From an uncultured Verrucomicrobiales bacterium (GTDB lineage: Bacteria; Verrucomicrobiota; Verrucomicrobiia; Verrucomicrobiales; DEV007), in the NCBI GenBank assembly GCA_937891465.1, contig CALAHF010000104.1, forward strand, positions 1 to 64,000: DNA of 64,000 bases. Direction: 5' to 3'. How positions within the stretch are numbered: the first letter of the stretch is position 1; the number at the start of each line of letters is the position of its first letter. Made by a program: the position numbers and the translations under genes. Positions 1 to 64,000 of this stretch are shown piece after piece. Under the pieces are notes generated by a model that made no database searches, was not told the origin of the DNA, and saw nothing but the letters and a program-made list of their open reading frames with translations.

Positions 1-141
1 GAGCGGGTCCGGTTGTTTTTCGGGTCGTCCGAAGTGCATACGGCGCAGTTACACCCAATCACGGGAACACCAATGGAAGTGCCTGTGCCTAGAAAAGTTA
101 TTTGGAAAAGAGAATTCATTGTTGCATTTTTGAACACTTGA
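1..141 (+). CDS. C-terminal fragment of an unidentified protein
   Basis: Frame 1 is open from the window edge to a TGA at 139-141 and encodes 46 residues, including [20 protein letters not shown] and a basic C-terminus. The composition looks like real protein and there is no internal stop, but the start lies outside the window. It runs into the recN leader, whose chosen start is 36 bases downstream, so the two may be co-transcribed. I do not recognise the family. A NAD kinase tail was considered because nadK often precedes recN, but the residues do not match what I know of that C-terminus. This could be a chance open frame. Confidence 0.4.
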
Positions 142-176
142 ACAATAATACAGTAAAGCTAACAAATTATCATACC

Positions 177-1826
177 ATGCTCTCGATTCTGAAAATCAAA
201 AATCTCGCCCTCGTCGACGATTTGACGTGGGAACTCGGCTCCGGATTGATCGGGGTCACTGGCGGCACTGGAGCCGGAAAGTCGATGATTGTCGGCGCGC
301 TGAAGTTGATTCTCGGCGAGCGGGCGAATCACGAACTCATCCGTACCGGGGAGAAAAGTTGCGCGGTTGAAGCGATTTTCGAGCTATCATCGAATTTGCA
401 AAGCGTGAACGATTTGCTGGAAGAAGCGGGATTGGAGGCATGCGAGGGCAACTGCCTCGTGGTGAAGCGAATCTTTGGTGGGGCGAGTGGAAATAAGCAG
501 TTTGTGAATTGCTCGCCGTGCACGCTTGCCGCGTTGAAATCGCTGGGAAAATATTTGGTGGATCTTCACGGGCCGCACGAGCATCAGTCGCTGTTGTCGC
601 CGGATCGCCAGCTGAATATGCTGGATGCGTATGCGCACGCCCGGAAAGAGCAGTCGGCTTATGCGGATGCGTATCGGACGTGGCAGCGAGCTCTGGATGA
701 ACTGGATTCGTTTCGGGATTTGCGTCAGGCGAGTGATCAGGAAATCGAATTGCTGCGCTATCAAGCTGAGGAAATTTTTAAAGCAGAGCTGAATCCGCAG
801 GCGATCACGGAAATGGAACAGCAGTATCAGCTGGCGCGAAATGGAGCGAAGTTGTCTGAATATGTATCGGATGCATCAGGCAAGTTGAGTGAAGCGACCA
901 GTTCCCTCTCTGACGTGCAGCGTGCGTTGCGCGACTTGGAGCATTTGGATCCTGATATCAATAAAATAACGAGTGGTTTTGAATCGGCTCGTTTGGAAAT
1001 TGAGGAACTGGAAGTAAATTTGCAAGAGTATGCCGGAGATTTGGAATTTGATCCGACCGAAGTGGTTGAGATGGAGAATCGGATTGATCAGATCGAGGGG
1101 CTGAAACGAAAATACGGTCAATCGATCGAGGAAGTCATCACCTACGGAATGCGCGCAACAGAACGCGTGAATCAAATCGACGGGCGGGGAAACGAACTGG
1201 AACGGCTTTCGGCAGCGGTCGAGGCTACGCGGGCAAAACTGGATGTGGTGTCGGTAAAATTGACGAAGAAACGGAAAACGGCTGCTCCAAAATTGGCGAA
1301 AGACATTGCGGGTCACCTCAAAGATCTCGGGTTCAAGCAATCGATGTTTGAAATCGACTTGGTAACGATCGGTGAGCCAAGTTTGCGCGGATACGAAGCG
1401 GTTGAATTTATGTTCGGGCCGAATCCCGGAGAACCGCTCAAGCCATTGCGAATTATTGCATCGAGCGGTGAAATGTCGCGAGTGATGCTGGCGGTGAAAA
1501 GTGCGCTGGCGGATCAGGATCAGATTCCACTGATGGTTTTTGATGAAATTGACGCGAATGTCGGTGGAGAAATCGCCGGTGCGGTGGGTCGTAAGATGGC
1601 AAATCTTGGGAAGCAACATCAGGTGGTATCAATCACGCACATGCCACAAGTTGCGTCGTTGGCGCACCATCATTATCTGGTGACGAAAACGGTGAGCAAA
1701 GGAGTGACGAGTTCCGGTCTGGTGCCGATTAGTGGTAAAAAGCGGGTCGAAGAACTTGCCAGGATGCTCGGCGGAAAAAGCGAACAAACGATCGCGCTCG
1801 CGGAGACGCTTTTGGCTCCTGCTTGA
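177..1826 (+). CDS. recN: DNA repair protein RecN
   Basis: SMC-like ATPase of 549 residues, the usual RecN length, acting in recombinational repair of double-strand breaks. The start at 177 (MLSILKIKNLALVDD) matches the typical RecN N-terminus; the frame extends 25 codons further upstream but that part has no family-like sequence. Walker A is GGTGAGKS at residues 29-36. A long central coiled coil rich in Glu, Leu and Lys follows. The C-terminal lobe carries an ABC signature-like SSGEMSR, Walker B with MVFDEIDANVGG, and the H-loop SITHMPQVA. No good Shine-Dalgarno is visible. Identification is firm; regulation (for example by LexA) is not evident from the leader. Confidence 0.96.
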   Translation: MLSILKIKNLALVDDLTWELGSGLIGVTGGTGAGKSMIVGALKLILGERANHELIRTGEKSCAVEAIFELSSNLQSVNDLLEEAGLEACEGNCLVVKRIFGGASGNKQFVNCSPCTLAALKSLGKYLVDLHGPHEHQSLLSPDRQLNMLDAYAHARKEQSAYADAYRTWQRALDELDSFRDLRQASDQEIELLRYQAEEIFKAELNPQAITEMEQQYQLARNGAKLSEYVSDASGKLSEATSSLSDVQRALRDLEHLDPDINKITSGFESARLEIEELEVNLQEYAGDLEFDPTEVVEMENRIDQIEGLKRKYGQSIEEVITYGMRATERVNQIDGRGNELERLSAAVEATRAKLDVVSVKLTKKRKTAAPKLAKDIAGHLKDLGFKQSMFEIDLVTIGEPSLRGYEAVEFMFGPNPGEPLKPLRIIASSGEMSRVMLAVKSALADQDQIPLMVFDEIDANVGGEIAGAVGRKMANLGKQHQVVSITHMPQVASLAHHHYLVTKTVSKGVTSSGLVPISGKKRVEELARMLGGKSEQTIALAETLLAPA

Positions 1827-1868
1827 GCAGAGCCGCGGTGAATTGGCCTGGAATTGCGGGTTTGGAAA

Positions 1869-3188
1869 TCAGTTCTCCTGCATGCGGCGGACCCGGTTCT
1901 GACAGTCCGATAACAGGCCTTGGAAAATCCGAAAGGATTCGTCGGGAAGTAGCTTTTCCTGAGACAGCTGACGAACCGCGCACCTTCTGAGTGATCGAAG
2001 TTCTTCGTGGATTTCAAAGAGCGCATCCTGATCCAAATCGTTGGGTTCGAGTCTTTCCAAAATCGCATCGAGCTGAAGGTAGTAATCATCAATTCGGTCT
2101 TTTTGCTTTTGATGAAACCATGATTTCAGCGTTGCAAGCAAACCGATTGCGGCAATCAACAACGAAAGTGACAACCCCATCACTTCAGCATATTTCACGA
2201 GAAATCCGGGTTCATTTCGTTGCAAATATCGCGCAGCTCCGACATGCAAAGGAAACTGCAACGAACCACGATCAAAGCTCTCTGAAATTTCTGCGGCAGG
2301 AGGATATTCTCGAATCAGAGCTGCGCGATTTTCGTGCAGCGTTTTCGTGATTTTTTCGATGACATGAGAAGGAACCTTCGAATGCGTCGCCAAAACGGTC
2401 CGAACAGACACAGCCGGAATTCCCTGTTCGGGAACGCCTGGCCGCTGGTCAGTTGGGACTGCGTAAGCAAACCGGGGTATGAGAATGGACTCCGCGAATG
2501 GATAATGCAGTTGGAAACTTTCGAGCTCGGAGCCTTGGTCGATGGAACTCCCGATAGGAATAAGTCTCACATCGCCATCGTCGGCAGCGGTTTCCATGGC
2601 GGGCGATCCTACGCCCAACATGATCATCAGTGCATCGATCTCACGTTGCTTCAGCATGGAAAAACCGTTTTCAATTTCAAGAGAGACGAGTTTGATTTCT
2701 TTCTTTAATTCGTAATGATCCAATAGTGCGTGAACAATTTGGGGAGTGCCGCTTCTTGCTTTTCCGTATCCAACCTTGTGATTTCGAAGGTCCGATAGGG
2801 TCCGTATTTCTGAATCTCGGCGAACAATAATATGGAGGGCACCGGAATAAAGCGGCCCAATCGCACGGATTTCGCTTGTGCCGGGAATGTCATTTTGAAT
2901 CAATGCCAGCTCAGCTTCACCACTTGTGACGCGCCGCGAGTTTTCTGAACTGCCATCGCTTTCGAGAACTTCGACTTTGATCTGCGGATTTTTTTGCTCG
3001 ATCAATTTAGCAAGGTCGTAGGCAAACGGCAGATACGTTCCGCCCGGCTGACCGGCGCTGAGCCGCAAGGTGACCGATTTTTTCCAATGCGTGACCGCGT
3101 AAACGGCCCCTGCCAAAATGGCGACGCCAATTGCGATCGCCAAGATGGCCAGAAGACGGGCGCGCAAATGGCTAGTCGGCGAACTCAC
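1869..3188 (-). CDS. TAXI-family TRAP transporter solute-binding-like protein, membrane anchored
   Basis: 439 residues. An N-terminal membrane segment (about residues 9-32) is followed by a TAXI-type periplasmic binding domain (LRLSAGQPGGTYLPFAYDLA, then GEAELALIQND and RNHKVGYGKARSGT). A second hydrophobic helix (about 340-360, LSLSLLIAAIGLLATL) and a charged C-terminal tail follow. Free TAXI proteins normally end after the binding domain and feed DctM/Q-type membrane subunits; none is nearby here. The start is GTG, and its first bases overlap the stop of the upstream DUF1080 gene as GTGA, so the pair is probably translationally coupled. The double anchor suggests a membrane sensor or accessory role rather than classic transport, which is inference. 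Confidence 0.8.
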   Translation of the reverse strand: MSSPTSHLRARLLAILAIAIGVAILAGAVYAVTHWKKSVTLRLSAGQPGGTYLPFAYDLAKLIEQKNPQIKVEVLESDGSSENSRRVTSGEAELALIQNDIPGTSEIRAIGPLYSGALHIIVRRDSEIRTLSDLRNHKVGYGKARSGTPQIVHALLDHYELKKEIKLVSLEIENGFSMLKQREIDALMIMLGVGSPAMETAADDGDVRLIPIGSSIDQGSELESFQLHYPFAESILIPRFAYAVPTDQRPGVPEQGIPAVSVRTVLATHSKVPSHVIEKITKTLHENRAALIREYPPAAEISESFDRGSLQFPLHVGAARYLQRNEPGFLVKYAEVMGLSLSLLIAAIGLLATLKSWFHQKQKDRIDDYYLQLDAILERLEPNDLDQDALFEIHEELRSLRRCAVRQLSQEKLLPDESFRIFQGLLSDCQNRVRRMQEN

Positions 3189-3787
3189 TTCTGCGAGGTT
3201 GCTTTCAGATTCCGATATTCAATCGCCATTTCTTTTCCAGCGTGAAGTTGAATCCCAAGCGGTCCCTTTTCGATGGCTGATTCGGATTCGTAGGTCATCA
3301 CCTTTTTTCCGTTCAACCAGACCGTATAAAGCTTTCCGCTTACTTCGATTCGCATGGAATTCCAATCGTCGAGTTTGAGCAATTCCTTAACTCCCTCCGC
3401 TTCGACCGGATAGCCTTTGCCCGGAATATATGGAGAGGCAGTCATGTCGCGCTTTTTCGAACCCGAAATCCCGATTTGAATTTGTTCCTTTTCGTTTTTA
3501 ATGAAAATTCCGGAATCGACGATTCCCTTCCCGAATTTGAAATCGAATTCCATCGAGAAATCCGCATACTCCGCCGTTGTCCAAATCGTTTTTCCCTTTT
3601 TGTCGGGGCCGTTTTTCACCGTTAATATTCCGTCGGCTGCGGTGAACCAGACGTTGTCGTCAGGCAATTTCCATCCGGTAAAATCCTTACCGTTGAAGAT
3701 CGATTTCAACCCATCGGCCTCTTGAGAAAAAGAGATACTGCTGAGCAAACAAATGGAGAGGACCGATAGATAAAATCTTGGTTTCAT
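3185..3787 (-). CDS. DUF1080 (3-keto-disaccharide hydrolase domain) secreted protein
   Basis: 200 residues with a clear signal peptide (MKPRFYLSVLSICLLSSISF). It is followed by a single concanavalin-like DUF1080 domain: LKSIFNGKDFTGWKLPDDNV, a central EFDFKFGKGIVDSGIFIKNE, and WNSMRIEVSGKLYTVWLNGK near the end. The domain is abundant in Verrucomicrobia and Planctomycetes and is linked to hydrolysis of 3-keto glycosides; some members may only bind sugar. It is first in a two-gene minus-strand unit with the TAXI-like protein, with overlapping stop and start. The family call is firm, the substrate unknown. Confidence 0.88.
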   Translation of the reverse strand: MKPRFYLSVLSICLLSSISFSQEADGLKSIFNGKDFTGWKLPDDNVWFTAADGILTVKNGPDKKGKTIWTTAEYADFSMEFDFKFGKGIVDSGIFIKNEKEQIQIGISGSKKRDMTASPYIPGKGYPVEAEGVKELLKLDDWNSMRIEVSGKLYTVWLNGKKVMTYESESAIEKGPLGIQLHAGKEMAIEYRNLKATSQK

Positions 3788-3840
3788 TTCCGATTCTTAA
3801 TAGAAAGAGGGCGCTTTGTCACGATTCAAACGAGTTCCGA

Positions 3841-3895
3841 GTTGATTCGACGATCAAACCCTGTTGGTTCGTCGAGCGCACCCTGTTGACTCGTA
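3841..3895 (+). repeat. Intergenic palindrome family, copy 1 (two tandem right arms)
   Basis: Two successive units with the core GATTCGACGATC or GGTTCGTCGAGC followed by an ACCCTGTTGG/ACCCTGTTGA arm ending in TCGT. The element ends 20 bases before the pirin start codon, in the spacer between divergent genes. It belongs to the dispersed family also present at 8634, 12887, 20072, 28831, 33312, 39296, 50678 and 57829. Confidence 0.75.
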
Positions 3896-3915
3896 GCAGT
3901 CATTCCGCAGCTGAT

Positions 3916-4632
3916 ATGTCCGAAATTTCAATCATCAAGCGCCCATCTGAAGCGCGCGGCCACACCCGTTTCGATTGGCTGGAGAGCAAGCATTCGTTTT
4001 CGTTCGGGGACTTTTATGATCCGGAATATATCGGATTTTCCGCCTTGCGAATCATGAATGAAGACACAGTTTCCGCAGGGTCTGGATTTGGAATGCACCC
4101 TCATCATTCTATGGAGATATTTTCCTACGTCATCAGCGGAGCGCTTCAGCATGAGGATAGTTTGGGTAACCGGCGGAAGGTCAATGAGGGGGAGTTTCAA
4201 TACATGAGCGCTGCTTCAGGTGTGATGCACAGTGAGGTCAATGCTTCAAAGTCGGAACCGGTTCATTTTTTGCAATTTTGGATTGAACCGGATCAGCCGG
4301 GAGGAACTCCGATTTATGCTGAAATGGATCCCCGCCAAAGACACTCCGAAGATGGATTGACTCTTTTAGCCAGCAATAACGGTCGGGATGATTCACTCAT
4401 GGTGCGGCAGGATGTGACGATTTGGCTCGGTGAACTCGATGCAAATCAGTCGTGCGTTGTGAAACCGGAGCTTGGAGGGCTGAATTTTTGGATTCAAGTT
4501 ATCGACGGCGATTTGGAATTGGGCAGCAATCAGGAGTTTCTCCTTTCGGGGGATGGCGCCGCAGTGAGCTCGGAGAGTGGTTTTTCGGTAGCGGCAAAAG
4601 AGAAAAGTAAATTCATTGCAATCGAACTGTGA
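3916..4632 (+). CDS. Pirin family protein
   Basis: 238 residues, bicupin pirin fold. The start at 3916 (MSEISIIKRPSEARG) fits pirins; the frame stays open upstream but only through the intergenic repeat. The N-terminal cupin carries the metal-binding pattern GMHPHHSMEIFSYVISGALQ with a further His in GVMHSEVN and Glu in the FQYMSAASG region. The C-terminal cupin (about 150-238) is more degenerate, as usual. Pirins are non-haem iron proteins; some show quercetinase activity. The downstream LOG gene overlaps the stop by four bases, so the two are coupled. Confidence 0.92.
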   Translation: MSEISIIKRPSEARGHTRFDWLESKHSFSFGDFYDPEYIGFSALRIMNEDTVSAGSGFGMHPHHSMEIFSYVISGALQHEDSLGNRRKVNEGEFQYMSAASGVMHSEVNASKSEPVHFLQFWIEPDQPGGTPIYAEMDPRQRHSEDGLTLLASNNGRDDSLMVRQDVTIWLGELDANQSCVVKPELGGLNFWIQVIDGDLELGSNQEFLLSGDGAAVSSESGFSVAAKEKSKFIAIEL

Positions 4633-5228
4633 AAGACATGTCGGCTAAAAACGAAATCAAATCCCTTTGCGTTTTCTGTGGCTCTCAATCAGGAAACGAT
4701 CCCACATTTGTTGAGCAAACTCGTGCATTTGCGAAATATTTGGCCAGTCGTGACATCCAAATTGTTTATGGAGGCGGGAGTGTTGGCTTGATGGGAGAGC
4801 TAGCGGACGCGTGTCTGGAAGCTGGCGGAAAAATCATCGGCGTGATCACCGCAAAGCTTTTGGATCGTGAAGTGGGGCACCGAGGCCTGACGCAGCTGGA
4901 CGTTGTCGAGACCATGCTGGAGCGGAAGACTCGCATGGCTGATTTGTCAGACGCGTTCGTTTCTTTGCCGGGTGGCATGGGAACGATGGATGAACTTTTC
5001 GAAATGGTGACGTGGGGATTGCTTGATCTTCACGGCCAAAAACCAAAGCCGAATGGCGTTCTCAACGTCGCAGGCTATTACGATTCGCTGATTCAATTTC
5101 TCGATGAGAATATGGTCGGTGGCGGATTTTTAAATGCGGATCATGCCTCGAATCTGGTAGCTTCCGATGACTTTGAAGTGCTCATGGAAAAGATGGAACA
5201 GATCGACCTTGTTTCAAAAATTGGCTAA
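4629..5228 (+). CDS. LOG family protein (nucleoside 5'-monophosphate phosphoribohydrolase-like, TIGR00730)
   Basis: 199 residues. Rossmann-like lysine-decarboxylase-type fold with the LOG signatures GGGSVGLMG (48-56), ERKTRM (98-103) and LPGGMGTMDE (113-122). Family members release the base from nucleoside monophosphates, including cytokinin ribotides, and were long misannotated as lysine decarboxylases. The start taken here is GTG at 4629, overlapping the pirin TGA as GTGA; an ATG at 4638 is an equally good alternative. It is coupled to the pirin gene. The true bacterial substrate cannot be read from sequence. Confidence 0.92.
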   Translation: MKDMSAKNEIKSLCVFCGSQSGNDPTFVEQTRAFAKYLASRDIQIVYGGGSVGLMGELADACLEAGGKIIGVITAKLLDREVGHRGLTQLDVVETMLERKTRMADLSDAFVSLPGGMGTMDELFEMVTWGLLDLHGQKPKPNGVLNVAGYYDSLIQFLDENMVGGGFLNADHASNLVASDDFEVLMEKMEQIDLVSKIG

Positions 5229-5302
5229 GAAGCTAATTTCTGCGTACCCGAATGAGCCACTTGTTGCGGGACGGCCGGAGTTTAGTTTGAGTTTGTAAAT
5301 TC

Positions 5303-6631
5303 ATGAATTCATCCGCCTCACGTCGCCGTTTTCTCCGTGGTTTGGGCGCAACTATTGCGCTGCCAACCTTGGAAGGTTCGAGTGTTTTTGCGAAAGGAGG
5401 CGATGCCGCCGCTCCGCTTCGGATGGCCTATGTTTATACGCCAAATGGAGCAATCATGCCCGAGTGGACGCCGAGCGGTGCAGGAGCCGATTGGAAATTG
5501 TCGCCAACGCTTTCATCGCTGAAAAATGTAAAGAACGAGCTGCAAGTTATTTCAGGGCTGGCTCACGATAAAGCAGATGCAAATGGAGATGGGGGCGGGG
5601 ATCATGCTCGTGCGACTGCTACTTTCCTTACCGGAGCGCAGGCTCGTAAAACTGCGGGGGCTGATATCAAACTTGGCGTTTCTGTGGATCAGATCGCAGC
5701 TGCCCAAATTGGGAGTGAGACGAAAATCGATTCGCTTCAGCTGGGGTGTGATCCGGCTCGAAAAGCGGGTCGTTGTGATTCCGGTTACAGTTGCGCTTAT
5801 CAGTTTAATTTTTCATGGCGCAGCGAAACACTTCCGCTTCCACCGGAAATTGATCCCCGGCTTGTTTTTGAAAAACTGTTCGGTAGCGACAAAGCCAGTA
5901 TCGATCCGAAAGAACAGGCCCGCCGACTTTCTCATCAGAGCAGTCTGCTTGACTATGTGATGGAGGATGCCAAATCGCTTCAGAAAAAACTGGGTTACAC
6001 CGACCAACAGAAAATTGAAGAATATCTGACCGGCGTTCGCGAAATGGAACGGAAGATTGAAAATGCGGAAAAATTTCGCGCAGCAATGCCGAATGCAACG
6101 GCGCCGAAGGGAATTCCCGGCACTTATAGAGATCACATCCGCATCATGTACGACATGATGGTGCTGGCGTTTCAAAGCGATACGACCCGGATTGCGAGTT
6201 TTCTTGTCGCTCATGATGGATCCAATCGCAGCTTCCGAGAAATCGGGGTTCCCGATGGTCATCATCATCTTTCCCACCACCGGCGCGATGCCAAAAAAAT
6301 GGAAAAGATCGCGAAGATTGATCGGTTTTACGTCGAGCAGTTTGCGTATTTTCTCGAGAAAATGAAAGCAGCGAAAGACCCGGCCGGGCAGAGTTTGCTG
6401 GATCAATCGATGATCGTTTTCGGCGGTGGAATCAGCGATGCGGACCGTCATGATCACGACAATCTTCCAGTAGTCCTCGCAGGAAAAGCGAATGGAAAGC
6501 TCAATCCAGGGCGTCATGTAAAAACTAAACAACCCGTTCCCATGACAAATTTGTATCTGTCGCTACTCGAAAAAGCCGGAGTCAGCGCCGAACAACTTGG
6601 TGACAGCGACGGGAAATTTGATTTGGTTTGA
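5303..6631 (+). CDS. DUF1552 domain-containing protein, Tat-exported
   Basis: 442 residues. The N-terminus SRRRFLRGLGATIALPTLEG is a twin-arginine signal. The rest is a full-length DUF1552 protein with LRMAYVYTPNGAIMPEWTPS, GGGDHARATATFLTGAQARK and a C-terminal part containing VPDGHHHLSHH and FGGGISDADRHDHDNLPVV. These conserved His and Asp clusters resemble the sulfatase or alkaline-phosphatase-like fold proposed for related families. DUF1552 genes in PVC bacteria normally sit beside a DUF1592/DUF1588 cytochrome-like partner; none is adjacent here. Function is not established. Confidence 0.9.
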   Translation: MNSSASRRRFLRGLGATIALPTLEGSSVFAKGGDAAAPLRMAYVYTPNGAIMPEWTPSGAGADWKLSPTLSSLKNVKNELQVISGLAHDKADANGDGGGDHARATATFLTGAQARKTAGADIKLGVSVDQIAAAQIGSETKIDSLQLGCDPARKAGRCDSGYSCAYQFNFSWRSETLPLPPEIDPRLVFEKLFGSDKASIDPKEQARRLSHQSSLLDYVMEDAKSLQKKLGYTDQQKIEEYLTGVREMERKIENAEKFRAAMPNATAPKGIPGTYRDHIRIMYDMMVLAFQSDTTRIASFLVAHDGSNRSFREIGVPDGHHHLSHHRRDAKKMEKIAKIDRFYVEQFAYFLEKMKAAKDPAGQSLLDQSMIVFGGGISDADRHDHDNLPVVLAGKANGKLNPGRHVKTKQPVPMTNLYLSLLEKAGVSAEQLGDSDGKFDLV

Positions 6632-6641
6632 TCAAAAAAAG

Positions 6642-7073
6642 TCAGGACTTTGTTTTGCCTTCTGCTTCGACAAACAAAAACAACTCAAAGTCATCAATAC
6701 CGTTTTTTATGTAGCGGCCGTTCAAATCACTTCGATCTAATTTTCGTTGAATCGTGAATTTTTTCACGTCACCCTGCTTGAAATTTTTCACAGATCCGAT
6801 CGGCTTTTTGTCCCGGATCGCCCAGTGGAGGATGATCAGTTGCTGGACTGCCAAGGCCGGGGATTCGCGTTCTACCGCAACAGCGGAAAGAAGCTGATAC
6901 CGATGAGCAACCAATGCATCGTCATAAGGCTGAATTTCTTCAAGCGCAGGAAATGGTGTGGATTCTAAAAGTCCCACTTCTACGTCCCAAGCGTCGATGA
7001 CTGTTTTACTCTTGTTACACGCTGCAAAAACCAGACATACTAACAAAGCGGTGAAACCAGACAGGATTTTCAT
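6642..7073 (-). CDS. Hypothetical lipoprotein
   Basis: 143 residues. The lipoprotein signal MKILSGFTALLVCLVFAAC has a good lipobox ending in Cys19. The mature part is soluble and mixed alpha/beta with no family I recognise. It ends in KTKS and converges on the DUF1552 gene with only 10 bases between stops. A divergent membrane-protein pseudogene starts 48 bases away on the other side, so the promoter regions are shared. Likely an exported small protein of unknown role. Confidence 0.7.
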   Translation of the reverse strand: MKILSGFTALLVCLVFAACNKSKTVIDAWDVEVGLLESTPFPALEEIQPYDDALVAHRYQLLSAVAVERESPALAVQQLIILHWAIRDKKPIGSVKNFKQGDVKKFTIQRKLDRSDLNGRYIKNGIDDFELFLFVEAEGKTKS

Positions 7074-7121
7074 GAAATTCAGGCTTGTATCGTAGGATAT
7101 ACGGTTAAAAATCGCTCATCA

Positions 7122-8604
7122 ATGGACGGAGCTGAAACCAAATTATCGCATTCGAAAACGAAAGCCGCAACCTATCGACGGTTCGTGCCTTGGATTGTTG
7201 TCGCACTCGTATTTTCCATTTGCCTTCCACTTTATTATTCGACCGCAAAAAAGCGGGAAGCGATCTTCAATCCGAATAACGAGAATTCCTCTTTCTTAGA
7301 TTCTACTGATACCGACAAGGTAAAAGTTCACGTGATCTTTCATCACGATCAGCACGTTTACATGAACTTGGGCCGCCTGCTGAAGCGCAGTAATTACGAT
7401 TATTTTTTGCCCAGGCAACGGACCCCGGGCTACCCGATTCTACTTTCGCTTTTGTACGACGAATCACTCGCCTATGAAGGCGAGCCAGGCGACGCGTGAG
7501 CGACGAGTATTTTGCTCGAAGCCGCGAGTTCAATATCGTTCTCAGCATGGTGCTTTTGGTGATTCTCTTCTTCTTCGGAATCTCGATGTTAGGCATCTAC
7601 GGTTCGCTTCTATTTACGTGGATCGTTGGATGGACGATCTTTGTTTTTAAATGCATTTACGTTCAACCGGAAATGCTCTTTTACGCGCTTTTTCTGATGT
7701 GCTTTGTCCTTCTCTGGCGGCAAATAATCAACCCGACATGGAAGCGGGGAATCATCGCAGGGGTGCTTGTGGCCGCAGCTTATTTTGTAAAATCGGCACT
7801 CTCCCCGTTACTGCTTCTGTTTGTTGTTTGCTACGCAATTCGCCTTTTCGTGGAGTTGAAAAAGAAAATGACGACCTCTGAGTTTTCCTGGAAAGGTTGG
7901 GGATTGGACGTCGGAAAAGGCGCCATCATCCCCGCACTTGGGCTTGTTCTTATGTCCCCTTATTTCGCGCAGACAGCGACCGTCTATGACAGCCCCTTTT
8001 GGAGCGTTCATAGCAAGCACCTCATGTGGCAGGAGGATGAAACCTCCAAAAAGAGATGGCGGATTCTCTCCGATCCGGAGAATGGAATTCCCGACGATGC
8101 GCCAATATTCCAGACCTATTGAGCCTCGCAAAAAGACGACCTCAGCCATTTTATCGAGCGCCCTGTTGAAGGCGCCGGCAATACATTGGGGCGCATCACA
8201 CGGGAGTATCGCGAGTTCCATCGGATCACCAAAAAACGGACGTTTCGACTTTGTGTCCTGATTGGAATTCTGTTTATCGTACCAATTTTTAAACTCGCGC
8301 GCCGCTATTGGGTCGAACTGTTATACATCCTAGGTTTTTTTGTCGGATACGGCATCCTCTATGGCTGGAAATCATTCGGACGGGACCGCGACTTATGTTA
8401 TCAACGGCCCCCGCATTGGTTTTCGTGATGATCGCGTTCCTCAACAAATTCGCGAACGTCTTCACCATTCCTAAATTAGGTTGGAAAGTGCCGATGAAGC
8501 CCATCGTTTTTGGAATCACCGCGATTTGTTTGGTGATCGCCGTTTACAATATCACTGGTAAAGGGGTGGAATCAGCTGCCTGGGTCGTCGAAGGCGGTGC
8601 GTAA
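7122..8604 (+). pseudogene. Decayed polytopic membrane protein, paralogue of the gene at 16521-18023
   Basis: Three consecutive frames read as one protein. Frame A covers 7122-7499, ending AYEGEPGDA. Frame B continues from about 7490 (EYFARSREFNIVLSM) to a TGA at 8120-8122, and beyond that stop (ASQKDDLSHFIERPVEGAG) to about 8390. Frame C resumes near 8390 (LMLSTAPALVFVMIAFLNKF) to the stop at 8604. Order and motifs match the intact gene at 16521: VQPEMLFYALFLMC against FQPEPIYYILFLLS, FVKSALSPLLLLFV against LAKGGWQPFALVFV, and DLSHFIERP against RATFIERLR. One nonsense codon and two frameshifts make it a likely pseudogene; sequencing error at three sites is less likely. Confidence 0.82.
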
Positions 8605-8633
8605 AACCTTGGATCTACGGACACAAAAAAAAG

Positions 8634-8708
8634 CGATCCAACAGTATTGGATCGATTCAGTGTTTCGATTGAACAGGGTTGATTCAACGAACCAGCCCTG
8701 TTGGATCG
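8634..8708 (+). repeat. Intergenic palindrome family, copy 2 (two hairpins)
   Basis: The first hairpin at 8634-8654 is a perfect 8-bp stem, CGATCCAA and TTGGATCG, with loop CAGTA. The second at 8666-8708 has arms CGATTGAACAGGG and CCCTGTTGGATCG around a loop containing GATTCAACGAAC. It lies between the 3' ends of the decayed gene and the convergent pspA-like gene. There is no T-run on either side, so it is not a typical terminator. Confidence 0.8.
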
Positions 8709-8720
8709 TGAAAACGGAAA

Positions 8721-9461
8721 TCACATGGTTTTCTCGTCTTCAGCAGCGGGAGCTTCGGTTTCTCCACCATCGCCGTCACCTTCCATCACGATTCCGGATT
8801 CGGCGGCGAAATCAGCCAACGCCATTTCTTCGAGAGCAGAACGCTCAGCTTCCATTTCAACGAGGTCGGTTGTGTCGATGCTGTCTTTAGCAACGCGAGC
8901 GCGGCCTTTGGCTTCTTCTTTCTCCTCGCGAACCATTTCTTCAAGGCGATTCAAGGTATCGCCTGCACCGCCGATTTCATTGATCATCCCGGCAGCCATT
9001 TCATTGAGCTCAGCGGTAGCTTTGGCGATTTTGGTTTCTGAAATATTGCGCTTGAGCGATTCAATTTTGTCGCGAGCAGCTTTCACTGCGATGTCGCGGG
9101 AACGCTTTAATTCCTCATAAGTTTTTTCCGCCGCTTCCATCTGCTCAACATTGGAAGCATGGTCATCCTTCACTTTTTGAAGTTTAAGCGCGTATTCACC
9201 GGCGAGTTTACGGTTACCGGCCTTGAGGTGAGCGGAGGTTTTTGCGGTTAATTCTTTCGACTCGCGACGCTCTTTTTCGACCTGCGAAATTAGGCGCTCA
9301 CAAAGGCCTGCGTGAGCAGCAAGACCTTTGTTATACTCAGAAATTTGTTTTCTCAGGTTTTCCTTTTCAACATTGAGAAGTGCTTCAGGATTTTGTTTTT
9401 CGAGACCAGTTACAAAAAGACCGAAAAAGCCGCGGATGAGATTGCCAATGCGTTTGAACAT
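8721..9461 (-). CDS. PspA/IM30 family protein
   Basis: 246 residues, almost entirely predicted helix and coiled coil. The amphipathic N-terminus MFKRIGNLIRGFFGLFVTGL is the membrane-touching helix of PspA/IM30 proteins, followed by long Glu/Lys-rich helices (about 25-200). The C-terminal tail is acidic and low in complexity (GDGDGGETEAPAAEDEK). The family forms ESCRT-III-like assemblies that protect the inner membrane under stress. No psp regulators lie alongside; the neighbours are a divergent UDG-like gene and a pseudogene. The acidic tail is not typical of E. coli PspA. Confidence 0.85.
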   Translation of the reverse strand: MFKRIGNLIRGFFGLFVTGLEKQNPEALLNVEKENLRKQISEYNKGLAAHAGLCERLISQVEKERRESKELTAKTSAHLKAGNRKLAGEYALKLQKVKDDHASNVEQMEAAEKTYEELKRSRDIAVKAARDKIESLKRNISETKIAKATAELNEMAAGMINEIGGAGDTLNRLEEMVREEKEEAKGRARVAKDSIDTTDLVEMEAERSALEEMALADFAAESGIVMEGDGDGGETEAPAAEDEKTM

Positions 9462-9594
9462 GATTTAAGACGGGTGGGTTTGGATTAGATAATGAGACTA
9501 CAAATGAGACGGAATCACAAGCCAGTTTTCGGGGAGACACGATTACAAATTGCCGTTGCCTTTGTAGTATCCGATTGCACACTGAATTTCTGCC

Positions 9595-10587
9595 ATGGTG
9601 ACGACTCCTTCTGAACTCAATCACGCGCTTTATTCGCTCCGCGACTTGCTGGCTCGCCGCCGTGAGCAAGGAGTGGAAGGGATTGTGTTATCGCCGGAAT
9701 CGCTGGATCAACTGGCATTCCTACCGACAACACTGATGAAGATGTCGGCCTCAGCGCCCGCATCAGCAGCGGCTCCAGCCGCAATGACGGAAACGGGGCC
9801 TTCTGTCGAAGCGGAAACTGTGATCCCGCTGATGGCTTCAAATCCTGCACCTGAAGCCACTGCTGCGGAAACTCCTGTAATCGAACACGCCTCACCGGAA
9901 TATTCTTCAGCTGCACGGGGAATCGAAATATTGAATCCGGAAGGATCCACGAAGCGGGAGAAGTTGAACAATTTATACCGCATGGCAAAAGCGAGCGAAG
10001 CGGCTCGAAAGTTGGAGTCACTCCGCGACCAGCTGGTATTTGCGACAGGGAATCCCGAGGCGGGCCTCATGATTGTCGGTGATGCACCCGATGCGGAAGA
10101 CGAAAAACAAAAGAAGCCATTCGTCGGACCCGCGGGTCAAAAGCTCGATGGAATCGTAAAGGCGATGGGCTTGAGCCGCGATGAAATCTACATTTCGAAC
10201 ATCGTTAAATTTCGTCCCATGATCGGCGATGGCCGCTTTCAGGGGCCAAAAAACCGGAAGCCAACTCCCGAAGAAATGGCGGCTTCCGTAAAATACATCA
10301 TGGCTGAAATCGAGATCGTAAAACCTAAAGCGATTATCGCCTGTGGTGGAACGGCAGCTGAGGGGTTGCTCGATTTGAGTGGATCGGTCAGCCGAATGCG
10401 GGGACAGTTTTATGAGCTGAACGGTATACCTGTCATGGTGACGTATCATCCGAGCTATCTTCTTCGGGCCGAATCTGACCCGGACAAAGGACGTCCGAAA
10501 AAGCGAATGGTCTGGGAAGACATGTTGCTAGTGATGGAAAAAATGGGACTGACGATTTCAGAAACGCAGCGATCTTATTTCACATGA
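9595..10587 (+). CDS. Uracil-DNA glycosylase superfamily protein (family 4-like) lacking Fe-S cysteines
   Basis: 330 residues. An N-terminal region of about 110 residues, partly Ala/Pro/Glu-rich, precedes a UDG-like domain with GDAPDAEDEKQKKPFVGPAG (from residue 162), a central NIVKFRPMIGDG, IIACGGTAAEGLL, and the motif-2 equivalent HPSYLLR (285-291). Family 4 enzymes bind a 4Fe-4S cluster through four Cys, including one in the KCRP motif and one shortly after. Here these are Phe206 and Ser231, and the N-terminal Cys pair is also absent. The fold is recognisable, but activity on uracil is uncertain. The downstream membrane-protein gene overlaps its stop by four bases. Confidence 0.83.
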   Translation: MVTTPSELNHALYSLRDLLARRREQGVEGIVLSPESLDQLAFLPTTLMKMSASAPASAAAPAAMTETGPSVEAETVIPLMASNPAPEATAAETPVIEHASPEYSSAARGIEILNPEGSTKREKLNNLYRMAKASEAARKLESLRDQLVFATGNPEAGLMIVGDAPDAEDEKQKKPFVGPAGQKLDGIVKAMGLSRDEIYISNIVKFRPMIGDGRFQGPKNRKPTPEEMAASVKYIMAEIEIVKPKAIIACGGTAAEGLLDLSGSVSRMRGQFYELNGIPVMVTYHPSYLLRAESDPDKGRPKKRMVWEDMLLVMEKMGLTISETQRSYFT

Positions 10588-11369
10588 GCGAAGACAGTGC
10601 CGAAAGTCCAAAATCCTCAGCCAGTTCCCCGTGGGCAAAAGTATTCTGGCTTTTCGTGTTGCTGCTTCTCCCCGGTTTGATTGTTTTCGGCGCTTTTATT
10701 TGGCTAGGTAAACAATCGATCGATGCTACGAAAGAAACCGTCGTCGAACTTTTCAAACCCGGGGAAACCGTTCAGACCTTTCACGAATGGCGCGAACTCG
10801 AGGTGGCTGGAAATGAAGGCAATATTCTTGAAGTTGCGACCGCAGAGGCGACGGAAGAATTTACCCGAAAAACAAACGTCGAGTGGTTTGGAGCAATCAT
10901 GCCACTTGGCACTACCGTTTCTGAAATCACCGTTCCTGCGACGTATCGGTTTCACATCGATTTAAATGGCGATTGGTTCGTCGAATCTGACGGATCGCGT
11001 TTGATGGTCATCGCTCCAAAGCTCAAGCCGAGTTTGCCAGTGGCCTTTGATTCAGGGAAAATGCGGAAGAAAACAAAATCGGGTTGGGGCCGATGGGATA
11101 AGCATGATAATCTCGAAGCACTTGAGCGAGACATTACCTTGAAGCTGAATTTACGAGCGAGCGATGCAAAAACGTTGTCGAAAGCTCGCGACGAATCGCG
11201 GTTGGCAGTCGCCAAGTTTTTGAAGCGCTGGCTGTTGACTCAAGACGTCTGGGCAGCTGGTCGATTCGAAGAAATTGTTGTCATTTTCGAAGATGAAAAA
11301 GGCATGTCATTGATGAACACGCCGGCGACAATGAAATTTGAGGTTCCAAAATTGGAGCCTATTGAGTAA
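10584..11369 (+). CDS. Single-pass membrane protein, possibly DUF4230-like
   Basis: 261 residues. A short Ser-rich cytoplasmic N-terminus and one transmembrane helix (about 18-42, VFWLFVLLLLPGLIVFGAFI) are followed by a soluble outer domain with TYRFHIDLNGDWFVESDGSR, an IAPKLKPSLP motif, and an amphipathic helix SKARDESRLAVAKFLKRWLL. This order (anchor, beta region, Arg-rich helix) resembles DUF4230 proteins, but the match is by eye only. It starts with ATG overlapping the UDG-like stop as ATGA, so the two are translationally coupled. Function is unknown. Confidence 0.7.
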   Translation: MSEDSAESPKSSASSPWAKVFWLFVLLLLPGLIVFGAFIWLGKQSIDATKETVVELFKPGETVQTFHEWRELEVAGNEGNILEVATAEATEEFTRKTNVEWFGAIMPLGTTVSEITVPATYRFHIDLNGDWFVESDGSRLMVIAPKLKPSLPVAFDSGKMRKKTKSGWGRWDKHDNLEALERDITLKLNLRASDAKTLSKARDESRLAVAKFLKRWLLTQDVWAAGRFEEIVVIFEDEKGMSLMNTPATMKFEVPKLEPIE

Positions 11370-11477
11370 ATTACCGAGCCTGATCGCGGCTGAATTGCCG
11401 AGCGAGCCTTCAATGCGCCATCGGGCCGTCTTGACCGATCCCCTCACCTTTCTTGAAATCAGATATACCGCGACTTC

Positions 11478-12857
11478 ATGAAAATTTCGATCTTCAGCTA
11501 TCTCGCTCTCGCCTTCGCTTTTGTGACGGCGGGAAATCTATTCTCACAAGACGCTGGTTCATTTCAGTGGTCTTTCCGCGCAGGTGGCGAAGGGAATGAC
11601 AAAATCAGAGGAGCCTGTGCAGCCGCAAATGGCGGTGTATTTGTGACCGGAGAAATCACGGGCGAAACTGATTTCGGGCCTCATATGTTGAAGTCCGCCG
11701 GCAGTCTCGATTTCGTGCTCGCGAAAATTGATCAAGCTGGCGAAGTCATTTGGGCGGTGCGAACGGGTGGCGCGGAAATTGATCGCGGCTATGCGGTTTC
11801 ACCGGATGAGGATGGCGGTTGTTTCGTAACAGGTCATTTTCAAAGCGAAACGATCAGGTTCGGAGACGTGAAGCTCACAAATAGCGGAGACTACGATGGG
11901 TTCATTGCTCGATTTAATGAATCAGGAAAATGCCTCTGGGCACAGCGGTTTGGCGGAGAAAACTACGATTTTGGCCATGGAATTTCCACGGGGTCGGATG
12001 GAAATGTCGTGGTTTCGGGAACGATCGCGAATCTGGGCGACATTGGTGGAAAGGTGATCGGGCGGGAGAAATCGCGTTCCGCAGTGGTCGCGAAATTTTC
12101 TCCTGACGGTGAAATGATTTGGTCGGCGGCTGCGACTGGACCGGGAATCAGCGGCCACAATGTGACGGTCGGCAGCGATGGATTGATTTATCTGGCCGCT
12201 TTTGGACGCGGAAAAATTGACTGGTCGGATACCGTTTCTACCACCAGCAAAATTCAAGACATCGGCCTTGCAAAATACAACGCGAATGGCGAGTTCCAGT
12301 GGGTGAAACAAGCGGGAGGCGAATCAAATGGCGCGTCGACGGGAGTTTCTGTAGATGAAAAAACCGGAAATATTTGTCTGTCCGGAATGTTCAAAGGCAC
12401 CGCCCGATTTGGTGATTCCGAATTCACATCGCACGGTGGGAATGATTTTTTCGTAGCCGTTTATTCTTCCGACGGCGACGTTTTGAACGCGCATCATGGC
12501 GGCGGGTTGGAAACAGATTACGCGCTTGGTTCAGCTGCGTTGCCGAACGGCGGTGGATTTGTGATCACAGGCGAAATAACGAAAGCAGCGAATTTCAACG
12601 GTAAGAAATTCACAACCACCGGTGAACGGGACGCTTACATTCTGGAGCTTTCGCCTGACGGCAGCGTCGTGAAATCGTTTATTCTTGCAGGGGGAAAAGA
12701 TCATGATCTCAGCTACGCGATCGCTGCGACTTCCGACGGCGGAGTGGTGATTTCCGGCGCTTTTCGAAACGAAACGCAATTTGGCGCGACGTCGCTGACC
12801 GCAAAAAAGGGGAACGACATTTTCGTCTCCAAATATCAATCAAGCGCGGCGAAGTGA
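11478..12857 (+). CDS. Secreted beta-propeller-like repeat protein (SBBP-type)
   Basis: 459 residues with a signal peptide (MKISIFSYLALAFAFVTAGN, cleavage near NLFSQDA). The mature part consists of about eight units of roughly 50 residues, each with the pattern GGx-x-D-x-x-x-G, dGGxxVTGxf, FGxxxLxxxGxxDxFvAkl and GexxWa. Examples are GGCFVTGHFQSETIRFGD and GGFVITGEITKAANFNG. This is typical of SBBP/beta-propeller repeats found in exported PVC and Bacteroidetes proteins. No enzymatic residues are apparent. It stands alone between the UDG-like operon and polA. Confidence 0.78.
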   Translation: MKISIFSYLALAFAFVTAGNLFSQDAGSFQWSFRAGGEGNDKIRGACAAANGGVFVTGEITGETDFGPHMLKSAGSLDFVLAKIDQAGEVIWAVRTGGAEIDRGYAVSPDEDGGCFVTGHFQSETIRFGDVKLTNSGDYDGFIARFNESGKCLWAQRFGGENYDFGHGISTGSDGNVVVSGTIANLGDIGGKVIGREKSRSAVVAKFSPDGEMIWSAAATGPGISGHNVTVGSDGLIYLAAFGRGKIDWSDTVSTTSKIQDIGLAKYNANGEFQWVKQAGGESNGASTGVSVDEKTGNICLSGMFKGTARFGDSEFTSHGGNDFFVAVYSSDGDVLNAHHGGGLETDYALGSAALPNGGGFVITGEITKAANFNGKKFTTTGERDAYILELSPDGSVVKSFILAGGKDHDLSYAIAATSDGGVVISGAFRNETQFGATSLTAKKGNDIFVSKYQSSAAK

Positions 12858-12886
12858 TCGGCAAAAGAATTTCACGAACTGCCCCT

Positions 12887-12919
12887 ATTGAATCAACGAA
12901 CCAACTCTGCCAGATCACG
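12887..12919 (+). repeat. Intergenic palindrome family, copy 3
   Basis: Degenerate copy: ATTGAATCAACGAACC followed by AACTCTGCCAGATCACG, located 123 bases upstream of polA. The loop core ATCAACGAAC is well kept and the right arm is diverged. Confidence 0.6.
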
Positions 12920-13041
12920 TCCGGGTTCAGCCGTTGAATTTGAGGGAAAACGTTGTCGTGAATTGGTGGGGTTCAGTCAGGCGTATGCCGGTTTTTTCCT
13001 ACTGTTGATTCGTTTCGCCGTCGTGCCTATCATCAGGAATC

Positions 13042-15939
13042 ATGGCGGATTCTGAAACCTCATCTCCCAAACGGCTCTTTCTTCTCGATGGCATGGCGCT
13101 CATGTATCGGGCGCATTTTGGGCTGATTCGATCGCCGATCTTTACCTCGGGCGGATTCAACGCATCCGGCGTTTTTGGCTTTGCTAATACGCTGCTCGAA
13201 TTGATGGACAAGCAGGCGCCAACTCACCTCGCTGTCGCGTTTGATACTTCGGAGCCAACTCCGCGGCATGAGATGTATCCCGAATACAAAGCGAATCGAG
13301 ATGCCATGCCGGAGGATCTGGCGTTGCAAATCCCGGAGGTGAAACGCCTGATTCGAGCTTTCAACATTCCGGTGATTGAGTGCCCTGGCTGGGAGGCGGA
13401 TGACACGATCGGAACGCTGGCGCAGCGGGCGGAAAAGGAAGATGAAAATTTCGAGATCTTCATGGTCACGCCGGATAAAGATTTTGCTCAGCTGGTGACG
13501 GATCGGATCAAGATTTACAAACCGGGAATGCGGGGCGGTGATTTTGAGATTCTCGACGTGGAAGCGATCAAAAAGAAATGGGAGGTCGAGACTCCTGAAC
13601 AGGTCGTGGATATTTTGGGACTGTGGGGAGATGCGTCGGACAACATTCCGGGGGTGCCGGGGATTGGCGAGAAGACCGCGAAAAAGTTGATGGCGCTCTA
13701 CGGCAGTGTCGAGGGGCTTTTGGAAAACACCGACAAACTGAAAGGTAAGCAGAAAGAGAACGTGGAGAATAATGTGGAGCAAGCCTTGCTGTCGAAAAAA
13801 TTGGTCAAGATCATGCTCGATGCGCCGGTCGACGTGACGTTCGAAGAGCTCGAAATCACGCCCCGCGACGACGGGGCGCTGAAGGATTTGTTTGTCGAGT
13901 GGGAGTTCAATCAGCTCGGTAAACGCTTGTTTGGTAATGATTTCCAGGCAGGCCGAGGTCACAAAACGGTGAAGCAAGCGGACGGCTCGCTGAAAGGGGA
14001 GCAATCGAATTTCGCTGAGCTGAAAACGATTCAGGACGTTAGGAAGTCATACGAATATTTTCCGCCGGACGATGCGAAAGGGCGTGCTGAGGCGATCCAA
14101 AAAATCGGAGACCAGCAGTCTTTTTGCTTCGATCTGGAAACCGATGGACTGGACGAAAAAGTCGCGAACATCATCGGCGTCGCATTTTCATGGAAGGCCA
14201 ACACGGGAATCTACATCGGCTTTCCCGGCGATGAAGCGGGAGCCAAGGCAATCTTAGAAGAACTGCGGCCTGTTTTGACTGATCCGTTCACGGAAAAAAT
14301 CGGCCACAATCTAAAGTTCGATGTCGGTGTGTTGCATTGGAATGGATTGAAGATCGATGGCCAGCTCTTCGACACCATGTTGGCGCACACCTTGGTGGAG
14401 CCGGATCTGCGGCATAAAATGGATTACCTGTCGGAGCAGTATTTAGGATACACGCCGATCAAATACGAGGACGTGTTTGCAAAAGACCAGCCCGCAGAAA
14501 AAGAAAAAGCCAAGGATGGCGAAGCGAATGATCCCAAAGCGGGGCAACTCGATATGTTCGGCGAATTGGTGCTGGAAGCAGAACCCGAGCCCGAAGCGCC
14601 AACGGGGCCTGCTTTTGTGAACATCGCCGAATATGCAGCGGAAGATGCAGATGTGGCCTGGCAGCTGGCGGAAATTTTGCGCGAGAAGCTGAAGGAGTTT
14701 GGTCAGGAAGCCTTGTTCTTCGGCGTGGAATCACCCCTGACGCCGGTTCTTGTTGCGATGGAGGCGGAAGGAATTCGCGTCGATACTGATATATTATCGG
14801 AGATCGGCGAAGTCCTCGGCAAAAACATCAAGCTAATGGAGCAAAAGGTCTACGACGCGGCGGGCGAAGAATTCAATGTCGCGTCGCCGAAGCAAGTTGG
14901 AGAGATTTTGTTCGATAAATTGAAACTGGTCGAGAAGCCGAAGAAAACCAAAACCGGCCAATACAAAACTGATGAGCAAACGCTTTCGGGATTGTCGGTG
15001 GAGCACCAAATCGTGCGGGATTTACTGGCCTTTCGAGAGGCCTCGAAATTAAAGAGCACCTATGTCGATGCGTTGCCGAATTCAATTTTTCCGAAAACCG
15101 GCCGGATTCACACCACGTTTCATCAGCTGATGACGGCGACAGGACGATTGGCCTCGAACGATCCGAATTTGCAAAACATCCCGATTCGGACGGAACAGGG
15201 GCGAGAAATTCGAAAGGCGTTTGTGCCGCGCGATGCCGATCATATTTTGATGGCGGCCGACTATTCTCAAATCGAGTTACGCGTCATGGCATCGCTTTGC
15301 GAAGATCCTGCGATGATGGAAGCCTTTGAAACCGGTGTGGATATTCACCAGGCAACTGCCGCGCGGGTTTTTGGAGTGGAATTGGACGCGGTGGAGTCAT
15401 CAATGCGGAGAAAAGCGAAGATGGTGAACTTTGGAATCATCTACGGCATCTCGGCCTTCGGTTTGGCCCAACGGCTTGGAGGCGAAGTTTCACGATCGGA
15501 GGCTGGCGAAATCATCGAGGAATATTTTAAGCAGTATCCGAAGGTAAAAGAGTTTCAGGAATCAACGATCGAAGCGGCTCAGAAAAACGGTTATGTCGAG
15601 ACGATCACGCATCGCCGGCGTTATCTGCGCGACATCAATTCACGAAGCTTCATGATGAAAAGCGCCTCGGAGCGGATTGCAGTGAACACCCCGATTCAAG
15701 GCACTGCGGCAGATATGATCAAAATCGCGATGACCCGTGTGGCCCGTGCTCTTGACGACGGCGGCTTCAAAACACGAATGCTGTTGCAGGTTCACGATGA
15801 ATTGGTCTTCGACATGCGACGGGATGAAGAAGCTGAAGTGACACCGCTTGTTGTCGAGTGCATGAAATCATCCCTGCCGTTGAAAGTCCCTATTTTGGTG
15901 GAAACCGGCACCGGTGAGAACTGGCTGGATGCTCATTGA
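13042..15939 (+). CDS. polA: DNA polymerase I
   Basis: 965 residues with all three PolA domains. The 5' nuclease domain (about 1-300) has FLLDGMALMYRAHFG, ECPGWEADDTIGTLA and VTPDKDFAQLV. The 3'-5' exonuclease keeps its metal ligands: FDLET (Asp364, Glu366), GHNLKFDVG and YAAEDADV, so proofreading is probably intact. The family A polymerase domain has motif A DYSQIELR (Asp740), the O-helix RRKAKMVNFGIIYGIS, and motif C VHDELVFD (Asp919, Glu920). An acidic insert of about 40 residues (around 480-520) separates exonuclease segments. The start ATG fits the family N-terminus. Monocistronic as far as can be seen. Confidence 0.97.
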   Translation: MADSETSSPKRLFLLDGMALMYRAHFGLIRSPIFTSGGFNASGVFGFANTLLELMDKQAPTHLAVAFDTSEPTPRHEMYPEYKANRDAMPEDLALQIPEVKRLIRAFNIPVIECPGWEADDTIGTLAQRAEKEDENFEIFMVTPDKDFAQLVTDRIKIYKPGMRGGDFEILDVEAIKKKWEVETPEQVVDILGLWGDASDNIPGVPGIGEKTAKKLMALYGSVEGLLENTDKLKGKQKENVENNVEQALLSKKLVKIMLDAPVDVTFEELEITPRDDGALKDLFVEWEFNQLGKRLFGNDFQAGRGHKTVKQADGSLKGEQSNFAELKTIQDVRKSYEYFPPDDAKGRAEAIQKIGDQQSFCFDLETDGLDEKVANIIGVAFSWKANTGIYIGFPGDEAGAKAILEELRPVLTDPFTEKIGHNLKFDVGVLHWNGLKIDGQLFDTMLAHTLVEPDLRHKMDYLSEQYLGYTPIKYEDVFAKDQPAEKEKAKDGEANDPKAGQLDMFGELVLEAEPEPEAPTGPAFVNIAEYAAEDADVAWQLAEILREKLKEFGQEALFFGVESPLTPVLVAMEAEGIRVDTDILSEIGEVLGKNIKLMEQKVYDAAGEEFNVASPKQVGEILFDKLKLVEKPKKTKTGQYKTDEQTLSGLSVEHQIVRDLLAFREASKLKSTYVDALPNSIFPKTGRIHTTFHQLMTATGRLASNDPNLQNIPIRTEQGREIRKAFVPRDADHILMAADYSQIELRVMASLCEDPAMMEAFETGVDIHQATAARVFGVELDAVESSMRRKAKMVNFGIIYGISAFGLAQRLGGEVSRSEAGEIIEEYFKQYPKVKEFQESTIEAAQKNGYVETITHRRRYLRDINSRSFMMKSASERIAVNTPIQGTAADMIKIAMTRVARALDDGGFKTRMLLQVHDELVFDMRRDEEAEVTPLVVECMKSSLPLKVPILVETGTGENWLDAH

Positions 15940-16095
15940 TTGGTTTCTATGAATTGCTGCTCTTACTGGGCATCAGTCACTTCCGTGTAGTTCATTCTTT
16001 TTGGAATCATTCATGCCGGACGATGAAATCGATGGAAGAACGGATTTCTTTATTTTGCCCTGCTCGTATGATAAAGCTCCCTCTCCTCAAACTTT

Positions 16096-16524
16096 ATGAT
16101 TCTCGATAGCATTTCCGTCTATTTCAGCAACGCAGCCACCGATGCGCTTGGCTACGAGCATGTGGAGGGAAAGCTTTATTGCGGAAGGGATACGGTGGAG
16201 CTTCATTTTAAGGAGCGGGATCGGGCTTTTAAAAAGTCGGATCCGGAAACGGTTGAGTTTGAGTACAAAGAAATCGAAAAAGTCGTGTTTCTGGGAGGGT
16301 GGTTCAAACCGAAGATCCTGGAAGTGAGCACAACGTGCCCTGATAAATTTAAAGATTTCCCCGGAGCAGATGTTGGCAGGGTCGAGCTTCAGGTTTCGAA
16401 AAAATCCATCGTCGATGCAAAGAAAGTCGCCTCGTTCATCGATTACAAACACTCCGAAGCCTATTTGATGGAATCAAATGATCGACTGGATGAGAAGCGG
16501 GGGGATTTGGAATCTGGAATATGA
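16096..16524 (+). CDS. Small protein with PH-like domain character
   Basis: 142 residues, no signal peptide or membrane helix. The body reads as a beta-rich PH/GRAM-like fold: KLYCGRDTVELHFKERDRAF, FEYKEIEKVVFLGGWFKPK, LEVSTTCPDKFKDFPGADVG, then a helix KSIVDAKKVASFIDY. This is a judgement from strand pattern rather than a recognised family. The last four bases overlap the start of the polytopic membrane protein at 16521, so the two are coupled and may act together. The decayed paralogue at 7122 has no such partner upstream. Confidence 0.65.
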   Translation: MILDSISVYFSNAATDALGYEHVEGKLYCGRDTVELHFKERDRAFKKSDPETVEFEYKEIEKVVFLGGWFKPKILEVSTTCPDKFKDFPGADVGRVELQVSKKSIVDAKKVASFIDYKHSEAYLMESNDRLDEKRGDLESGI

Positions 16525-18023
16525 GTTTTTCGAGAGAAACGGCTCCGATTTCGGCTGGAAAACGAAACAACACCGCCAAAAAATGGATCGCTTTCGGGGG
16601 ATTCTTGATTGGTTTTGTGTGGCTCTATTTTTATTTGGGAACCCATCTCGTTTATCAGACCAATCGAGACCGGCTCAATTACGATCAGCAGCATAACATC
16701 ACTTTGGCTTTTACAGCGATCGAACGAGCTGAGCAATCGATTCAGCCGGGCGAAAGTATTACGTCAGCGATGTGGCGTTCATTTCCCCATTACACCGATG
16801 GCGTAGTGAATCCGTTGTGGCCGTGGGTCGCGTCCAAGTTTGCCGACACCGATCACGATCGATTTTTTGAGAAGGGAAAATGGTTCAACGTCACCGTGAC
16901 GTGTGCCTTTTTGGTGCTCGTGGGAGTCCTCGCAGCCAGGGCATTCTCGTTTGTTTCGGCAAGTATCTTGATGCTTCTAGGTGGGCTCGGAGCCATGCTG
17001 CCGCGGGCGGCTTATTTTCAGCCCGAGCCGATCTATTACATTCTGTTCCTGCTTTCGTGGATCTGTGCCCTCAGTTTGTTGCGAAAAAACAGCCTCTGGC
17101 TCTACGGAATGTTGGGATTTCTCTTTGGGCTCTCTTTCCTCGCAAAAGGAGGCTGGCAGCCGTTCGCCCTGGTTTTTGTCGGCGTTTCGTTTTTGCGATT
17201 TCTGGTTTCGATCATTCAAGGCCGTTGGCGGGGAGACGAAGACGAGCGGTGGAGTTTGCCAAATCAGTTTGTCGGCATGGCCGTAATGTTCACGGCGTTC
17301 ATGATGACGGCCGGGCCACGGCTCAGTTTCGCGAGCGATAAATTTGGCGACCCGTTTCACAGTTACCCCGGCTACTGGATGTGGATGGACGATTTCGACG
17401 AAGGCTCCCGTTTTATGGTGAATCATTCTTCAAAGGACGCGCTTAAGGCGATGAAGCCGGAAGAAAAACCGTCGCTGGGGAATTACTTGAAGACTCATGA
17501 TCGCGCGACTTTTATCGAACGGCTTCGATCCGGGACTGAGAAAAAAATGAAGGAACTGATGTTCCCGCCAGAGGTGACGCAAAATAACAAGAAGACCAAA
17601 CTGTGGCGTCAAATACTGCCGCAGCGAGGCTGGCTCTTAATCTGGCTGTTCATCATCCTGGTCGTAATTTCGGTTTTTCATCACATCGCGTGGAGAAACC
17701 GCGACAAACTTGTCTGGCCGGTCGGGTCTCAGAGCGCCCGTTGGATGCTGCTTTTTGCCTTCGGAACATTTACAATCTCCTCACTGGCCTTTGGCTTCTA
17801 CGAACCGATTGGCAAAGGCGACCGGTTTATGCTCGGGCTCTTTTTGCCAATGGTACTGACCTTTATTTGGGTGACCGAGCGTTTTCGTCGGCAGCTCCAG
17901 CGCACTTCGATGGCGAAAAAAGTGAACATTGTTTTTTACAGCATGATGACCGTTCCACTGCTCGTGATCGGTTTTCGCATCATTCAGCTAATCGACACGC
18001 CACTTTTCTGGACGAGCAGTTGA
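16521..18023 (+). CDS. Polytopic membrane protein (possible GT-C/PMT-like), intact paralogue of 7122-8604
   Basis: 500 residues with about ten hydrophobic segments, an extracytoplasmic loop after TM1 containing QHNITLAFTAIERAEQSIQP and PHYTDGVVNPLWPWVASKF, and a large loop (about 275-360) before the last helices. The layout, with an acidic or polar first loop and many helices, recalls GT-C glycosyltransferases of the dolichyl-phosphate-mannose type, but I cannot point to a decisive catalytic motif. The ATG overlaps the upstream PH-like gene as ATGA. It converges on yjbQ with 10 bases between. A decayed copy lies 9 kb upstream. Confidence 0.72.
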   Translation: MSFSRETAPISAGKRNNTAKKWIAFGGFLIGFVWLYFYLGTHLVYQTNRDRLNYDQQHNITLAFTAIERAEQSIQPGESITSAMWRSFPHYTDGVVNPLWPWVASKFADTDHDRFFEKGKWFNVTVTCAFLVLVGVLAARAFSFVSASILMLLGGLGAMLPRAAYFQPEPIYYILFLLSWICALSLLRKNSLWLYGMLGFLFGLSFLAKGGWQPFALVFVGVSFLRFLVSIIQGRWRGDEDERWSLPNQFVGMAVMFTAFMMTAGPRLSFASDKFGDPFHSYPGYWMWMDDFDEGSRFMVNHSSKDALKAMKPEEKPSLGNYLKTHDRATFIERLRSGTEKKMKELMFPPEVTQNNKKTKLWRQILPQRGWLLIWLFIILVVISVFHHIAWRNRDKLVWPVGSQSARWMLLFAFGTFTISSLAFGFYEPIGKGDRFMLGLFLPMVLTFIWVTERFRRQLQRTSMAKKVNIVFYSMMTVPLLVIGFRIIQLIDTPLFWTSS

Positions 18024-18033
18024 TCAATCTGAT

Positions 18034-18459
18034 TTACTCGCCAATCACGGAAACGGAAATTCGCCGGGTATGAGGCGCGGTTCGGTGTTCGAATAAATAA
18101 ATTCCCTGCCAGGTTCCTAAAACCATCCGGCCTCCTATAATAGGGATTACTTCGCTGGTACGGGTCAGCGCCATCCGTAAATGACTCGGGCTGTCGTCCG
18201 GGCCTTCGCAGGTGTGAACGAGAAACGGCAGATTCTCCGGCACGAGGTGATCGAAAAACGCATGCAGGTCGGTCCGCGCAGATGGGTCTGCATTTTCCAT
18301 GATCACGAGGCTCGCGCTGGTGTGTTGAACAAAAACGGTAACCTGTCCGTTGTCGATACCGCTTTCTGCAACCAGCCCTTCGACCTCCTCCGTGATCTCG
18401 GTGGTGCCTTTTCCGCGGGTGTTGATGCTGAATTGATCGGTGAGAACTGAAAGTGACAT
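18034..18459 (-). CDS. yjbQ: YjbQ/UPF0047 family protein
   Basis: 141 residues, matching the usual 130-140 of the family. The start at 18459 (MSLSVLTDQFSINTRGKGTT) was chosen over an AT-rich upstream extension of 32 codons. Conserved features are GQVTVFVQHTSASLVIMENA, a basic and acidic central part RTDLHAFFDHLVPE, and GGRMVLGTWQGIYLFEHRTA near the end. Members can show weak thiamine-phosphate synthase activity; the physiological role is uncertain. It is divergent from the sugar dehydrogenase gene. Confidence 0.93.
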   Translation of the reverse strand: MSLSVLTDQFSINTRGKGTTEITEEVEGLVAESGIDNGQVTVFVQHTSASLVIMENADPSARTDLHAFFDHLVPENLPFLVHTCEGPDDSPSHLRMALTRTSEVIPIIGGRMVLGTWQGIYLFEHRTAPHTRRISVSVIGE

Positions 18460-18557
18460 GCTCCACAGAAAAACCGAAAAAGATTTGGAGTCCAGCACAT
18501 TTAAACTCGCAAAATTTAGAGAAATTTTATAAAATTCCTCTAAATTGAGTTTCATTC

Positions 18558-18586
18558 TTGCAATTCTTTTTAAAAATGACTATAAT
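18558..18586 (+). promoter_or_regulatory. Sigma-70-type promoter for the gene at 18653
   Basis: TTGCAA at 18558-18563 and a perfect TATAAT at 18581-18586, separated by 17 bases in AT-rich DNA. The expected transcript start is near 18593, about 60 bases before the start codon. The region is shared with the divergent yjbQ gene. Confidence 0.75.
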
Positions 18587-18652
18587 TACTGAAATTATCG
18601 CGAATTACTCGCAAATTCGTCTCTGATTACCGACCCGCCCACTCCCGTTCCA

Positions 18653-20089
18653 ATGTTTCGATCTCTCATTAATACTTTTAGATTTGTTGGCCTTTTTTGC
18701 CTCTGGGCGATTCTGGGAGCAGCAAGCTATTTACTGGTCACTTCATTTTTCCCAACCGACCACGAGATTGCGAGCTCTCACGGAGTGTCATCGAACAACC
18801 CGATTCCGATCATTCGGGACCGCGAATTGGAAGCCGCGACCGTTCTTTTTGCGCAGTCAGAAAATCCTGTGGACCTTGCCTTCGATCATGCAGGAACGGG
18901 TTATCTCCTGGATGAAAGTGGGAAAATTACCCGAATCGCTCCGACCGTGGAAAATCCGGATTCAGACGCCAATGAAACCACGGAGTATTTCGACCTCGCG
19001 AATGAGAAAACCGATGAAGCAATTCCGTTTACGGCGCTTATATTTCATCCCGCGTATTTGAACGAAGAGTCCAAAGGATTCGGTCGTTTTTATGCAATCA
19101 TTCCGGAGAAAGCAGGTGCCGGTGAGGTTGATTTCCGCCCTGAGTTTGCGGTTTCCAGTGAACATCATCAGGACGTTCTCGTGGAATTCAAAACAACAAC
19201 GCCAGGCGCGGTTACATTTGAAGGCGAGCGCCGAGAAATGCTTCGTCTCAGCCAGCCCGGGATTGAACACAATATGGCGGGGCTTGCCTTTGATCACCGC
19301 GGAAACCTGTTTGTCGCCATTGGCGACGGTGCAGAATCTAAAATCGGGAAAAATTCACCTTCTCGAAATGCGATGTCGCTTTCAAACCCCTACGGGAAGG
19401 TTTTGCGGATCGATCCTCTGGGAGACAATTCCAAAAACGGTCAATACGGATTGCCAAAGCGGAATCCCCTCGCCGTGATCGACAGCGCGATTCCTGAAAT
19501 CTGGTGCTATGGGCTTCGCGCTCCTCATGGTCTGCAGTTCGATCCGTTTCGCGAGTGGCTGTGCATTGGCGACACCGGCAAAGAAAATCTTGAAGAGGTC
19601 AATATCAGCGGATATGGCGGCGAGCATTTCGGATGGGATTTATGCGAAGGCTCGTTCTTTTTCCCACCTAGCGAAGGCAGCCGCCCAACAGAAGGCGTCA
19701 CCGCCCCCCACGTCGAGTTTGGTCGGAAATCCGATAAAGTCGTTGGTGGTTTCGTTTATCGTGGTGAGCGTTTCCCGATTTTGGCAGGAAAAATCATCGT
19801 TGCGACCACAACCGGTCGGCTTCTCGCTGCGAAAGCTCAGCCTGATGAATCTGCTGGTGGGCTCAAACTGATCAGCGATCCCAACATAGCGAAAGATTCC
19901 GATGAAGAACCGCTGATGGCATCCGTCAATGCGATTCGTCCCGGCCCCGGCGGAGAGATTTTCATTCTCACGAGCGAAGGGTATGTATTTGAGCTTCACA
20001 AGCCTGTGAATGCAGCGACCAGCAAACGCCATCGCAAGCCGTTGTTGGTGATGGACTCGAAGTTGATTTCACGATCAGACAGTATCTGA
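18653..20089 (+). CDS. PQQ-dependent glucose/sorbosone dehydrogenase-like protein, membrane anchored
   Basis: 478 residues. An N-terminal hydrophobic segment (about 8-30, FVGLFCLWAILGAASYLLVT) anchors a six-bladed beta-propeller of the soluble aldose dehydrogenase type: NPVDLAFDHAGTGYLLDESG, GLAFDHRGNLFVAIGDGAES, NPYGKVLRIDPLGD, IWCYGLRAPHGLQFDP and GGEHFGWDLCEGSFFF. These cover the conserved PQQ-site regions of the family. It oxidises sugars in the periplasm if PQQ is available; no pqq synthesis genes are in the window. The stop codon lies inside the intergenic palindrome cluster at 20072. It could supply aldonates to the gluconokinase downstream. Confidence 0.85.
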   Translation: MFRSLINTFRFVGLFCLWAILGAASYLLVTSFFPTDHEIASSHGVSSNNPIPIIRDRELEAATVLFAQSENPVDLAFDHAGTGYLLDESGKITRIAPTVENPDSDANETTEYFDLANEKTDEAIPFTALIFHPAYLNEESKGFGRFYAIIPEKAGAGEVDFRPEFAVSSEHHQDVLVEFKTTTPGAVTFEGERREMLRLSQPGIEHNMAGLAFDHRGNLFVAIGDGAESKIGKNSPSRNAMSLSNPYGKVLRIDPLGDNSKNGQYGLPKRNPLAVIDSAIPEIWCYGLRAPHGLQFDPFREWLCIGDTGKENLEEVNISGYGGEHFGWDLCEGSFFFPPSEGSRPTEGVTAPHVEFGRKSDKVVGGFVYRGERFPILAGKIIVATTTGRLLAAKAQPDESAGGLKLISDPNIAKDSDEEPLMASVNAIRPGPGGEIFILTSEGYVFELHKPVNAATSKRHRKPLLVMDSKLISRSDSI

Positions 20090-20169
20090 TTGATTAACCA
20101 ACCCTATTGGATCGGGGACCATTTCGATCCAACAGGGTTCGATCGACGAACAGACCCTGTTGATTCGTA
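20072..20169 (+). repeat. Intergenic palindrome family, copy 4 (three-part cluster)
   Basis: Starts inside the sugar dehydrogenase stop region with hairpin CGATCAGA-CAGTA-TCTGATTG (20072-20092). It continues with CCAACCCTATTGGATCG, then arms CGATCCAACAGGGTTCG and ACCCTGTTGATTCG around GATCGACGAAC. The CAGTA loop is the same as in the first hairpin of the 8634 copy. The remaining 120 bases up to 20290 show nothing further that I can name. Confidence 0.8.
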
Positions 20170-20289
20170 TAGAGACATCCTGCGGAAGACGTTCCGTCCT
20201 TCCTCGGAGCGCTGGGCAAGCCAGCTTTTGGATCTGTTCGTTCGTTTCGGCCAGTTGACCGGCCCTTCGTTTCGCGCCACACTCGGCAC

Positions 20290-21687
20290 ATGTCGAAAGA
20301 AACGGATATCCAGATCAAAGACGTCGCGCTTTATTTTATCCCCGTAAAAATGCGGGTGCCGCTGAAGTTTGGAAATCAGGTTCTGGATTCGGTGACCTGC
20401 GCTCGCGCACGCGTCACTGTGGAATGTCCGGCCACGGGAAAAACGGCTGTCGGCTGGGGTGAAACGCCGCTTTCGGTTGGCTGGGTCTGGCCGGCACCAA
20501 TCAGTTTCGACGAACGCGGTGAAGCGATGGAAGTTTTTACGGTCGAAGTGGCGCGGGCATTTTCTGAGTTTTCATCATTAGGACACGCGATGGAAATTGG
20601 GCATGATTTTATCGAAACGGAACTCGAGCAGCTTCAGGAAAAATTCAACGAGAACCGCGAGGAAGCGGCTCATTTGCCACATTTGGCTGCGTTGGTTGCC
20701 TTTTCACTGTTCGACATTGCGGCACACGATGCGTATGGCGTGCTGCACGAACTGCCGATTTACAAAACCTACAATTCCGATTTCTTGAGTCGTGATTTGG
20801 CGGCGTTTTTCCCGGGAGAATCGGATGATTTTGCGGGGAAATTTCCAGTCGATTTTTTAATTTCAGACGCGCCTAAAAAACTGCCCGTGTGGCATTTGGT
20901 CGGTGGATTGGATCCGATTTCTGAAGACGAATTGACGGGTGACGAGCCGATGGATGATGGTTATCCGGTGTTGCTGCGTGATTGGATTTCGACGGATGGG
21001 TTGAATTGCTTGAAAGTGAAGCTGCGCGGAAATGATCGCGATTGGGATTACGCGCGATTGAAGGCGATCGGAGATATTTGTGAGGAAATGGACGTGGATT
21101 GGTTGACGACGGATTTCAACTGCATGGTGACGGATCCGGCCTATGTGAACGGGATTCTGGATGAGTTGAAAGACGATGCTCCGAGAACGTATCAGCGGAT
21201 TTTGTATGTGGAGCAGCCCTTTCCCTATGATTTGGAGGCGAACAAAATCGATGTCCACAGCGTATCGGCACGGAAGCCATTGTTCATGGATGAAAGCGCG
21301 CACGACTGGCGTTTTGTGAAGATGGGCCGCGAACTTGGCTGGACCGGCGTTGCTTTGAAAACCTGTAAAACTCAAACGGGAGCGTTGCTGAGCCTTTGCT
21401 GGGCTAAAGCTCATGGCATGACGCTGATGGTTCAGGATTTGACGAATCCGATGCTGGCGCAGATTCCGCACTTTCTACTGGCGGCACACGCGGGAACGAT
21501 CATGGGGATTGAGAGTAATAGCATGCAATTTTACCCTGCCGCGAGTTTGCTGGAAGAAGCGGTTCATCCACGATTATTTTCACGGAGTGAAGGCATTTTA
21601 GATGGATCGACTTTGAGTGACCAAGGCGGATTCGGCTATCGCGGCGATGAGATCGAGCGCGAATTGCCTGAGCCTGTTTTTGGCTAA
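20290..21687 (+). CDS. Enolase-superfamily (mandelate racemase/muconate lactonizing-like) protein
   Basis: 465 residues, somewhat longer than typical MLE/MR enzymes. N-terminal capping domain with VALYFIPVKMRVPLKFGNQV; barrel domain with KxK-like CLKVKLRG, metal-ligand positions in DWLTTDFNC, LYVEQPFPYD and LFMDESAHDW, and the C-terminal GVALKTCKTQTGALLSLCWA and MVQDLTNPML. The ligands and catalytic Lys look present, so an abstraction/dehydration or racemisation on a carboxylate is likely; the substrate is unknown. Gluconokinase starts 33 bases downstream, so a sugar-acid substrate is a reasonable guess. Confidence 0.83.
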   Translation: MSKETDIQIKDVALYFIPVKMRVPLKFGNQVLDSVTCARARVTVECPATGKTAVGWGETPLSVGWVWPAPISFDERGEAMEVFTVEVARAFSEFSSLGHAMEIGHDFIETELEQLQEKFNENREEAAHLPHLAALVAFSLFDIAAHDAYGVLHELPIYKTYNSDFLSRDLAAFFPGESDDFAGKFPVDFLISDAPKKLPVWHLVGGLDPISEDELTGDEPMDDGYPVLLRDWISTDGLNCLKVKLRGNDRDWDYARLKAIGDICEEMDVDWLTTDFNCMVTDPAYVNGILDELKDDAPRTYQRILYVEQPFPYDLEANKIDVHSVSARKPLFMDESAHDWRFVKMGRELGWTGVALKTCKTQTGALLSLCWAKAHGMTLMVQDLTNPMLAQIPHFLLAAHAGTIMGIESNSMQFYPAASLLEEAVHPRLFSRSEGILDGSTLSDQGGFGYRGDEIERELPEPVFG

Positions 21688-21720
21688 AAACGAGTGTTCT
21701 ACGAAACCAGTTTTACAATT

Positions 21721-22278
21721 ATGAGCAGTGACGCAAAGAGCGAAAACCCGGCGAATTTTTCACCGATGCCGGATTTAATGGTCCTGATGGGCGTGTCGGG
21801 CTGCGGAAAGTCTACGTTGGGGACGATTTTGGAAACGACAAAAGGGTGGCGATTTCTCGATGGAGATGATTTTCACCCGCCAGCGAATAAGGAGAAAATG
21901 GGCAGTGGTGTTCCGCTGACGGATGACGATCGGTGGCCGTGGTTTGATGTGCTCCGTGCAGAGACGGCGAAGGCCATTGCGGAATCGGAAGACGGAAAAC
22001 CGGTATTGCTGGCGTGTTCTGCTCTGAAGCGGGAATACCGGGACTATCTACTCGAAGGTTTCAAGAATACGTTGCTGATATATTTGCATGGCGATCGTGA
22101 TACGATTTGGGGACATGTCACCAGTCGGGACCACGAATATATGCAGCCGTCGCTGTTGGACAGTCAGTTTGAAACATTGGAGGAGCCGAATCCTGCGGAA
22201 GAAAGTGTGCTGGTTTTGGAGATCGGCGAAGGGGTCCCGGCAGCGTTGGCTCGGCTGAAACAAGAGTTTGGGATTTAG
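21721..22278 (+). CDS. gntK: Gluconokinase
   Basis: 185 residues. Start ATG at 21721 (MSSDAKSENPANF); a GTG at 21694 in the same frame is less likely. P-loop MGVSGCGKST, then the gluconokinase signatures FLDGDDFHPPANKEKMGSG and PLTDDDRWPWFDVL, and the lid/base region ACSALKREYRDYL. It phosphorylates D-gluconate to 6-phosphogluconate in the cytoplasm. It sits between the enolase-like gene (33 bases before) and a HAD phosphatase (42 bases after), probably one operon. Identification is firm; the N-terminal 20 residues are an unconserved extension. Confidence 0.93.
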   Translation: MSSDAKSENPANFSPMPDLMVLMGVSGCGKSTLGTILETTKGWRFLDGDDFHPPANKEKMGSGVPLTDDDRWPWFDVLRAETAKAIAESEDGKPVLLACSALKREYRDYLLEGFKNTLLIYLHGDRDTIWGHVTSRDHEYMQPSLLDSQFETLEEPNPAEESVLVLEIGEGVPAALARLKQEFGI

Positions 22279-22320
22279 AAAACCGATTGCACCAAAGTGA
22301 AAATTTCACGTTGAATTTTT

Positions 22321-22992
22321 ATGCCAAAACCACGGGCACTTATTTTTGATTTTGATGGACTGATCGTGGACACGGAGGTTCCGATTTTTGATGCGTGGCA
22401 AGTGGATTACGCGGAATTCGGTCAGGAGCTGAGCTTGGATGATTATGTCGGCTGTGTGGGGAGTGACTTTGGTGGATTCGATCCGCAAAAGCATTTGGAA
22501 ACACTGACTGGCGAAACCATTGAATGGGGCAAATTGGATGCGGCTCGGGAGCAGCGGGCTCATGATGCGGTGGATCTACTGGGCCCAATGCCGGGGATCA
22601 TTGCGCTGTTGGATGAGGCTGAAGCGGTCGGTATTCCGTGTGCGGTGGCGTCAAGTTCTCCGCGCAGTTGGGTGGAGCAACATCTGAATCGAATTGGTTT
22701 GATGGACCGGTTTGAGCTGACCCGAACGATTGACGATGTGTCTGCGCCAAAACCCTCGCCTGAGTTATTTCTCGCGGCGGCTAAAGGACTGGGCGTGGAA
22801 CCACAGGAGGCGATCGTTTTTGAGGACTCATTGAATGGTCTGAAGGCATCGATCACAGCGGGAAGCCCCTGTGTGGTGGTGCCAAACCGCATTACCGCGC
22901 TGCTTGATTTTGAGGGCGCGACGCGACGGGTGAAATCAATGGAAGAAGTGAACGTCCCCTGGCTCAGGGAAATTTTCTCTGCGGGCGAGTGA
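22321..22992 (+). CDS. HAD-IA hydrolase, beta-phosphoglucomutase-like
   Basis: 223 residues. Motif I FDFDGLIVDTE with nucleophilic Asp, a helical cap, motif II VASSSPRSWVEQHL (Ser), Lys in the DDVSAPKPSPELFL segment, and motif III VFEDSLNGLKASITAG. This is the usual set for beta-phosphoglucomutase-like or sugar-phosphate phosphatases. It follows gluconokinase closely, so its substrate may be a phosphorylated sugar. The last 29 bases overlap the convergent dihydropteroate synthase gene. Confidence 0.88.
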   Translation: MPKPRALIFDFDGLIVDTEVPIFDAWQVDYAEFGQELSLDDYVGCVGSDFGGFDPQKHLETLTGETIEWGKLDAAREQRAHDAVDLLGPMPGIIALLDEAEAVGIPCAVASSSPRSWVEQHLNRIGLMDRFELTRTIDDVSAPKPSPELFLAAAKGLGVEPQEAIVFEDSLNGLKASITAGSPCVVVPNRITALLDFEGATRRVKSMEEVNVPWLREIFSAGE

Positions 22993-23803
22993 TCGGCGAA
23001 AGTGTCCGAATGGTGTTTGCGCAGGCTGCGACATCGTGAACTCGAAATATGGATGCTCCGGCGCGAATGCCACGGACGAGGCAGGCTATCGTGCCCGCAT
23101 CCCGTTCAACTGGGTTTTCCAAGCCTAAGACATCTCCAATCACCGTTTTTCGCGAAATCGGCAACAGAATGGGGAATTCAGCGAAATTCTGAACCAAGCG
23201 TTCGAGGTGGCGATAGATCACGAGGTTATCGTCTCTTTGCTTCGCGAAATCGATTCCTGGATCCAGCACGATCTTATTTCTCGATAGGCCTGCTGATTCG
23301 GCGACTCGAATTTTTTCGGTAAAGAACGAATCGATCGCGGCAAGAACATCATCCCACTGTTGCTCTGTATGCGGAACTTTAGGAATTCCAACGGTGTGCA
23401 TGATGAGAAGGCTGGCATCACTGGAAGCGCAGATTTCAGCATTTTCAGGCGTGGGAAGCCCCGAAATATCATTGATGAGATCAATCCCGTTGTTTGGAAT
23501 TTCCAAAACCGCCCGAATGATCTCAGGCCGCCAAGTATTGATCGATAGCCGCGCCTGCTTGGAATCGAACCGGTTTATAAAAGGGGTCAGCCTGTCAATT
23601 TCAGCTGAAATCGAGATGGCGTCGCGATTTGTCCGGGCGGACTCGGCTCCGACATCGATAAAATCGGCTCCGGCACTGATCATTGCCTGCGAAGTGGAGA
23701 GGGCCGTCTCTGTATTTAGGGTTCCGTCACCCGAGAAAGAATCATCATTAATATTGATAATTCCCATTGTCAGTAGGTGTCTCCAAAAAGGGTTCTTCAA
23801 CAT
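22964..23803 (-). CDS. folP: Dihydropteroate synthase-like protein, divergent
   Basis: 279 residues. The start at 23803 (MLKNPFWRHLL) leads directly into the DHPS core. The order of DHPS motifs is complete: MGIININDDSFSGDG for the usual MGIxNVTPDSFSDGG, DVGAESARTN for DxGGESTRPG, INDISG, LDPGIDFAKQRDDNL, PISRKTVIGD and FRVHDVAA. The pterin-binding Asp of the SIDT motif is Asn89 here (SINTW), and the sulfonamide-loop ESTRPG is altered. It may be a working but divergent FolP or a paralogue with another pterin role. No other folate gene is adjacent. It overlaps the HAD gene tail to tail. Confidence 0.78.
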   Translation of the reverse strand: MLKNPFWRHLLTMGIININDDSFSGDGTLNTETALSTSQAMISAGADFIDVGAESARTNRDAISISAEIDRLTPFINRFDSKQARLSINTWRPEIIRAVLEIPNNGIDLINDISGLPTPENAEICASSDASLLIMHTVGIPKVPHTEQQWDDVLAAIDSFFTEKIRVAESAGLSRNKIVLDPGIDFAKQRDDNLVIYRHLERLVQNFAEFPILLPISRKTVIGDVLGLENPVERDAGTIACLVRGIRAGASIFRVHDVAACANTIRTLSPITRPQRKFP

Positions 23804-23910
23804 AAAGTCACAAAATTTTGTTTTTTCCTTGCACAGAGCGCTCAAAACGTCTCAAATTGGTGGTTCTTGATAAAAGATCGAGTCCTCGAAACACTCAACG
23901 ACAAATTGTA

Positions 23911-24588
23911 ATGAAAAAGGTATTAGGAATTTTTCTCGCCATCGTATTGATGCCAGCTGCGCAAGTGCAAGCTTGGATTGGTGGTCCATTTAGCAATAAC
24001 TCACATTTTGTGAACGGTGACGATGGAGTTTACGAAGCGTATGCAACCGTTGAGAATGGATTGGGATTTTATCGTTTTGCAGTTCGGAACAATGGAGTTT
24101 CATCCGAAGGCGCCGGGGGTGGGTTCGTTTCCTCAAACATAAGTTTTGGCGGTATCCTTGGTGCAGCGTCACCGAATATTTGGTACTATCGCGGTGTGCA
24201 TTATGTCGGTAATACTTTGGGGATTGCGAATTCTGAGTTGGGAATCGTTTCCGCTACTGGTAATGCTGTTGCTGGAGGTACCACCCTCGACAACAGGAAC
24301 TTCGTAGGTTCAATAGGAAACAACATCGGTTTTGCGAACTCCTCTTGGGTCGCTAAAATTAAACAGAAGTTTCCCGTAGTGCGTTTTAACGGTTCTGGAA
24401 CAGTTTCCTTTTCTGGGCAAACTGACACTGTCGTTGAGACGCATACGTTCACTCAAACGACTCCAAACGGGACTTTCACTCGCAATGAAACTTCATCTGG
24501 CGGTTCAAGCGATATTTTCAAACAGCGTGGATCAGCCCGCCGGTTCTTAGTATACGGAACTCGAGTAACCACACAGGTTCTCCCATAA
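23911..24588 (+). CDS. Hypothetical secreted protein
   Basis: 225 residues with a good signal peptide (MKKVLGIFLAIVLMPAAQVQ, cleavage about AWIGG). The mature protein is rich in Gly, Asn, Ser and aromatic residues with beta-strand periodicity, for example DGVYEAYATVENGLGFYRFA and WYYRGVHYVGNTLG, and contains no Cys. It resembles surface or matrix proteins but I do not recognise a family. Start ATG at 23911 was chosen because the signal peptide begins there. It is followed by a strong intrinsic terminator at 24613, so it is a single-gene unit. Confidence 0.72.
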   Translation: MKKVLGIFLAIVLMPAAQVQAWIGGPFSNNSHFVNGDDGVYEAYATVENGLGFYRFAVRNNGVSSEGAGGGFVSSNISFGGILGAASPNIWYYRGVHYVGNTLGIANSELGIVSATGNAVAGGTTLDNRNFVGSIGNNIGFANSSWVAKIKQKFPVVRFNGSGTVSFSGQTDTVVETHTFTQTTPNGTFTRNETSSGGSSDIFKQRGSARRFLVYGTRVTTQVLP

Positions 24589-24612
24589 CGGAGATCTTTT
24601 TTAGAATTATTT

Positions 24613-24648
24613 GGGGGATCGGAGCTAAAGTTCCTTTCCCCCTTTTTT
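24613..24648 (+). terminator. Rho-independent terminator after the secreted protein gene
   Basis: GGGGGA and TCCCCC outer arms with inner GGA/TCC pairs, followed immediately by six T. It ends 27 bases before the pseudopilin start. Confidence 0.85.
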
Positions 24649-24675
24649 ATGTAAATTGCTAGCGGTCAAAAGGGG

Positions 24676-25200
24676 ATGAATCTGGTAAGAGCAACTCAAT
24701 CGAATAAAACTCGTGGCATGACGCTTCTAGAGATTTTGGTTGTGTTTGCCGTCGTGGCCATCTTGGCAGGGGTGGTGATTTCGATCTCAGATAGTTTTAG
24801 AAAACGAGCTGAGACCGCTCAGTGTCTTTCGAAGATGAGGACAGTCCACAGTGGCCTCAGCAGTTATTTGATTGACCAGGGGCATTGGCCGCAGTTGCCT
24901 CCGGAAGCGATGGAGTTTTCTGAAACTGAGTATTTTACGTTTTGGATGAAATCAATCGAGCCTTATGGAATTTCTGAGGAAAATTGGCTGTGTCCTTCCG
25001 ACAAAATCAATAAAGAGAAATTCAAAAAGGAAAAAACCGGAAGTTACATTCCCACCGCATTTGATGGATTCATGATTACCCCCCATCGCTGGAATCAACC
25101 CTGGCTGGTAGAGCGGGGTGATCTTCACGGCAAAGGGGCTCACATCGCAATGCCGGATGGTTCGATCAATCCATCGACCAAAGCTTTTGGGGGACGCTAA
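24676..25200 (+). CDS. Type II secretion-type pseudopilin with H-X9-DG motif
   Basis: 174 residues. A short basic leader ends with a type IV prepilin cleavage site, TRG-MTLLEILVVFAVVAILA, with Glu at mature position 5. The hydrophobic helix is followed by a small domain with two Cys and a C-terminal HGKGAHIAMPDGSI, which fits the H-X9-DG signature common in PVC prepilin-like proteins. A purine-rich AAAAGGGG lies 2-8 bases before the ATG. No other secretion genes are nearby, as is usual for this family, whose function is unknown. Confidence 0.85.
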   Translation: MNLVRATQSNKTRGMTLLEILVVFAVVAILAGVVISISDSFRKRAETAQCLSKMRTVHSGLSSYLIDQGHWPQLPPEAMEFSETEYFTFWMKSIEPYGISEENWLCPSDKINKEKFKKEKTGSYIPTAFDGFMITPHRWNQPWLVERGDLHGKGAHIAMPDGSINPSTKAFGGR

Positions 25201-25223
25201 TCGTAGCTTTTTGGACGAAATTC

Positions 25224-25772
25224 TCAGTTCACAAAAAACACGTCTCCCACATACCAAAGAACCATTCCACACGCTAAGATCACTTTTCCGATCAAGCCTG
25301 CGATGCCTCCCACGACGGTTCCTACGGTCGAATTTGAAGCTTGTTTGACCTCTTTTTTCGCAAAAGCGAGCTCAAAGACAAAAACTCCGATAATGGGCCC
25401 CAAAATGAGCCCGGGGATGTTGAAGAACAAACCGATGATGCCCCCGACGATGGCGCCGACGATTCCCCACTTGCTGGATCCAAACCATTTGGCGCCGATC
25501 GCACCGCTGAACCAGTCAATGATTAGCGATAGGATATAAAGAATGGTCACGAAGACGAGCCCTTGCCAGGCGAGGCCACTGGACTCCATTCCCAGTGAAA
25601 AATAGTGCACCAGCATGCCGATCCAAATCATCGTGGTGCCCGGCAGAATGGGAAGAAAGGTGCCCAGAAACCCTACGATGATAAGGATTAGGATGATTGT
25701 CCATTTAATCGCATCGCCGGCGGCTTCCGCGGGGAACCAATCAAACCAGTCTTTGAATTCAGCAAGGATCAT
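25224..25772 (-). CDS. DUF456 family membrane protein
   Basis: 182 residues. Four to five hydrophobic segments with the DUF456 pattern VGFLGTFLPILPGTTMIWIG, IIDWFSGAIGAKWFGSSKWG, and the Gly-rich IVGAIVGGIIGLFFNIPGLI followed by GPIIGVFVFEL. Members are small inner-membrane proteins of unknown function. It converges on the pseudopilin gene (23 bases between stops) and is followed upstream by the nitroreductase gene in the same direction (28 bases), so the two may share a transcript. Confidence 0.87.
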   Translation of the reverse strand: MILAEFKDWFDWFPAEAAGDAIKWTIILILIIVGFLGTFLPILPGTTMIWIGMLVHYFSLGMESSGLAWQGLVFVTILYILSLIIDWFSGAIGAKWFGSSKWGIVGAIVGGIIGLFFNIPGLILGPIIGVFVFELAFAKKEVKQASNSTVGTVVGGIAGLIGKVILACGMVLWYVGDVFFVN

Positions 25773-25800
25773 ATTGTTAAAGGGAGCTTCATCAAAAGAG

Positions 25801-26445
25801 TCAGTTGTGAATGAACGTCACTTTTTCTGCAATTCCGCCTCGTGTAGATTCAGGCCACTCAAAATCCTCCCGGGGCCAGCCCAGATAGAAAAAGCCGAGG
25901 CATTTGTCTTTCTCGCTCTCTAAACCAAGCCAAATCCGCATTTCATCGGAGTAAACAATGGGGGGCGTGGACCAAAATGCCGCCAATCCCAAAGCCGAAG
26001 CAGTCAGATGCATGTTTTGGACGGCGCAAGCAACCGCCTCAATCTCCTCAATTTCAGGAATTTTCTCGATGGCCTGACGTTTCATGCAAATAGCAATAAC
26101 CACGGGTGCCATGAGCGGCTGTTTGCCAAGCTTTTCGAATTTATCCTGACGAAAGTCCTCTTCAGAGGTCGACTTTTTATAAAGTGCCGGCAAAAAATCC
26201 GCGACGCGCTGGCGTCCGTCACCGGAAAATACAGTGAACCGCCAGGGCTCCGTTTTCCCATGCGTTGGAGCGCTGTTGGCGTTTTCGAGAATAGTCGCCA
26301 AATGGAGATTCTCGACGGGTTTATCCTGCATATCCGCCGGTTTGATGGTGCGGCGACGCCGAATGAGAGCGTTTGCTGCCGTCATTCTGAGTGAAGCCGG
26401 ATCCAGTTTCGGTTGGGGGTCGTCTTCGGTGGGAAGTTCTTCCAT
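25801..26445 (-). CDS. Nitroreductase family protein
   Basis: 214 residues. FMN-binding nitroreductase fold: RRRTIKP near residue 31, the phosphate loop ANSAPTHGKTEPWRFTVF, MAPVVIAICM, the dimer/FMN helix AVQNMHLTASALGLAAFWST, and KCLGFFYLGWP near the C-terminus. These are the conserved regions of YdjA-like (malonic semialdehyde reductase-like) nitroreductases. Substrate unknown. The acidic first 20 residues are not conserved; the ATG at 26445 is the only good candidate start. It is divergent from the ABC-2-like gene. Confidence 0.9.
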   Translation of the reverse strand: MEELPTEDDPQPKLDPASLRMTAANALIRRRRTIKPADMQDKPVENLHLATILENANSAPTHGKTEPWRFTVFSGDGRQRVADFLPALYKKSTSEEDFRQDKFEKLGKQPLMAPVVIAICMKRQAIEKIPEIEEIEAVACAVQNMHLTASALGLAAFWSTPPIVYSDEMRIWLGLESEKDKCLGFFYLGWPREDFEWPESTRGGIAEKVTFIHN

Positions 26446-26519
26446 GCTTTCTAATTTATTGATTTTGTAGACTTGCGGAGAAGTCCATTTTCAGTGCACC
26501 CTAGCGCCTTCACACTAGC

Positions 26520-27485
26520 ATGGCAAAAAGCGATGAGATACAAACTCCTGATGGATTGACTCCTTTTTCGGAACGATTTGGAGCTGTATTCGTAAAAGAA
26601 CTTCGCCAGGGACTCCGGGCAAAGCAGTTTGTGTTTCCTTTCGTGGCCGTTCAACTAATTGCGGTGGGATCGGTTGCGATTGAGTTGGCGGTTTCAAATC
26701 AGGCTGGAGACGTTATCGGCGCCGATGTGTTTGGCGGCATTTTCTTTTTTCTGTTAAATATCGTCTTTGGCTTTGCGATGCCTATGACGCTTTTCGGGGC
26801 CCTGCAACCAGAACTTCAGAGCGGGCGAAATGTGGAACTCCTTCTCATGTCGAATCTCACCCGGTGGCAAATCGTTCGGGGGAAATGGATTGTGGGGAGC
26901 GTTCTTGCCGGGCTCATGCTCGTCTCCCTCATTCCCTATGCGCTGACTCGCTACTATCTCGGCGGAGTCGGAGTGGTGGAGAGCATTCTGATGATCGCGG
27001 TATTGGGCGTGGGGAATGCAGGGTCCAATGGCATCGTCATTGGCGCGTCCGGATTCAGAAACATCATAGTCCGTGTCATCATCATCGGCGTGTGTGCGAT
27101 TTCCTGCTCGATCACCACTTCGATATGCGTACTTCCCGTGTTGGGTTTTTCCGGTTCAGGCGGAGGGCCTTCGGTGTGGGAAATGACACTTGGAGTAATC
27201 CTCGGGGCAATCACTTCAGCGCTGTTTGTTGTTTATGGACTTCAATTGGGCCGCGCTCAGTTGCGACTTTATGAAAACCCGCTCGATCCACCTTCCAGCG
27301 GCCTGATCATTGCGCTGATCATTTTCACGCCCATCATCGTTGGAGTCACCATGATTTCGACCCATGCATTGGGGCCATTTAGCATCGTGGGAGGGGTTGT
27401 CGGAACCATCGGACTCATTTGTCTCGCGCTTGTGATTGATCGCGGTCCCGGTAAAAATTCCAACATTCGGTATTCTCAGCCTTGA
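26520..27485 (+). CDS. ABC-2-type transport permease-like membrane protein
   Basis: 321 residues. A soluble N-terminus with RFGAVFVKELRQGLRAKQFV, a typical lead-in helix of ABC-2 permeases, is followed by about seven membrane segments. PELQSGRNVELLLMSNLTRWQIVRGKWIVG resembles the coupling region of such permeases (given here in parts: ELQSGRNVELLLMSN and TRWQIVRGKWIVG). No ATPase subunit is adjacent. It overlaps or abuts the downstream YbjN-like gene (TTG at 27482 possible, ATG at 27521 preferred). Confidence 0.72.
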   Translation: MAKSDEIQTPDGLTPFSERFGAVFVKELRQGLRAKQFVFPFVAVQLIAVGSVAIELAVSNQAGDVIGADVFGGIFFFLLNIVFGFAMPMTLFGALQPELQSGRNVELLLMSNLTRWQIVRGKWIVGSVLAGLMLVSLIPYALTRYYLGGVGVVESILMIAVLGVGNAGSNGIVIGASGFRNIIVRVIIIGVCAISCSITTSICVLPVLGFSGSGGGPSVWEMTLGVILGAITSALFVVYGLQLGRAQLRLYENPLDPPSSGLIIALIIFTPIIVGVTMISTHALGPFSIVGGVVGTIGLICLALVIDRGPGKNSNIRYSQP

Positions 27486-27520
27486 GGCCGGCGCGGAATG
27501 CTCCATCTTCTGAAAAAGTC

Positions 27521-28027
27521 ATGCCTCCATCCGAACTCTATCAAACGATCTGCAACACCTTCACCGCTGAAAAATGGCAGTACGCCGAAGTCGAAGGCCG
27601 CGAAGTCATTCAGGTCGGGTTTGAAGCCCATCATACCCGGGTGAACATGCACATTCAGGCATTCCCTGAGTTGAGCGCCATTTCCGTTGTTTCCGAATAT
27701 TCAACCGGAACCAAAGAACCGGCTCGTCGCGAGCGCTTGGCTGAATTGGCGATGCGTTGCAACGAGATGCTGACCGTTGGAAATTTTGAAATGCGTTGGG
27801 AATTGGGGGTCCTGGTTTTTAGGGCAACGAACCTCTTCCCCACTCCACAAGGCAATCCTGAGATTATCAAAGGCCTCGTTCACACGACTGTTTCGGAAAT
27901 GGATCGAATTGCACCGATACTGTCGATGATTCTGACGACCGAAGGTGCCGAATTGGCCGGGCTTGATATTCCAGGGCTTCTCAATCGTGAAGACTTGCTT
28001 CCTCAACCACCTGAGGAAAATTCCTGA
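27521..28027 (+). CDS. YbjN-like/T3S-chaperone-like protein
   Basis: 168 residues, soluble. The pattern PPSELYQTICNTFTAEKWQY, FEAHHTRVNMHIQAFPELSA, then LAMRCNEMLTVGNFEMRW and LVFRATNLFP matches the alpha/beta fold of YbjN domain proteins, which resemble type III secretion chaperones. The start ATG at 27521 is preferred; TTG at 27482 would add 13 residues and overlap the upstream permease stop. The next gene begins five bases after its stop, so these three genes are probably co-transcribed. Role unknown. Confidence 0.72.
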   Translation: MPPSELYQTICNTFTAEKWQYAEVEGREVIQVGFEAHHTRVNMHIQAFPELSAISVVSEYSTGTKEPARRERLAELAMRCNEMLTVGNFEMRWELGVLVFRATNLFPTPQGNPEIIKGLVHTTVSEMDRIAPILSMILTTEGAELAGLDIPGLLNREDLLPQPPEENS

Positions 28028-28031
28028 TCTG

Positions 28032-28817
28032 ATGAGTGGATTGGCCGATAACGACGAGGTCTACGTCTTGAAGGACGGCCGACGTCTCGGGCCATATTCA
28101 CGGGAGGAATTACTGGAACGCGTTGATCGCGGCGAAATTGAATACGAGGATGTGTGTTTGCGTGATTTTTCCAGCGAGTGCGAACGCGTTCACGAAGTTC
28201 TCGATTGGGATGAAGATGAGGCACCTCCAGAGTTAGCGGTCGGAGAAATCAGGCCATCACCCGAGCCAATCATTTCCGTTCGGGAAAAGATTGAACCCGG
28301 GGAAGTGGAGCGGATGGAGGAAGGCGAGCCCGAGCCTGAAGTTCCTGAGGAAATTGAAATTTCACCTCATGCTCCACCAAAAGATCCCACTTTAATTCTT
28401 TATGCAGGGCATCAGTCGCTCCTCAGTTTCCCGAAATCGCTGTTCATCATCCTCGTTTCGCTGGGCCTGGGAATTTGGTTTCGGGAAACAAGCGGCTGGA
28501 TCCTGTTAGTTGGATTAATTTTTGCCCTCATCGCGATTTCCTACATCGTTTTAGAGCGAACAGCCAAGCTCTATCTCATCACCCCGCGCCGAGTCGAAAT
28601 TGTGAAAGGGCTCTTCGCAAAAAGCTCCAACGAAGTCCGGATCGACGACATCCGAACCATCAATGTCGTCCGAACCGGATTTTTGGGAATGATCGGTGTT
28701 GGCCGAGTCGAATTTGCATCCTCTGGCGGACAAGATGTTGAAGTCGCCTTCGATGACGTGTGGGATGCCCAGCGCGTCAAAGGTCTTGTCCGCAGAATCC
28801 AAGACGCGGATGTTTGA
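28032..28817 (+). CDS. GYF_2 and bacterial PH domain membrane protein
   Basis: 261 residues; start ATG at 28032 (MSGLADNDEVYVLKDG). Residues 9-50 form a GYF_2 domain (DGRRLGPYSREELLERVDRG). An acidic Pro/Glu-rich linker (about 60-115) follows, then two membrane helices (about 135-180, SLFIILVSLGLGIWF and ILLVGLIFALIAISYIVL), and a bacterial PH (DUF304-like) domain with LYLITPRRVEIVKGLFAK, EVRIDDIRTINVV and VGRVEFASSGG. The combination suggests a membrane scaffold binding proline-rich partners. The gene follows YbjN-like by four bases. Confidence 0.86.
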   Translation: MSGLADNDEVYVLKDGRRLGPYSREELLERVDRGEIEYEDVCLRDFSSECERVHEVLDWDEDEAPPELAVGEIRPSPEPIISVREKIEPGEVERMEEGEPEPEVPEEIEISPHAPPKDPTLILYAGHQSLLSFPKSLFIILVSLGLGIWFRETSGWILLVGLIFALIAISYIVLERTAKLYLITPRRVEIVKGLFAKSSNEVRIDDIRTINVVRTGFLGMIGVGRVEFASSGGQDVEVAFDDVWDAQRVKGLVRRIQDADV

Positions 28818-28830
28818 ATGGCCTTCCACG

Positions 28831-28872
28831 CCCCAACACGGTTGATTCATCGAATGTAACCTGATTGATCAG
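28831..28872 (+). repeat. Intergenic palindrome family, copy 5
   Basis: GTTGATTCATCGAATG followed by TAACCTGATTGATCAG, with a weak left arm CCCCAACACG. It lies between the convergent 3' ends of the GYF/PH gene and a lipoprotein gene. One of the more diverged copies. Confidence 0.6.
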
Positions 28873-28920
28873 TTATAAGGGGCGAGCGATTTGTTTGGAG
28901 GTTTCTAAAGCGTCAAAAGC

Positions 28921-29331
28921 TTACTTCTTCGAAATCATTTCACTTATGAGGGTTACAAAGTCCTCCAATTTGCCTGCTTCGTACCACGCCCCGTTCTCAG
29001 TAAAAAGAACTACATCGTTGCCATTGAACAGTTGAAGTTCTCGAACTCCAGAGGAATTGGCAATGCTTAGCTTTCCTATTACCGCCCAATCGATTCCTAA
29101 TTCGTTCGATGAAGGAGAAGGGTTTTCAAAAAAAATGGCAACCGGTTCCTTTGAGTTTTCAGGAACTTCGAGTCCAGTGATGACCTTCAAACCTTTCGGT
29201 GGATTAAAGATGTCCACCGAGATGGTAGCTAATTCAGAAGGAGTATCGGTGGATTTCGTGCCACTTTCAGCGCAGGAGAATAGAAGAGCCGTCAAAATTG
29301 CGATGACCATTGTGTTATTTGCGAGTTTCAT
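28921..29331 (-). CDS. Hypothetical lipoprotein
   Basis: 136 residues. Lipoprotein signal MKLANNTMVIAILTALLFSC with lipobox LLFSC, then a Ser/Thr-rich linker and a small domain with LKVITGLEVPENSKEPVAIF and ELQLFNGNDVVLFTENGAWY. No family recognised. It lies directly downstream of metH on the same strand (metH stop at 29400, lipoprotein start at 29331), so it could be read through from metH, although 68 bases separate them. Confidence 0.65.
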   Translation of the reverse strand: MKLANNTMVIAILTALLFSCAESGTKSTDTPSELATISVDIFNPPKGLKVITGLEVPENSKEPVAIFFENPSPSSNELGIDWAVIGKLSIANSSGVRELQLFNGNDVVLFTENGAWYEAGKLEDFVTLISEMISKK

Positions 29332-29399
29332 TAGCTAATCAGTATGCGTGAATGAATGATCGTATCAAACTGATTGATGTAAGTAATTTGTAAGCCAAA

Positions 29400-32300
29400 T
29401 CAATCCGCCAAATTGGGAGCCAACCACTTCTCGCCCTGTTCGATCGTCATGCCTTTGCGAGCGCAATAGTTTTCCAACTGGTCGCGTTCGATTTTACCGA
29501 CGTTGAAATACCGAGCGGCTTCGTTGAAGAAATACAATCCGCTGACGGATGATGGCGGGAACATCGCGTAGTTCGTGGTGAGTTCCATGCCGACCGTTTT
29601 TTCAACATCGAGCAAATCCCATAACGCAGCTTTTTCGGTGTGCTCAGGGCAGGCGGGGTAACCGGCTGCCGGGCGGATTCCGCGGTAGCGTTCTTTGACG
29701 TAATCTTCGACGCCGAGACCTTCGTTGATTCCAAAGCCCATGAAATCTCGGGCCTTTTTGTGAAGCAATTCGGCCAGGCCTTCAGCAAATCGATCGGCCA
29801 GAGCCTGAATCATAATCGCTGTGTAATCGTCGCCCGCGTCTTTGAACGTCTTGGCATATTCTTCAACTTCGTTTCCGGCGGTCACAGCAAACGCGCCGAG
29901 GTAATCAGCACGACCTGAATCGGCGGGGGCCACAAAGTCGGCGAGGCTTTGGAATGGATTTCCCTTTTTCACCTTTTCTTTCTGCTGACGAAGAAAATGA
30001 AAGGTCGTGAGCTTCTCTGTTTTTGCTTCATTAGCGAAAAGGTCGACGTCTTCTCCAGTGGAATGCGCGGGCCAGATTCCCCAAACCACTCGGGCGTGAA
30101 CTCGATTGTTTTCGACGAGGTCTTTGAGAATTCGCTTCGCGTCGTTGTAGAGTTTGGTGGCTTCTTCGCCGTGATTTTTGTGCTGGAGGATTTTCGGGAA
30201 AACGCCGCGCATCTCCCATGCATGGAAAAACGGACTCCAATCAAACACATGGACAATTTCCTGAAGCGGAACGGGATCCCACACTTGTTTGCCGATGAAC
30301 TCCGGTGTTGCGATGCTAGCTGCTTGCCAATCGACATCGTATTTCTGGCGCTTGGCTTCTTCAAACGGAACGTAGACGGCGGTTGATCCCTTTCCTGCAT
30401 GAAGGTCGCGATCTTTTTGTTCTGTTGCGCGATAATTTGTGATGAAGTCTTCGCGGAGATTATCTGAAAGCAGGGAATTGCAAACCCCAACCACCAACGA
30501 CGCGTCACCGACGTGAACGATGGGTTCTGAGTAATACTGGCTGATTTTGATCGCGGTATGTGCCCGGCTTGTCGTAGCACCGCCGACAAGCAGTGGAACT
30601 TTCCATCCCTGTTTTTCGAACTCTTTCGCGTTCGAAATCATTTCATCGAGCGATGGCGTGATCAGCCCGGACATGCCGACAATATCCGCGCCGTGCTCTT
30701 TGGCAGCGGCCATGATTTTGTCGCAATCGACCATGACGCCGAGATCAATCACTTTGTAGCCGTTACAGCCGAGGACAACGCCTACGATATTTTTGCCGAT
30801 GTCATGAACGTCACCTTTTACGGTCGCGATGACAAAGGTCGGAGCGCCATCGTCCTCATCATCGCCTTTCTCAGCAAGCATGAACGGCTCTAAATACGCA
30901 ACCGCCTTTTTCATGACGCGCGCGCTTTTCACCACCTGTGGCAGAAACATTTTTCCGTCACCAAAAAGTTTTCCAACCACTTTCATTCCTTCCATGAGAG
31001 GGCCTTCGATCACGTTGAGTGGTTTACCGAGAGCCTGCCGCGCTTCTTCAGTATCGTCTTCGATGAAGTCTGTGATTCCTTTCACCAGTGCATGCGTCAT
31101 CCGAGCTTGAACATCGTTTTCACGCCACGATAAATCCGGTCCGGTCGACTTTGAGCCGCTGGTGTGTTCACCGGCCGCTTTAAGTTCTTCGGCGTAATCA
31201 ATCAGCGCTTCGGTCGCTTCGGGATTCTTGTTTAAAAGAACGTCTTCGACCAGTTTAAGAAGGTCCGGTTTCACTTCGTCGTAAACCTCGAGCATTCCCG
31301 GGTTTACGATTCCCATGTCCATGCCTGCTTTGCCGGCGTGGTAAAGAAATGCGGCATGCATTGCTTCGCGGACCACGTTGTTGCCGCGAAAGCTGAATGA
31401 AATATTGGAAACTCCGCCGCTGACTTTTGCGCCGGGCAGGTTTGCCTTGATCCATCGCGTCGCTTCAATGAAATCGACCGCGTAGTTGTTGTGCTCATCC
31501 ATTCCCGTCGCCACGGTGAGAATGTTCGGATCAAAAATGATGTCGTTCTGATTGAAGCCAACTTCATCGACGAGGATTCGATAAGCACGTTCGCAGATCT
31601 GAATTTTACGTTCGTAACTGTCAGCCTGGCCTTTTTCATCGAACGCCATGACCACAACGGCGGCACCGTATTTCATGACTTTCCGCGCGTGTTCGCGAAA
31701 AATATCTTCGCCCTCTTTCAGTGAAATCGAGTTCACGATTCCTTTACCCTGAATGCATTTGAGACCGGCTTCGATAATTTCCCACTTCGAGGAATCCACC
31801 ATGATCGGCACGGCTGCGACGTCCGGCTCACCTGCAAGCAGGTTTAAAAAACGAGTCATCGTCGGGACGCCATCGATCATCCCTTCGTCCATGCATATAT
31901 CGATAACCGGAGCGCCGCCTTCGACTTGCTGGCGCGCGATCGCGACGGCATCTTCGAGCTTGTCCTCTTTGATGAGCTTTTTGAATCGGGGTGATCCCGC
32001 GACATTGGTCCGTTCGCCGACCATCAGGAAATTCTTCTCGGGTGTTTGGTTAAATGCTTCCGATCCGCTCAATCGCATCGCTGGCGGCGAAGTTGGAACC
32101 TCGCGCGGAGCAAAATTTTCAGCGACTTTTGCGATCGCGGCAACGTGCTCAGGAGTATTTCCGCAACACCCGCCGATCAAGTTCACCAGACCGTCATTGG
32201 CGAAGTCTCCCAGGTATTTCTCCATATCGTCCGGCTCCAAATCGAAACCAGTTGGCGCAAGCGGATTTGGCAATCCTGCATTTGGATAAACCGAAACAAA

Positions 32301-33176
32301 CGTCTCCGAAACCTTGGCAAGCTCGCGGAGGTGAGGTTCAATCAAATCGGGCCCAAGTGAACAGTTGAGTCCAACGGCAAGCGGTTTGACGTGGGCAATC
32401 GCATTCCACATCGCTTCGACTTTTTGGGCGGAGATCATGGTTTCGCCTCCAAGACCCACCGCAGCTGAGACGATGATTGGATATTCCTTGCCGTCTTCCG
32501 CGTAAACTTCATTCAGCGCAACAAGAGCGGCCTTGGCGTTCAGCGAGTCAAAGATGGTTTCGACCATCATGATGTCCGATCCGCCTTCGATGAGCGCGCG
32601 GATTTGATGTTTGTAGGCATCGCGGACCTGATCAAAATTCACCACGCGGAAACCGGGGTCTTCCGCATCCGGTGAGTTCGTCAACGAAACCGTCATTGGC
32701 CCGATCGCACCCGCGACATAGCGTTTTCGTCCGGTGTCTGAGCCGATTTTGTCAGCCCACTCACGGCATTGGCGAGCCGATTCCACATTGATTTCCCAAG
32801 CAAGATCTTTGAGAAATTGATTTTCGCAGACCTTGTCGTGAAAAAACTCGGGGTCTTTTCGTCCCAGCCCTTTTTCGCGGGGATCTTCCACAAAAAATTC
32901 TGACTGCGCCAACGTCGTTGCTGAGAAGGTGTTCGTCTCAATGATATCCGAACCCGCTTCGAGGAAGCGTTTATGAATGTCGCCGATGATATCGGGGCGA
33001 GTGATCGAAAGAATGTCGCCGTTGTTCAACAAATCCTTTTCGTTATCCGCAAATCGTTTTCCCCGCGCATCGTCCTCGGTTAGCCCGTAGCCACGGATCG
33101 TCGTTCCCATCGCCCCATCGAGAACGAGGATGCGTTTTTTTAATTCAGTGGTGAGTTCCTGAGTGAGGTCTGACAT
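29400..33176 (-). CDS. metH: Cobalamin-dependent methionine synthase
   Basis: 1258 residues; start ATG at 33176 ([14 protein letters not shown]) preferred over an in-frame extension. The four MetH modules are complete: the homocysteine domain with zinc Cys in GLNCSLGPD and [10 protein letters not shown]; the pterin domain ([31 protein letters not shown]); the B12 domain with the base-off motif DVHDIGKN and [13 protein letters not shown]; and the reactivation domain with [16 protein letters not shown]. It transfers methyl from methyltetrahydrofolate to homocysteine. The upstream neighbour on the same strand is a BtuB-like receptor, separated by a terminator. No B12 or SAM riboswitch was recognised in its leader. 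Confidence 0.97.
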
Positions 33177-33281
33177 GGGAATAAATTGGTATGTTAAACT
33201 TCGTGGAATCCGATACGATCGCAACGAAGCAATGGCGGAATTTCTGAAAAATCAGCAGTGGTTTCGAAAGGTTTGAAAGAC

Positions 33282-33312
33282 GAAAAAACCGGCATCGTCG
33301 GTGCCGGTTTTC
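33282..33312 (-). terminator. Rho-independent terminator of the TonB-receptor gene
   Basis: AAACCGGCA and TGCCGGTTT arms with a 7-base loop; on the minus strand the stem is followed by TTTTTT. The symmetric T/A runs would also allow function in the plus direction. It separates the receptor gene from metH. Confidence 0.82.
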
Positions 33313-33358
33313 GAAGTAACAGGGTCCGTAAACAGCGATCAGAACCTGTTTGATCGTA
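33312..33358 (+). repeat. Intergenic palindrome family, copy 6
   Basis: Arms CGAAGTAACAGGGT and GAACCTGTTTGATCG around a loop with AACAGCGATC. It abuts the terminator and ends 12 bases from the 3' end of the TonB-receptor gene. Confidence 0.65.
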
Positions 33359-33369
33359 AAACTTTAGAA

Positions 33370-35280
33370 CTAGAACCGAATTCGTGCGCCGCCAAATGCT
33401 GCGGTGCTTGGAGCTGCATAACCCGTCGTGCTCTCGTAATCTTCGTCGAGAACATTTTCAACTCGTCCGAAAAGCTCGATGTTTTCGGTGAGGCGATAAC
33501 TGGTGAAGATCCGAAGAACGGAATAGTCGTTCAGGAATACGCCGGGGTTATCAAGGCGGGTGTCTGCCCCGCGAACTTCAGCGCCGATGTCCCAGCTCTG
33601 AATCGGGCTGAGTGTGATACCGGCAGCGAAGGTGTGCTCGGGGCGACGTGGAAGGGTGTCGCCAGGCTGACCTGCGAATCCGCCGAAGTATTGACCGTCG
33701 CTGACAATTGCATCAAGCCAGGTGTAATTTGCATACAGCTTAACTCCGTCGATTGGAGTCAATACGCCCTCAACTTCGATGCCTTGAGTCTCCGTATCCA
33801 CAATTGCAGGGAAGGCCGGGAAGCCGATTGAATCTACAAGGTTGGTAATGTCTGCGTTGAAGTAAGTCACCGCGATGTTTCCGGTGTTCTCAGGAAAGAA
33901 CTGGCGAATTCCCGCTTCCCATGAAGCACTTTCCTCTGGAGCGATTAAATTTGGATCAACGGATGGGTCGAGGAAAATGAAGTCCTGGCCGCTTGGGGCT
34001 TTGTAGCCCGTTGCGTATTTCCCAAAAAATTGCGTGTTGGTTGCTTCAACTGTTTTAATGAGTTGAGCGGAATACGTCGACTTGCTTTCGAACGAGTCGT
34101 GCTCGTCGTGACGAATTGAAGCGAGCAAATTGAAGTTTGCTGGCAAATCAATGTCAGCCTGTGCAAAAACGCTACCGTAAGAGAATTTTTTTTCTGATGC
34201 TGTATTAAACGGTCCGGGGGTCAATGGATCGCGAACGAATTCATATTCATACCAGCCACCGCCGAGCGTAAAAGTTGCGTCGTCGGTTGGGTGAATATTC
34301 AACTGCGCTTCGACTTCATTTCCAGTCTGGTCGAGAACGTTGTCCTGCAAAAACACAGACTGAGTGGCAACAAGCTCGTTGGCGGTGTGGCTATAGTAAG
34401 CAGACAAATCCCAATCATCACGCTCCATTGTGAAGCGCGGAGAGAAAAGGTAAGACTCGTTTTCGTTGATCTGTGACTCAGGGAAAAACGTGCTGAGGCT
34501 TGATCCCGGAACCTGCAGATCCGAATCCTGATAAGTTGCAAGAAGATCGATCCAGGTACGGTCGGCGATTTCCAGGGCGACGTTTGAACGGATGTTCACG
34601 TTTTCGAAGTCATTTTGAAGCCGGTCATTTGAGGTCTCAGTTTTGTTGATGTCGAAAACAACGCCGAGCGCACCTTCTTTTGCAGTGATCTGACCGCCGC
34701 TGCGATTGGTATCAAAACTTCCGGACTCTGTGTAGGCATTCAGTGAAGTGCCCTGGAGCTTACGAGCGTCTTTCATACGGAGATCGAGAACACCCGCAAG
34801 CGCATCGGAGCCATAAAGCGAACTTACAGGACCACGCTGAAGCTGAACGGAATCAAGAAACGTCGTGTCGATCAGCTCAAGATTGTAGAGGCCAGCCAAA
34901 CCGGGAGCAAGGCGACGACCGTTTAGAGTAACTACAACATGGTTGGATTCCTGACCCCGCACAAAAAGCGAAGTCACGCCCCCTGTCTGACCCGCTTGGA
35001 CCACGGAGACACCGGGAAGATAGCTCAATACGTCATCGACTTGACGAAATTGATGCGATGACATGTGCTGCTCCGAGATGGTATCAACAGAAGGCAGAAC
35101 ATCATTGATGTTTTTGGGAGTCTTCGTCGCCACCACTGTCGTGATGTCGAGTGTCGCGATGTTATCGTCATCAAGAATGAGCGCATCTGCAAAAGCAGCG
35201 TCTTCTTCTTGAGCGTAGCCGATTGAAATCGCTGCGAAGGACGCAGCGAGGACTAGTTTGTAAGTGAGTTTCATGTTCAA
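33370..35280 (-). CDS. TonB-dependent outer-membrane receptor, BtuB-like
   Basis: 636 residues with a signal peptide (MKLTYKLVLAASFAAISIGY from the second Met). TonB-box-like TTVVATKTP is followed by a plug domain: VDDVLSYLPGVSVVQAGQTG, SLFVRGQESNHVVVTLNGRR and QLQRGPVSSLYGSDALAGVL. The remainder is a beta-barrel of about 22 strands ending in Phe (GGARIRF). Length and plug sequence are closest to BtuB/cobalamin receptors, and the downstream metH needs cobalamin, but siderophore receptors are similar. An extended -10 promoter lies about 126 bases upstream. A cobalamin riboswitch was looked for and not found. Confidence 0.85.
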   Translation of the reverse strand: MNMKLTYKLVLAASFAAISIGYAQEEDAAFADALILDDDNIATLDITTVVATKTPKNINDVLPSVDTISEQHMSSHQFRQVDDVLSYLPGVSVVQAGQTGGVTSLFVRGQESNHVVVTLNGRRLAPGLAGLYNLELIDTTFLDSVQLQRGPVSSLYGSDALAGVLDLRMKDARKLQGTSLNAYTESGSFDTNRSGGQITAKEGALGVVFDINKTETSNDRLQNDFENVNIRSNVALEIADRTWIDLLATYQDSDLQVPGSSLSTFFPESQINENESYLFSPRFTMERDDWDLSAYYSHTANELVATQSVFLQDNVLDQTGNEVEAQLNIHPTDDATFTLGGGWYEYEFVRDPLTPGPFNTASEKKFSYGSVFAQADIDLPANFNLLASIRHDEHDSFESKSTYSAQLIKTVEATNTQFFGKYATGYKAPSGQDFIFLDPSVDPNLIAPEESASWEAGIRQFFPENTGNIAVTYFNADITNLVDSIGFPAFPAIVDTETQGIEVEGVLTPIDGVKLYANYTWLDAIVSDGQYFGGFAGQPGDTLPRRPEHTFAAGITLSPIQSWDIGAEVRGADTRLDNPGVFLNDYSVLRIFTSYRLTENIELFGRVENVLDEDYESTTGYAAPSTAAFGGARIRF

Positions 35281-35405
35281 CTTGGATTCATATAAACAAA
35301 TCCTGATTGATTGATATGTTTTTTTAGGAGTAGTGCAAGGATTAATTCTACATTTTGAAAGAGATTGTTTCGATGAGACTCATTTCTTGAGATTTGTTAA
35401 GAAAA

Positions 35406-35448
35406 ATTATACCAGCATCGGCAAGCGGGATGCCCAACCAAGTCCCGC
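35406..35448 (-). promoter_or_regulatory. Extended -10 promoter and GCGGGA inverted repeat upstream of the TonB receptor
   Basis: On the minus strand TGGTATAAT (TATAAT at 35411-35406) forms an extended -10. An inverted repeat GCGGGA-N12-TCCCGC at 35425-35448 covers the -35 area and could be an operator. The -35 itself is poor, which fits an activated or extended -10 promoter. Confidence 0.5.
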
Positions 35449-35530
35449 AGAGGTTCGTGACGAGTCCTGAATCACCTCACCATCGGGGATTACGCTTCGT
35501 TCTCGAAACCCCAAATGCTATGATCGAAGG

Positions 35531-36088
35531 ATGAATCGGAGCGCCTTCTTTTTTCGATGTGCAGCTGTCTTGGCTGTTATTCTTGCATCTTCTGTTTTCT
35601 CTCAAGCCCAAAAACCGATCAAATCGCTCGGTGATATCGAGGTGCTTGCCAAAGCTGAAGGCACTTGGGAGGGCGGCGGTGTTGGCTTTGATATCGAAGA
35701 GGATGAGCTTCAGGAGCCGCAAACGTTTCGCGACTATTGGAAATCGGAGTTTAAAAAGGGAAATCAGACCTTCGAGATGGCGGGCGTGATCAAACGGAAC
35801 GGCAAAGAGTTGGCATACACGTGGAACTTCAACTTCAATGGAAATCGCGATAAAATCACTGCGTCCTACGAAATGGGGGCTGATGCCAAAGGCGAACTCG
35901 GCGTAAAGATCATCTCAGATGGTAAGCGCGTCCAACTTCATCCCATCAAGGGGCAAAAAGGGATCGACATGACAATCGATATCTATTTCGAGGACGATGA
36001 CATCGTGATCGAGTCCCGAGTCCGCAATCTGAAGAGGGAACTCGTCTATCAGTCAGCGACTCGATATCAAAAAATTGCGACAAAATGA
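35531..36088 (+). CDS. Hypothetical exported protein
   Basis: 185 residues with a signal peptide (FFFRCAAVLAVILASSVFSQ, cleavage near AQKP). The mature part looks like a lipocalin/DUF1579-like beta-barrel: LAKAEGTWEGGGVGFDIEED, YWKSEFKKGNQTFEMAGVIK, YTWNFNFNGNRDKITASYEM, and a C-terminal VIESRVRNLKRELVYQSATR. This fold idea comes from strand pattern only. It is divergent from the TonB receptor (250 bases between), and separated from the next barrel-like gene by 131 AT-rich bases. Confidence 0.65.
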   Translation: MNRSAFFFRCAAVLAVILASSVFSQAQKPIKSLGDIEVLAKAEGTWEGGGVGFDIEEDELQEPQTFRDYWKSEFKKGNQTFEMAGVIKRNGKELAYTWNFNFNGNRDKITASYEMGADAKGELGVKIISDGKRVQLHPIKGQKGIDMTIDIYFEDDDIVIESRVRNLKRELVYQSATRYQKIATK

Positions 36089-36219
36089 GTAATTTTTAAA
36101 AATTCTCAAAAATAATACGCAAAAAGTGAAGTTTTTTTAAAAAAGATAGTTGCGACTCATAAATAGTTGGGTAACTTTAACCATCAACCAATGCCGGTTG
36201 TCATGGAGCCAATCAATTA

Positions 36220-36894
36220 ATGAATCCCCTGTCATCTCTTCCCACAACTATTGCTGCGATTGCGATTGCCGCTTCAGGTTTTTCGCTTTCGACAGCGCAT
36301 GGACAGGATTGGGGATATAATGAAGACGGGGCAGGCGCCGAGAGCAGTTCTCGCAGATTATTTAAAAACAAATCCATTTTTGCATACGACTATCTGGATC
36401 TTGGCTATTTCAATTACGATTTTGATGATGCCGGCGTTGATTCGGCTACTGGATTTGGCGGCGAGCTTTCGCTCCCTATTACCTCGACGCTCTTTGCGAA
36501 AGCATCTCTAAGCTACGCCACACCAGAGACATCTGATGGTGAAGACCTCGACTACCTCGCTTGGAAGTTGGGTGGCGGAATCGGTATTCCCCTGAAATCG
36601 AACCTCGATCTGGTGATTGAAGGCGGATTGGCGCGGGAAAAATTTGCATCAGGAATCCTCGATAATCCCATCGACGGACATGGACTTTACGTGGCACCGA
36701 GTCTTCGACTCATGCTCGGAGATCTCTTTGAGATCGATGGGGGCGTCACAATCACAAACATAGACAATAACACCAACTTCGGCCTGGATCTGAAGGCGCT
36801 CATGCACATAACTCCACGGTTAAGTGCATTCGGCAGCGCCTATTATTCCAACGAGGTGAGTCAGTACGGATTAGGACTTCGGTTGAGTTTTTAG
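36220..36894 (+). CDS. Small outer-membrane beta-barrel protein
   Basis: 224 residues with a signal peptide (TIAAIAIAASGFSLSTAHGQ). The mature protein shows alternating hydrophobic/polar strands with Gly and aromatic girdle residues (FAYDYLDLGYFNYDFDDAGV, SLPITSTLFAKASLSYAT, FGLDLKALMHITPRLSAFGS) and ends in GLGLRLSF with C-terminal Phe, the usual barrel-insertion signal. This fits an 8-10-stranded OmpA/OmpW-like barrel. Specific family unknown. It is followed by the two 69-base repeats. Confidence 0.72.
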   Translation: MNPLSSLPTTIAAIAIAASGFSLSTAHGQDWGYNEDGAGAESSSRRLFKNKSIFAYDYLDLGYFNYDFDDAGVDSATGFGGELSLPITSTLFAKASLSYATPETSDGEDLDYLAWKLGGGIGIPLKSNLDLVIEGGLAREKFASGILDNPIDGHGLYVAPSLRLMLGDLFEIDGGVTITNIDNNTNFGLDLKALMHITPRLSAFGSAYYSNEVSQYGLGLRLSF

Positions 36895-36911
36895 AGAAAT
36901 TCTAAGTTCAC

Positions 36912-36980
36912 AATCGCAAGCCCTGAGTTGAGGGGTAGCCGCAGTTCGGGTTATTGGCAGGTGCCCGGACTGCGGCTCGT
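36912..36980 (+). repeat. 69-base palindromic repeat, copy 1
   Basis: Starts AATCGCAAGCCCTGAGTTG and contains the hairpin AGCCGCAGTTCGGG / CCCGGACTGCGGCT (13-base loop). The right flank forms a second palindrome, GGCTCGTTTCTT with AAGAAACGAGCC, up to 37004. About 90% identical by eye to the copy at 37056. Confidence 0.85.
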
Positions 36981-37055
36981 TTCTTCTGAGAAAAGAAACG
37001 AGCCCAATCACTTTTGACATGAGTAGTCAGTAAAAATTAGGACCTCGATAAGATT

Positions 37056-37124
37056 AATCGAAAGTCCTGAGTTGAGGGGTAGCTGCAGTTCGGGTCATTG
37101 GCAGGTGCCCGAACTGCGGCTCGT
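37056..37124 (+). repeat. 69-base palindromic repeat, copy 2
   Basis: Starts AATCGAAAGTCCTGAGTTG with hairpin AGCTGCAGTTCGGG / CCCGAACTGCGGCT and the same loop (CATTGGCAGGTG). Direct repeat of copy 1, with start points 144 bases apart. Both lie between convergent genes; they may be bidirectional terminators or a mobile palindrome. No T-run is attached to the main stem. Confidence 0.85.
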
Positions 37125-37181
37125 CTCCCTTCTTTCGCGACGTAAAATCCACACGGAAGAATGCTGACTTGAAAGATAAAA

Positions 37182-37496
37182 TCAGGGATTTGTCTGGGAA
37201 GTGGACTCCGTAGCTGTTTTTTCGCTGGCGAACATGATTTTGGTCCCCAGCCATGACCCGACAATGAGCGGTGATGTAATAATGGCTCCGAGAAACAAGA
37301 CAATTGGAATCCAGGGGATCAAATTATCGACATCGCCGAAAACGAGCTCCCCTAGAAACGCTCCGCTAATCAGTAAAATCACCGAGCCTAAAAATCCGGC
37401 GAGGGTTTTAGCGGTTTCCGTTTTAAAAATCAAACGAGCAACCACAAACGCAATCAGGCTGAGAATCACACCTAGTACCACAATCTGGGCGACCAA
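37182..37496 (-). CDS. Small membrane protein, N-terminus possibly frameshifted
   Basis: 104 residues from a TTG start, with three membrane segments (VVLGVILSLIAFVVARLIF, LGSVILLISGAFLGELVF, IPIVLFLGAIITSPLIVGSW) and a polar Ser/Thr-rich tail. Protein-like sequence continues upstream in the same frame without a good start (ENFTRLAHRGGWSPVTIGIL), back to about 37604. Just beyond, an ATGATG at 37624-37619 opens a short frame MMKTIEKLPK offset from it. A single base shift in the A-rich run near 37600 would join them into a protein of about 145 residues. Whether this is a mutation or sequence error cannot be told. Family unknown. Confidence 0.55.
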   Translation of the reverse strand: MVAQIVVLGVILSLIAFVVARLIFKTETAKTLAGFLGSVILLISGAFLGELVFGDVDNLIPWIPIVLFLGAIITSPLIVGSWLGTKIMFASEKTATESTSQTNP

Positions 37497-37771
37497 TGAA
37501 AAATCGGGGCCTCTAGGATTGAAGGAAATCAGAATCCCGATAGTGACGGGGCTCCAACCGCCACGGTGAGCGAGCCGAGTAAAATTCTCCTGTGTTTTGG
37601 TAATTTTTCAATCGTCTTCATCATGGCTTGGGTCAGCTTTGTGGGCTGTATGCTCTAATACGATTGAAAATTTCCTCCATTGAAAGTTGGAGCGGCAACA
37701 TTGATTCGATCGATGTTTGATTCGATGAATGAAATCCTTTCTGCTCTGAATTAGAAGCGACAAGCTCGCTT

Positions 37772-38122
37772 TCACTCCTCCGCTGGAACATCCGCGGCCG
37801 CATCATCCGTCCACACCGTTCCGTCATGGAATTTATTTGGAATTCTCGCCAGCGTTTGCGCGAAGAAATAGTAAAACGCCCAGCAAGCCGCCACCGCAAT
37901 CGCGAGGTGAACCACCGGCATCAGGGGCAGAGAAAACCGGCTTCTCTTTACCTCCGGCTTCACCTTTTCTTCAGAGAGGCAGCGCGCGCAGGTTAGTTTT
38001 CCATGGTGCTCGGTGATGCACTCACCGCAATAAAAAGTCCGACACTTCGGGCAGCGAGCCGTCGCGGCTCGATCTGCGTGGATCAAGCAAGTGGTTTGAG
38101 AAAGTGGAGTTGCCGCTGCCAT
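37772..38122 (-). CDS. B-box-type zinc-finger membrane protein
   Basis: 116 residues. The N-terminal half is a zinc-binding B-box-like module with C-x2-H, C-x2-C, C-x2-C-x3-HH and C-x2-C spacings (CLIHADRAATARCPKCRTFY, CGECITEHHGKLTCARC). A basic linker, one membrane helix (about 68-90, VVHLAIAVAACWAFYYFFA) and a short acidic tail follow. Such proteins are common in PVC bacteria next to membrane proteins. The upstream gene in the same direction ends 12 bases before its start, so they form a two-gene operon. About 275 bases between this gene and the next downstream contain no convincing further gene. Confidence 0.75.
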   Translation of the reverse strand: MAAATPLSQTTCLIHADRAATARCPKCRTFYCGECITEHHGKLTCARCLSEEKVKPEVKRSRFSLPLMPVVHLAIAVAACWAFYYFFAQTLARIPNKFHDGTVWTDDAAADVPAEE

Positions 38123-38134
38123 GTCAGTTCAAAA

Positions 38135-39130
38135 TCACGAATTCTCGGTCGAATGTTTTTTGAAGCGACTTGCGATGATCAGCCCAATCAATCCCGCGAT
38201 TGCCATAACTCCGCCTGCGATTACAAAAATCAGATAGAAAGCCAGGTTTCCTGTTGATGGGAGAGAGGCAAAAGCTTCGAACGGTCCGGCCGCGCTAATT
38301 GTGAAAGAAGGAACATCTAAAGCGACCACTGAGTAATACACTAACGCCGTTCCTGAAACTGAAAATAAAGTTCCCAACAACACCCACAGGCTCCCACGAA
38401 CGCCTTCGGGGCAGGGTTTTCTGACCGAAGTGATCACTCCGCCCATCACCAAAAGTATTGCCGCCAAAATGGTGGTGAAAAGCGCGCCGACCAAGACCAC
38501 GTTTTCCATGTGTACCGCCGCAACCAAAAGAAGCCCGGCAACAAGCGATACGATGAATCCAAACATCGCGGTTTTTGGAACGATCTGAGGAAGGGGGCCG
38601 GAAACCGTGGCCGGCGGACTGTTTTCCGCATCCAACTTCACGGAAGCCTGTTGCTCTTGAATCCGTCCTTCCAAAACATCGAGCACCTGTTTCGCTTTAT
38701 AAATTCGCGAGAGCGGTCCAATACGCTCTTTTTTTAAAGCCGTCTGTAATTCGCAAACGCAACGCGGGCCCAACACAAAATTACGAACCAGCATGATCAA
38801 ACATATTAGTCCCAACGGAAGCGGCAATGCCAACGTCCAAATGAGACCGAAGTTAGAATCCGGATCTCTACCCGCCAAAATGGCAAACGTGGTCAATCCA
38901 AAGATCACCAACCCAAGTAAAAGCAGCGCTCCGTAGCCCCACATCCCTGCAGTTCGAACCGTCGCAATCGATTGAATATCCTGATAGCGAAACCGCCTAT
39001 ATTCCTCCCGAAACGGCACGAACAGCCCCGAACCTTTGATGTAAAGCAGGTGATCTGTCCCGAGCCAGAGGCTGGACATTCCGAGAAATCCCTTCCCGAT
39101 TCTTGTGTATTCGTCGAACTCAGTTTTCAA
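38135..39130 (-). CDS. Polytopic membrane protein
   Basis: 331 residues. The N-terminal 55 residues look like a small PH-type beta domain (SSLWLGTDHLLYIKGSGLFV, FRYQDIQSIATVRT). Two membrane helices follow (about 60-115), then a soluble helix-rich stretch with a Cys-containing LGPRCVCELQTALKKERIGP, and four further membrane helices ending AIAGLIGLIIASRFKKHSTE. No family recognised. It is first gene of a pair with the B-box protein downstream. Confidence 0.68.
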   Translation of the reverse strand: MKTEFDEYTRIGKGFLGMSSLWLGTDHLLYIKGSGLFVPFREEYRRFRYQDIQSIATVRTAGMWGYGALLLLGLVIFGLTTFAILAGRDPDSNFGLIWTLALPLPLGLICLIMLVRNFVLGPRCVCELQTALKKERIGPLSRIYKAKQVLDVLEGRIQEQQASVKLDAENSPPATVSGPLPQIVPKTAMFGFIVSLVAGLLLVAAVHMENVVLVGALFTTILAAILLVMGGVITSVRKPCPEGVRGSLWVLLGTLFSVSGTALVYYSVVALDVPSFTISAAGPFEAFASLPSTGNLAFYLIFVIAGGVMAIAGLIGLIIASRFKKHSTENS

Positions 39131-39452
39131 ATCTCAATTTCCTTCTGCCTGAAAATACAGAGTCCGACTAAAAACGCGATGATCTTTTTCTAAGAATTAC
39201 GATCCACCAGAAGCATATCTCTGAATCAACTCGGGTGGATCGAGCCCAGTTCAGCTTGCCGGGCGAAGGGCCGGAGCTAAGCGGCCCCTTTGAAACGAAT
39301 CAACAGGGTCTGTTCAACGAACGAACAGGGTTCGATCGAAACGGCTTTTCGATCAGATAGGTTTGGTTCGATAAACCAACCTTATCCCTGTTGAATGGTG
39401 AAGATGTGATTTACGAAGCGGCATCATTCCTGCATCATCCAATGGAACCATC
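39131..39452. other. 322-base gene-free stretch with palindromes
   Basis: No coding region. It holds a 9-bp perfect inverted repeat CGATCCACC / GGTGGATCG at 39200-39242 (25-base loop) and the palindrome cluster at 39296-39399. It separates divergent genes, so promoters for both must lie here, but none is clear. Confidence 0.7.
39296..39399 (+). repeat. Intergenic palindrome family, copy 7 (two units)
   Basis: Unit one: CGAATCAACAGGGT, loop GTTCAACGAACG, then AACAGGGTTCGATCG (arm in inverted order). Unit two: CGATCAGATAGG, core GGTTCGATAAACC, arm ATCCCTGTTGAATGG. It ends 53 bases before the start of the PVC-type cytochrome gene. Confidence 0.72.
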
Positions 39453-42400
39453 ATGAAGCATTACCACCTCTCTATCTTTTCTCTGTTACTCGCGTTTGGG
39501 GCACCACCCGTTTTTGGCCAGCAAGGAAAAGTCCATATTCCTCGCCGGCAATCAGCTCCTCCAGGGCCTCCCCTGTCTGCGGAAGAGGCTGCGAAAAAGT
39601 TTACGGTTCCTGAAGGCTTTGCCGTTCAGGTCGTCGCCGCAGAACCGGATGTGGTGAATCCCGTCGCGATGGCGATTGATGAGAAAGGCCGCTTCTGGGT
39701 GACGGAGAGTTTTAGCTATCCTAAAAAAGACACGGGAGCGGGCCTGGACCGGATCAAGGTTCTCGAAGACACGGATGGAGACGGCGTGGTTGATAAAACA
39801 ACAATTTTTGCCGAAGGCCTGAATATTCCGTCGGGAATCGCAGTCGGTTACGGCGGTGTGTGGGTGTGCAATTCGCCGGATCTTCTTTTCCTGCAAGACA
39901 CCGACGGCGACCTGAAAGCAGACACCCAGAAAGTGATCGCAACTGGATTTGGCCGGACGGATACTCACGAGCTTCCCAACGCGTTGACGTGGGGACCGGA
40001 CGGCTGGCTGTATGGCCTGAACGGCGTTTTTAATTACTCAAATGTGACGCATCGCGGCAAAACAATCCCGTTCACCTGTGCAGTTTTTCGGGTGAATCCG
40101 CGTGCGGAAACGGAAGGCGAATGGGCGGGGACCCACGATTTTGAACTGTTCGCTGAGGGAACTTCAAACCCGTGGGGAATCGCATTTGATGAAAATGGTG
40201 AGCTGTTTCTGAGCGCCTGCGTGATCGATCATCTCTGGCACATCAGCGAAAGCGGCTACTACCATCGCCAGGGCGGACCGTATCCGCCGCACACCTGGAA
40301 GCTGGAATCGATCGTGAAACACAAACATCAGATGGCAGCCTATTGCGGCATCACATGGTTCGATTCGCCGACCTATCCCGAAGAATACAGCGGCCATCTT
40401 TACATGGGAAATATTCACGGTGGCTGCGTGAATGTCGATTCGCTGGAGCGGAGCGGTTCGAGTTATTTCGGAAAACCGCGACCGGATTTCATGACGGCAA
40501 ATGATGTCTGGCATATGCCGGTGGCTCAAGAAGTCGGGCCGGACGGCTGTCTCTATGTGCTGGATTGGTACGATCGCTACCATTGTTATCAGGACGCAAA
40601 CGCAGATCCCGAAGGCGTCGATCGCGGGCGGGGACGGCTTTATCGGGTGACCTACGGCGAAAATCCGCGAGCTGCCGGAATATTCGATTTGGCGATGGCC
40701 GGTGATGAATCCCTTGTCGAGATGCTGGAAGACCCGAACATATTTTTCCGAAACACAGCCCAGCGGTTGTTGCAAGAGGCCGGCAAAAGCGATCAGGAAT
40801 TCACCCTTCGTGAAATCGTCGAAGACAAAACCGCTCCGAAAAAAACGCGGCTTCACGCGCTTTGGTCGTTGATGGGTAATGGCGAACCGCTCGATCCATT
40901 TTTCCACCGGATGCTGCTTTACGAAACCGAGCCGCAACTTCGCGCCTGGGGCGTTCGGGCGGCGGGGAATCAGGATAAGGTTTCGAAGGAAATCCGGAAT
41001 CGGATTGCCGAAATGACGCGTGATGAATCACCTGACGTGGTGCGGCAAGTGGTGATTGCCGCGAGAAAAATAGAGGGCTTGAAGAGTGAATCCATTTTAG
41101 CCGATGCCCTCGCCAATTGCCTCGACGACGAAACCATTCCTCATCTGGTTTGGCAAAACCTAAAAGTTGACGGCATCACTTCCCCCGATGTGTTGATGTC
41201 GCGTTTTCAGAAAGAAACCAATCCCGACAGTTCCCCGGGAATTACGAAGATGGCTTCTCAGTTGGGCGCTTTTTGGTTGGGTGGTGAGAAGCCCGATTTG
41301 TTTGCAGCTTCAGAACTTCTGACGATGCTGATCGCAGCGGAAGACACCGATGGAGCCAACGCATTGCTCCGCGAAATGGGCGGTAAAATTCGAACGGGCG
41401 AAATCGATAAAGCTCAGCTAGTCGATCTGCGGGGCATTCTTCAACCAGCGCTGGATCCGCTTCTCGAACCGGGCAATCCGCTCCAATACAGTGCATCGCT
41501 GGTTGCAATTGGATGGAGAAATCCAGCGGCCTACGAATTCATCGAAAGCGCGCTCCAGAATCCCAAGTGGGGTTGGCATGGCAGAATTCATTCCATGGAA
41601 GCATTCATCGCAATTGGAGAATCTGAGACCGTGACCGCGGAAGCGAAAAAAATTATGGGAAATGGCAAAGCCAATTCGGAATTCAAACGAGGCGTGCTTT
41701 CGACTCTCGGAAAACTGGGCGATCCCTCCGTTGCGGACGTCGTTCTTGAGACACTTGGAAATCAGTCTCCGGCTTTGCGTCGCGATGCCATCGAATTGCT
41801 CGCAAGTCGCCCCGACTGGGCTGCCAAACTTGTGACTGCGGTGAAGAACGGAACGGTTAAAAAGGCGGAAATCAATCCGCTTCAAGCCACCAAACTGGGG
41901 TCGGCCAATCCGAAGTTGAAGCCAGCGATCAAGGAAATCTGGGGAGCCATTCGAACTGAACGAAATCCGCAGCGTGAAAAAGTCATCGCAAAAACCAAAA
42001 TGCTGGTGAAAAGCAAGACGGGCGATTGGAAAAACGGGCAGCAAGTTTTCGCACGCGCTTGTGCGGCCTGCCACAAAATGCATGGGAAAGGCAATTTGAT
42101 CGGACCGGACATCACCACCAGCGGTCGCGGAACGTTGGACCAGCTGCTTTCGAACGTCCTCGACCCAAACCTTGTGATAGGCGAAGATTATCAGGCACGG
42201 ATCGTAAAAACTAAAGACGGACGATCCATCATGGGGCTTCCAGTGGAAGACAACGCTCAGCGAGTGATCATCCGGCCTCCGACCGGAAAGGACGACACCA
42301 TTCCGCGAAACCAAATCGACTCGATCGAAGTGCTGCCGATTTCACTGATGCCCGAAGGTCTCGAAAACACGATGACCGAGCAGGAGCTCGTCGATCTGAT

Positions 42401-42473
42401 CAATTTTCTAGCGCACGACAAACATCCGTCGAATCCCGAAGCTGCAGTGCTTTCGGGAGTGAAGCTGAAGTGA
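39453..42473 (+). CDS. PVC-type membrane-bound dehydrogenase-like cytochrome c protein
   Basis: 1006 residues with a signal peptide (HYHLSIFSLLLAFGAPPVFG). Residues about 45-410 form a dehydrogenase-like beta-propeller (PVAMAIDEKGRFWVTESFSY, GVWVCNSPDLLFLQDTDGD, GWLYGLNGVFNYSN). A HEAT-like helical repeat region follows (about 420-830). The C-terminal domain is a PVC haem-binding cytochrome c with CAACH at 870-874, then GPDITTSGRGTLDQLLSNVL. This architecture is almost confined to Planctomycetes and Verrucomicrobia and is thought to oxidise sugars or related compounds in the periplasm. The stop is two bases from the stop of the convergent Mrp operon. Confidence 0.92.
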   Translation: MKHYHLSIFSLLLAFGAPPVFGQQGKVHIPRRQSAPPGPPLSAEEAAKKFTVPEGFAVQVVAAEPDVVNPVAMAIDEKGRFWVTESFSYPKKDTGAGLDRIKVLEDTDGDGVVDKTTIFAEGLNIPSGIAVGYGGVWVCNSPDLLFLQDTDGDLKADTQKVIATGFGRTDTHELPNALTWGPDGWLYGLNGVFNYSNVTHRGKTIPFTCAVFRVNPRAETEGEWAGTHDFELFAEGTSNPWGIAFDENGELFLSACVIDHLWHISESGYYHRQGGPYPPHTWKLESIVKHKHQMAAYCGITWFDSPTYPEEYSGHLYMGNIHGGCVNVDSLERSGSSYFGKPRPDFMTANDVWHMPVAQEVGPDGCLYVLDWYDRYHCYQDANADPEGVDRGRGRLYRVTYGENPRAAGIFDLAMAGDESLVEMLEDPNIFFRNTAQRLLQEAGKSDQEFTLREIVEDKTAPKKTRLHALWSLMGNGEPLDPFFHRMLLYETEPQLRAWGVRAAGNQDKVSKEIRNRIAEMTRDESPDVVRQVVIAARKIEGLKSESILADALANCLDDETIPHLVWQNLKVDGITSPDVLMSRFQKETNPDSSPGITKMASQLGAFWLGGEKPDLFAASELLTMLIAAEDTDGANALLREMGGKIRTGEIDKAQLVDLRGILQPALDPLLEPGNPLQYSASLVAIGWRNPAAYEFIESALQNPKWGWHGRIHSMEAFIAIGESETVTAEAKKIMGNGKANSEFKRGVLSTLGKLGDPSVADVVLETLGNQSPALRRDAIELLASRPDWAAKLVTAVKNGTVKKAEINPLQATKLGSANPKLKPAIKEIWGAIRTERNPQREKVIAKTKMLVKSKTGDWKNGQQVFARACAACHKMHGKGNLIGPDITTSGRGTLDQLLSNVLDPNLVIGEDYQARIVKTKDGRSIMGLPVEDNAQRVIIRPPTGKDDTIPRNQIDSIEVLPISLMPEGLENTMTEQELVDLINFLAHDKHPSNPEAAVLSGVKLK

Positions 42474-42475
42474 GC

Positions 42476-44341
42476 TTACCTTGCAAACCAGCTGAAAACA
42501 TACAGAACGCCCAGCAAGACAACCCCGAGGATCGCGGTGATGCCAATCGGGAAGGCTCCGCGCCGACCGCGCTCAAAAAGCTGGTCGCGACGTTTCTCGC
42601 GTTCAGCTGAATTCAGCCCTTGCGCCAACCAAACCGGTGTTACGAGCCAGCTGAGAATTCTTGAAGGTGCGGTGGTGAAGAAACTGCTGAGTCGTGGAAT
42701 GAAGCCGTCGACAACACCCTTTCGAGTCGCTGCGTTCACACTGTTGAGCGATTTATCGGTCGCTTTGTAAAACAGCTGGCCGCCCTTGCGGTAGAGCCAG
42801 TCGAAATCGAGCGAGATCGTCGAGGTCCGTTTCAACATTGGCAGGAAGAGAAAGAATACCAGCGCCGAGAGCATCAGTAGCTGCATCTGAGTGATGACGT
42901 GGCCTGCCGTGTAGGCGTTGTAATTCACCCCGTACGGTAAAATATCATAGAGCGGCTGCGGATTTACACCGAGGTAAATGCAGAGGAATGACAAAATTGC
43001 CATCGCCGTGAGCATGGTCCCTGGAGCCTCTTTCGGACGCAATCCCCGGTCTTTATTAAAGAAAACAAAGTAAGGAAATTTGATCCCGGCGTGAAGGAAT
43101 ACGCCGGCTGAGGCAGCTTCGAGAATCAACCACGCCCACCAGAGCGATGCGTGACCGTGCGCCGCTTCGTGCTCGGCTGCGTGAATGATAATTGTTTTCG
43201 AGGTGAATCCGCTGGTTCCCGGCACCGCAGAAATCGCGAGGGCACCAATCGTTCCAAAAATCAGCGTCAGCGGCATGGTTTTATAAAGCCCGCCGAGCTC
43301 GGTGCATTTGCTTTTGCCGACGCGATACAACACGGCACCAGCAGCCATCCAGAGAAGCGATTTGTAAATGATGTGGCAGAACGCGTGCGCCGTCGCTCCG
43401 CTGATGGCATCGTGCGTTCCAATACCCGCCGCACAAACCATGAATCCCACTTGGTTGATAATCGAGTATGCGAGAATCCGCCGCATATCGTTTTCCAACA
43501 GCGCATAGATAATCCCGTAGACGGACATGATGCAGCCGATCCAAATGAGAGGTTCCCAACCGGCGTAACCCTGCAGCAACGTGTAGACGGCTGTTTTCGT
43601 TGTGTAGGCACTGAGAATGAGACCGCCCGTGACACTTGCTTCGGGATACGAATCAGGGAGCCACGCTGCCAGCGGAGGAACTGCCGCATTAACCAGAATT
43701 CCAAGCAGAATCAACCAGGTTCCGGCGCTTTGTTCGGTGGCAAAATCGAATCCATCAAACTGAATCGAGCCACGCGACTGAATCGTCAGGACAATGCCCG
43801 CAAGGAGGAGCAGTCCGCCAAGCAGGTGAATCATGATGTAACGGTAAGCTGATCGTTTCGCCTTTTCCGTATTTCGCGCCAAAATCACGAAGGTTGAACT
43901 GACCGCCATCAGCTCCCAAAAAACATAGAGTGTGAGAAGATCTCCGGCAAACGCAACGCCGAGTGCACTGCCAATGTAAATCAATGCCGCGACGTGCTGC
44001 GTGCTCTTCTTCACATAAAACGCGAAGATGAAAGCGATCACCGCATTGAGACAGAAGATGTAACCGAACGCCTTGGCCAGCTTGTAGCCTGCTTCGGGAT
44101 TCTCCGCGCCGGGTGATTCTGTCCGGAGCAGTTCGAGCGGCTCGCCATTGGTGAGCCACGAAAAGACATCAAGGTTCCACTTGGTGTTGCCGTCGAGTTG
44201 CAAATAATACACATTCACAAATGCTAACGCGGGCAAAGCGATCACGTAGAAACTGCGAATCTTCTTCGGCAGAAACGGAACTAAAATTGCCCCGAGAATG
44301 AGGACAAAGGCCGGGGGGAAATCAGAGAACAACGTCGTCAT
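42476..44341 (-). CDS. Mrp-type antiporter subunit D-like protein (third, terminal)
   Basis: 621 residues, NuoL/MrpA/MrpD superfamily, about 15 membrane segments. The core proton-channel helices contain YVFWELMAVSSTFVILAR, IMIHLLGGLLLLAGIVL, LSAYTTKTAVYTLLQGYAGW and ATAHAFCHIIYKSLLWMAAG, so the key Glu, Lys and His positions are kept. A C-terminal extension of about 150 residues with basic segments ends in one more helix. It is last in the Mrp operon and its start overlaps the preceding small gene by 20 bases. It could be the MrpA-like subunit, but lacks the fused MbhD/MbhE part. Confidence 0.86.
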   Translation of the reverse strand: MTTLFSDFPPAFVLILGAILVPFLPKKIRSFYVIALPALAFVNVYYLQLDGNTKWNLDVFSWLTNGEPLELLRTESPGAENPEAGYKLAKAFGYIFCLNAVIAFIFAFYVKKSTQHVAALIYIGSALGVAFAGDLLTLYVFWELMAVSSTFVILARNTEKAKRSAYRYIMIHLLGGLLLLAGIVLTIQSRGSIQFDGFDFATEQSAGTWLILLGILVNAAVPPLAAWLPDSYPEASVTGGLILSAYTTKTAVYTLLQGYAGWEPLIWIGCIMSVYGIIYALLENDMRRILAYSIINQVGFMVCAAGIGTHDAISGATAHAFCHIIYKSLLWMAAGAVLYRVGKSKCTELGGLYKTMPLTLIFGTIGALAISAVPGTSGFTSKTIIIHAAEHEAAHGHASLWWAWLILEAASAGVFLHAGIKFPYFVFFNKDRGLRPKEAPGTMLTAMAILSFLCIYLGVNPQPLYDILPYGVNYNAYTAGHVITQMQLLMLSALVFFLFLPMLKRTSTISLDFDWLYRKGGQLFYKATDKSLNSVNAATRKGVVDGFIPRLSSFFTTAPSRILSWLVTPVWLAQGLNSAEREKRRDQLFERGRRGAFPIGITAILGVVLLGVLYVFSWFAR

Positions 44342-44660
44342 CGATATCCTCCGGTAAAGTTTCTTCCTCGGGCTCGCCGTAGTAATCTTCCTTTCGCTTC
44401 AGGAATATACCGAGCCCTTTCGCAGCTAAAATCATGAGGGTGCAGGCAACAAATCCAAGGACTGCGTAGAACCCGGGGATGTTGAATTTTCCAAAATCGA
44501 TTGGTGCCGTAGCGTGACGATCATGGCTGATCAACGCCGGGATTTCGACCAGAAAACTGATGATACAGGCCGCAATGAGTAGCCGCCACAGCAGTTTGCG
44601 CGACTTAGGTCGATCAAACCAGTCGAATTCGCGGGGGCTTTTGTCGTCTCCGTTTTCCAT
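44322..44660 (-). CDS. Small membrane protein in the Mrp operon
   Basis: 112 residues with two membrane segments (LLWRLLIAACIISFLVEIPA and FYAVLGFVACTLMILAAKGL), a charged N-terminus and an acidic C-terminus (EPEEETLPEDIDDD). No homologue recognised by eye. Its position between two antiporter-like subunits, 18 bases after one and overlapping the next by 20, suggests an accessory Mrp subunit. Confidence 0.75.
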   Translation of the reverse strand: MENGDDKSPREFDWFDRPKSRKLLWRLLIAACIISFLVEIPALISHDRHATAPIDFGKFNIPGFYAVLGFVACTLMILAAKGLGIFLKRKEDYYGEPEEETLPEDIDDDVVL

Positions 44661-44678
44661 ATCAAAAAATAAAATCCG

Positions 44679-46235
44679 TCAGCCTTTGGTTACAGTTTCA
44701 GCAAACGTTCGGGCCAGGTCAGCGATGAATCCGCCTTTGAAGAATAAAAAGACAGAGATCAAAGCAGTGAGACACAATGGAAGCACGCAAGCCAGCGGTG
44801 CTTCTTTGATATTCGCCCAGGAAAATTTGTCTTTCGCGTATTCGCTCGTGGAATCGCTCGAGGGGAAAAAGGCCTGATAAACAATTGGGAAAAAATACGC
44901 GGCATTCAAAATCGTGCTGATGAGGAACGCAACGATCAGAGCAACGTGACTTGGGTGAGGTGAGGATGCGGCTCCCATCACAAGGTGGAATTTCGAAATC
45001 AAACCAATGGTTGGCGGCAATCCGATGACTCCGAGCGATCCGATAAAAAATGCACCCATTGTGAACGGCATCCGTTTACCCAGACCCGCGATTTGCGAAA
45101 TATATTTCTTTCCAGTGGCGACAAAAATCGCGCCGGCGCAGAAGAATAAAGTGATCTTTCCAACGGCGTGAGCCGCGATATGCATCGTTGCGCCCTGAAT
45201 CGAAAGCGTGCTCAGCAGCGCGGCCCCCAGAATAATATAAGAAAGCTGCCCAATGGTGGAAAACGCGAGACGCCGTTTCAAATTGTCCTGCGTAAGAGCA
45301 ATCAGTGAAGAGGTAATCACGGTGAACGCTGCGATCCAGGCAAGGACTTCGGCCGGATTTTGAAACAGCGCCGGATTTTCTCCGCCTGCTTTTTTCAGGA
45401 AATCGATTCCGAAAACGCCGGTCACCACTCGTAAAATGCAGAAGACACCTACCTTCACAACGGCAACGGCGTGAAGCAACGCTGACACAGGTGTTGGCGC
45501 GACCATGGCACCCGGCAACCAAGAGTGAAACGGCATCATGCCCGCCTTGGAAAAACCAAAACAGAGCGCGAGCAGCAAAATCAGCATCGGCCAGTAGCCC
45601 ATCTCCTGATTGGCGAGAATGGCTTCGCCTGCAAAACTGAGATCACCACCGGTTTTCACGGCGACAAAAATTAAGGCAGGCAGCGCGAATCCTACAGACG
45701 TCCCGACAAGGTAAGTGAGATAAGTTCGTCCACCGCCGCGCGCTTCTTTGTCCTGATGATGGGTCACCAACGGCCAGGTTGCGAGCGAGAGCAGCTCATA
45801 GAAAAGATAGAGGGTCAGTAAATTACCGGCAAAGGCGACCCCCAATGTTGCGGACAACGAGATGGCGAAAAACACGAAGAATCGAGTCTGCGAATGCTCT
45901 TTCAAGCCGCGCATATAACCGATCGCGTATAGTGAAGTGAGAATCCACAAGCTCGACGCCACGAACGCAAAGAGCATTCCCAATTCATCGACGTGGAACA
46001 TAATCGGGATATTTATGCCCTCGCCAATCTTCTGAACGAAGGTGTATTCCACGTGCGTTCCGTTTTTCAGAAACTTGAAATAGATCGCCAACACAAATCC
46101 CAGCTTCACAAAACCAGCGAGAAACGTGATCGCTTCCCGCATGAACGGTTCTTTGCGAAAGATCAATAATGCGGGAACGGCCAGCAGCGAAGCAAGGCAG
46201 GCCCAGACTGGAAGCATGCTGGTTTCAACTGTCAT
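44679..46235 (-). CDS. Mrp-type antiporter subunit D-like protein (second)
   Basis: 518 residues from the ATG at 46235 whose first bases overlap the upstream TGA as ATGA. About 14 membrane segments of the NuoN/MrpD type: YLFYELLSLATWPLVTHHQD (the Glu of TM5), the Lys-containing GFSKAGMMPFHSWLPGAMVA and HAVAVVKVGVFCILRVVTG. AFSTIGQLSYIILG and HIAAHAVGKITLFFCAGAIF complete the signature. It is one of three antiporter-like proteins in this operon. Confidence 0.9.
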   Translation of the reverse strand: MTVETSMLPVWACLASLLAVPALLIFRKEPFMREAITFLAGFVKLGFVLAIYFKFLKNGTHVEYTFVQKIGEGINIPIMFHVDELGMLFAFVASSLWILTSLYAIGYMRGLKEHSQTRFFVFFAISLSATLGVAFAGNLLTLYLFYELLSLATWPLVTHHQDKEARGGGRTYLTYLVGTSVGFALPALIFVAVKTGGDLSFAGEAILANQEMGYWPMLILLLALCFGFSKAGMMPFHSWLPGAMVAPTPVSALLHAVAVVKVGVFCILRVVTGVFGIDFLKKAGGENPALFQNPAEVLAWIAAFTVITSSLIALTQDNLKRRLAFSTIGQLSYIILGAALLSTLSIQGATMHIAAHAVGKITLFFCAGAIFVATGKKYISQIAGLGKRMPFTMGAFFIGSLGVIGLPPTIGLISKFHLVMGAASSPHPSHVALIVAFLISTILNAAYFFPIVYQAFFPSSDSTSEYAKDKFSWANIKEAPLACVLPLCLTALISVFLFFKGGFIADLARTFAETVTKG

Positions 46236-47821
46236 GGCTTGATGGTGAGGCGGATCCACTCAACGATTTGTCCGTTATACACACCCAATAAAATGATGAT
46301 AGCAGTCGTGCCGAAAAGTGGAATCAACGAGCGCAGCGGTGCTTCACGTTCCAATAGGGTTAGTTCATCGTTCGTAGAATGATCATCTTTCTCATCGTCG
46401 TGATGTGCGTGATCATGACCTTCAGCCGGTTTGGCTCCGAAAAAGGCGATTTCAAAAATCCGGAAGAACAGCACGACGTTCACCAAGCTGGAGATGATCA
46501 GCGCGATAACGAATTCCCAGTGACCGCCTTCGATGCCGCCACGGATGAGATAGAATTTACTGAAAAATCCGCAGGTCGGTGGGATTCCGATCATGGCAAG
46601 GGCTCCCACGACAAATCCGGTCATGGTCAGAGGCATTTTCTTAAACATTCCCGAAAGATGCTCGATTCGGGTCGCGTTGGCTTTCTTCGCAAAAATTCCA
46701 GCGCAGAGAAACAAGCAAAGCGTCATGAACGCATCAGCCAAAATATGATAGGCCGCGCCGGACATTCCCCAGCGCTCCGGATCACCTAACCATGCGCCGC
46801 CGACCATGTAACCGACTTCGGCGACGATGAGATAGCAGAGCATTTTTTTCAATTCGCGCTGCGCCAAGGCCAGGGTGGATCCGGCGAGAATTGCTATGAC
46901 CGCGAGAATAACGACGGCATCGCTCCACCCAACGTGATCAACGAAAATCCATTCCCATCCGAAAACCGACAGCATCACCCGAATCATGATATAGACCGAA
47001 ATCTTCGTCATCAGCGGCGCTAAAATGCAGCTGCTCGTCGAAGGGCAATAGCTGTAGGCATTCGGAAGCCAGCCGTAGAGTGGGAAAAAGGCCATCTTGA
47101 TCCAGATTCCAACCATGATGAGGATAAACGCCACCATGACCGGCTTGGATCGGCCGATCTCGAAATCATTCGCGGCCAGCACTTCCTGAATGTGCGCCAT
47201 GTTGAGCGATCCCGTTTGGAGATACAAATAGCCGACACCGAGAAGGTAAAACGAAGCCCCCACCGTTCCCATAAGGATGTAGTTGAACGCAGCCATTGTG
47301 CCGCGCCGCTTGCTGCCCATCGCGATCAGCGCATAACTGGTCAGCGACGTAACTTCGACAAGAACGAACAAGTTGAACGCATCTCCCGTGATCGTCATTC
47401 CGAACAAGCCAACGCAGAGCAGCAAATAAAGCGTATAAAACTGAGGCGTTTTTGAAGCCGCCTTTTGATTGACGCGGCGAATGGAAAAAATCGACACAAA
47501 AATCGAGACGATCGCGATGGCCAGCAACAGAAATCCGTTGAGCGTATCGACCCGCAGTTGAATTCCGAATCCTTTGGCGATTTCGACAGGACCGTGGATC
47601 CCTGGAGCCATTTTACCCGGCTCCCAGCCGCCGACAAAATAATCAACAGGACCTGTTTCGAGAACCTGGGTCAGCGTTCCAATGACTGCGGAAAGCGACG
47701 TGAACAACGCGACCAAAACGACCGGCATGCAGACGCGATGATCCCGCGAACCAACCAGCCCGATGATCACTGCACCAAAAAGCGGCGCTAAAACAATGAG
47801 GATGGGAAATTGATCAGACAT
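46232..47821 (-). CDS. mrpD: Mrp antiporter subunit D
   Basis: 529 residues. NuoN/MrpD family with LFVLVEVTSLTSYALIAMGS, IKMAFFPLYGWLPNAYSYCP, LILAPLMTKISVYIMIRV (here written CILAPLMTKISVYIMIRV in the protein), and YHILADAFMTLCLFLCAGIF. These carry the conserved Glu, two Lys and a His typical of proton-pumping subunits. A His/Asp-rich cytoplasmic loop (HDHAHHDDEKDDHSTND) near the C-terminus is unusual. The start overlaps the MrpC stop by eight bases. Confidence 0.92.
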   Translation of the reverse strand: MSDQFPILIVLAPLFGAVIIGLVGSRDHRVCMPVVLVALFTSLSAVIGTLTQVLETGPVDYFVGGWEPGKMAPGIHGPVEIAKGFGIQLRVDTLNGFLLLAIAIVSIFVSIFSIRRVNQKAASKTPQFYTLYLLLCVGLFGMTITGDAFNLFVLVEVTSLTSYALIAMGSKRRGTMAAFNYILMGTVGASFYLLGVGYLYLQTGSLNMAHIQEVLAANDFEIGRSKPVMVAFILIMVGIWIKMAFFPLYGWLPNAYSYCPSTSSCILAPLMTKISVYIMIRVMLSVFGWEWIFVDHVGWSDAVVILAVIAILAGSTLALAQRELKKMLCYLIVAEVGYMVGGAWLGDPERWGMSGAAYHILADAFMTLCLFLCAGIFAKKANATRIEHLSGMFKKMPLTMTGFVVGALAMIGIPPTCGFFSKFYLIRGGIEGGHWEFVIALIISSLVNVVLFFRIFEIAFFGAKPAEGHDHAHHDDEKDDHSTNDELTLLEREAPLRSLIPLFGTTAIIILLGVYNGQIVEWIRLTIKP

Positions 47822-48296
47822 CTGGGGAGGCTGAATCAGCGTTTTTTATTTGCGCGAGAATTTCGTCTTCTTCGAGCGTTCCGAATTCTTTGAAAAGCAT
47901 CTGAACTACAGCCAAAGCAACGCCCAGTGTCGCAACACCAACGACAATAGCCGTCAGCATAAGGACGTGCGGCAGTGGATTGGCGTAATTATCCGGTTCG
48001 ACGATATATTTTTCACCACCGCCTTTTGCGCCATGCTCGCCGTGCTGATCGGCACCGACCACTTCGGCAGATTTAGCTTCAGTATAGGGGTTAACGATAG
48101 GAATTTTCGATCCCTCGCCCTTCACACCGACTGACACATAAAAAAGAATGATCGCTGTTTGGAAAATCGACATCCCGATCAGCTTTTTGATGAGATTGTT
48201 TTTGGCAATCGTAGCCCACAATCCTATCATCATCAGGATCACGTAGACCCAATAATTGAAATATGGCTGGATGTTATCCTGGATGAATTCAAGCAT
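47814..48296 (-). CDS. mrpC: Mrp antiporter subunit C (NuoK-like) with hydrophilic insert
   Basis: 160 residues, against about 110-125 for most MrpC. Three membrane helices: YVILMMIGLWATIAKNNLIK, LIGMSIFQTAIILFYVSVGV and ALMLTAIVVG-like PHVLMLTAIVVGVATLGVAL. Between helices two and three is a hydrophilic insert of about 50 residues with HGEHGAKGGGEKYIVEP, which accounts for the extra length. The conserved Glu of NuoK is not obvious, as in other MrpC. Part of the ten-gene operon. Confidence 0.9.
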   Translation of the reverse strand: MLEFIQDNIQPYFNYWVYVILMMIGLWATIAKNNLIKKLIGMSIFQTAIILFYVSVGVKGEGSKIPIVNPYTEAKSAEVVGADQHGEHGAKGGGEKYIVEPDNYANPLPHVLMLTAIVVGVATLGVALAVVQMLFKEFGTLEEDEILAQIKNADSASPDV

Positions 48297-48302
48297 GTAG
48301 AT

Positions 48303-49115
48303 TTAGAGCCCCTCTTTGAGTTCACCCCGTGAAGAGAGGTTTGCGTAAATGGCGAACATGATCGCCGTGACCGTGAACGCGACACCAATCTCGACGCCCA
48401 ACATTGAATACGACCTCGCCATCTGTTCAGGATGGTCGCTGGAAATCATAAAGACTTTCAGCGCTCCGTAGTCCAGAAAGTTCCTTTCGAAGAACTGACA
48501 AAGCACTCCAAGTCCGGCATAAATCAAGATGCCAACACTGGCGAGCGTCATGAAATTTTTCTCGGAAAACCAATCCAGGGCGGATTTCAAATCGCGCGCA
48601 ATCGCAAGCAGGATAAAACTCGCACCCATGATCACCCCACCTTGGAAACCGCCACCTGGACTGTAGTGTCCATGGGCAATCACGTAGAGCGCAAAAAGCT
48701 GGATGATCGGAATGAGTAATTTGCAGGTCGTTCCGATAATGATCCGCGAATGATCGCCTTCAACAAAAGTGTCGTCTTCCACCGCTCGCATCGGAGGCGT
48801 GTCGCTTCCGTCACCAAATACACGCAAGATTGCAAAAATCGCAAGGCCTGCAGCGAAAACCACCACGGTCTCGAACATCGTATCGTAGCCCCGGTAGTCG
48901 GCAAGGACTGCCGTCACGACATTCGGAACTTTAGTGACTTCGTAGGTTTCGGTCAAAAAATCCTGTGAAACTGCTTTCGAGACTTGCTCGCCACTTTTGA
49001 GCTTGGGTCCTTGGTTGGCAGGTGAATGTGGGTCTCCCCATTCCGGAAAGTCACCCACTCCGAAAAGCAATAACGAACCCGTGAGAGTCACAGCGATGAG
49101 GGCAATCCACTTCAT
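48303..49115 (-). CDS. mrpB: Fused MbhE-like and MrpB subunit
   Basis: 270 residues. The N-terminal part (about 1-105) matches the MbhE module that forms the C-terminus of canonical MrpA: PNVVTAVLADYRGYDTMFET. The rest is an MnhB domain: CKLLIPIIQLFALYVIAHGH, YSPGGGFQGGVIMGASFILL and a final helix YSMLGVEIGVAFTVTAIMF. So this gene carries a piece usually attached to MrpA. It lies four bases after the MbhD-like gene and six before MrpC. Confidence 0.9.
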   Translation of the reverse strand: MKWIALIAVTLTGSLLLFGVGDFPEWGDPHSPANQGPKLKSGEQVSKAVSQDFLTETYEVTKVPNVVTAVLADYRGYDTMFETVVVFAAGLAIFAILRVFGDGSDTPPMRAVEDDTFVEGDHSRIIIGTTCKLLIPIIQLFALYVIAHGHYSPGGGFQGGVIMGASFILLAIARDLKSALDWFSEKNFMTLASVGILIYAGLGVLCQFFERNFLDYGALKVFMISSDHPEQMARSYSMLGVEIGVAFTVTAIMFAIYANLSSRGELKEGL

Positions 49116-49119
49116 ACAA

Positions 49120-49365
49120 TCAATCTGAAGACCTCCGTTTCGTATTATAAACCGTCGCGATTAAGAAAACCGCACTAACGCCGGCCCCAACAGCAGCTTC
49201 GGTAAAAGCCACATCAACGGCACCCATTTCCGCCCATAACAGACAGATCAGGAAACTGTAAATTCCAAACACCATTGAGGCACTTAGTAAATCCTTTACC
49301 TTCAATGAAATTACTGCGGCGACGATCAGGAAAATGAGGAGGATATAATCGAAAATTGGAATCAT
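49120..49365 (-). CDS. MbhD/DUF4040-like antiporter subunit
   Basis: 81 residues with three membrane helices: FDYILLIFLIVAAVISLKV, ASMVFGIYSFLICLLWAEMG and the signature AVDVAFTEAAVGAGVSAVFL. This is the module that is fused to MrpA in Bacillus-type operons but free in archaeal and some bacterial Mrp/Mbh clusters. Its start overlaps the stop of mrpG by four bases (ATGA type), so it is tightly coupled. Confidence 0.9.
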   Translation of the reverse strand: MIPIFDYILLIFLIVAAVISLKVKDLLSASMVFGIYSFLICLLWAEMGAVDVAFTEAAVGAGVSAVFLIATVYNTKRRSSD

Positions 49366-49748
49366 CCCTGGTCCTCCTTCAATGCGTTGTTCGGCTTGTC
49401 TTTCTTCAATACCGGCTCAATCCCGTCCTCCCAACCAGCATCCATCAACGCATGCGTCGAAGTTGGGCTGGTGATCATGATGAAAGCACAAATGGCGAGC
49501 AACTTGAGCATAACCAAGAGCGTTACCCAGTTTTCGGAAATCCACTTTCCTGAAAACTCAAGATCGTGGATCTGAAAAACGGCAAAGCCCAAAATTACAA
49601 GCAAGCTGGAGAGCGTGTCGCCCTTACCCGCAGCATGCATTCGGGTATAAAAATCAGGGAAACGCTGAATTCCCACGGCTGATCCGAGAAAGAAAAGTAA
49701 TCCAAAGCAAATCAGGACCATACTGATGATGACAATCGCGTTCTCCAT
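49362..49748 (-). CDS. mrpG: Mrp antiporter subunit G
   Basis: 128 residues with three membrane helices. MnhG signatures: LICFGLLFFLGSAVGIQRFP, DFYTRMHAAGKGDTLSSLL and the late MITSPTSTHALMDA. The hydrophilic C-terminus is short. It starts two bases after mrpF ends, and its stop overlaps the MbhD-like start. Confidence 0.94.
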   Translation of the reverse strand: MENAIVIISMVLICFGLLFFLGSAVGIQRFPDFYTRMHAAGKGDTLSSLLVILGFAVFQIHDLEFSGKWISENWVTLLVMLKLLAICAFIMITSPTSTHALMDAGWEDGIEPVLKKDKPNNALKEDQG

Positions 49749-49750
49749 GA

Positions 49751-50065
49751 TTATTTGGTTTCCTCCTCCCGGTTGAGTTTACCGGCGGAAGCGGGCATTT
49801 TGTGAAGGAAACGAGACGCAGCAATCGACCCGATAAAGTTCAGCAGCGCATACGCCAAGGCAAAGTCGACGAACATTTCAACCTGCTTGAAAATCGATCC
49901 AATAATCACGAGAAGCACCGCCGTCTTAGTTCCAATCACATTGACCCCGAGAATCCGGTCGATCGCAGTCGGCCCGATCCAAACACGCCACAAAGCCGGC
50001 AACATCATCAAAAAGAGAGCAACTCCAACGAAGTGGGAAAACGTCCCATTAAAGAAATCAACCAT
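49751..50065 (-). CDS. mrpF: Mrp antiporter subunit F
   Basis: 104 residues from the ATG at 50065 (MVDFFNGTFSHFVGVALFLM). The frame is open 21 codons further upstream but this lies inside mrpE. MnhF features: LWRVWIGPTAIDRILGVNVI, the three-helix pattern and FVDFALAYALLNFIGSIAAS. The start overlaps mrpE by eight bases. Confidence 0.93.
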   Translation of the reverse strand: MVDFFNGTFSHFVGVALFLMMLPALWRVWIGPTAIDRILGVNVIGTKTAVLLVIIGSIFKQVEMFVDFALAYALLNFIGSIAASRFLHKMPASAGKLNREEETK

Positions 50066-50600
50066 TGGACTTCCCTCCCTTTGGTTGCGGATTAAAAATT
50101 GCTGAAATGCGGCGCTCCATTTCACCATCGAGCCCTTTTGCCGTGAAATCGGATACGGCGTGGACGTAAAAGGTGTTCCCGAGAATCTTCATCGTAATAG
50201 TTCCCGGTGTCAGCGTGATCGAGTTCGCGAGCAAGAATTTCTCGAAATCGGATTTCAAAGTCGTCTCGTAGCGGATGATCTGAGGTGAAAGCGCCGTTGG
50301 TCCTTGAAAAGCCAACTTCAACAAATGAAGATTCGAGAGCACCACCTGCCACATCAGCCAAACGAAGTATCCAGACATGCGAAAAAATTGGCCAATCCGG
50401 GCTGCAATTCCAATTCTTCGATCAGAAAACAGCAAATCAGCGGACAACCAGGAGACAAACACACAGGAAATCACGCCCAGTGAAAGGTGAAAACCATCAT
50501 TCAGACCTGAAAATATAAACCACGTCGCCATCAATACGCCAAAAATCAGCAGTCGATACCCGATTAAGTGTGGTGATTCGTTTTTGCTCTCAGCCGCCAA
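50058..50600 (-). CDS. mrpE: Mrp antiporter subunit E (first gene of operon)
   Basis: 180 residues. Two to three N-terminal membrane helices (RLLIFGVLMATWFIFSGLND, GVISCVFVSWLSADLLF), then the MnhE cytoplasmic domain: LALAFQGPTALSPQIIRYE-like region, SITLTPGTITMKILGNTFYV and HAVSDFTAKGLDGEMERRIS. It leads the operon mrpE-F-G-mbhD-mbhE/B-C-D-D-small-D. The 195-base gap upstream separates it from a divergent dehydrogenase gene and includes a palindromic repeat. Confidence 0.93.
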   Translation of the reverse strand: MAAESKNESPHLIGYRLLIFGVLMATWFIFSGLNDGFHLSLGVISCVFVSWLSADLLFSDRRIGIAARIGQFFRMSGYFVWLMWQVVLSNLHLLKLAFQGPTALSPQIIRYETTLKSDFEKFLLANSITLTPGTITMKILGNTFYVHAVSDFTAKGLDGEMERRISAIFNPQPKGGKSNG

Positions 50601-50677
50601 AGTAGCAGGTTTGTAAGTGTTCCGAGGACTTCAAAGACGGAATTTTTAGCGTGAGACTTCAGGAAATGCAAGCGTTT

Positions 50678-50720
50678 CGATCTAATACTGTCAGTTCATC
50701 GAACTTACCCTATTGGTTCG
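50678..50720 (+). repeat. Intergenic palindrome family, copy 8
   Basis: CGATCTAATACTGT, loop TTCATCGAAC, arm TTACCCTATTGGTTCG. TACTG on the left recalls the CAGTA loop of other copies. It lies between divergent genes, 75 bases before the dehydrogenase start. Confidence 0.72.
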
Positions 50721-50795
50721 TAATAATCGTAAGGCTTGCAGAATGGCGTGAAACGTCGATTTTTCCCCACACGAAATCCACAGACCAGATCAAAC

Positions 50796-51674
50796 ATGGC
50801 ATCAGATAGTTTAGAAAAAGTGGGAGTCATTGGACTCGGAATCATCGGCAGTCGGGTAGCAGAGCGACTTCGCAGCAGCGATCGTCACGTCTATGTATGG
50901 AGCCGCTCTCCCAAGCCAGTACCCAATTTCCTAAGTTCGCCGGCGGAAATCACCCAGCTGGCGACAGTCATTCAAATTTTTGTCACCAATGGGGAAGCCC
51001 TTCTAGACGTGATCGGTCAACTTGATGGCCGATTAACGAAGAAACACGTCATCATCAATAATTCCACGGTTGATCCGGCGGCCGCCATCAAAGCAGGTGA
51101 ATTGGTGGAGGCTCAGGGCGCTTCCTATTTAGAAGCTCCGTTTACGGGGAGCAAAGAAGCATCGGAGAAGGGGGCACTGGTCTATTACATCGGCGGCAAT
51201 ACAAAAATCCTCGAACGTGTCCGTCCTTTGTTGGAAGTTACGGGGCGTGAGATCATTTACATCGGCAAGGTGGGTGACGCTTCCTTAATCAAAATCGCTA
51301 CCAACATGATTTCCGCCACGACCGTTCAGATTTTGAGCGAAGCGTATGCGTTGACGGTTTCAGCGGGCCTCAATCCTGACAAACTCATCGAAGCATTGGA
51401 GCATAATGGCTGTGCTTCACCACTTACCGGAATGAAACTCCCCGCGATCATCAATCGGGAATACGAACCTCATTTTGCGCTGAAGAATATGTTCAAGGAC
51501 GCTCAATTCGCTCTGAATTTGGCAAATGAATACAAAGTCGATCTCCCGGCCCTTTCGACCACTGCCAGTGTCATGTTCCGGACGATGCAGAAAGGACATG
51601 GCGAAGAAGATTATGCATCGCTCGCATCCAATTATCAGGAGCAACTCGTCGAGGTGGAATACAAGCCGGAATGA
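50796..51674 (+). CDS. NAD(P)-dependent beta-hydroxyacid dehydrogenase (GLYR/HIBADH type)
   Basis: 292 residues from the ATG at 50796 (MASDSLEKVGVIGLG). Rossmann motif VIGLGIIGSRVAERL, substrate motif YLEAPFTGSKEASEKGALV, catalytic Lys in VGDASLIKIATNMISATT, and a C-terminal helical domain with HFALKNMFKDAQFALNLANE. This is the 3-hydroxyisobutyrate/glyoxylate/succinic semialdehyde reductase family; substrate not decidable. It overlaps the next gene by four bases (ATGA), so the pair is coupled. Confidence 0.9.
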   Translation: MASDSLEKVGVIGLGIIGSRVAERLRSSDRHVYVWSRSPKPVPNFLSSPAEITQLATVIQIFVTNGEALLDVIGQLDGRLTKKHVIINNSTVDPAAAIKAGELVEAQGASYLEAPFTGSKEASEKGALVYYIGGNTKILERVRPLLEVTGREIIYIGKVGDASLIKIATNMISATTVQILSEAYALTVSAGLNPDKLIEALEHNGCASPLTGMKLPAIINREYEPHFALKNMFKDAQFALNLANEYKVDLPALSTTASVMFRTMQKGHGEEDYASLASNYQEQLVEVEYKPE

Positions 51675-52477
51675 GCTGGATTGACCTTTCCGCGCGCACC
51701 AAACTGAAGTTGTCCGGCCCTGATCGCGTTCGATTCTTGAACGGACAGGTTTCCAATCAGATCGATCAGGATTTATCGGGGAAAGCCATTCCGGCCTGCG
51801 TTTGCAACCTGAAGGGCAAAATCGAAGCCCTGATTTGGATCACGGAAAAGGATGATGCCCTCTTTATCGATTGCGATGCGGAATTGCGCGAAGAGCTCTT
51901 CACCCGATTAGATCGCTATTTGATCGCGGATGATTGTGAACTCGAAGACATCACGGACGATTTCAAGCTCTTTCATGTCTTGGAAAAGTCAGCCGATGGC
52001 ATCGCTTCCGAGCGCCTGGGTGAACCGGGAAAAGATATTTGGATTTCTTCTTCAGATAAGAATTTCAAGCCTAAGGGCGATCAAATTGGGGCTGACGCAG
52101 TAGAATCGATGCGGATTCAGCGCGGAATTCCTAAATGGGGCCATGAACTTACCGGAGATGAATTGCCTGCGGAGATGGGCCTTGATAAAACGGCGGTGAA
52201 CTTTCACAAAGGTTGCTACCTCGGTCAGGAAATCATTTCCCGCATTGAGAGCGTTGGTCAGGTTAAGCGAACCCTCATTTGCCTGAAAGCCTCTGGTGAC
52301 ACGCCACCCATCGAAGTTGAGGAACCGGTAACCCTTGAAGGTAAAAAGATGGGGAAGATCACCTCCGCGATTCCTGAAGGTTCCGCTACCCTCGGCTTGG
52401 CGCTGGTAAAACGCTCGTTTACAGAAGCAGCTGATGCGGGTAGATTACCAAATGGTTGGGAGATTCAGGAATCCTGA
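51671..52477 (+). CDS. ygfZ: YgfZ-type folate-binding protein
   Basis: 268 residues. Family of tetrahydrofolate-dependent proteins involved in Fe-S enzyme maturation and tRNA modification. N-terminus WIDLSARTKLKLSGPDRVRF with LNGQVSNQI, a central GLDKTAVNFHKGCYLGQEII containing the signature KGCYxGQE, then SRIESVGQVKRTL. The C-terminal beta domain is short. The start is set by the ATGA overlap with the dehydrogenase. The cyclophilin gene follows 50 bases later. Confidence 0.93.
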   Translation: MSWIDLSARTKLKLSGPDRVRFLNGQVSNQIDQDLSGKAIPACVCNLKGKIEALIWITEKDDALFIDCDAELREELFTRLDRYLIADDCELEDITDDFKLFHVLEKSADGIASERLGEPGKDIWISSSDKNFKPKGDQIGADAVESMRIQRGIPKWGHELTGDELPAEMGLDKTAVNFHKGCYLGQEIISRIESVGQVKRTLICLKASGDTPPIEVEEPVTLEGKKMGKITSAIPEGSATLGLALVKRSFTEAADAGRLPNGWEIQES

Positions 52478-52527
52478 ATCAATCAGCCGCGAAACATGGG
52501 ACCTGCCACAACCCCTTTTATAAAAAG

Positions 52528-53421
52528 ATGAAGACACGCAGGAATGGAATGCTCTCAGCACGCGGATGGTTCGCAGCCGCATGGATTTGTGGAGCCATGG
52601 TTTCAACGCTCGAAGCCGCCCCACTGACCAGTCAGGTTGAGATGGTCGTAACCTTTAAAGGCAAAGACCAGTCCATCGTGGTTGAATTGGACGAGGTGAA
52701 CGCCCCCCAAACCTCTCAAAATTTCCGCAAACTCTGCAATAACGGCTTTTATAACGGGACGATTTTTCACCGCGTTATTCCGGGTTACATCGTTCAGGCA
52801 GGAGACCCCCTTTCTAAAGAGCCACTCAAACGGGGAATGTGGGGAACCGGTGGGCCGGGCTACACCCTTCCGGCTGAATTAGGGAAACCTCACCTAAAAG
52901 GGTCTTTGGCAATGGCCCGTCTCAGCGACGCAGTAAATCCAGCCAAAGAATCCAGTGGAAGCCAGTTTTACGTGGCATTGGATAAAATTGAGTCCCTCGA
53001 TGGCGAATACACGGTTTTTGGCAATGTTGTTTCGGGCCTCGAAACACTTGTCGAAATCGGCAATGCGGCGGCCGACAAAAGCAATGTTCCCGTTGATCGA
53101 ATTTTAATCAAAAGCGCGCGAGTGCTTGGGGAAGCTCCAGCAGTCGTTCCCGCGCCAGCCCCGGTTCCTAAGCCCTTGCCTGCTCCGATCACAAAAGTGG
53201 ACACTCCAGCTCCCGCGCCACCGATCCAAAAACCAGCAGCGCCAGCTCCTTCGGAGGGCATTCGCGATATCACACCTCCTTCAAAACCCTCAGAAACTGG
53301 TAATCCTGCACAGCCCGTTGCAGAAAATTGGCCCAAAACTGACGCTCCGGCCAACAAACCAGCATCAAAACCGAAGAAAAGAGAGGGACCCTTCACCAAA
53401 TTCATGAAGCGAATTTGGTAA
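52528..53421 (+). CDS. Exported cyclophilin-type peptidyl-prolyl isomerase with Pro-rich tail
   Basis: 297 residues; ATG at 52528 (MKTRRNGMLSARGWFAAAWI) gives a basic-hydrophobic signal peptide. Cyclophilin domain at about 35-205: FRKLCNNGFYNGTIFHRVIP, GYIVQAGDP, LAMARLSDAVNPAKESSGSQ and FYVALDKIESLDGEYTVFG. Some active-site positions match standard cyclophilins (FHR, GSQFY). A long Ala/Pro-rich tail (about 205-285) ends in a basic cluster KKREGPFTKFMKRIW. It probably acts in the periplasm. The tail may bind peptidoglycan or a partner, which is speculation. Confidence 0.88.
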   Translation: MKTRRNGMLSARGWFAAAWICGAMVSTLEAAPLTSQVEMVVTFKGKDQSIVVELDEVNAPQTSQNFRKLCNNGFYNGTIFHRVIPGYIVQAGDPLSKEPLKRGMWGTGGPGYTLPAELGKPHLKGSLAMARLSDAVNPAKESSGSQFYVALDKIESLDGEYTVFGNVVSGLETLVEIGNAAADKSNVPVDRILIKSARVLGEAPAVVPAPAPVPKPLPAPITKVDTPAPAPPIQKPAAPAPSEGIRDITPPSKPSETGNPAQPVAENWPKTDAPANKPASKPKKREGPFTKFMKRIW

Positions 53422-53493
53422 GCCTCGCCTCGATTACAGCGGCTTACAGTCGTCATCGCGTGACTCAACTCTGAGCGTTTCTGCGAAAAGAAC

Positions 53494-53521
53494 TTGCGCT
53501 TAGTGACACATTCGTTATAAA
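53494..53521 (+). promoter_or_regulatory. Candidate sigma-70 promoter upstream of the first TorF-like gene
   Basis: TTGCGC at 53494-53499 and TATAAA at 53516-53521 with a 16-base spacer. It would give a leader of about 150 bases. The rest of the 260-base gap shows no gene. Confidence 0.5.
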
Positions 53522-53681
53522 AAGAAAGCGTTTCACCCTCAACTGCTTGCGCACCAAACTGTTCGATCAAAGTTCCGATCGCAATGGAGGTGACTTGTCA
53601 TACGAGTTCCGTCTTTCTGGCGGATTGGTGAAGGGCTAAAAACCAAGACCACAAAACTCAATACCAAGGGAAAGTTCTACT

Positions 53682-54410
53682 ATGAAACTGAAAGCATTTA
53701 TTGCAATTACCGGGGCATTCGCGATAACATTCGCCAATGCCGGAGACGCCAAAGCACCAATCGTTATCGAAGACGATCTCGGAGCTACAATCAGCACAGG
53801 TTACGATACCAGCTACATTTTCCGGGGTGAAATCCGCGGCGACAACGCTATCTCGACAGGCCTCGACTACACGCTTACTGCACTTCCAGTGGACGTTGAC
53901 CTCGGCGTTTTCTACGTAAACCCAACTGACAGCCGCAATCAGGGCAACGACGACGAACTCCACATCAGCGCTGCTGTTGCGGGTCCTTCATTCGCTGGAT
54001 TTGATACAGCTGTTAGCGTAACTGCCTTCCTCTACCCTGAGTCAGGCAGCGATGAGACATACGAAGTTGCACTCGGCGTTAGCCGCAGCCTCGGAATCGT
54101 TGACATCTACGCGTCGGTTCACTACGACTTCGAAATCGAAGGCTGGTATGCTGAAGCAGGTGCTGAAAAAGCATTTGGTATCTCTGACAACATGGATCTC
54201 GTGATCGCCTCTGGTGTTTCTTACCAGGATGGCTACCACGCTTCGGGTTCTGACTTCAATCACTTTTACGTTAGCGCATCGCTTCCGATCTCACTTCGGA
54301 GCAACGTTACTTTGACGCCATATGTTGCCGGCCTCGTCGCTCTTGACGCACTTGAAAATGCACAGGACGACGAAGTTCACGGTGGTGTAAGCATCAGCGT
54401 AAATTTCTAA
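53682..54410 (+). CDS. TorF-family putative porin (first of tandem pair)
   Basis: 242 residues with signal peptide (MKLKAFIAITGAFAITFANA). The mature barrel begins with an acidic GDAKAPIVIEDDLGATISTG followed by strands such as YDTSYIFRGEIRGDNAIST and ends HGGVSISVNF with C-terminal Phe. The pattern and length fit TIGR02001/TorF-type outer-membrane proteins. The downstream paralogue is roughly 55-60% identical by eye. It has its own terminator at 54463, so the two are probably transcribed separately. Confidence 0.82.
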   Translation: MKLKAFIAITGAFAITFANAGDAKAPIVIEDDLGATISTGYDTSYIFRGEIRGDNAISTGLDYTLTALPVDVDLGVFYVNPTDSRNQGNDDELHISAAVAGPSFAGFDTAVSVTAFLYPESGSDETYEVALGVSRSLGIVDIYASVHYDFEIEGWYAEAGAEKAFGISDNMDLVIASGVSYQDGYHASGSDFNHFYVSASLPISLRSNVTLTPYVAGLVALDALENAQDDEVHGGVSISVNF

Positions 54411-54462
54411 TCGGATTTCTTCCGACGTAAGTAACTAATTTACAATACCTTGGTTTTAAAAG

Positions 54463-54495
54463 TGCCTCTCGGATTCGTCCGAGGGGCATTTTTTT
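54463..54495 (+). terminator. Rho-independent terminator after first TorF-like gene
   Basis: TGCCTCTCGGA / TCCGAGGGGCA stem with a 4-base loop and seven T. Confidence 0.9.
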
Positions 54496-54648
54496 GTTGT
54501 TTTTTTCTAAGGATTCGTGAAGCTATGCGTTCCGCGGGGTTGGCATTGTCAGAAAAATTCAACACTTGGCATGGCGTTAACCCAACGGAGAGAACCTGAC
54601 TTCGGTCGGATTTGACATCAACAAAACTAAAAACCAAGGTATAACTAA

Positions 54649-55374
54649 ATGAAAATTAAAGCACTTGTTGCAGCAATCGGAGCCTTTGCGGTAGTCGCAA
54701 ACGCTGGAGATCATGTTGACGCAAAAGCACCAATCGTGGCTGAAGAGTCACTCGGTGCTACGATCAGCACAGGATACATGACCAACTACCTTTTCTACGG
54801 GGTAGATTTCGGCGAAAACGCGATTTGGACTGGGATTGATTACACAATCACAGAACTTCCAATTCCTGTTAGCGTTGGCGTATGGTACATTAACCCAACT
54901 TCTGGTTCACAGAACGACGAGCTTGACCTCTATGCGAGCGTTGCTGGTCCTTCTATCGCTGGATTCGATACCTCAATCACAGCTACTGCCTTCCTCTACC
55001 CAGAGCTCGGCAGTGGAGAAACTTATGAAATCGCAGCGGGTGTTACTCGTAGCCTCGGCATCGTAGACATGAGCGCTTCTGCTCACTATGACTTAGAGCT
55101 GGAAGCATGGTATTTCGACACTGGTGTTGAGAAGTCATTCGGCATCTCTGACAACACCGATCTCGTAATCAGCGCTGGCGTTGGCTACTCAATTGATTAT
55201 TTCTCACAGGGTGGTGGCTTAAACCACGCTTACGTTCAGGCTTCGTTGCCAATCGCTCTAAGCAGCAACGTAACGCTCTCTCCTTACATTGGTGGTCTCT
55301 TCGCTCTCGACGCGATTGATTCTATCCAAGACGACATCGTTCACGGTGGTGTTTCTCTTAGCGTTGAATTCTAA
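54649..55374 (+). CDS. TorF-family putative porin (second of tandem pair)
   Basis: 241 residues with signal peptide (MKIKALVAAIGAFAVVANAG). It shares long blocks with the upstream protein: AKAPIV, LGATISTGY, TATAFLYPE and GISDNTDLVIS against GISDNMDLVIA, and the end HGGVSLSVEF. Differences cluster in predicted loops. Tandem duplication with loop divergence is the simplest explanation. The leaders also share AAAACCAAG shortly before the start. It ends with its own terminator at 55409. Confidence 0.82.
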   Translation: MKIKALVAAIGAFAVVANAGDHVDAKAPIVAEESLGATISTGYMTNYLFYGVDFGENAIWTGIDYTITELPIPVSVGVWYINPTSGSQNDELDLYASVAGPSIAGFDTSITATAFLYPELGSGETYEIAAGVTRSLGIVDMSASAHYDLELEAWYFDTGVEKSFGISDNTDLVISAGVGYSIDYFSQGGGLNHAYVQASLPIALSSNVTLSPYIGGLFALDAIDSIQDDIVHGGVSLSVEF

Positions 55375-55408
55375 TTCTTCGCTTCGATAGAAGCTTATTA
55401 CTTTAAAA

Positions 55409-55440
55409 ACGTCCTTCGGTTCGCCGATGGGCGTTTTTTT
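55409..55440 (+). terminator. Rho-independent terminator after second TorF-like gene
   Basis: ACGTCCTTCGG / CCGATGGGCGT imperfect stem followed by seven T. It ends 44 bases before priA. Confidence 0.85.
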
Positions 55441-55484
55441 GTGTTCCGCTTGAAACGGACCGTATTCCATGGGATCAACAGTAC

Positions 55485-57743
55485 ATGCCACTTATCCCGG
55501 TTGCGGCGGTTCTTATCGATGGAGCATCTGACGATCTCCACTTCAGCTACGCGATTCCAGACAATCTCTTTGGAATGGTCGCGGCGGGATGTCGTGTGTC
55601 TATTCCTCTGCGTAATCGAACTGCTTTCGGGACGGTGCTTCACGTCACTGAAGTCGACACTGACGCCACCAAGTATGCGCTGAAGCCCATCACCAGCCTG
55701 CTCGATGACAAACCGATTCTCACCGAGCCGTTGATGAAACTGGCTCACTGGATGTCGGATTATTATCTGGCACCGGTTGAATCTGCCTTTCGCGCAATGA
55801 TACCTCAGGCTGTGCGCTCGCCCGAGTCGGCCGAGAAAACTCGCAAAGTGGTTCGGCTAAAGAGTGAAAACATCGACAGCGAAACCATCGAGAAACTCGG
55901 CAAACGCGCTAAGAAACAGGTCAAAGCCCTCGAATTGCTCAAGGATGCGCCTGAAAACACCATCTCACTGCAGGATTTTTCTGCGAAACATCGGATCGCC
56001 CGTCCATCGATTACCGCTCTCGAGAAACTCGACCTCGTTGAAGTGATCGATGAAACCGTTCAGCGGGATCCTTTTGCAGGCCAAACGTTTGTCGAGTCCG
56101 CTCCCTTAACTCTGAACCCCGAACAAGTCGTCGCGCTGGATGCGGTCGTTCAGGCTTGTGAACTAAACCGGGAAAAACCCGCCAAACCGATTCTGCTCCA
56201 CGGCGTCACCGGAAGCGGAAAGACCGAAGTCTACCTTCAAGCGATTCAGCACTGCCTCGACCAAGGAAGGGGCGCCATCGTTCTCGTTCCCGAAATTTCT
56301 CTCACTCCACAGACCGCCGATCGTTTTAAAACCCGTTTTGCGAAAATACAGGATCAAGTCGCCGTCCTTCACAGCAACCTTTCCGCCGGCGAACGTCATG
56401 ACGAATGGAAGAAAGTGCTCAACCGGCAGGCCAAGATCGTTATTGGCGCCCGCAGCGCTGTATTTGCTCCAATCGAAAATCTCGGACTGATCGTTGTCGA
56501 TGAGGAGCACGAAAATTCCTACAAACAGGAAACCGTTCCCCGCTATCAAGCCCGCGACCTCGCCGTCGTGCGCGGCCACCTCGAAAATTGTGCGGTCCTG
56601 TTGGGAAGTGCCACGCCATCGCTCGAATCATGGAAAAATTGCGACGTCGGAAAATATGATCTCGTTCAGATGAAAAAACGAGTCGATGACCGGGGATTAC
56701 CGCTCGTCCGCGTCATCGACATGCGCCTCGAAGCGCTCAAACAAAAGGGCCAAATCCCAATTTTATCCTCCAAACTCCGGCTCGCGGTCGAAAAGCGACT
56801 CGAACAAGGCGAGCAAACCATTCTCTTTTTGAATCGTCGTGGTTTTGCCCGCTCCATCATGTGCCCGGAATGCGGCTACGTCGCCGAGTGCAAGCACTGC
56901 AGCCTGACGTTGACCGTTCACCGCGAGGAAGATCGCCTCATGTGCCACATGTGTGGCTACTCCCAACTGCCGCCGCGCCAGTGTCCCGAGTGCAAATCAA
57001 AAGCCATCGTCAACGCCGGCTATGGCACGGAACGCGCCGAAGAAACCATTCGGAGGGTCTTCTCCACCGCAAGAGTTGCCCGCGTCGATACCGATTCGAT
57101 GCGTAAGAAAAATCAGCTCCGCGATACCCTGGCTCAATTCAAAGCCAAAAAGATCGACATTCTTCTCGGAACGCAAATGATCGCCAAAGGGCTTCACTTT
57201 CCCAACGTGACGCTCGTGGGGATTTTGAATTCCGACGTCGGCCTTCACATTCCCGATTTCCGCGCCGGAGAACGCACCTTTCAGCTGATCACACAAGTTG
57301 CTGGTCGAGCTGGGCGAGGCGATATCGCCGGCGAAGTCGTCGTTCAAACCTACACGCCGCATCACTCAGCGATTCAGTTCGGCCGCCATCACGATTTCGA
57401 AGGATTTGCCGACGAAGAAATTCAAATGCGAAAGCAGTTTCATCACCCACCCTATTTTCACCTCGCGATCATCACAGTTCGGTCAACCCACCAGCAGCGC
57501 GCCGAATTTTCCCTGCAAACGCTTCATACGCGACTGAAACGGAATCTCCCTGATGACATTGGCATGACCGAGCCGCTGCCGTCACCACTGATTCGTTCCC
57601 ACGACCAATGGCGGTTTCAGATCATGCTGAAATCCGTGAATCCCCGCAGCATCGCTGGCCACATTCGATCGATCATCAAAGACCTCACTTTTCCTGACGA
57701 TGTGATTGTCACCGTGGACATGGACCCGCATAATTTAAGTTAA
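55485..57743 (+). CDS. priA: Primosomal protein N' (replication restart helicase PriA)
   Basis: 752 residues, full length. The N-terminal 3'-DNA-binding domain starts PLIPVAAVLIDGASDDLHF. The helicase core has Walker A GVTGSGKTEVY (about residue 240), DEEH in VVDEEHENSYKQ, and motif VI QVAGRAGRGD. The zinc domain shows four Cys pairs: CPEC, CKHC, CHMC, CPEC, between about 460 and 505. The C-terminal domain is present. It reloads the replisome at stalled forks. No other primosome gene is near. The ATG at 55485 matches the family N-terminus. Confidence 0.96.
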   Translation: MPLIPVAAVLIDGASDDLHFSYAIPDNLFGMVAAGCRVSIPLRNRTAFGTVLHVTEVDTDATKYALKPITSLLDDKPILTEPLMKLAHWMSDYYLAPVESAFRAMIPQAVRSPESAEKTRKVVRLKSENIDSETIEKLGKRAKKQVKALELLKDAPENTISLQDFSAKHRIARPSITALEKLDLVEVIDETVQRDPFAGQTFVESAPLTLNPEQVVALDAVVQACELNREKPAKPILLHGVTGSGKTEVYLQAIQHCLDQGRGAIVLVPEISLTPQTADRFKTRFAKIQDQVAVLHSNLSAGERHDEWKKVLNRQAKIVIGARSAVFAPIENLGLIVVDEEHENSYKQETVPRYQARDLAVVRGHLENCAVLLGSATPSLESWKNCDVGKYDLVQMKKRVDDRGLPLVRVIDMRLEALKQKGQIPILSSKLRLAVEKRLEQGEQTILFLNRRGFARSIMCPECGYVAECKHCSLTLTVHREEDRLMCHMCGYSQLPPRQCPECKSKAIVNAGYGTERAEETIRRVFSTARVARVDTDSMRKKNQLRDTLAQFKAKKIDILLGTQMIAKGLHFPNVTLVGILNSDVGLHIPDFRAGERTFQLITQVAGRAGRGDIAGEVVVQTYTPHHSAIQFGRHHDFEGFADEEIQMRKQFHHPPYFHLAIITVRSTHQQRAEFSLQTLHTRLKRNLPDDIGMTEPLPSPLIRSHDQWRFQIMLKSVNPRSIAGHIRSIIKDLTFPDDVIVTVDMDPHNLS

Positions 57744-57828
57744 TTCGAACCATCAGGGCGACAAGCTGGCTTGCCAGCGGTCTGAGGATTCCGCGACAGT
57801 GGAACCGAAAGACAGCCCTGATAGGAAA

Positions 57829-57868
57829 AAACAGTATACGTTCAACGAACGCACCTTGTTGGATCGTA
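57829..57868 (+). repeat. Intergenic palindrome family, copy 9
   Basis: AAACAGTATACG, loop TTCAACGAAC, arm GCACCTTGTTGGATCGTA. It ends 17 bases before the SDR start codon and so may lie within its leader. Confidence 0.75.
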
Positions 57869-57884
57869 AAAACTTATTCTTAAA

Positions 57885-58673
57885 ATGGACCTAGGACTCA
57901 AAGATAAATCTGTTCTCGTAATGGCTTCCAGTGGAGGAATCGGCCGCGGAGTTGCGACTGAATTCGCCCGCGAAGGCGCCAACGTCATGCTGTTCGCAAG
58001 ATCGGCTGACAAACTTGCTGCCACCGCCGCGGCGATCGGCGAAGAAACTGGAAAGACTCCGCTGTGGACGGCAGGCGACATGAAAAATGCTAAGGACGTT
58101 TCTGCCGTGGTTCAAAAAACCGCCTCTGAATTTGGTGGCATCTGGGCGCTTTTCAACAATACGGGCGGGCCGCCTCCGGGGCAATTTGAGTCCTTTGATG
58201 ACGAAGCCTGGCAATCCGCGTTCGAATTAACGACCCTCGGCTATGTTCGTGCGATTCGCGCGTGCTTTCCCCACATGAAAAACGCCGGCGGTGGCCGAAT
58301 TGTCAGCAACACCTCGGTTTCAACGAAAGAAGCGATCGATGGGTTACTTCTCTCGAACGTCTTCCGCTCGGGTTTGGTGGGATTGGGCAAAACACTCGCT
58401 CGCGAGCTTGGACCGGATGGAATTCTTGTGAACACAGTTGGGCCTGGGCGAATTGATACCGACCGTATCGAACAGCTCGATACGATTTGGGCTGGGCAAA
58501 AAGGAATTTCGGTCGAAGAACAGCGCAAGGATTCTCAGGCGTCGATCCCGCTTCGCAGCTACGGGGAACCGGCCGATTTCGGGCGTGTCGTTGCGTTTCT
58601 TTCCTCCACCGCCAACGCCTACGTGACCGGCCAAAATATTTTGATCGATGGCGGAATGGTTCCCGCTTACTGA
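57885..58673 (+). CDS. SDR-family oxidoreductase with atypical active site
   Basis: 262 residues. Rossmann motif ASSGGIGRGVA near residue 14, NNTGGPPPG for the usual NNAG, and the C-terminal VTGQNILIDGGMVPAY. At the catalytic YxxxK position the sequence is SNVFR (LLLSNVFRSGLVGLGKTLA), so Tyr and Lys are replaced by Ser and Arg. A recognisable group of FabG-like proteins shares this SNxxR pattern, so it is not degenerate, but its activity is unclear. rdgB begins six bases downstream, suggesting an operon. Confidence 0.88.
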   Translation: MDLGLKDKSVLVMASSGGIGRGVATEFAREGANVMLFARSADKLAATAAAIGEETGKTPLWTAGDMKNAKDVSAVVQKTASEFGGIWALFNNTGGPPPGQFESFDDEAWQSAFELTTLGYVRAIRACFPHMKNAGGGRIVSNTSVSTKEAIDGLLLSNVFRSGLVGLGKTLARELGPDGILVNTVGPGRIDTDRIEQLDTIWAGQKGISVEEQRKDSQASIPLRSYGEPADFGRVVAFLSSTANAYVTGQNILIDGGMVPAY

Positions 58674-58679
58674 TTTTCC

Positions 58680-59273
58680 ATGAACGAAAAAACGCTGGTC
58701 ATCGCGACCCACAACGCTCATAAAACCGAAGAAATTCGTGAGATTCTCGGGAATTTTTTCGATGAAATTAAGGACCTGTCGGCTTTCCCCGAAATCCCTG
58801 AAGCCGACGAAACCGGCACGACGTTTTCCGCAAACGCAGCGATCAAAGCGTTGGGAGCCAGCTCGATTTTACCAACCGCGCTTGTTCTAGCTGACGACTC
58901 TGGACTCGAAGTCGATGCGCTGGATGGCGCCCCGGGAGTTTACTCAGCACGATTTTCCGGCGAAAACGCCACAGATAAATCGAATCGCGATAAATTGATG
59001 ACTGATCTCGGCGACGGCGAAAATCGCACCGCTCGATTTCGTTGCGTGCTGTCACTCGCTCGCGGTGGAGTGGTCATTGAGGAATTCGACGGCGCGGTTG
59101 AAGGAACGATCGCGACTAAAGAACTCGGCAGTGGCGGATTCGGTTACGATTCTCTTTTCATTCCAGAAGGGCATTCCGAATCTTTTGGCCAACTTCCGGC
59201 GGAAACCAAAAACGGAATGAGCCATCGCGGGAACGCGCTTGAAAAACTCAAAGCCTGGCTCAAAGCCCATTGA
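58680..59273 (+). CDS. rdgB: dITP/XTP pyrophosphatase
   Basis: 197 residues, the normal length. Motifs: ATHNAHKTEEIREIL (substrate phosphate binding), ADDSGLEVDALDGAPGVYSA with the catalytic Asp, GGFGYDSLF and MSHRGNALEKL. It removes non-canonical purine triphosphates from the nucleotide pool. It shares a transcript with the SDR gene (six-base spacing) and converges on the thioredoxin-like gene, with a terminator between. Confidence 0.95.
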   Translation: MNEKTLVIATHNAHKTEEIREILGNFFDEIKDLSAFPEIPEADETGTTFSANAAIKALGASSILPTALVLADDSGLEVDALDGAPGVYSARFSGENATDKSNRDKLMTDLGDGENRTARFRCVLSLARGGVVIEEFDGAVEGTIATKELGSGGFGYDSLFIPEGHSESFGQLPAETKNGMSHRGNALEKLKAWLKAH

Positions 59274-59284
59274 TTATTTGTGGA

Positions 59285-59323
59285 AACAAAAAAGCCCCGC
59301 CGAATTGAATCCGACAGGGCTTT
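59285..59323 (-). terminator. Rho-independent terminator between rdgB and the selenoprotein gene
   Basis: AAAGCCC / GGGCTTT stem; in the minus direction it is followed by six T, so it mainly serves the thioredoxin-like gene. The plus direction ends in a weaker T-run. Confidence 0.78.
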
Positions 59324-59350
59324 AAAGATTTTTGAACCAGTTTTTTAAGA

Positions 59351-59857
59351 TTAGCCTTCGACGAGTTCGTTGAGCTTTTTCATGACTTCAGCTTTGTCGT
59401 TGCTGATCATGGTGCCGTCGGGCTTCAGCAGCACAACGTTCGGGATGAACCCGGTAGAACCAGTCTTAATAAGCTCTTGGGCCTTATCGCGGCCTTCGAG
59501 TTTCAAACCTGGAAAGTTTACTTTTTTGACATACGCATCGTTTCCAGCCTTCTCCCGGTCGTATCCGACCAGAACGAGCTGAAATTTACTTTTGTCACCG
59601 AGAGCGAGATTTTTTTCATTGATCGAAGCCAACTGCTTCGTTACTGCGCCACAAGCGCCTCACCACGAGGCAGAGTGATAGAGCACGTAAAATTCCGGAG
59701 CGCCTTTGAGCTCGGCATCAACGATTTTATTTTCTTGAGCGACGATCAGCTTGCCCTTGAGCGTTGCTGAAACTTTGTCGTCCGCGGCCTTGTCCTGAGC
59801 ATTCAGGCTCGCGGCAAGCCCGACGAGGGCGACCGCTGCAAATTTAATTAATTTCAT
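59351..59857 (-). CDS. Probable selenoprotein: exported thioredoxin-fold protein with TGA-encoded Sec66
   Basis: 168 residues if TGA at 59662-59660 is read through. Signal peptide MKLIKFAAVALVGLAASLNA is followed by a thioredoxin fold: FYVLYHSASW, then TGA, then GACGAVTKQLASINEKN. The TGA sits exactly at the first Cys of W-C-x-x-C, giving W65-U66-G67-A68-C69. The frame then stays open for 102 codons and contains the tryparedoxin/TlpA-like LVLVGYDREKAGND and the cis-Pro segment TGFIPNVVLLKPDG, so this is not decay. A hairpin 20 bases after the TGA has SECIS features. A Cys-to-stop mutation remains possible. Taken as stop-bounded, it would be split into 59660 and 59632 frames, which makes little sense. 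sel genes are not in the window. Confidence 0.82.
59624..59662 (-). promoter_or_regulatory. Candidate bacterial SECIS element with its UGA codon
   Basis: From the UGA (59662-59660) the mRNA has 19 bases, then CGAAGC (59640-59635), loop AGUUG and GCUUCG (59629-59624). The perfect 6-bp stem, 5-base loop with G at the second position and 25 bases from UGA to loop all fit the general bacterial SECIS pattern. A small GCGC/GCGC hairpin lies between UGA and the stem. Confidence 0.7.
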
Positions 59858-59998
59858 GGGTTTTGTATGGGTGTGGTTCAAAGTCTGAAACGATACAGCG
59901 GCATCCAGCATAGAACTTTTCTAAAAATTCTACCTTTTCTTAGTTCGTCGCATCATTGTGAGCTTGTCGAATTGGGTTCGATACGGCTCAATTTTAAA

Positions 59999-61426
59999 AT
60001 GAAACACCGACTTGCTGCAGGAGTGGCACTGGCCATCACTACCCTTTTCTTTTCGGGAAAAATTGAGGCAGCTGATCAGCCGAATTTCCTCATCATCGTC
60101 GCTGATGATTGCACCCACAATGATCTGTCGATCTATGGCGGGCGAAACGCGAAGACGCCCAATATCGATGCGCTGGCTGCGGGCGGACTCACATTTAACA
60201 ACGCTTACCTTTCAGAAGCGATGTGTCAGCCGTGTCGCGCTGAACTTTATTCCGGCCAATTCCCAATGCGAAATGGCTGTGCGTGGAATCATTCAGCCAG
60301 TCGCGCGACAACCAAAAGCCTTCCGCATTTTCTAGAGCCGGCTGGCTATCGCGTCGGACTTTCTGGAAAAGTTCATGTGAAACCCGCTAAAACATTTCCT
60401 TTTGAAGTTGTTCCCGGTTTCGAAAAAAGCTGCGTTCGGGATGTTACCCAGGATCATGATCTCGCACCCATGAATGAATTCATGACCCGCGATGACAAAG
60501 CGCCGTTTTGTCTCGTGGTTGCTCTCGTTGATCCGCACGTTCCGTGGACAATGGGCGATGCCTCTCAATATCCGCCAAAGAAAATCAAGCTGCCCGCCAA
60601 CCTTGCTGATACTCCTCTGACCCGCGATCACTTCGGTGATTACCTCGCTGAAATCACATACATGGATGGCCAGGTCGGCGATATCATGGCTGCGCTCGAA
60701 GCTTCCGGCAAAAAGGAAGAGACCATCGTTCTTTTCACGTCCGAGCAAGGGTCTCAGTTCCCCGGTTGCAAATGGACAAACTGGGATACCGGCGTTCACA
60801 CCGCTTTGGTTGCTTCATGGCCAGATAAAATCGCTGCCGGAAAACGGACCGACGCCATCGTTCAATACGCTGACATCGCCCCAACGTTGCTCGAGCTTGC
60901 CTCAGCCAAAAACCCAACCGATCAAACCTTTGACGGCATCAGCTTCGCCGACGTGTTGCTCAGCAAAGCAGACACCCATCGTGAATTTGCTTTCGGAATT
61001 CACAACAATCTTCCCGAAGGCCCGTCCTATCCGATCCGCACGGTGACTGATGGCCAATTCCGCTACATTCGAAATTTGATGCCTGACGAGCTTTACATTG
61101 AAAAACACCTCATGGGCGGCGGACGTTTTAATAATCCGTATTGGGCGACATGGGTCGGAGCAGATCCACTCAAGCAAAAGCCCGCCTACGATCTCGTAAA
61201 ACGCTACATGAGCCGTCCCGCCGAGCAGCTTTATTTCACGGCGAGCGATCCCTATGAAATGAAAAATCTCGCGGATGATCCGGCTCACGCTGAATTGAAA
61301 AAGAAACTCAGCGCTGAATTGGATGCGTGGATGAAGGCTCAGAATGATCCCGGTGCTGCGGTGGATACGCCCGAGGAACTGAAGAATTCACGGCAGGGGA
61401 AGCATCAGTTTGGGAATGCGGATTGA
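59999..61426 (+). CDS. Exported sulfatase
   Basis: 475 residues from the ATG at 59999 with signal peptide (MKHRLAAGVALAITTLFFSG). Sulfatase N-terminal signature PNFLIIVADDCTHNDLSIYG, and the formylglycine-forming motif CQPCRAELYSG with Cys76 in the C-x-P-x-R context. Then LSGKVHVKP, DPHVPWTMGD, and VLFTSEQGSQFPGCKWTNWD for the second metal and substrate half. The C-terminal domain includes ELYDxxxDPxE-like TASDPYEMKNLADDP. It removes sulfate from an unknown glycan or other ester in the periplasm. No formylglycine-generating enzyme is in the window. Confidence 0.92.
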   Translation: MKHRLAAGVALAITTLFFSGKIEAADQPNFLIIVADDCTHNDLSIYGGRNAKTPNIDALAAGGLTFNNAYLSEAMCQPCRAELYSGQFPMRNGCAWNHSASRATTKSLPHFLEPAGYRVGLSGKVHVKPAKTFPFEVVPGFEKSCVRDVTQDHDLAPMNEFMTRDDKAPFCLVVALVDPHVPWTMGDASQYPPKKIKLPANLADTPLTRDHFGDYLAEITYMDGQVGDIMAALEASGKKEETIVLFTSEQGSQFPGCKWTNWDTGVHTALVASWPDKIAAGKRTDAIVQYADIAPTLLELASAKNPTDQTFDGISFADVLLSKADTHREFAFGIHNNLPEGPSYPIRTVTDGQFRYIRNLMPDELYIEKHLMGGGRFNNPYWATWVGADPLKQKPAYDLVKRYMSRPAEQLYFTASDPYEMKNLADDPAHAELKKKLSAELDAWMKAQNDPGAAVDTPEELKNSRQGKHQFGNAD

Positions 61427-61599
61427 AATGGTTGCGGGGTTTGATTTGGATCACCGATCCGAAAATTCATTCAACAGCCTCCAAGGCAGAAATCTGAAAG
61501 TTAGCCATCTCAGATGCAAACTGAAGCGCTGCTGAAATCTGATCATGGCACTTCTCGGGAATCACTGCCTGCAAGTGCTCCTGGAATCTTGGCTACAAA

Positions 61600-62239
61600 T
61601 CACTTACTTTCCCTGTGTGGCTTGCCATCTTGAAATAGCGCTAAGCGATCAGAAAATTCCTTTTTTCTTCTTTCGACGTGGCGAGAGAAATAGCCTTTTC
61701 CTGAGTTTCAACCGCAGCATCAAAATTTCCGATTTCGGCAAGAGCTACAGCCAGCGTGTCCAAATCTGACGGATTTTTCATATTCTCTTGCCTTGCTTCA
61801 ATGGTTGCAAACTCGCCCGCTTTTTTCCCATCGCGAAGTGCGCATCTGGATACTCAGGGTTAACCCGCAATGCTTCCCCGTAATCATTCAGTACGCTGCC
61901 AAAATCTCCTGATCTTTCTTTGGCGTAGCCACGATTATAAAAAAGGAAAGCCAGCCGAGGGTCATCTCGGTTCCCAGTCATTTCAATTGCAACGGCGATA
62001 GATTTGTCAAAGTCGGCGAATGCTTTGTCAAATTGTTCTAAATATGAGTGGCAATTCCCTCGGTTGGCGAAAAAACCGGGGTTATTCGAATCAAGTTCAA
62101 TGACCTTCGTGTAAAGGGGGATGGCCGCCTCGTATTCACCGCTGTCGTATGCCGCCTATGCATCTGCAGCTAACTGCTCGTCGGATGAGCAAGAGACCAT
62201 AAATACTGCGATTATCGAGATTGCGACTACTATTTTCAT
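61600..62239 (-). pseudogene. Decayed TPR lipoprotein
   Basis: Starts as a lipoprotein (MKIVVAISIIAVFMVSCSSD). Codon 28 is TAG at 62158-62156, after which the same frame continues with clear TPR sequence: AAYDSGEYEAAIPLYTKVIE, FFANRGNCHSYLEQFDKAFA and YNRGYAKERSGDFGSVLNDY. In the run GGGAAAAAAGCGG near 61825 the reading shifts to KAGEFATIEARQEN and then AEIGNFDAAVETQEKAISLA. A second shift gives DRLALFQDGKPHRESK before TGA at 61602-61600. One nonsense codon plus two frameshifts indicate a pseudogene. The 170 bases between it and the upstream sulfatase hold nothing else I can identify. Confidence 0.75.
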
Positions 62240-62426
62240 GATTTTGTTATGAGCGAATGTCCAAATTTATTGCGGCACAATCGAGTGCGCGTGACTTGTG
62301 AGAGGCATCAAAATCAATCAGTTCTTCATTGTCAAGATTTTCACCTCTATCTGAAAGCCCACATTACCTCCCCCTCAATCGAGCGATTGAATCCCAGCCG
62401 GGAACACGTCATTATCCACTCTGATC

Positions 62427-64000
62427 ATGAAATTTCTTTCCGCGTTTTTCCTTATCATCCTTTCGGCGGCGTTATCCTTCTCTGCTGATCGCCCCAACAT
62501 CGTCCTCATGATGGTTGATGATTTGGGATACTCAGATTTCGGCTGCTATGGCTCAGAAATTGAAACGCCGAATATCGATGCACTGGCTTCGGGTGGATTG
62601 CGGTTCTCTAGGTTCTACAACACGGCGAAATGCCATTCATCGCGGGTTTCACTGCTGACGGGGCTGTATTGCAATCAGGCCGGTTCGGCCAAATTGAATC
62701 GGGGCGTGACGCTTGCGGAAGTGCTGGGGAAAGCGGGTTACTCGACTGCCATGGTTGGGAAATGGCACCTCGATAAAGAACCGACTGATCGAGGATTCGA
62801 GAAATATTTCGGCCACCTCTCGGGAGCGACCAATTTCTTCACGGGAGACGATACGTTTCGCCTGAATGGCAACAAGTGGGATGACTTCGACGACGATTTC
62901 TACACGACGGATGCGTTTTACGATTACTCGAAGCTGTTTCTCGATGAGATGAACACGGCTGACAAAGAGAAGCCGTTTTTCCTCTACGTCGCATTCAACG
63001 CGCCGCATTACCCGCTGCATGTTCGCGAAGAAGATTATCGGAAATATGAAGGCAAATATGATGCCGGCTGGGATGTCATTCGTGAAGCGCGTCTCAAAAA
63101 ACAGCGCGAGCTCGGGTTGTATCCGGAAAGCTGGGACCCTGCTCCGCGTCCTGAATTGGTTCCTGCGTGGAATTCGCTTTCGGATAAAGATAAAAAATGG
63201 GATTCCCGCCGCATGACAGCTTTTGCAGGAATGGTTGATCGTGTTGATCAAGTCATCGGAAAGCTCGTCGCAGATCTCAAAGCCAAGGGTGAATACGAAA
63301 ACACGCTGATCATGCTGTGCGCGGACAACGGTGCTTGTCCGTTTGACCGCACCACTGGCGCAGACAAAGAGCCATGGGACGCGGAAAGTTACTGGTGCTA
63401 CGACACCGGCTGGTCGCACGTCGGCAATGTGCCATTTCGACTTCATAAACAAAATCAGCACGAAGGTGGAATTTCCAGCCCAATGATCGCGCACTGGCCT
63501 GCGGGGATGAAGGCTGAAGCAGGTTCGATAACCGCGCAACCCGCACACCTCATCGATTTTATGGCGACCGCGATCGACGTTGCTGACACGGAGTATCCGC
63601 AATCATGGCCCGGCATTGAGCTGGAGGCGTTGCAGGGGAAATCGCTCGTCCCGATTTTCAATGACGGAACTCGCGAGCCTCACGACGATTTGTATTTCCA
63701 GTTCTCAACCAACCGCGCGATCCGTCAGGGGAAATGGAAGCTCGTGAGTCATCGTCGCGCCAAGTGGGAACTCTACGACATCGAAACGGATGGAACCGAG
63801 ATGCATGATCTCGCGGACAAAAATCCCGACGTTGTTACGAAGCTCGCTAAACGCTGGCAGGAAATGGCGAAAATGGATCACACAACTGGAAATTCCGCAG
63901 CGCCTGTGACTGATAAAAAGCCACCACTTTTGAAAAAAGATGGCCGACCCGAAGGAGGAGACGGCGTTGGTAAAGCGAAGAAAAAAGGACAGGGGAAGAA
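62427..64000 (+). CDS. Exported sulfatase, C-terminus beyond the window
   Basis: At least 524 residues, open to the window edge. Signal peptide MKFLSAFFLIILSAALSFSA, then PNIVLMMVDDLGYSDFGCYG with metal ligands, and the formylglycine site KCHSSRVSLLTG with Cys69 in the C-x-S-x-R variant seen in many PVC sulfatases. MVGKWHLDKEPTDRGFEKYF, FNAPHYPLHV, MLCADNGACPF and LHKQNQHEGGISSPMIAHWP supply the remaining active-site regions. The tail is Lys/Gly-rich (VGKAKKKGQGK). Closest to arylsulfatase-type family S1 proteins. Paired with the upstream sulfatase, it suggests use of sulfated polysaccharides. Confidence 0.92.
   Translation, partial: MKFLSAFFLIILSAALSFSADRPNIVLMMVDDLGYSDFGCYGSEIETPNIDALASGGLRFSRFYNTAKCHSSRVSLLTGLYCNQAGSAKLNRGVTLAEVLGKAGYSTAMVGKWHLDKEPTDRGFEKYFGHLSGATNFFTGDDTFRLNGNKWDDFDDDFYTTDAFYDYSKLFLDEMNTADKEKPFFLYVAFNAPHYPLHVREEDYRKYEGKYDAGWDVIREARLKKQRELGLYPESWDPAPRPELVPAWNSLSDKDKKWDSRRMTAFAGMVDRVDQVIGKLVADLKAKGEYENTLIMLCADNGACPFDRTTGADKEPWDAESYWCYDTGWSHVGNVPFRLHKQNQHEGGISSPMIAHWPAGMKAEAGSITAQPAHLIDFMATAIDVADTEYPQSWPGIELEALQGKSLVPIFNDGTREPHDDLYFQFSTNRAIRQGKWKLVSHRRAKWELYDIETDGTEMHDLADKNPDVVTKLAKRWQEMAKMDHTTGNSAAPVTDKKPPLLKKDGRPEGGDGVGKAKKKGQGK

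Follow-up and report, generated by a model that had tools for sequence, protein, structure and literature searches.

On the minus strand of the window, a stretch of 64,000 nucleotides from an uncultured Verrucomicrobiales bacterium, positions 59351..59857 hold a gene that almost certainly specifies a selenoprotein, probably exported and predicted from sequence to be a tryparedoxin/TlpA-like oxidoreductase in which selenocysteine (Sec) would be inserted at codon 66 by means of UGA and a SECIS element. The reading frame runs from an ATG at 59857 to a TAA at 59351, would yield a thioredoxin-fold protein of 168 residues once its UGA is read through, and contains a single in-frame TGA at 59662-59660 in the context SASW-U-GAC, 3′ of which 102 further sense codons follow. 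An initial sequence-only reading had placed a lone TGA here, at the first Cys of a W-C-x-x-C motif and with 102 codons beyond it, and its coordinates were correct. The predicted Sec codon (59660..59662, minus strand) corresponds to residue 66, the first position of W-U-x-x-C, and Cys homologues carry Cys in this column. Cys69 (59651..59653, minus strand), the putative resolving cysteine of the UxxC motif, and Pro139 (59441..59443, minus strand), located in G-F-I-P of the thioredoxin fold and presumably the cis-Pro known from proteins of this fold, are invariant in an alignment of 28 rows. The N-terminus looks by eye clearly like a signal peptide (MKLIKFAAVALVGLAASLNA; 59798..59857, minus strand), and relatives L019-L021 display a lipobox-like ...GC instead; the protein is thus likely exported, as judged from sequence reading.

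The same reading had warned of a wrong start at 59632, and an in-frame TTG (Leu76) at which a gene caller could begin is indeed present there; standard gene callers would truncate such genes or start them wrongly. Database records likely lack the Sec, because the window protein stays under the cut-off of every NCBIfam model. Other frames of the 64-kb window with a single internal TGA and long open flanks were also judged by eye; none was convincing, and only the frame of the Sec gene appeared protein-like across its TGA.

Homologues of the window protein were collected from 57 related genomes and from scanned genomes of named species, and close relatives came only from Verrucomicrobiales. All 20 loci matching SASWxG[AG]CK, where x is any residue, have TGA at x and none has Cys. 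Further Sec forms were found in L106, L109, L111, L112 and L113, giving at least 33 distinct homologues with TGA at the same codon; these are related to each other and stem mostly from metagenome bins, so that sequence counts are not counts of independent events. L055, L062 and L064 bear AG-/AH- isolate names, which we take to denote genomes from single cells, and in that case the TGA would not be explained by binning artefacts. In 289 genomes of the phylum, the strong ones among the matches listed were mostly Cys forms, and the TGA forms among the matches listed all belonged to the window's own order.

For the part of the gene 3′ of the TGA, ten close pairs of sequences gave dN values of 0.004-0.30 and dS values of 0.066-2.45. 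In all ten pairs dN was well under dS, with dN/dS at about 0.02-0.13 (rough where dS exceeds 1), which indicates strong purifying selection on these codons. Y60, A63, W65, C/U66, C69, L76, D100, P139 and G148 are invariant in the 28 aligned rows. These data bear on the idea of a pseudogene or a base-call error, by which TGA would have replaced the TGC or TGT of an ordinary Cys thioredoxin. One base parts TGA from either codon, and the genome is a draft of 229 contigs (G000; 5.97 Mb, about 96% complete). This explanation is nevertheless extremely improbable, since dozens of independent assemblies agree on TGA at this codon, the TGA and the downstream frame are conserved across genera, the codons that follow evolve with dN far lower than dS, and the hairpin described below covaries. 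A lesion elsewhere in the homologues, which the sequence-only reading had associated with a pseudogene, was not found in them.

TGA closes 27 of the 38 long ORFs of the window and is the commonest ordinary stop; the code is therefore not reassigned. A genome-wide recoding of UGA, e.g. to Trp or Gly, would account for an in-frame TGA in a conserved gene, but its probability is negligible given this ordinary use of TGA, a homologue in a sister genome that itself ends in TGA, and the occurrence of Cys, in Cys homologues, in the column of the TGA.

Downstream of the UGA, the putative bSECIS hairpin CGAAGC[AGUUG]GCUUCG lies at 59624..59640 on the minus strand and consists of a 6-bp stem and an apical loop that starts 25 nt after the UGA. 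A hairpin with such a stem and an AGUUG loop about 20 bases past the TGA had already been noticed in the sequence-only reading, and its 5′ end was located 19 nt after the codon. The published bSECIS model (PMC13188914) comprises a loop of 3-9 nt situated 16-37 nt after the UGA, a stem of 4-16 bp, a G in the first two loop positions and an energy limit of -7.5 kcal/mol. The window hairpin agrees with it in loop, stem, G position and spacing; the bare 6-bp hairpin, at -6.9 kcal/mol, narrowly misses the energy limit. By minimum-energy folding the window segment alone did not stand out in stability (z = -1.07 for the 71 nt around the hairpin), a measure that is uninformative here.

The hairpin was examined in 24 distinct post-UGA segments that align without gaps. 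In all 24 the loop is positioned exactly 25 nt past the UGA, and it reads AGUUG in 17 and AGUUA in 7. The six-pair stem is paired in 95.1% of the cells versus 72.1% in shuffled alignments, 30 cells have both sides changed versus 10.7, and the stem covariation score is 0.586 versus 0.190; each value was reached in none of 500 shuffles, counts that are not to be taken as probabilities for related sequences. Slid controls, in which the partner was moved by 1-3 columns, scored at most 0.191. Two other measures, the number of pairs showing a double change and that of further pair types, were not above the shuffles with these 24 segments. In a synonymous-codon null, with codons redrawn from these same genes, AGUU arose in 14% of the draws per sequence, a stem of at least 4 pairs in 15%, and both in 2.2%. 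Among 14 Cys homologues that were compared, AGUU occurred in none and a stem of at least 4 pairs in one (L037). The covariation of the stem thus backs the earlier SECIS reading, and a SECIS element after the UGA of the window gene is supported by these comparisons.

The full loop-and-stem rule holds in 30 distinct copies with non-identical post-UGA segments. Four Sec forms, the last two of them judged by eye, are exceptions: the loop deviates in one copy of genome G023 (L106), L113 combines the loop AGGUG with 5 pairs, L112 has one stem mismatch, and L109, a fragment from G022, retains an AGUUG loop 25 nt past the UGA above a short stem. The loop also coincides with a constant stretch of protein, as Gln-Leu under the loop is encoded by CAG-UUG/A in 24/24 aligned Sec forms; in the compared Cys forms the Gln position is filled by K, R, N, S, H, E or D.

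Searching the genome for selA, selB, selC and selD had been proposed along with the sequence-only reading, and selA, selB, selD and a tRNA-Sec(UCA) are all present. In G000, selA scored 496 bits (cut-off 268), selB 283 bits (cut-off 242) and selD 278 bits (cut-off 125); the SelB carries an EF-Tu GTPase domain together with SelB-wing_2 and wing_3. The tRNA-Sec reached 51 bits (cut-off 47) in an Rfam scan of its locus, and its anticodon loop CUUCAAA corresponds to the anticodon UCA. It is located at a contig end (L001:1-84, minus strand) and is cut after model position 81 of 91, so that the last ~10 nt are unseen. A whole-genome search with the tRNA-Sec model gave no match above the cut-off among 11; seven of the eight matches fetched were ordinary tRNAs and were discarded, and the true tRNA-Sec passed in the Rfam scan of the locus. 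Thus, selA, selB and selD are intact in the genome and the tRNA-Sec(UCA) is complete but for its 3′ end. SelD, at L108:1205-3451 (minus strand), is a Cys form encoded in a 749-residue frame with no in-frame stop, and a pyridine-nucleotide disulfide oxidoreductase domain lies in front; PMC2398784 refers to a fusion of Ndh with SelD.

In 42 genomes searched for both, the UGA form was detected in 13 of the 21 with a selA match and in 1 of the 21 without (Fisher p = 1.7e-4, an optimistic value as the genomes are related). The single UGA form without a selA match comes from G022, a genome of 83% completeness in which selB exceeds the cut-off. This co-occurrence bears on a further explanation, that the UGA is a true, leaky or regulatory stop giving a 65-residue product with or without a SelB-independent extension. 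TGA being the commonest stop of the window (27/38 long ORFs) would fit such a stop, and under low selenium most ribosomes would halt at the UGA of bacterial selenoprotein genes. We consider it very improbable, since the UGA sits exactly at the catalytic Cys position, is followed by a SECIS with a covarying stem and co-occurs with selA, and ending at residue 66 would halve the domain. The selenoprotein interpretation of the sequence-only reading is accordingly the one supported by the alignments and the genome searches.

SelB-dependent Sec insertion in bacteria and the chemistry of thioredoxins are well established and underlie the following scheme. The complex of SelB and tRNA-Sec(UCA) would bind the hairpin whose loop lies 25 nt past the UGA, selenocysteine would be delivered at codon 66, and translation would run on to the TAA at 59351. 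The protein would then be exported and its signal peptide removed. Sec66 would act as the nucleophile, Cys69 would resolve the selenenyl-sulfide, and Pro139 would shape the active site as cis-proline. The activity would be exerted in the envelope, most likely as a reductase. We infer Sec insertion in the cell, export and redox direction, and the product is probably an exported UxxC thiol-disulfide oxidoreductase, as predicted from its sequence.

In the phylogenetic tree, the window protein falls inside a clade of 20 rows, all of them Sec forms and none a Cys form (support 99/94). The likely sister clade comprises 12 rows, of which 10 are Sec forms and two, L037 and L102, Cys forms; it is joined with support of only 86/65. 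A further Sec copy, L106 of G023, falls among Cys proteins (96/89), a placement that hints at either a second gain or a long-branch error. Altogether the tree requires four Sec/Cys label changes. For L102, a Sec-to-Cys reversion would fit, because selA was absent from all four searched congeners in its genus g19, a set that leaves out its own genome G055. L037 has TGC at 1660 (minus-strand count) and is a Cys form with Sec forms around it in the tree. Where the SECIS would lie it retains a 6-bp stem, without the AGUU loop; this stem could be a SECIS relic after a Sec-to-Cys change. In the single-contig genome of L106 (G023:C1:3391500-3397500), TGA occurs at 1432, 4093 and 4588, with two tandem Sec-thioredoxins and, nearby, a third that is more distantly related and whose SECIS loop is a variant.

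The window gene is situated between a convergent gene (58680-59273) and a divergent gene (59867-61426), named rdgB-like and sulfatase-like, respectively, by reading of their sequences. In L055-L062, L064-L066 and L072 the Sec gene lies directly between a pyruvate kinase gene upstream and a gene for a large exported Big_9/cadherin-like protein downstream. The neighbourhood was considered as a clue to the substrate; three of the large Big_9/cadherin-like proteins had no match in the window, and no functional link is claimed. Elsewhere in the window, neighbouring plus-strand genes (53682-54410 and 54649-55374) encode similar exported proteins 242 and 241 aa long; they give the impression of an outer-membrane-type protein duplicated in tandem.

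As to the protein family, the window protein matched Pfam PF13905 (Thioredoxin_8) with 40.4 bits against a gathering cut-off of 27, and 11 of the 11 relatives scanned matched this domain with E <= 0.01. No NCBIfam model scored above its cut-off for the window protein. Its AlphaFold2 model has a mean pLDDT of 88, with low confidence over the first 22 residues, in keeping with a signal peptide. The tryparedoxin/TlpA-type assignment of the sequence-only reading is backed by sequence, Pfam and structure searches alike.

Tryparedoxin and plasmoredoxin are not known to be exported. They are the best PDB matches of the window protein in both sequence and structure searches (1o73, 6gxg, 7aoo; in the structure search E about 1e-8, TM about 0.6-0.7) and share a WCxxC-type active site with it; theirs are eukaryotic proteins without Sec, whereas the window protein is bacterial and predicted to contain Sec, and identity in the structural alignment is about 20-25%. 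The model thus suggests the same fold class; the resemblance to tryparedoxin, which belongs to a trypanosomatid pathway that depends on trypanothione, is one of fold and active site only. Like the window protein, for which export is predicted, TlpA, ResA and StoA are exported proteins with a CxxC thioredoxin fold, and several relatives show matches to the NCBIfam StoA and ResA models; the window protein itself differs in staying below every curated NCBIfam cut-off shown and in having the predicted Sec for the first Cys. With redoxin_TUGYCR (NF053656) it would have in common the thioredoxin fold and Sec, which according to the model description is present in some members; the motif differs, and the window protein scored 12.7 bits against a cut-off of 100.

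The literature searched on selenoproteins did not place the Thioredoxin_8 UxxC family in Verrucomicrobiales, nor did it describe an invariable AGUU[G/A] loop 25 nt past the UGA. The string 'Verrucomicrob' is absent from the main text of PMC13188914, PMC9312934, PMC2398784, PMC5029168 and PMC12013277. The proteins add a well-supported selenoprotein clade in an order unnamed in this literature. Tentatively, and with somewhat less than even confidence, the proteins may form a distinct, unnamed Verrucomicrobiales subfamily that always has Sec in its main clade (20/20 rows) and whose protein sequence is dictated by the SECIS, Gln-Leu being fixed by the RNA; it would constitute a clade-specific exported selenium redox system, and Sec would have reverted to Cys in lineages that lost the Sec machinery. 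Such genes offer a clean natural experiment on the constraint that a SECIS imposes on protein sequence and on Sec/Cys exchange, as L037 and L102 are nested among Sec forms.

The gene itself is not a surprise, because Sec-containing UxxC Thioredoxin_8 proteins have already been catalogued (PMC9312934, PMC13188914, PMC1088965). A 'thiol-disulfide isomerase-like' selenoprotein family stems from the 2005 Sargasso Sea survey (PMC1088965), and the GOS survey of 2008 counted 321 'Trx-like 1' UxxC sequences (PMC2398784). A review of 2022 lists the 'Thiol-disulfide isomerase-like protein' with pfam13905 (Thioredoxin_8) and UxxC as a selenoprotein family (PMC9312934), and a review of 2026 gives the family with cd02966 and UxxC (PMC13188914). 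The window protein has the Thioredoxin_8 domain and the predicted Sec first in UxxC by which PMC9312934 defines the family, and from this description it may share a subfamily with the listed representatives MAK15852.1 and MGB1650493.1. That the gene belongs to this already catalogued kind of selenoprotein is well supported by the features that both appear to share: a Thioredoxin_8 domain, a UxxC motif with Sec in first place and a bacterial SECIS after the UGA.
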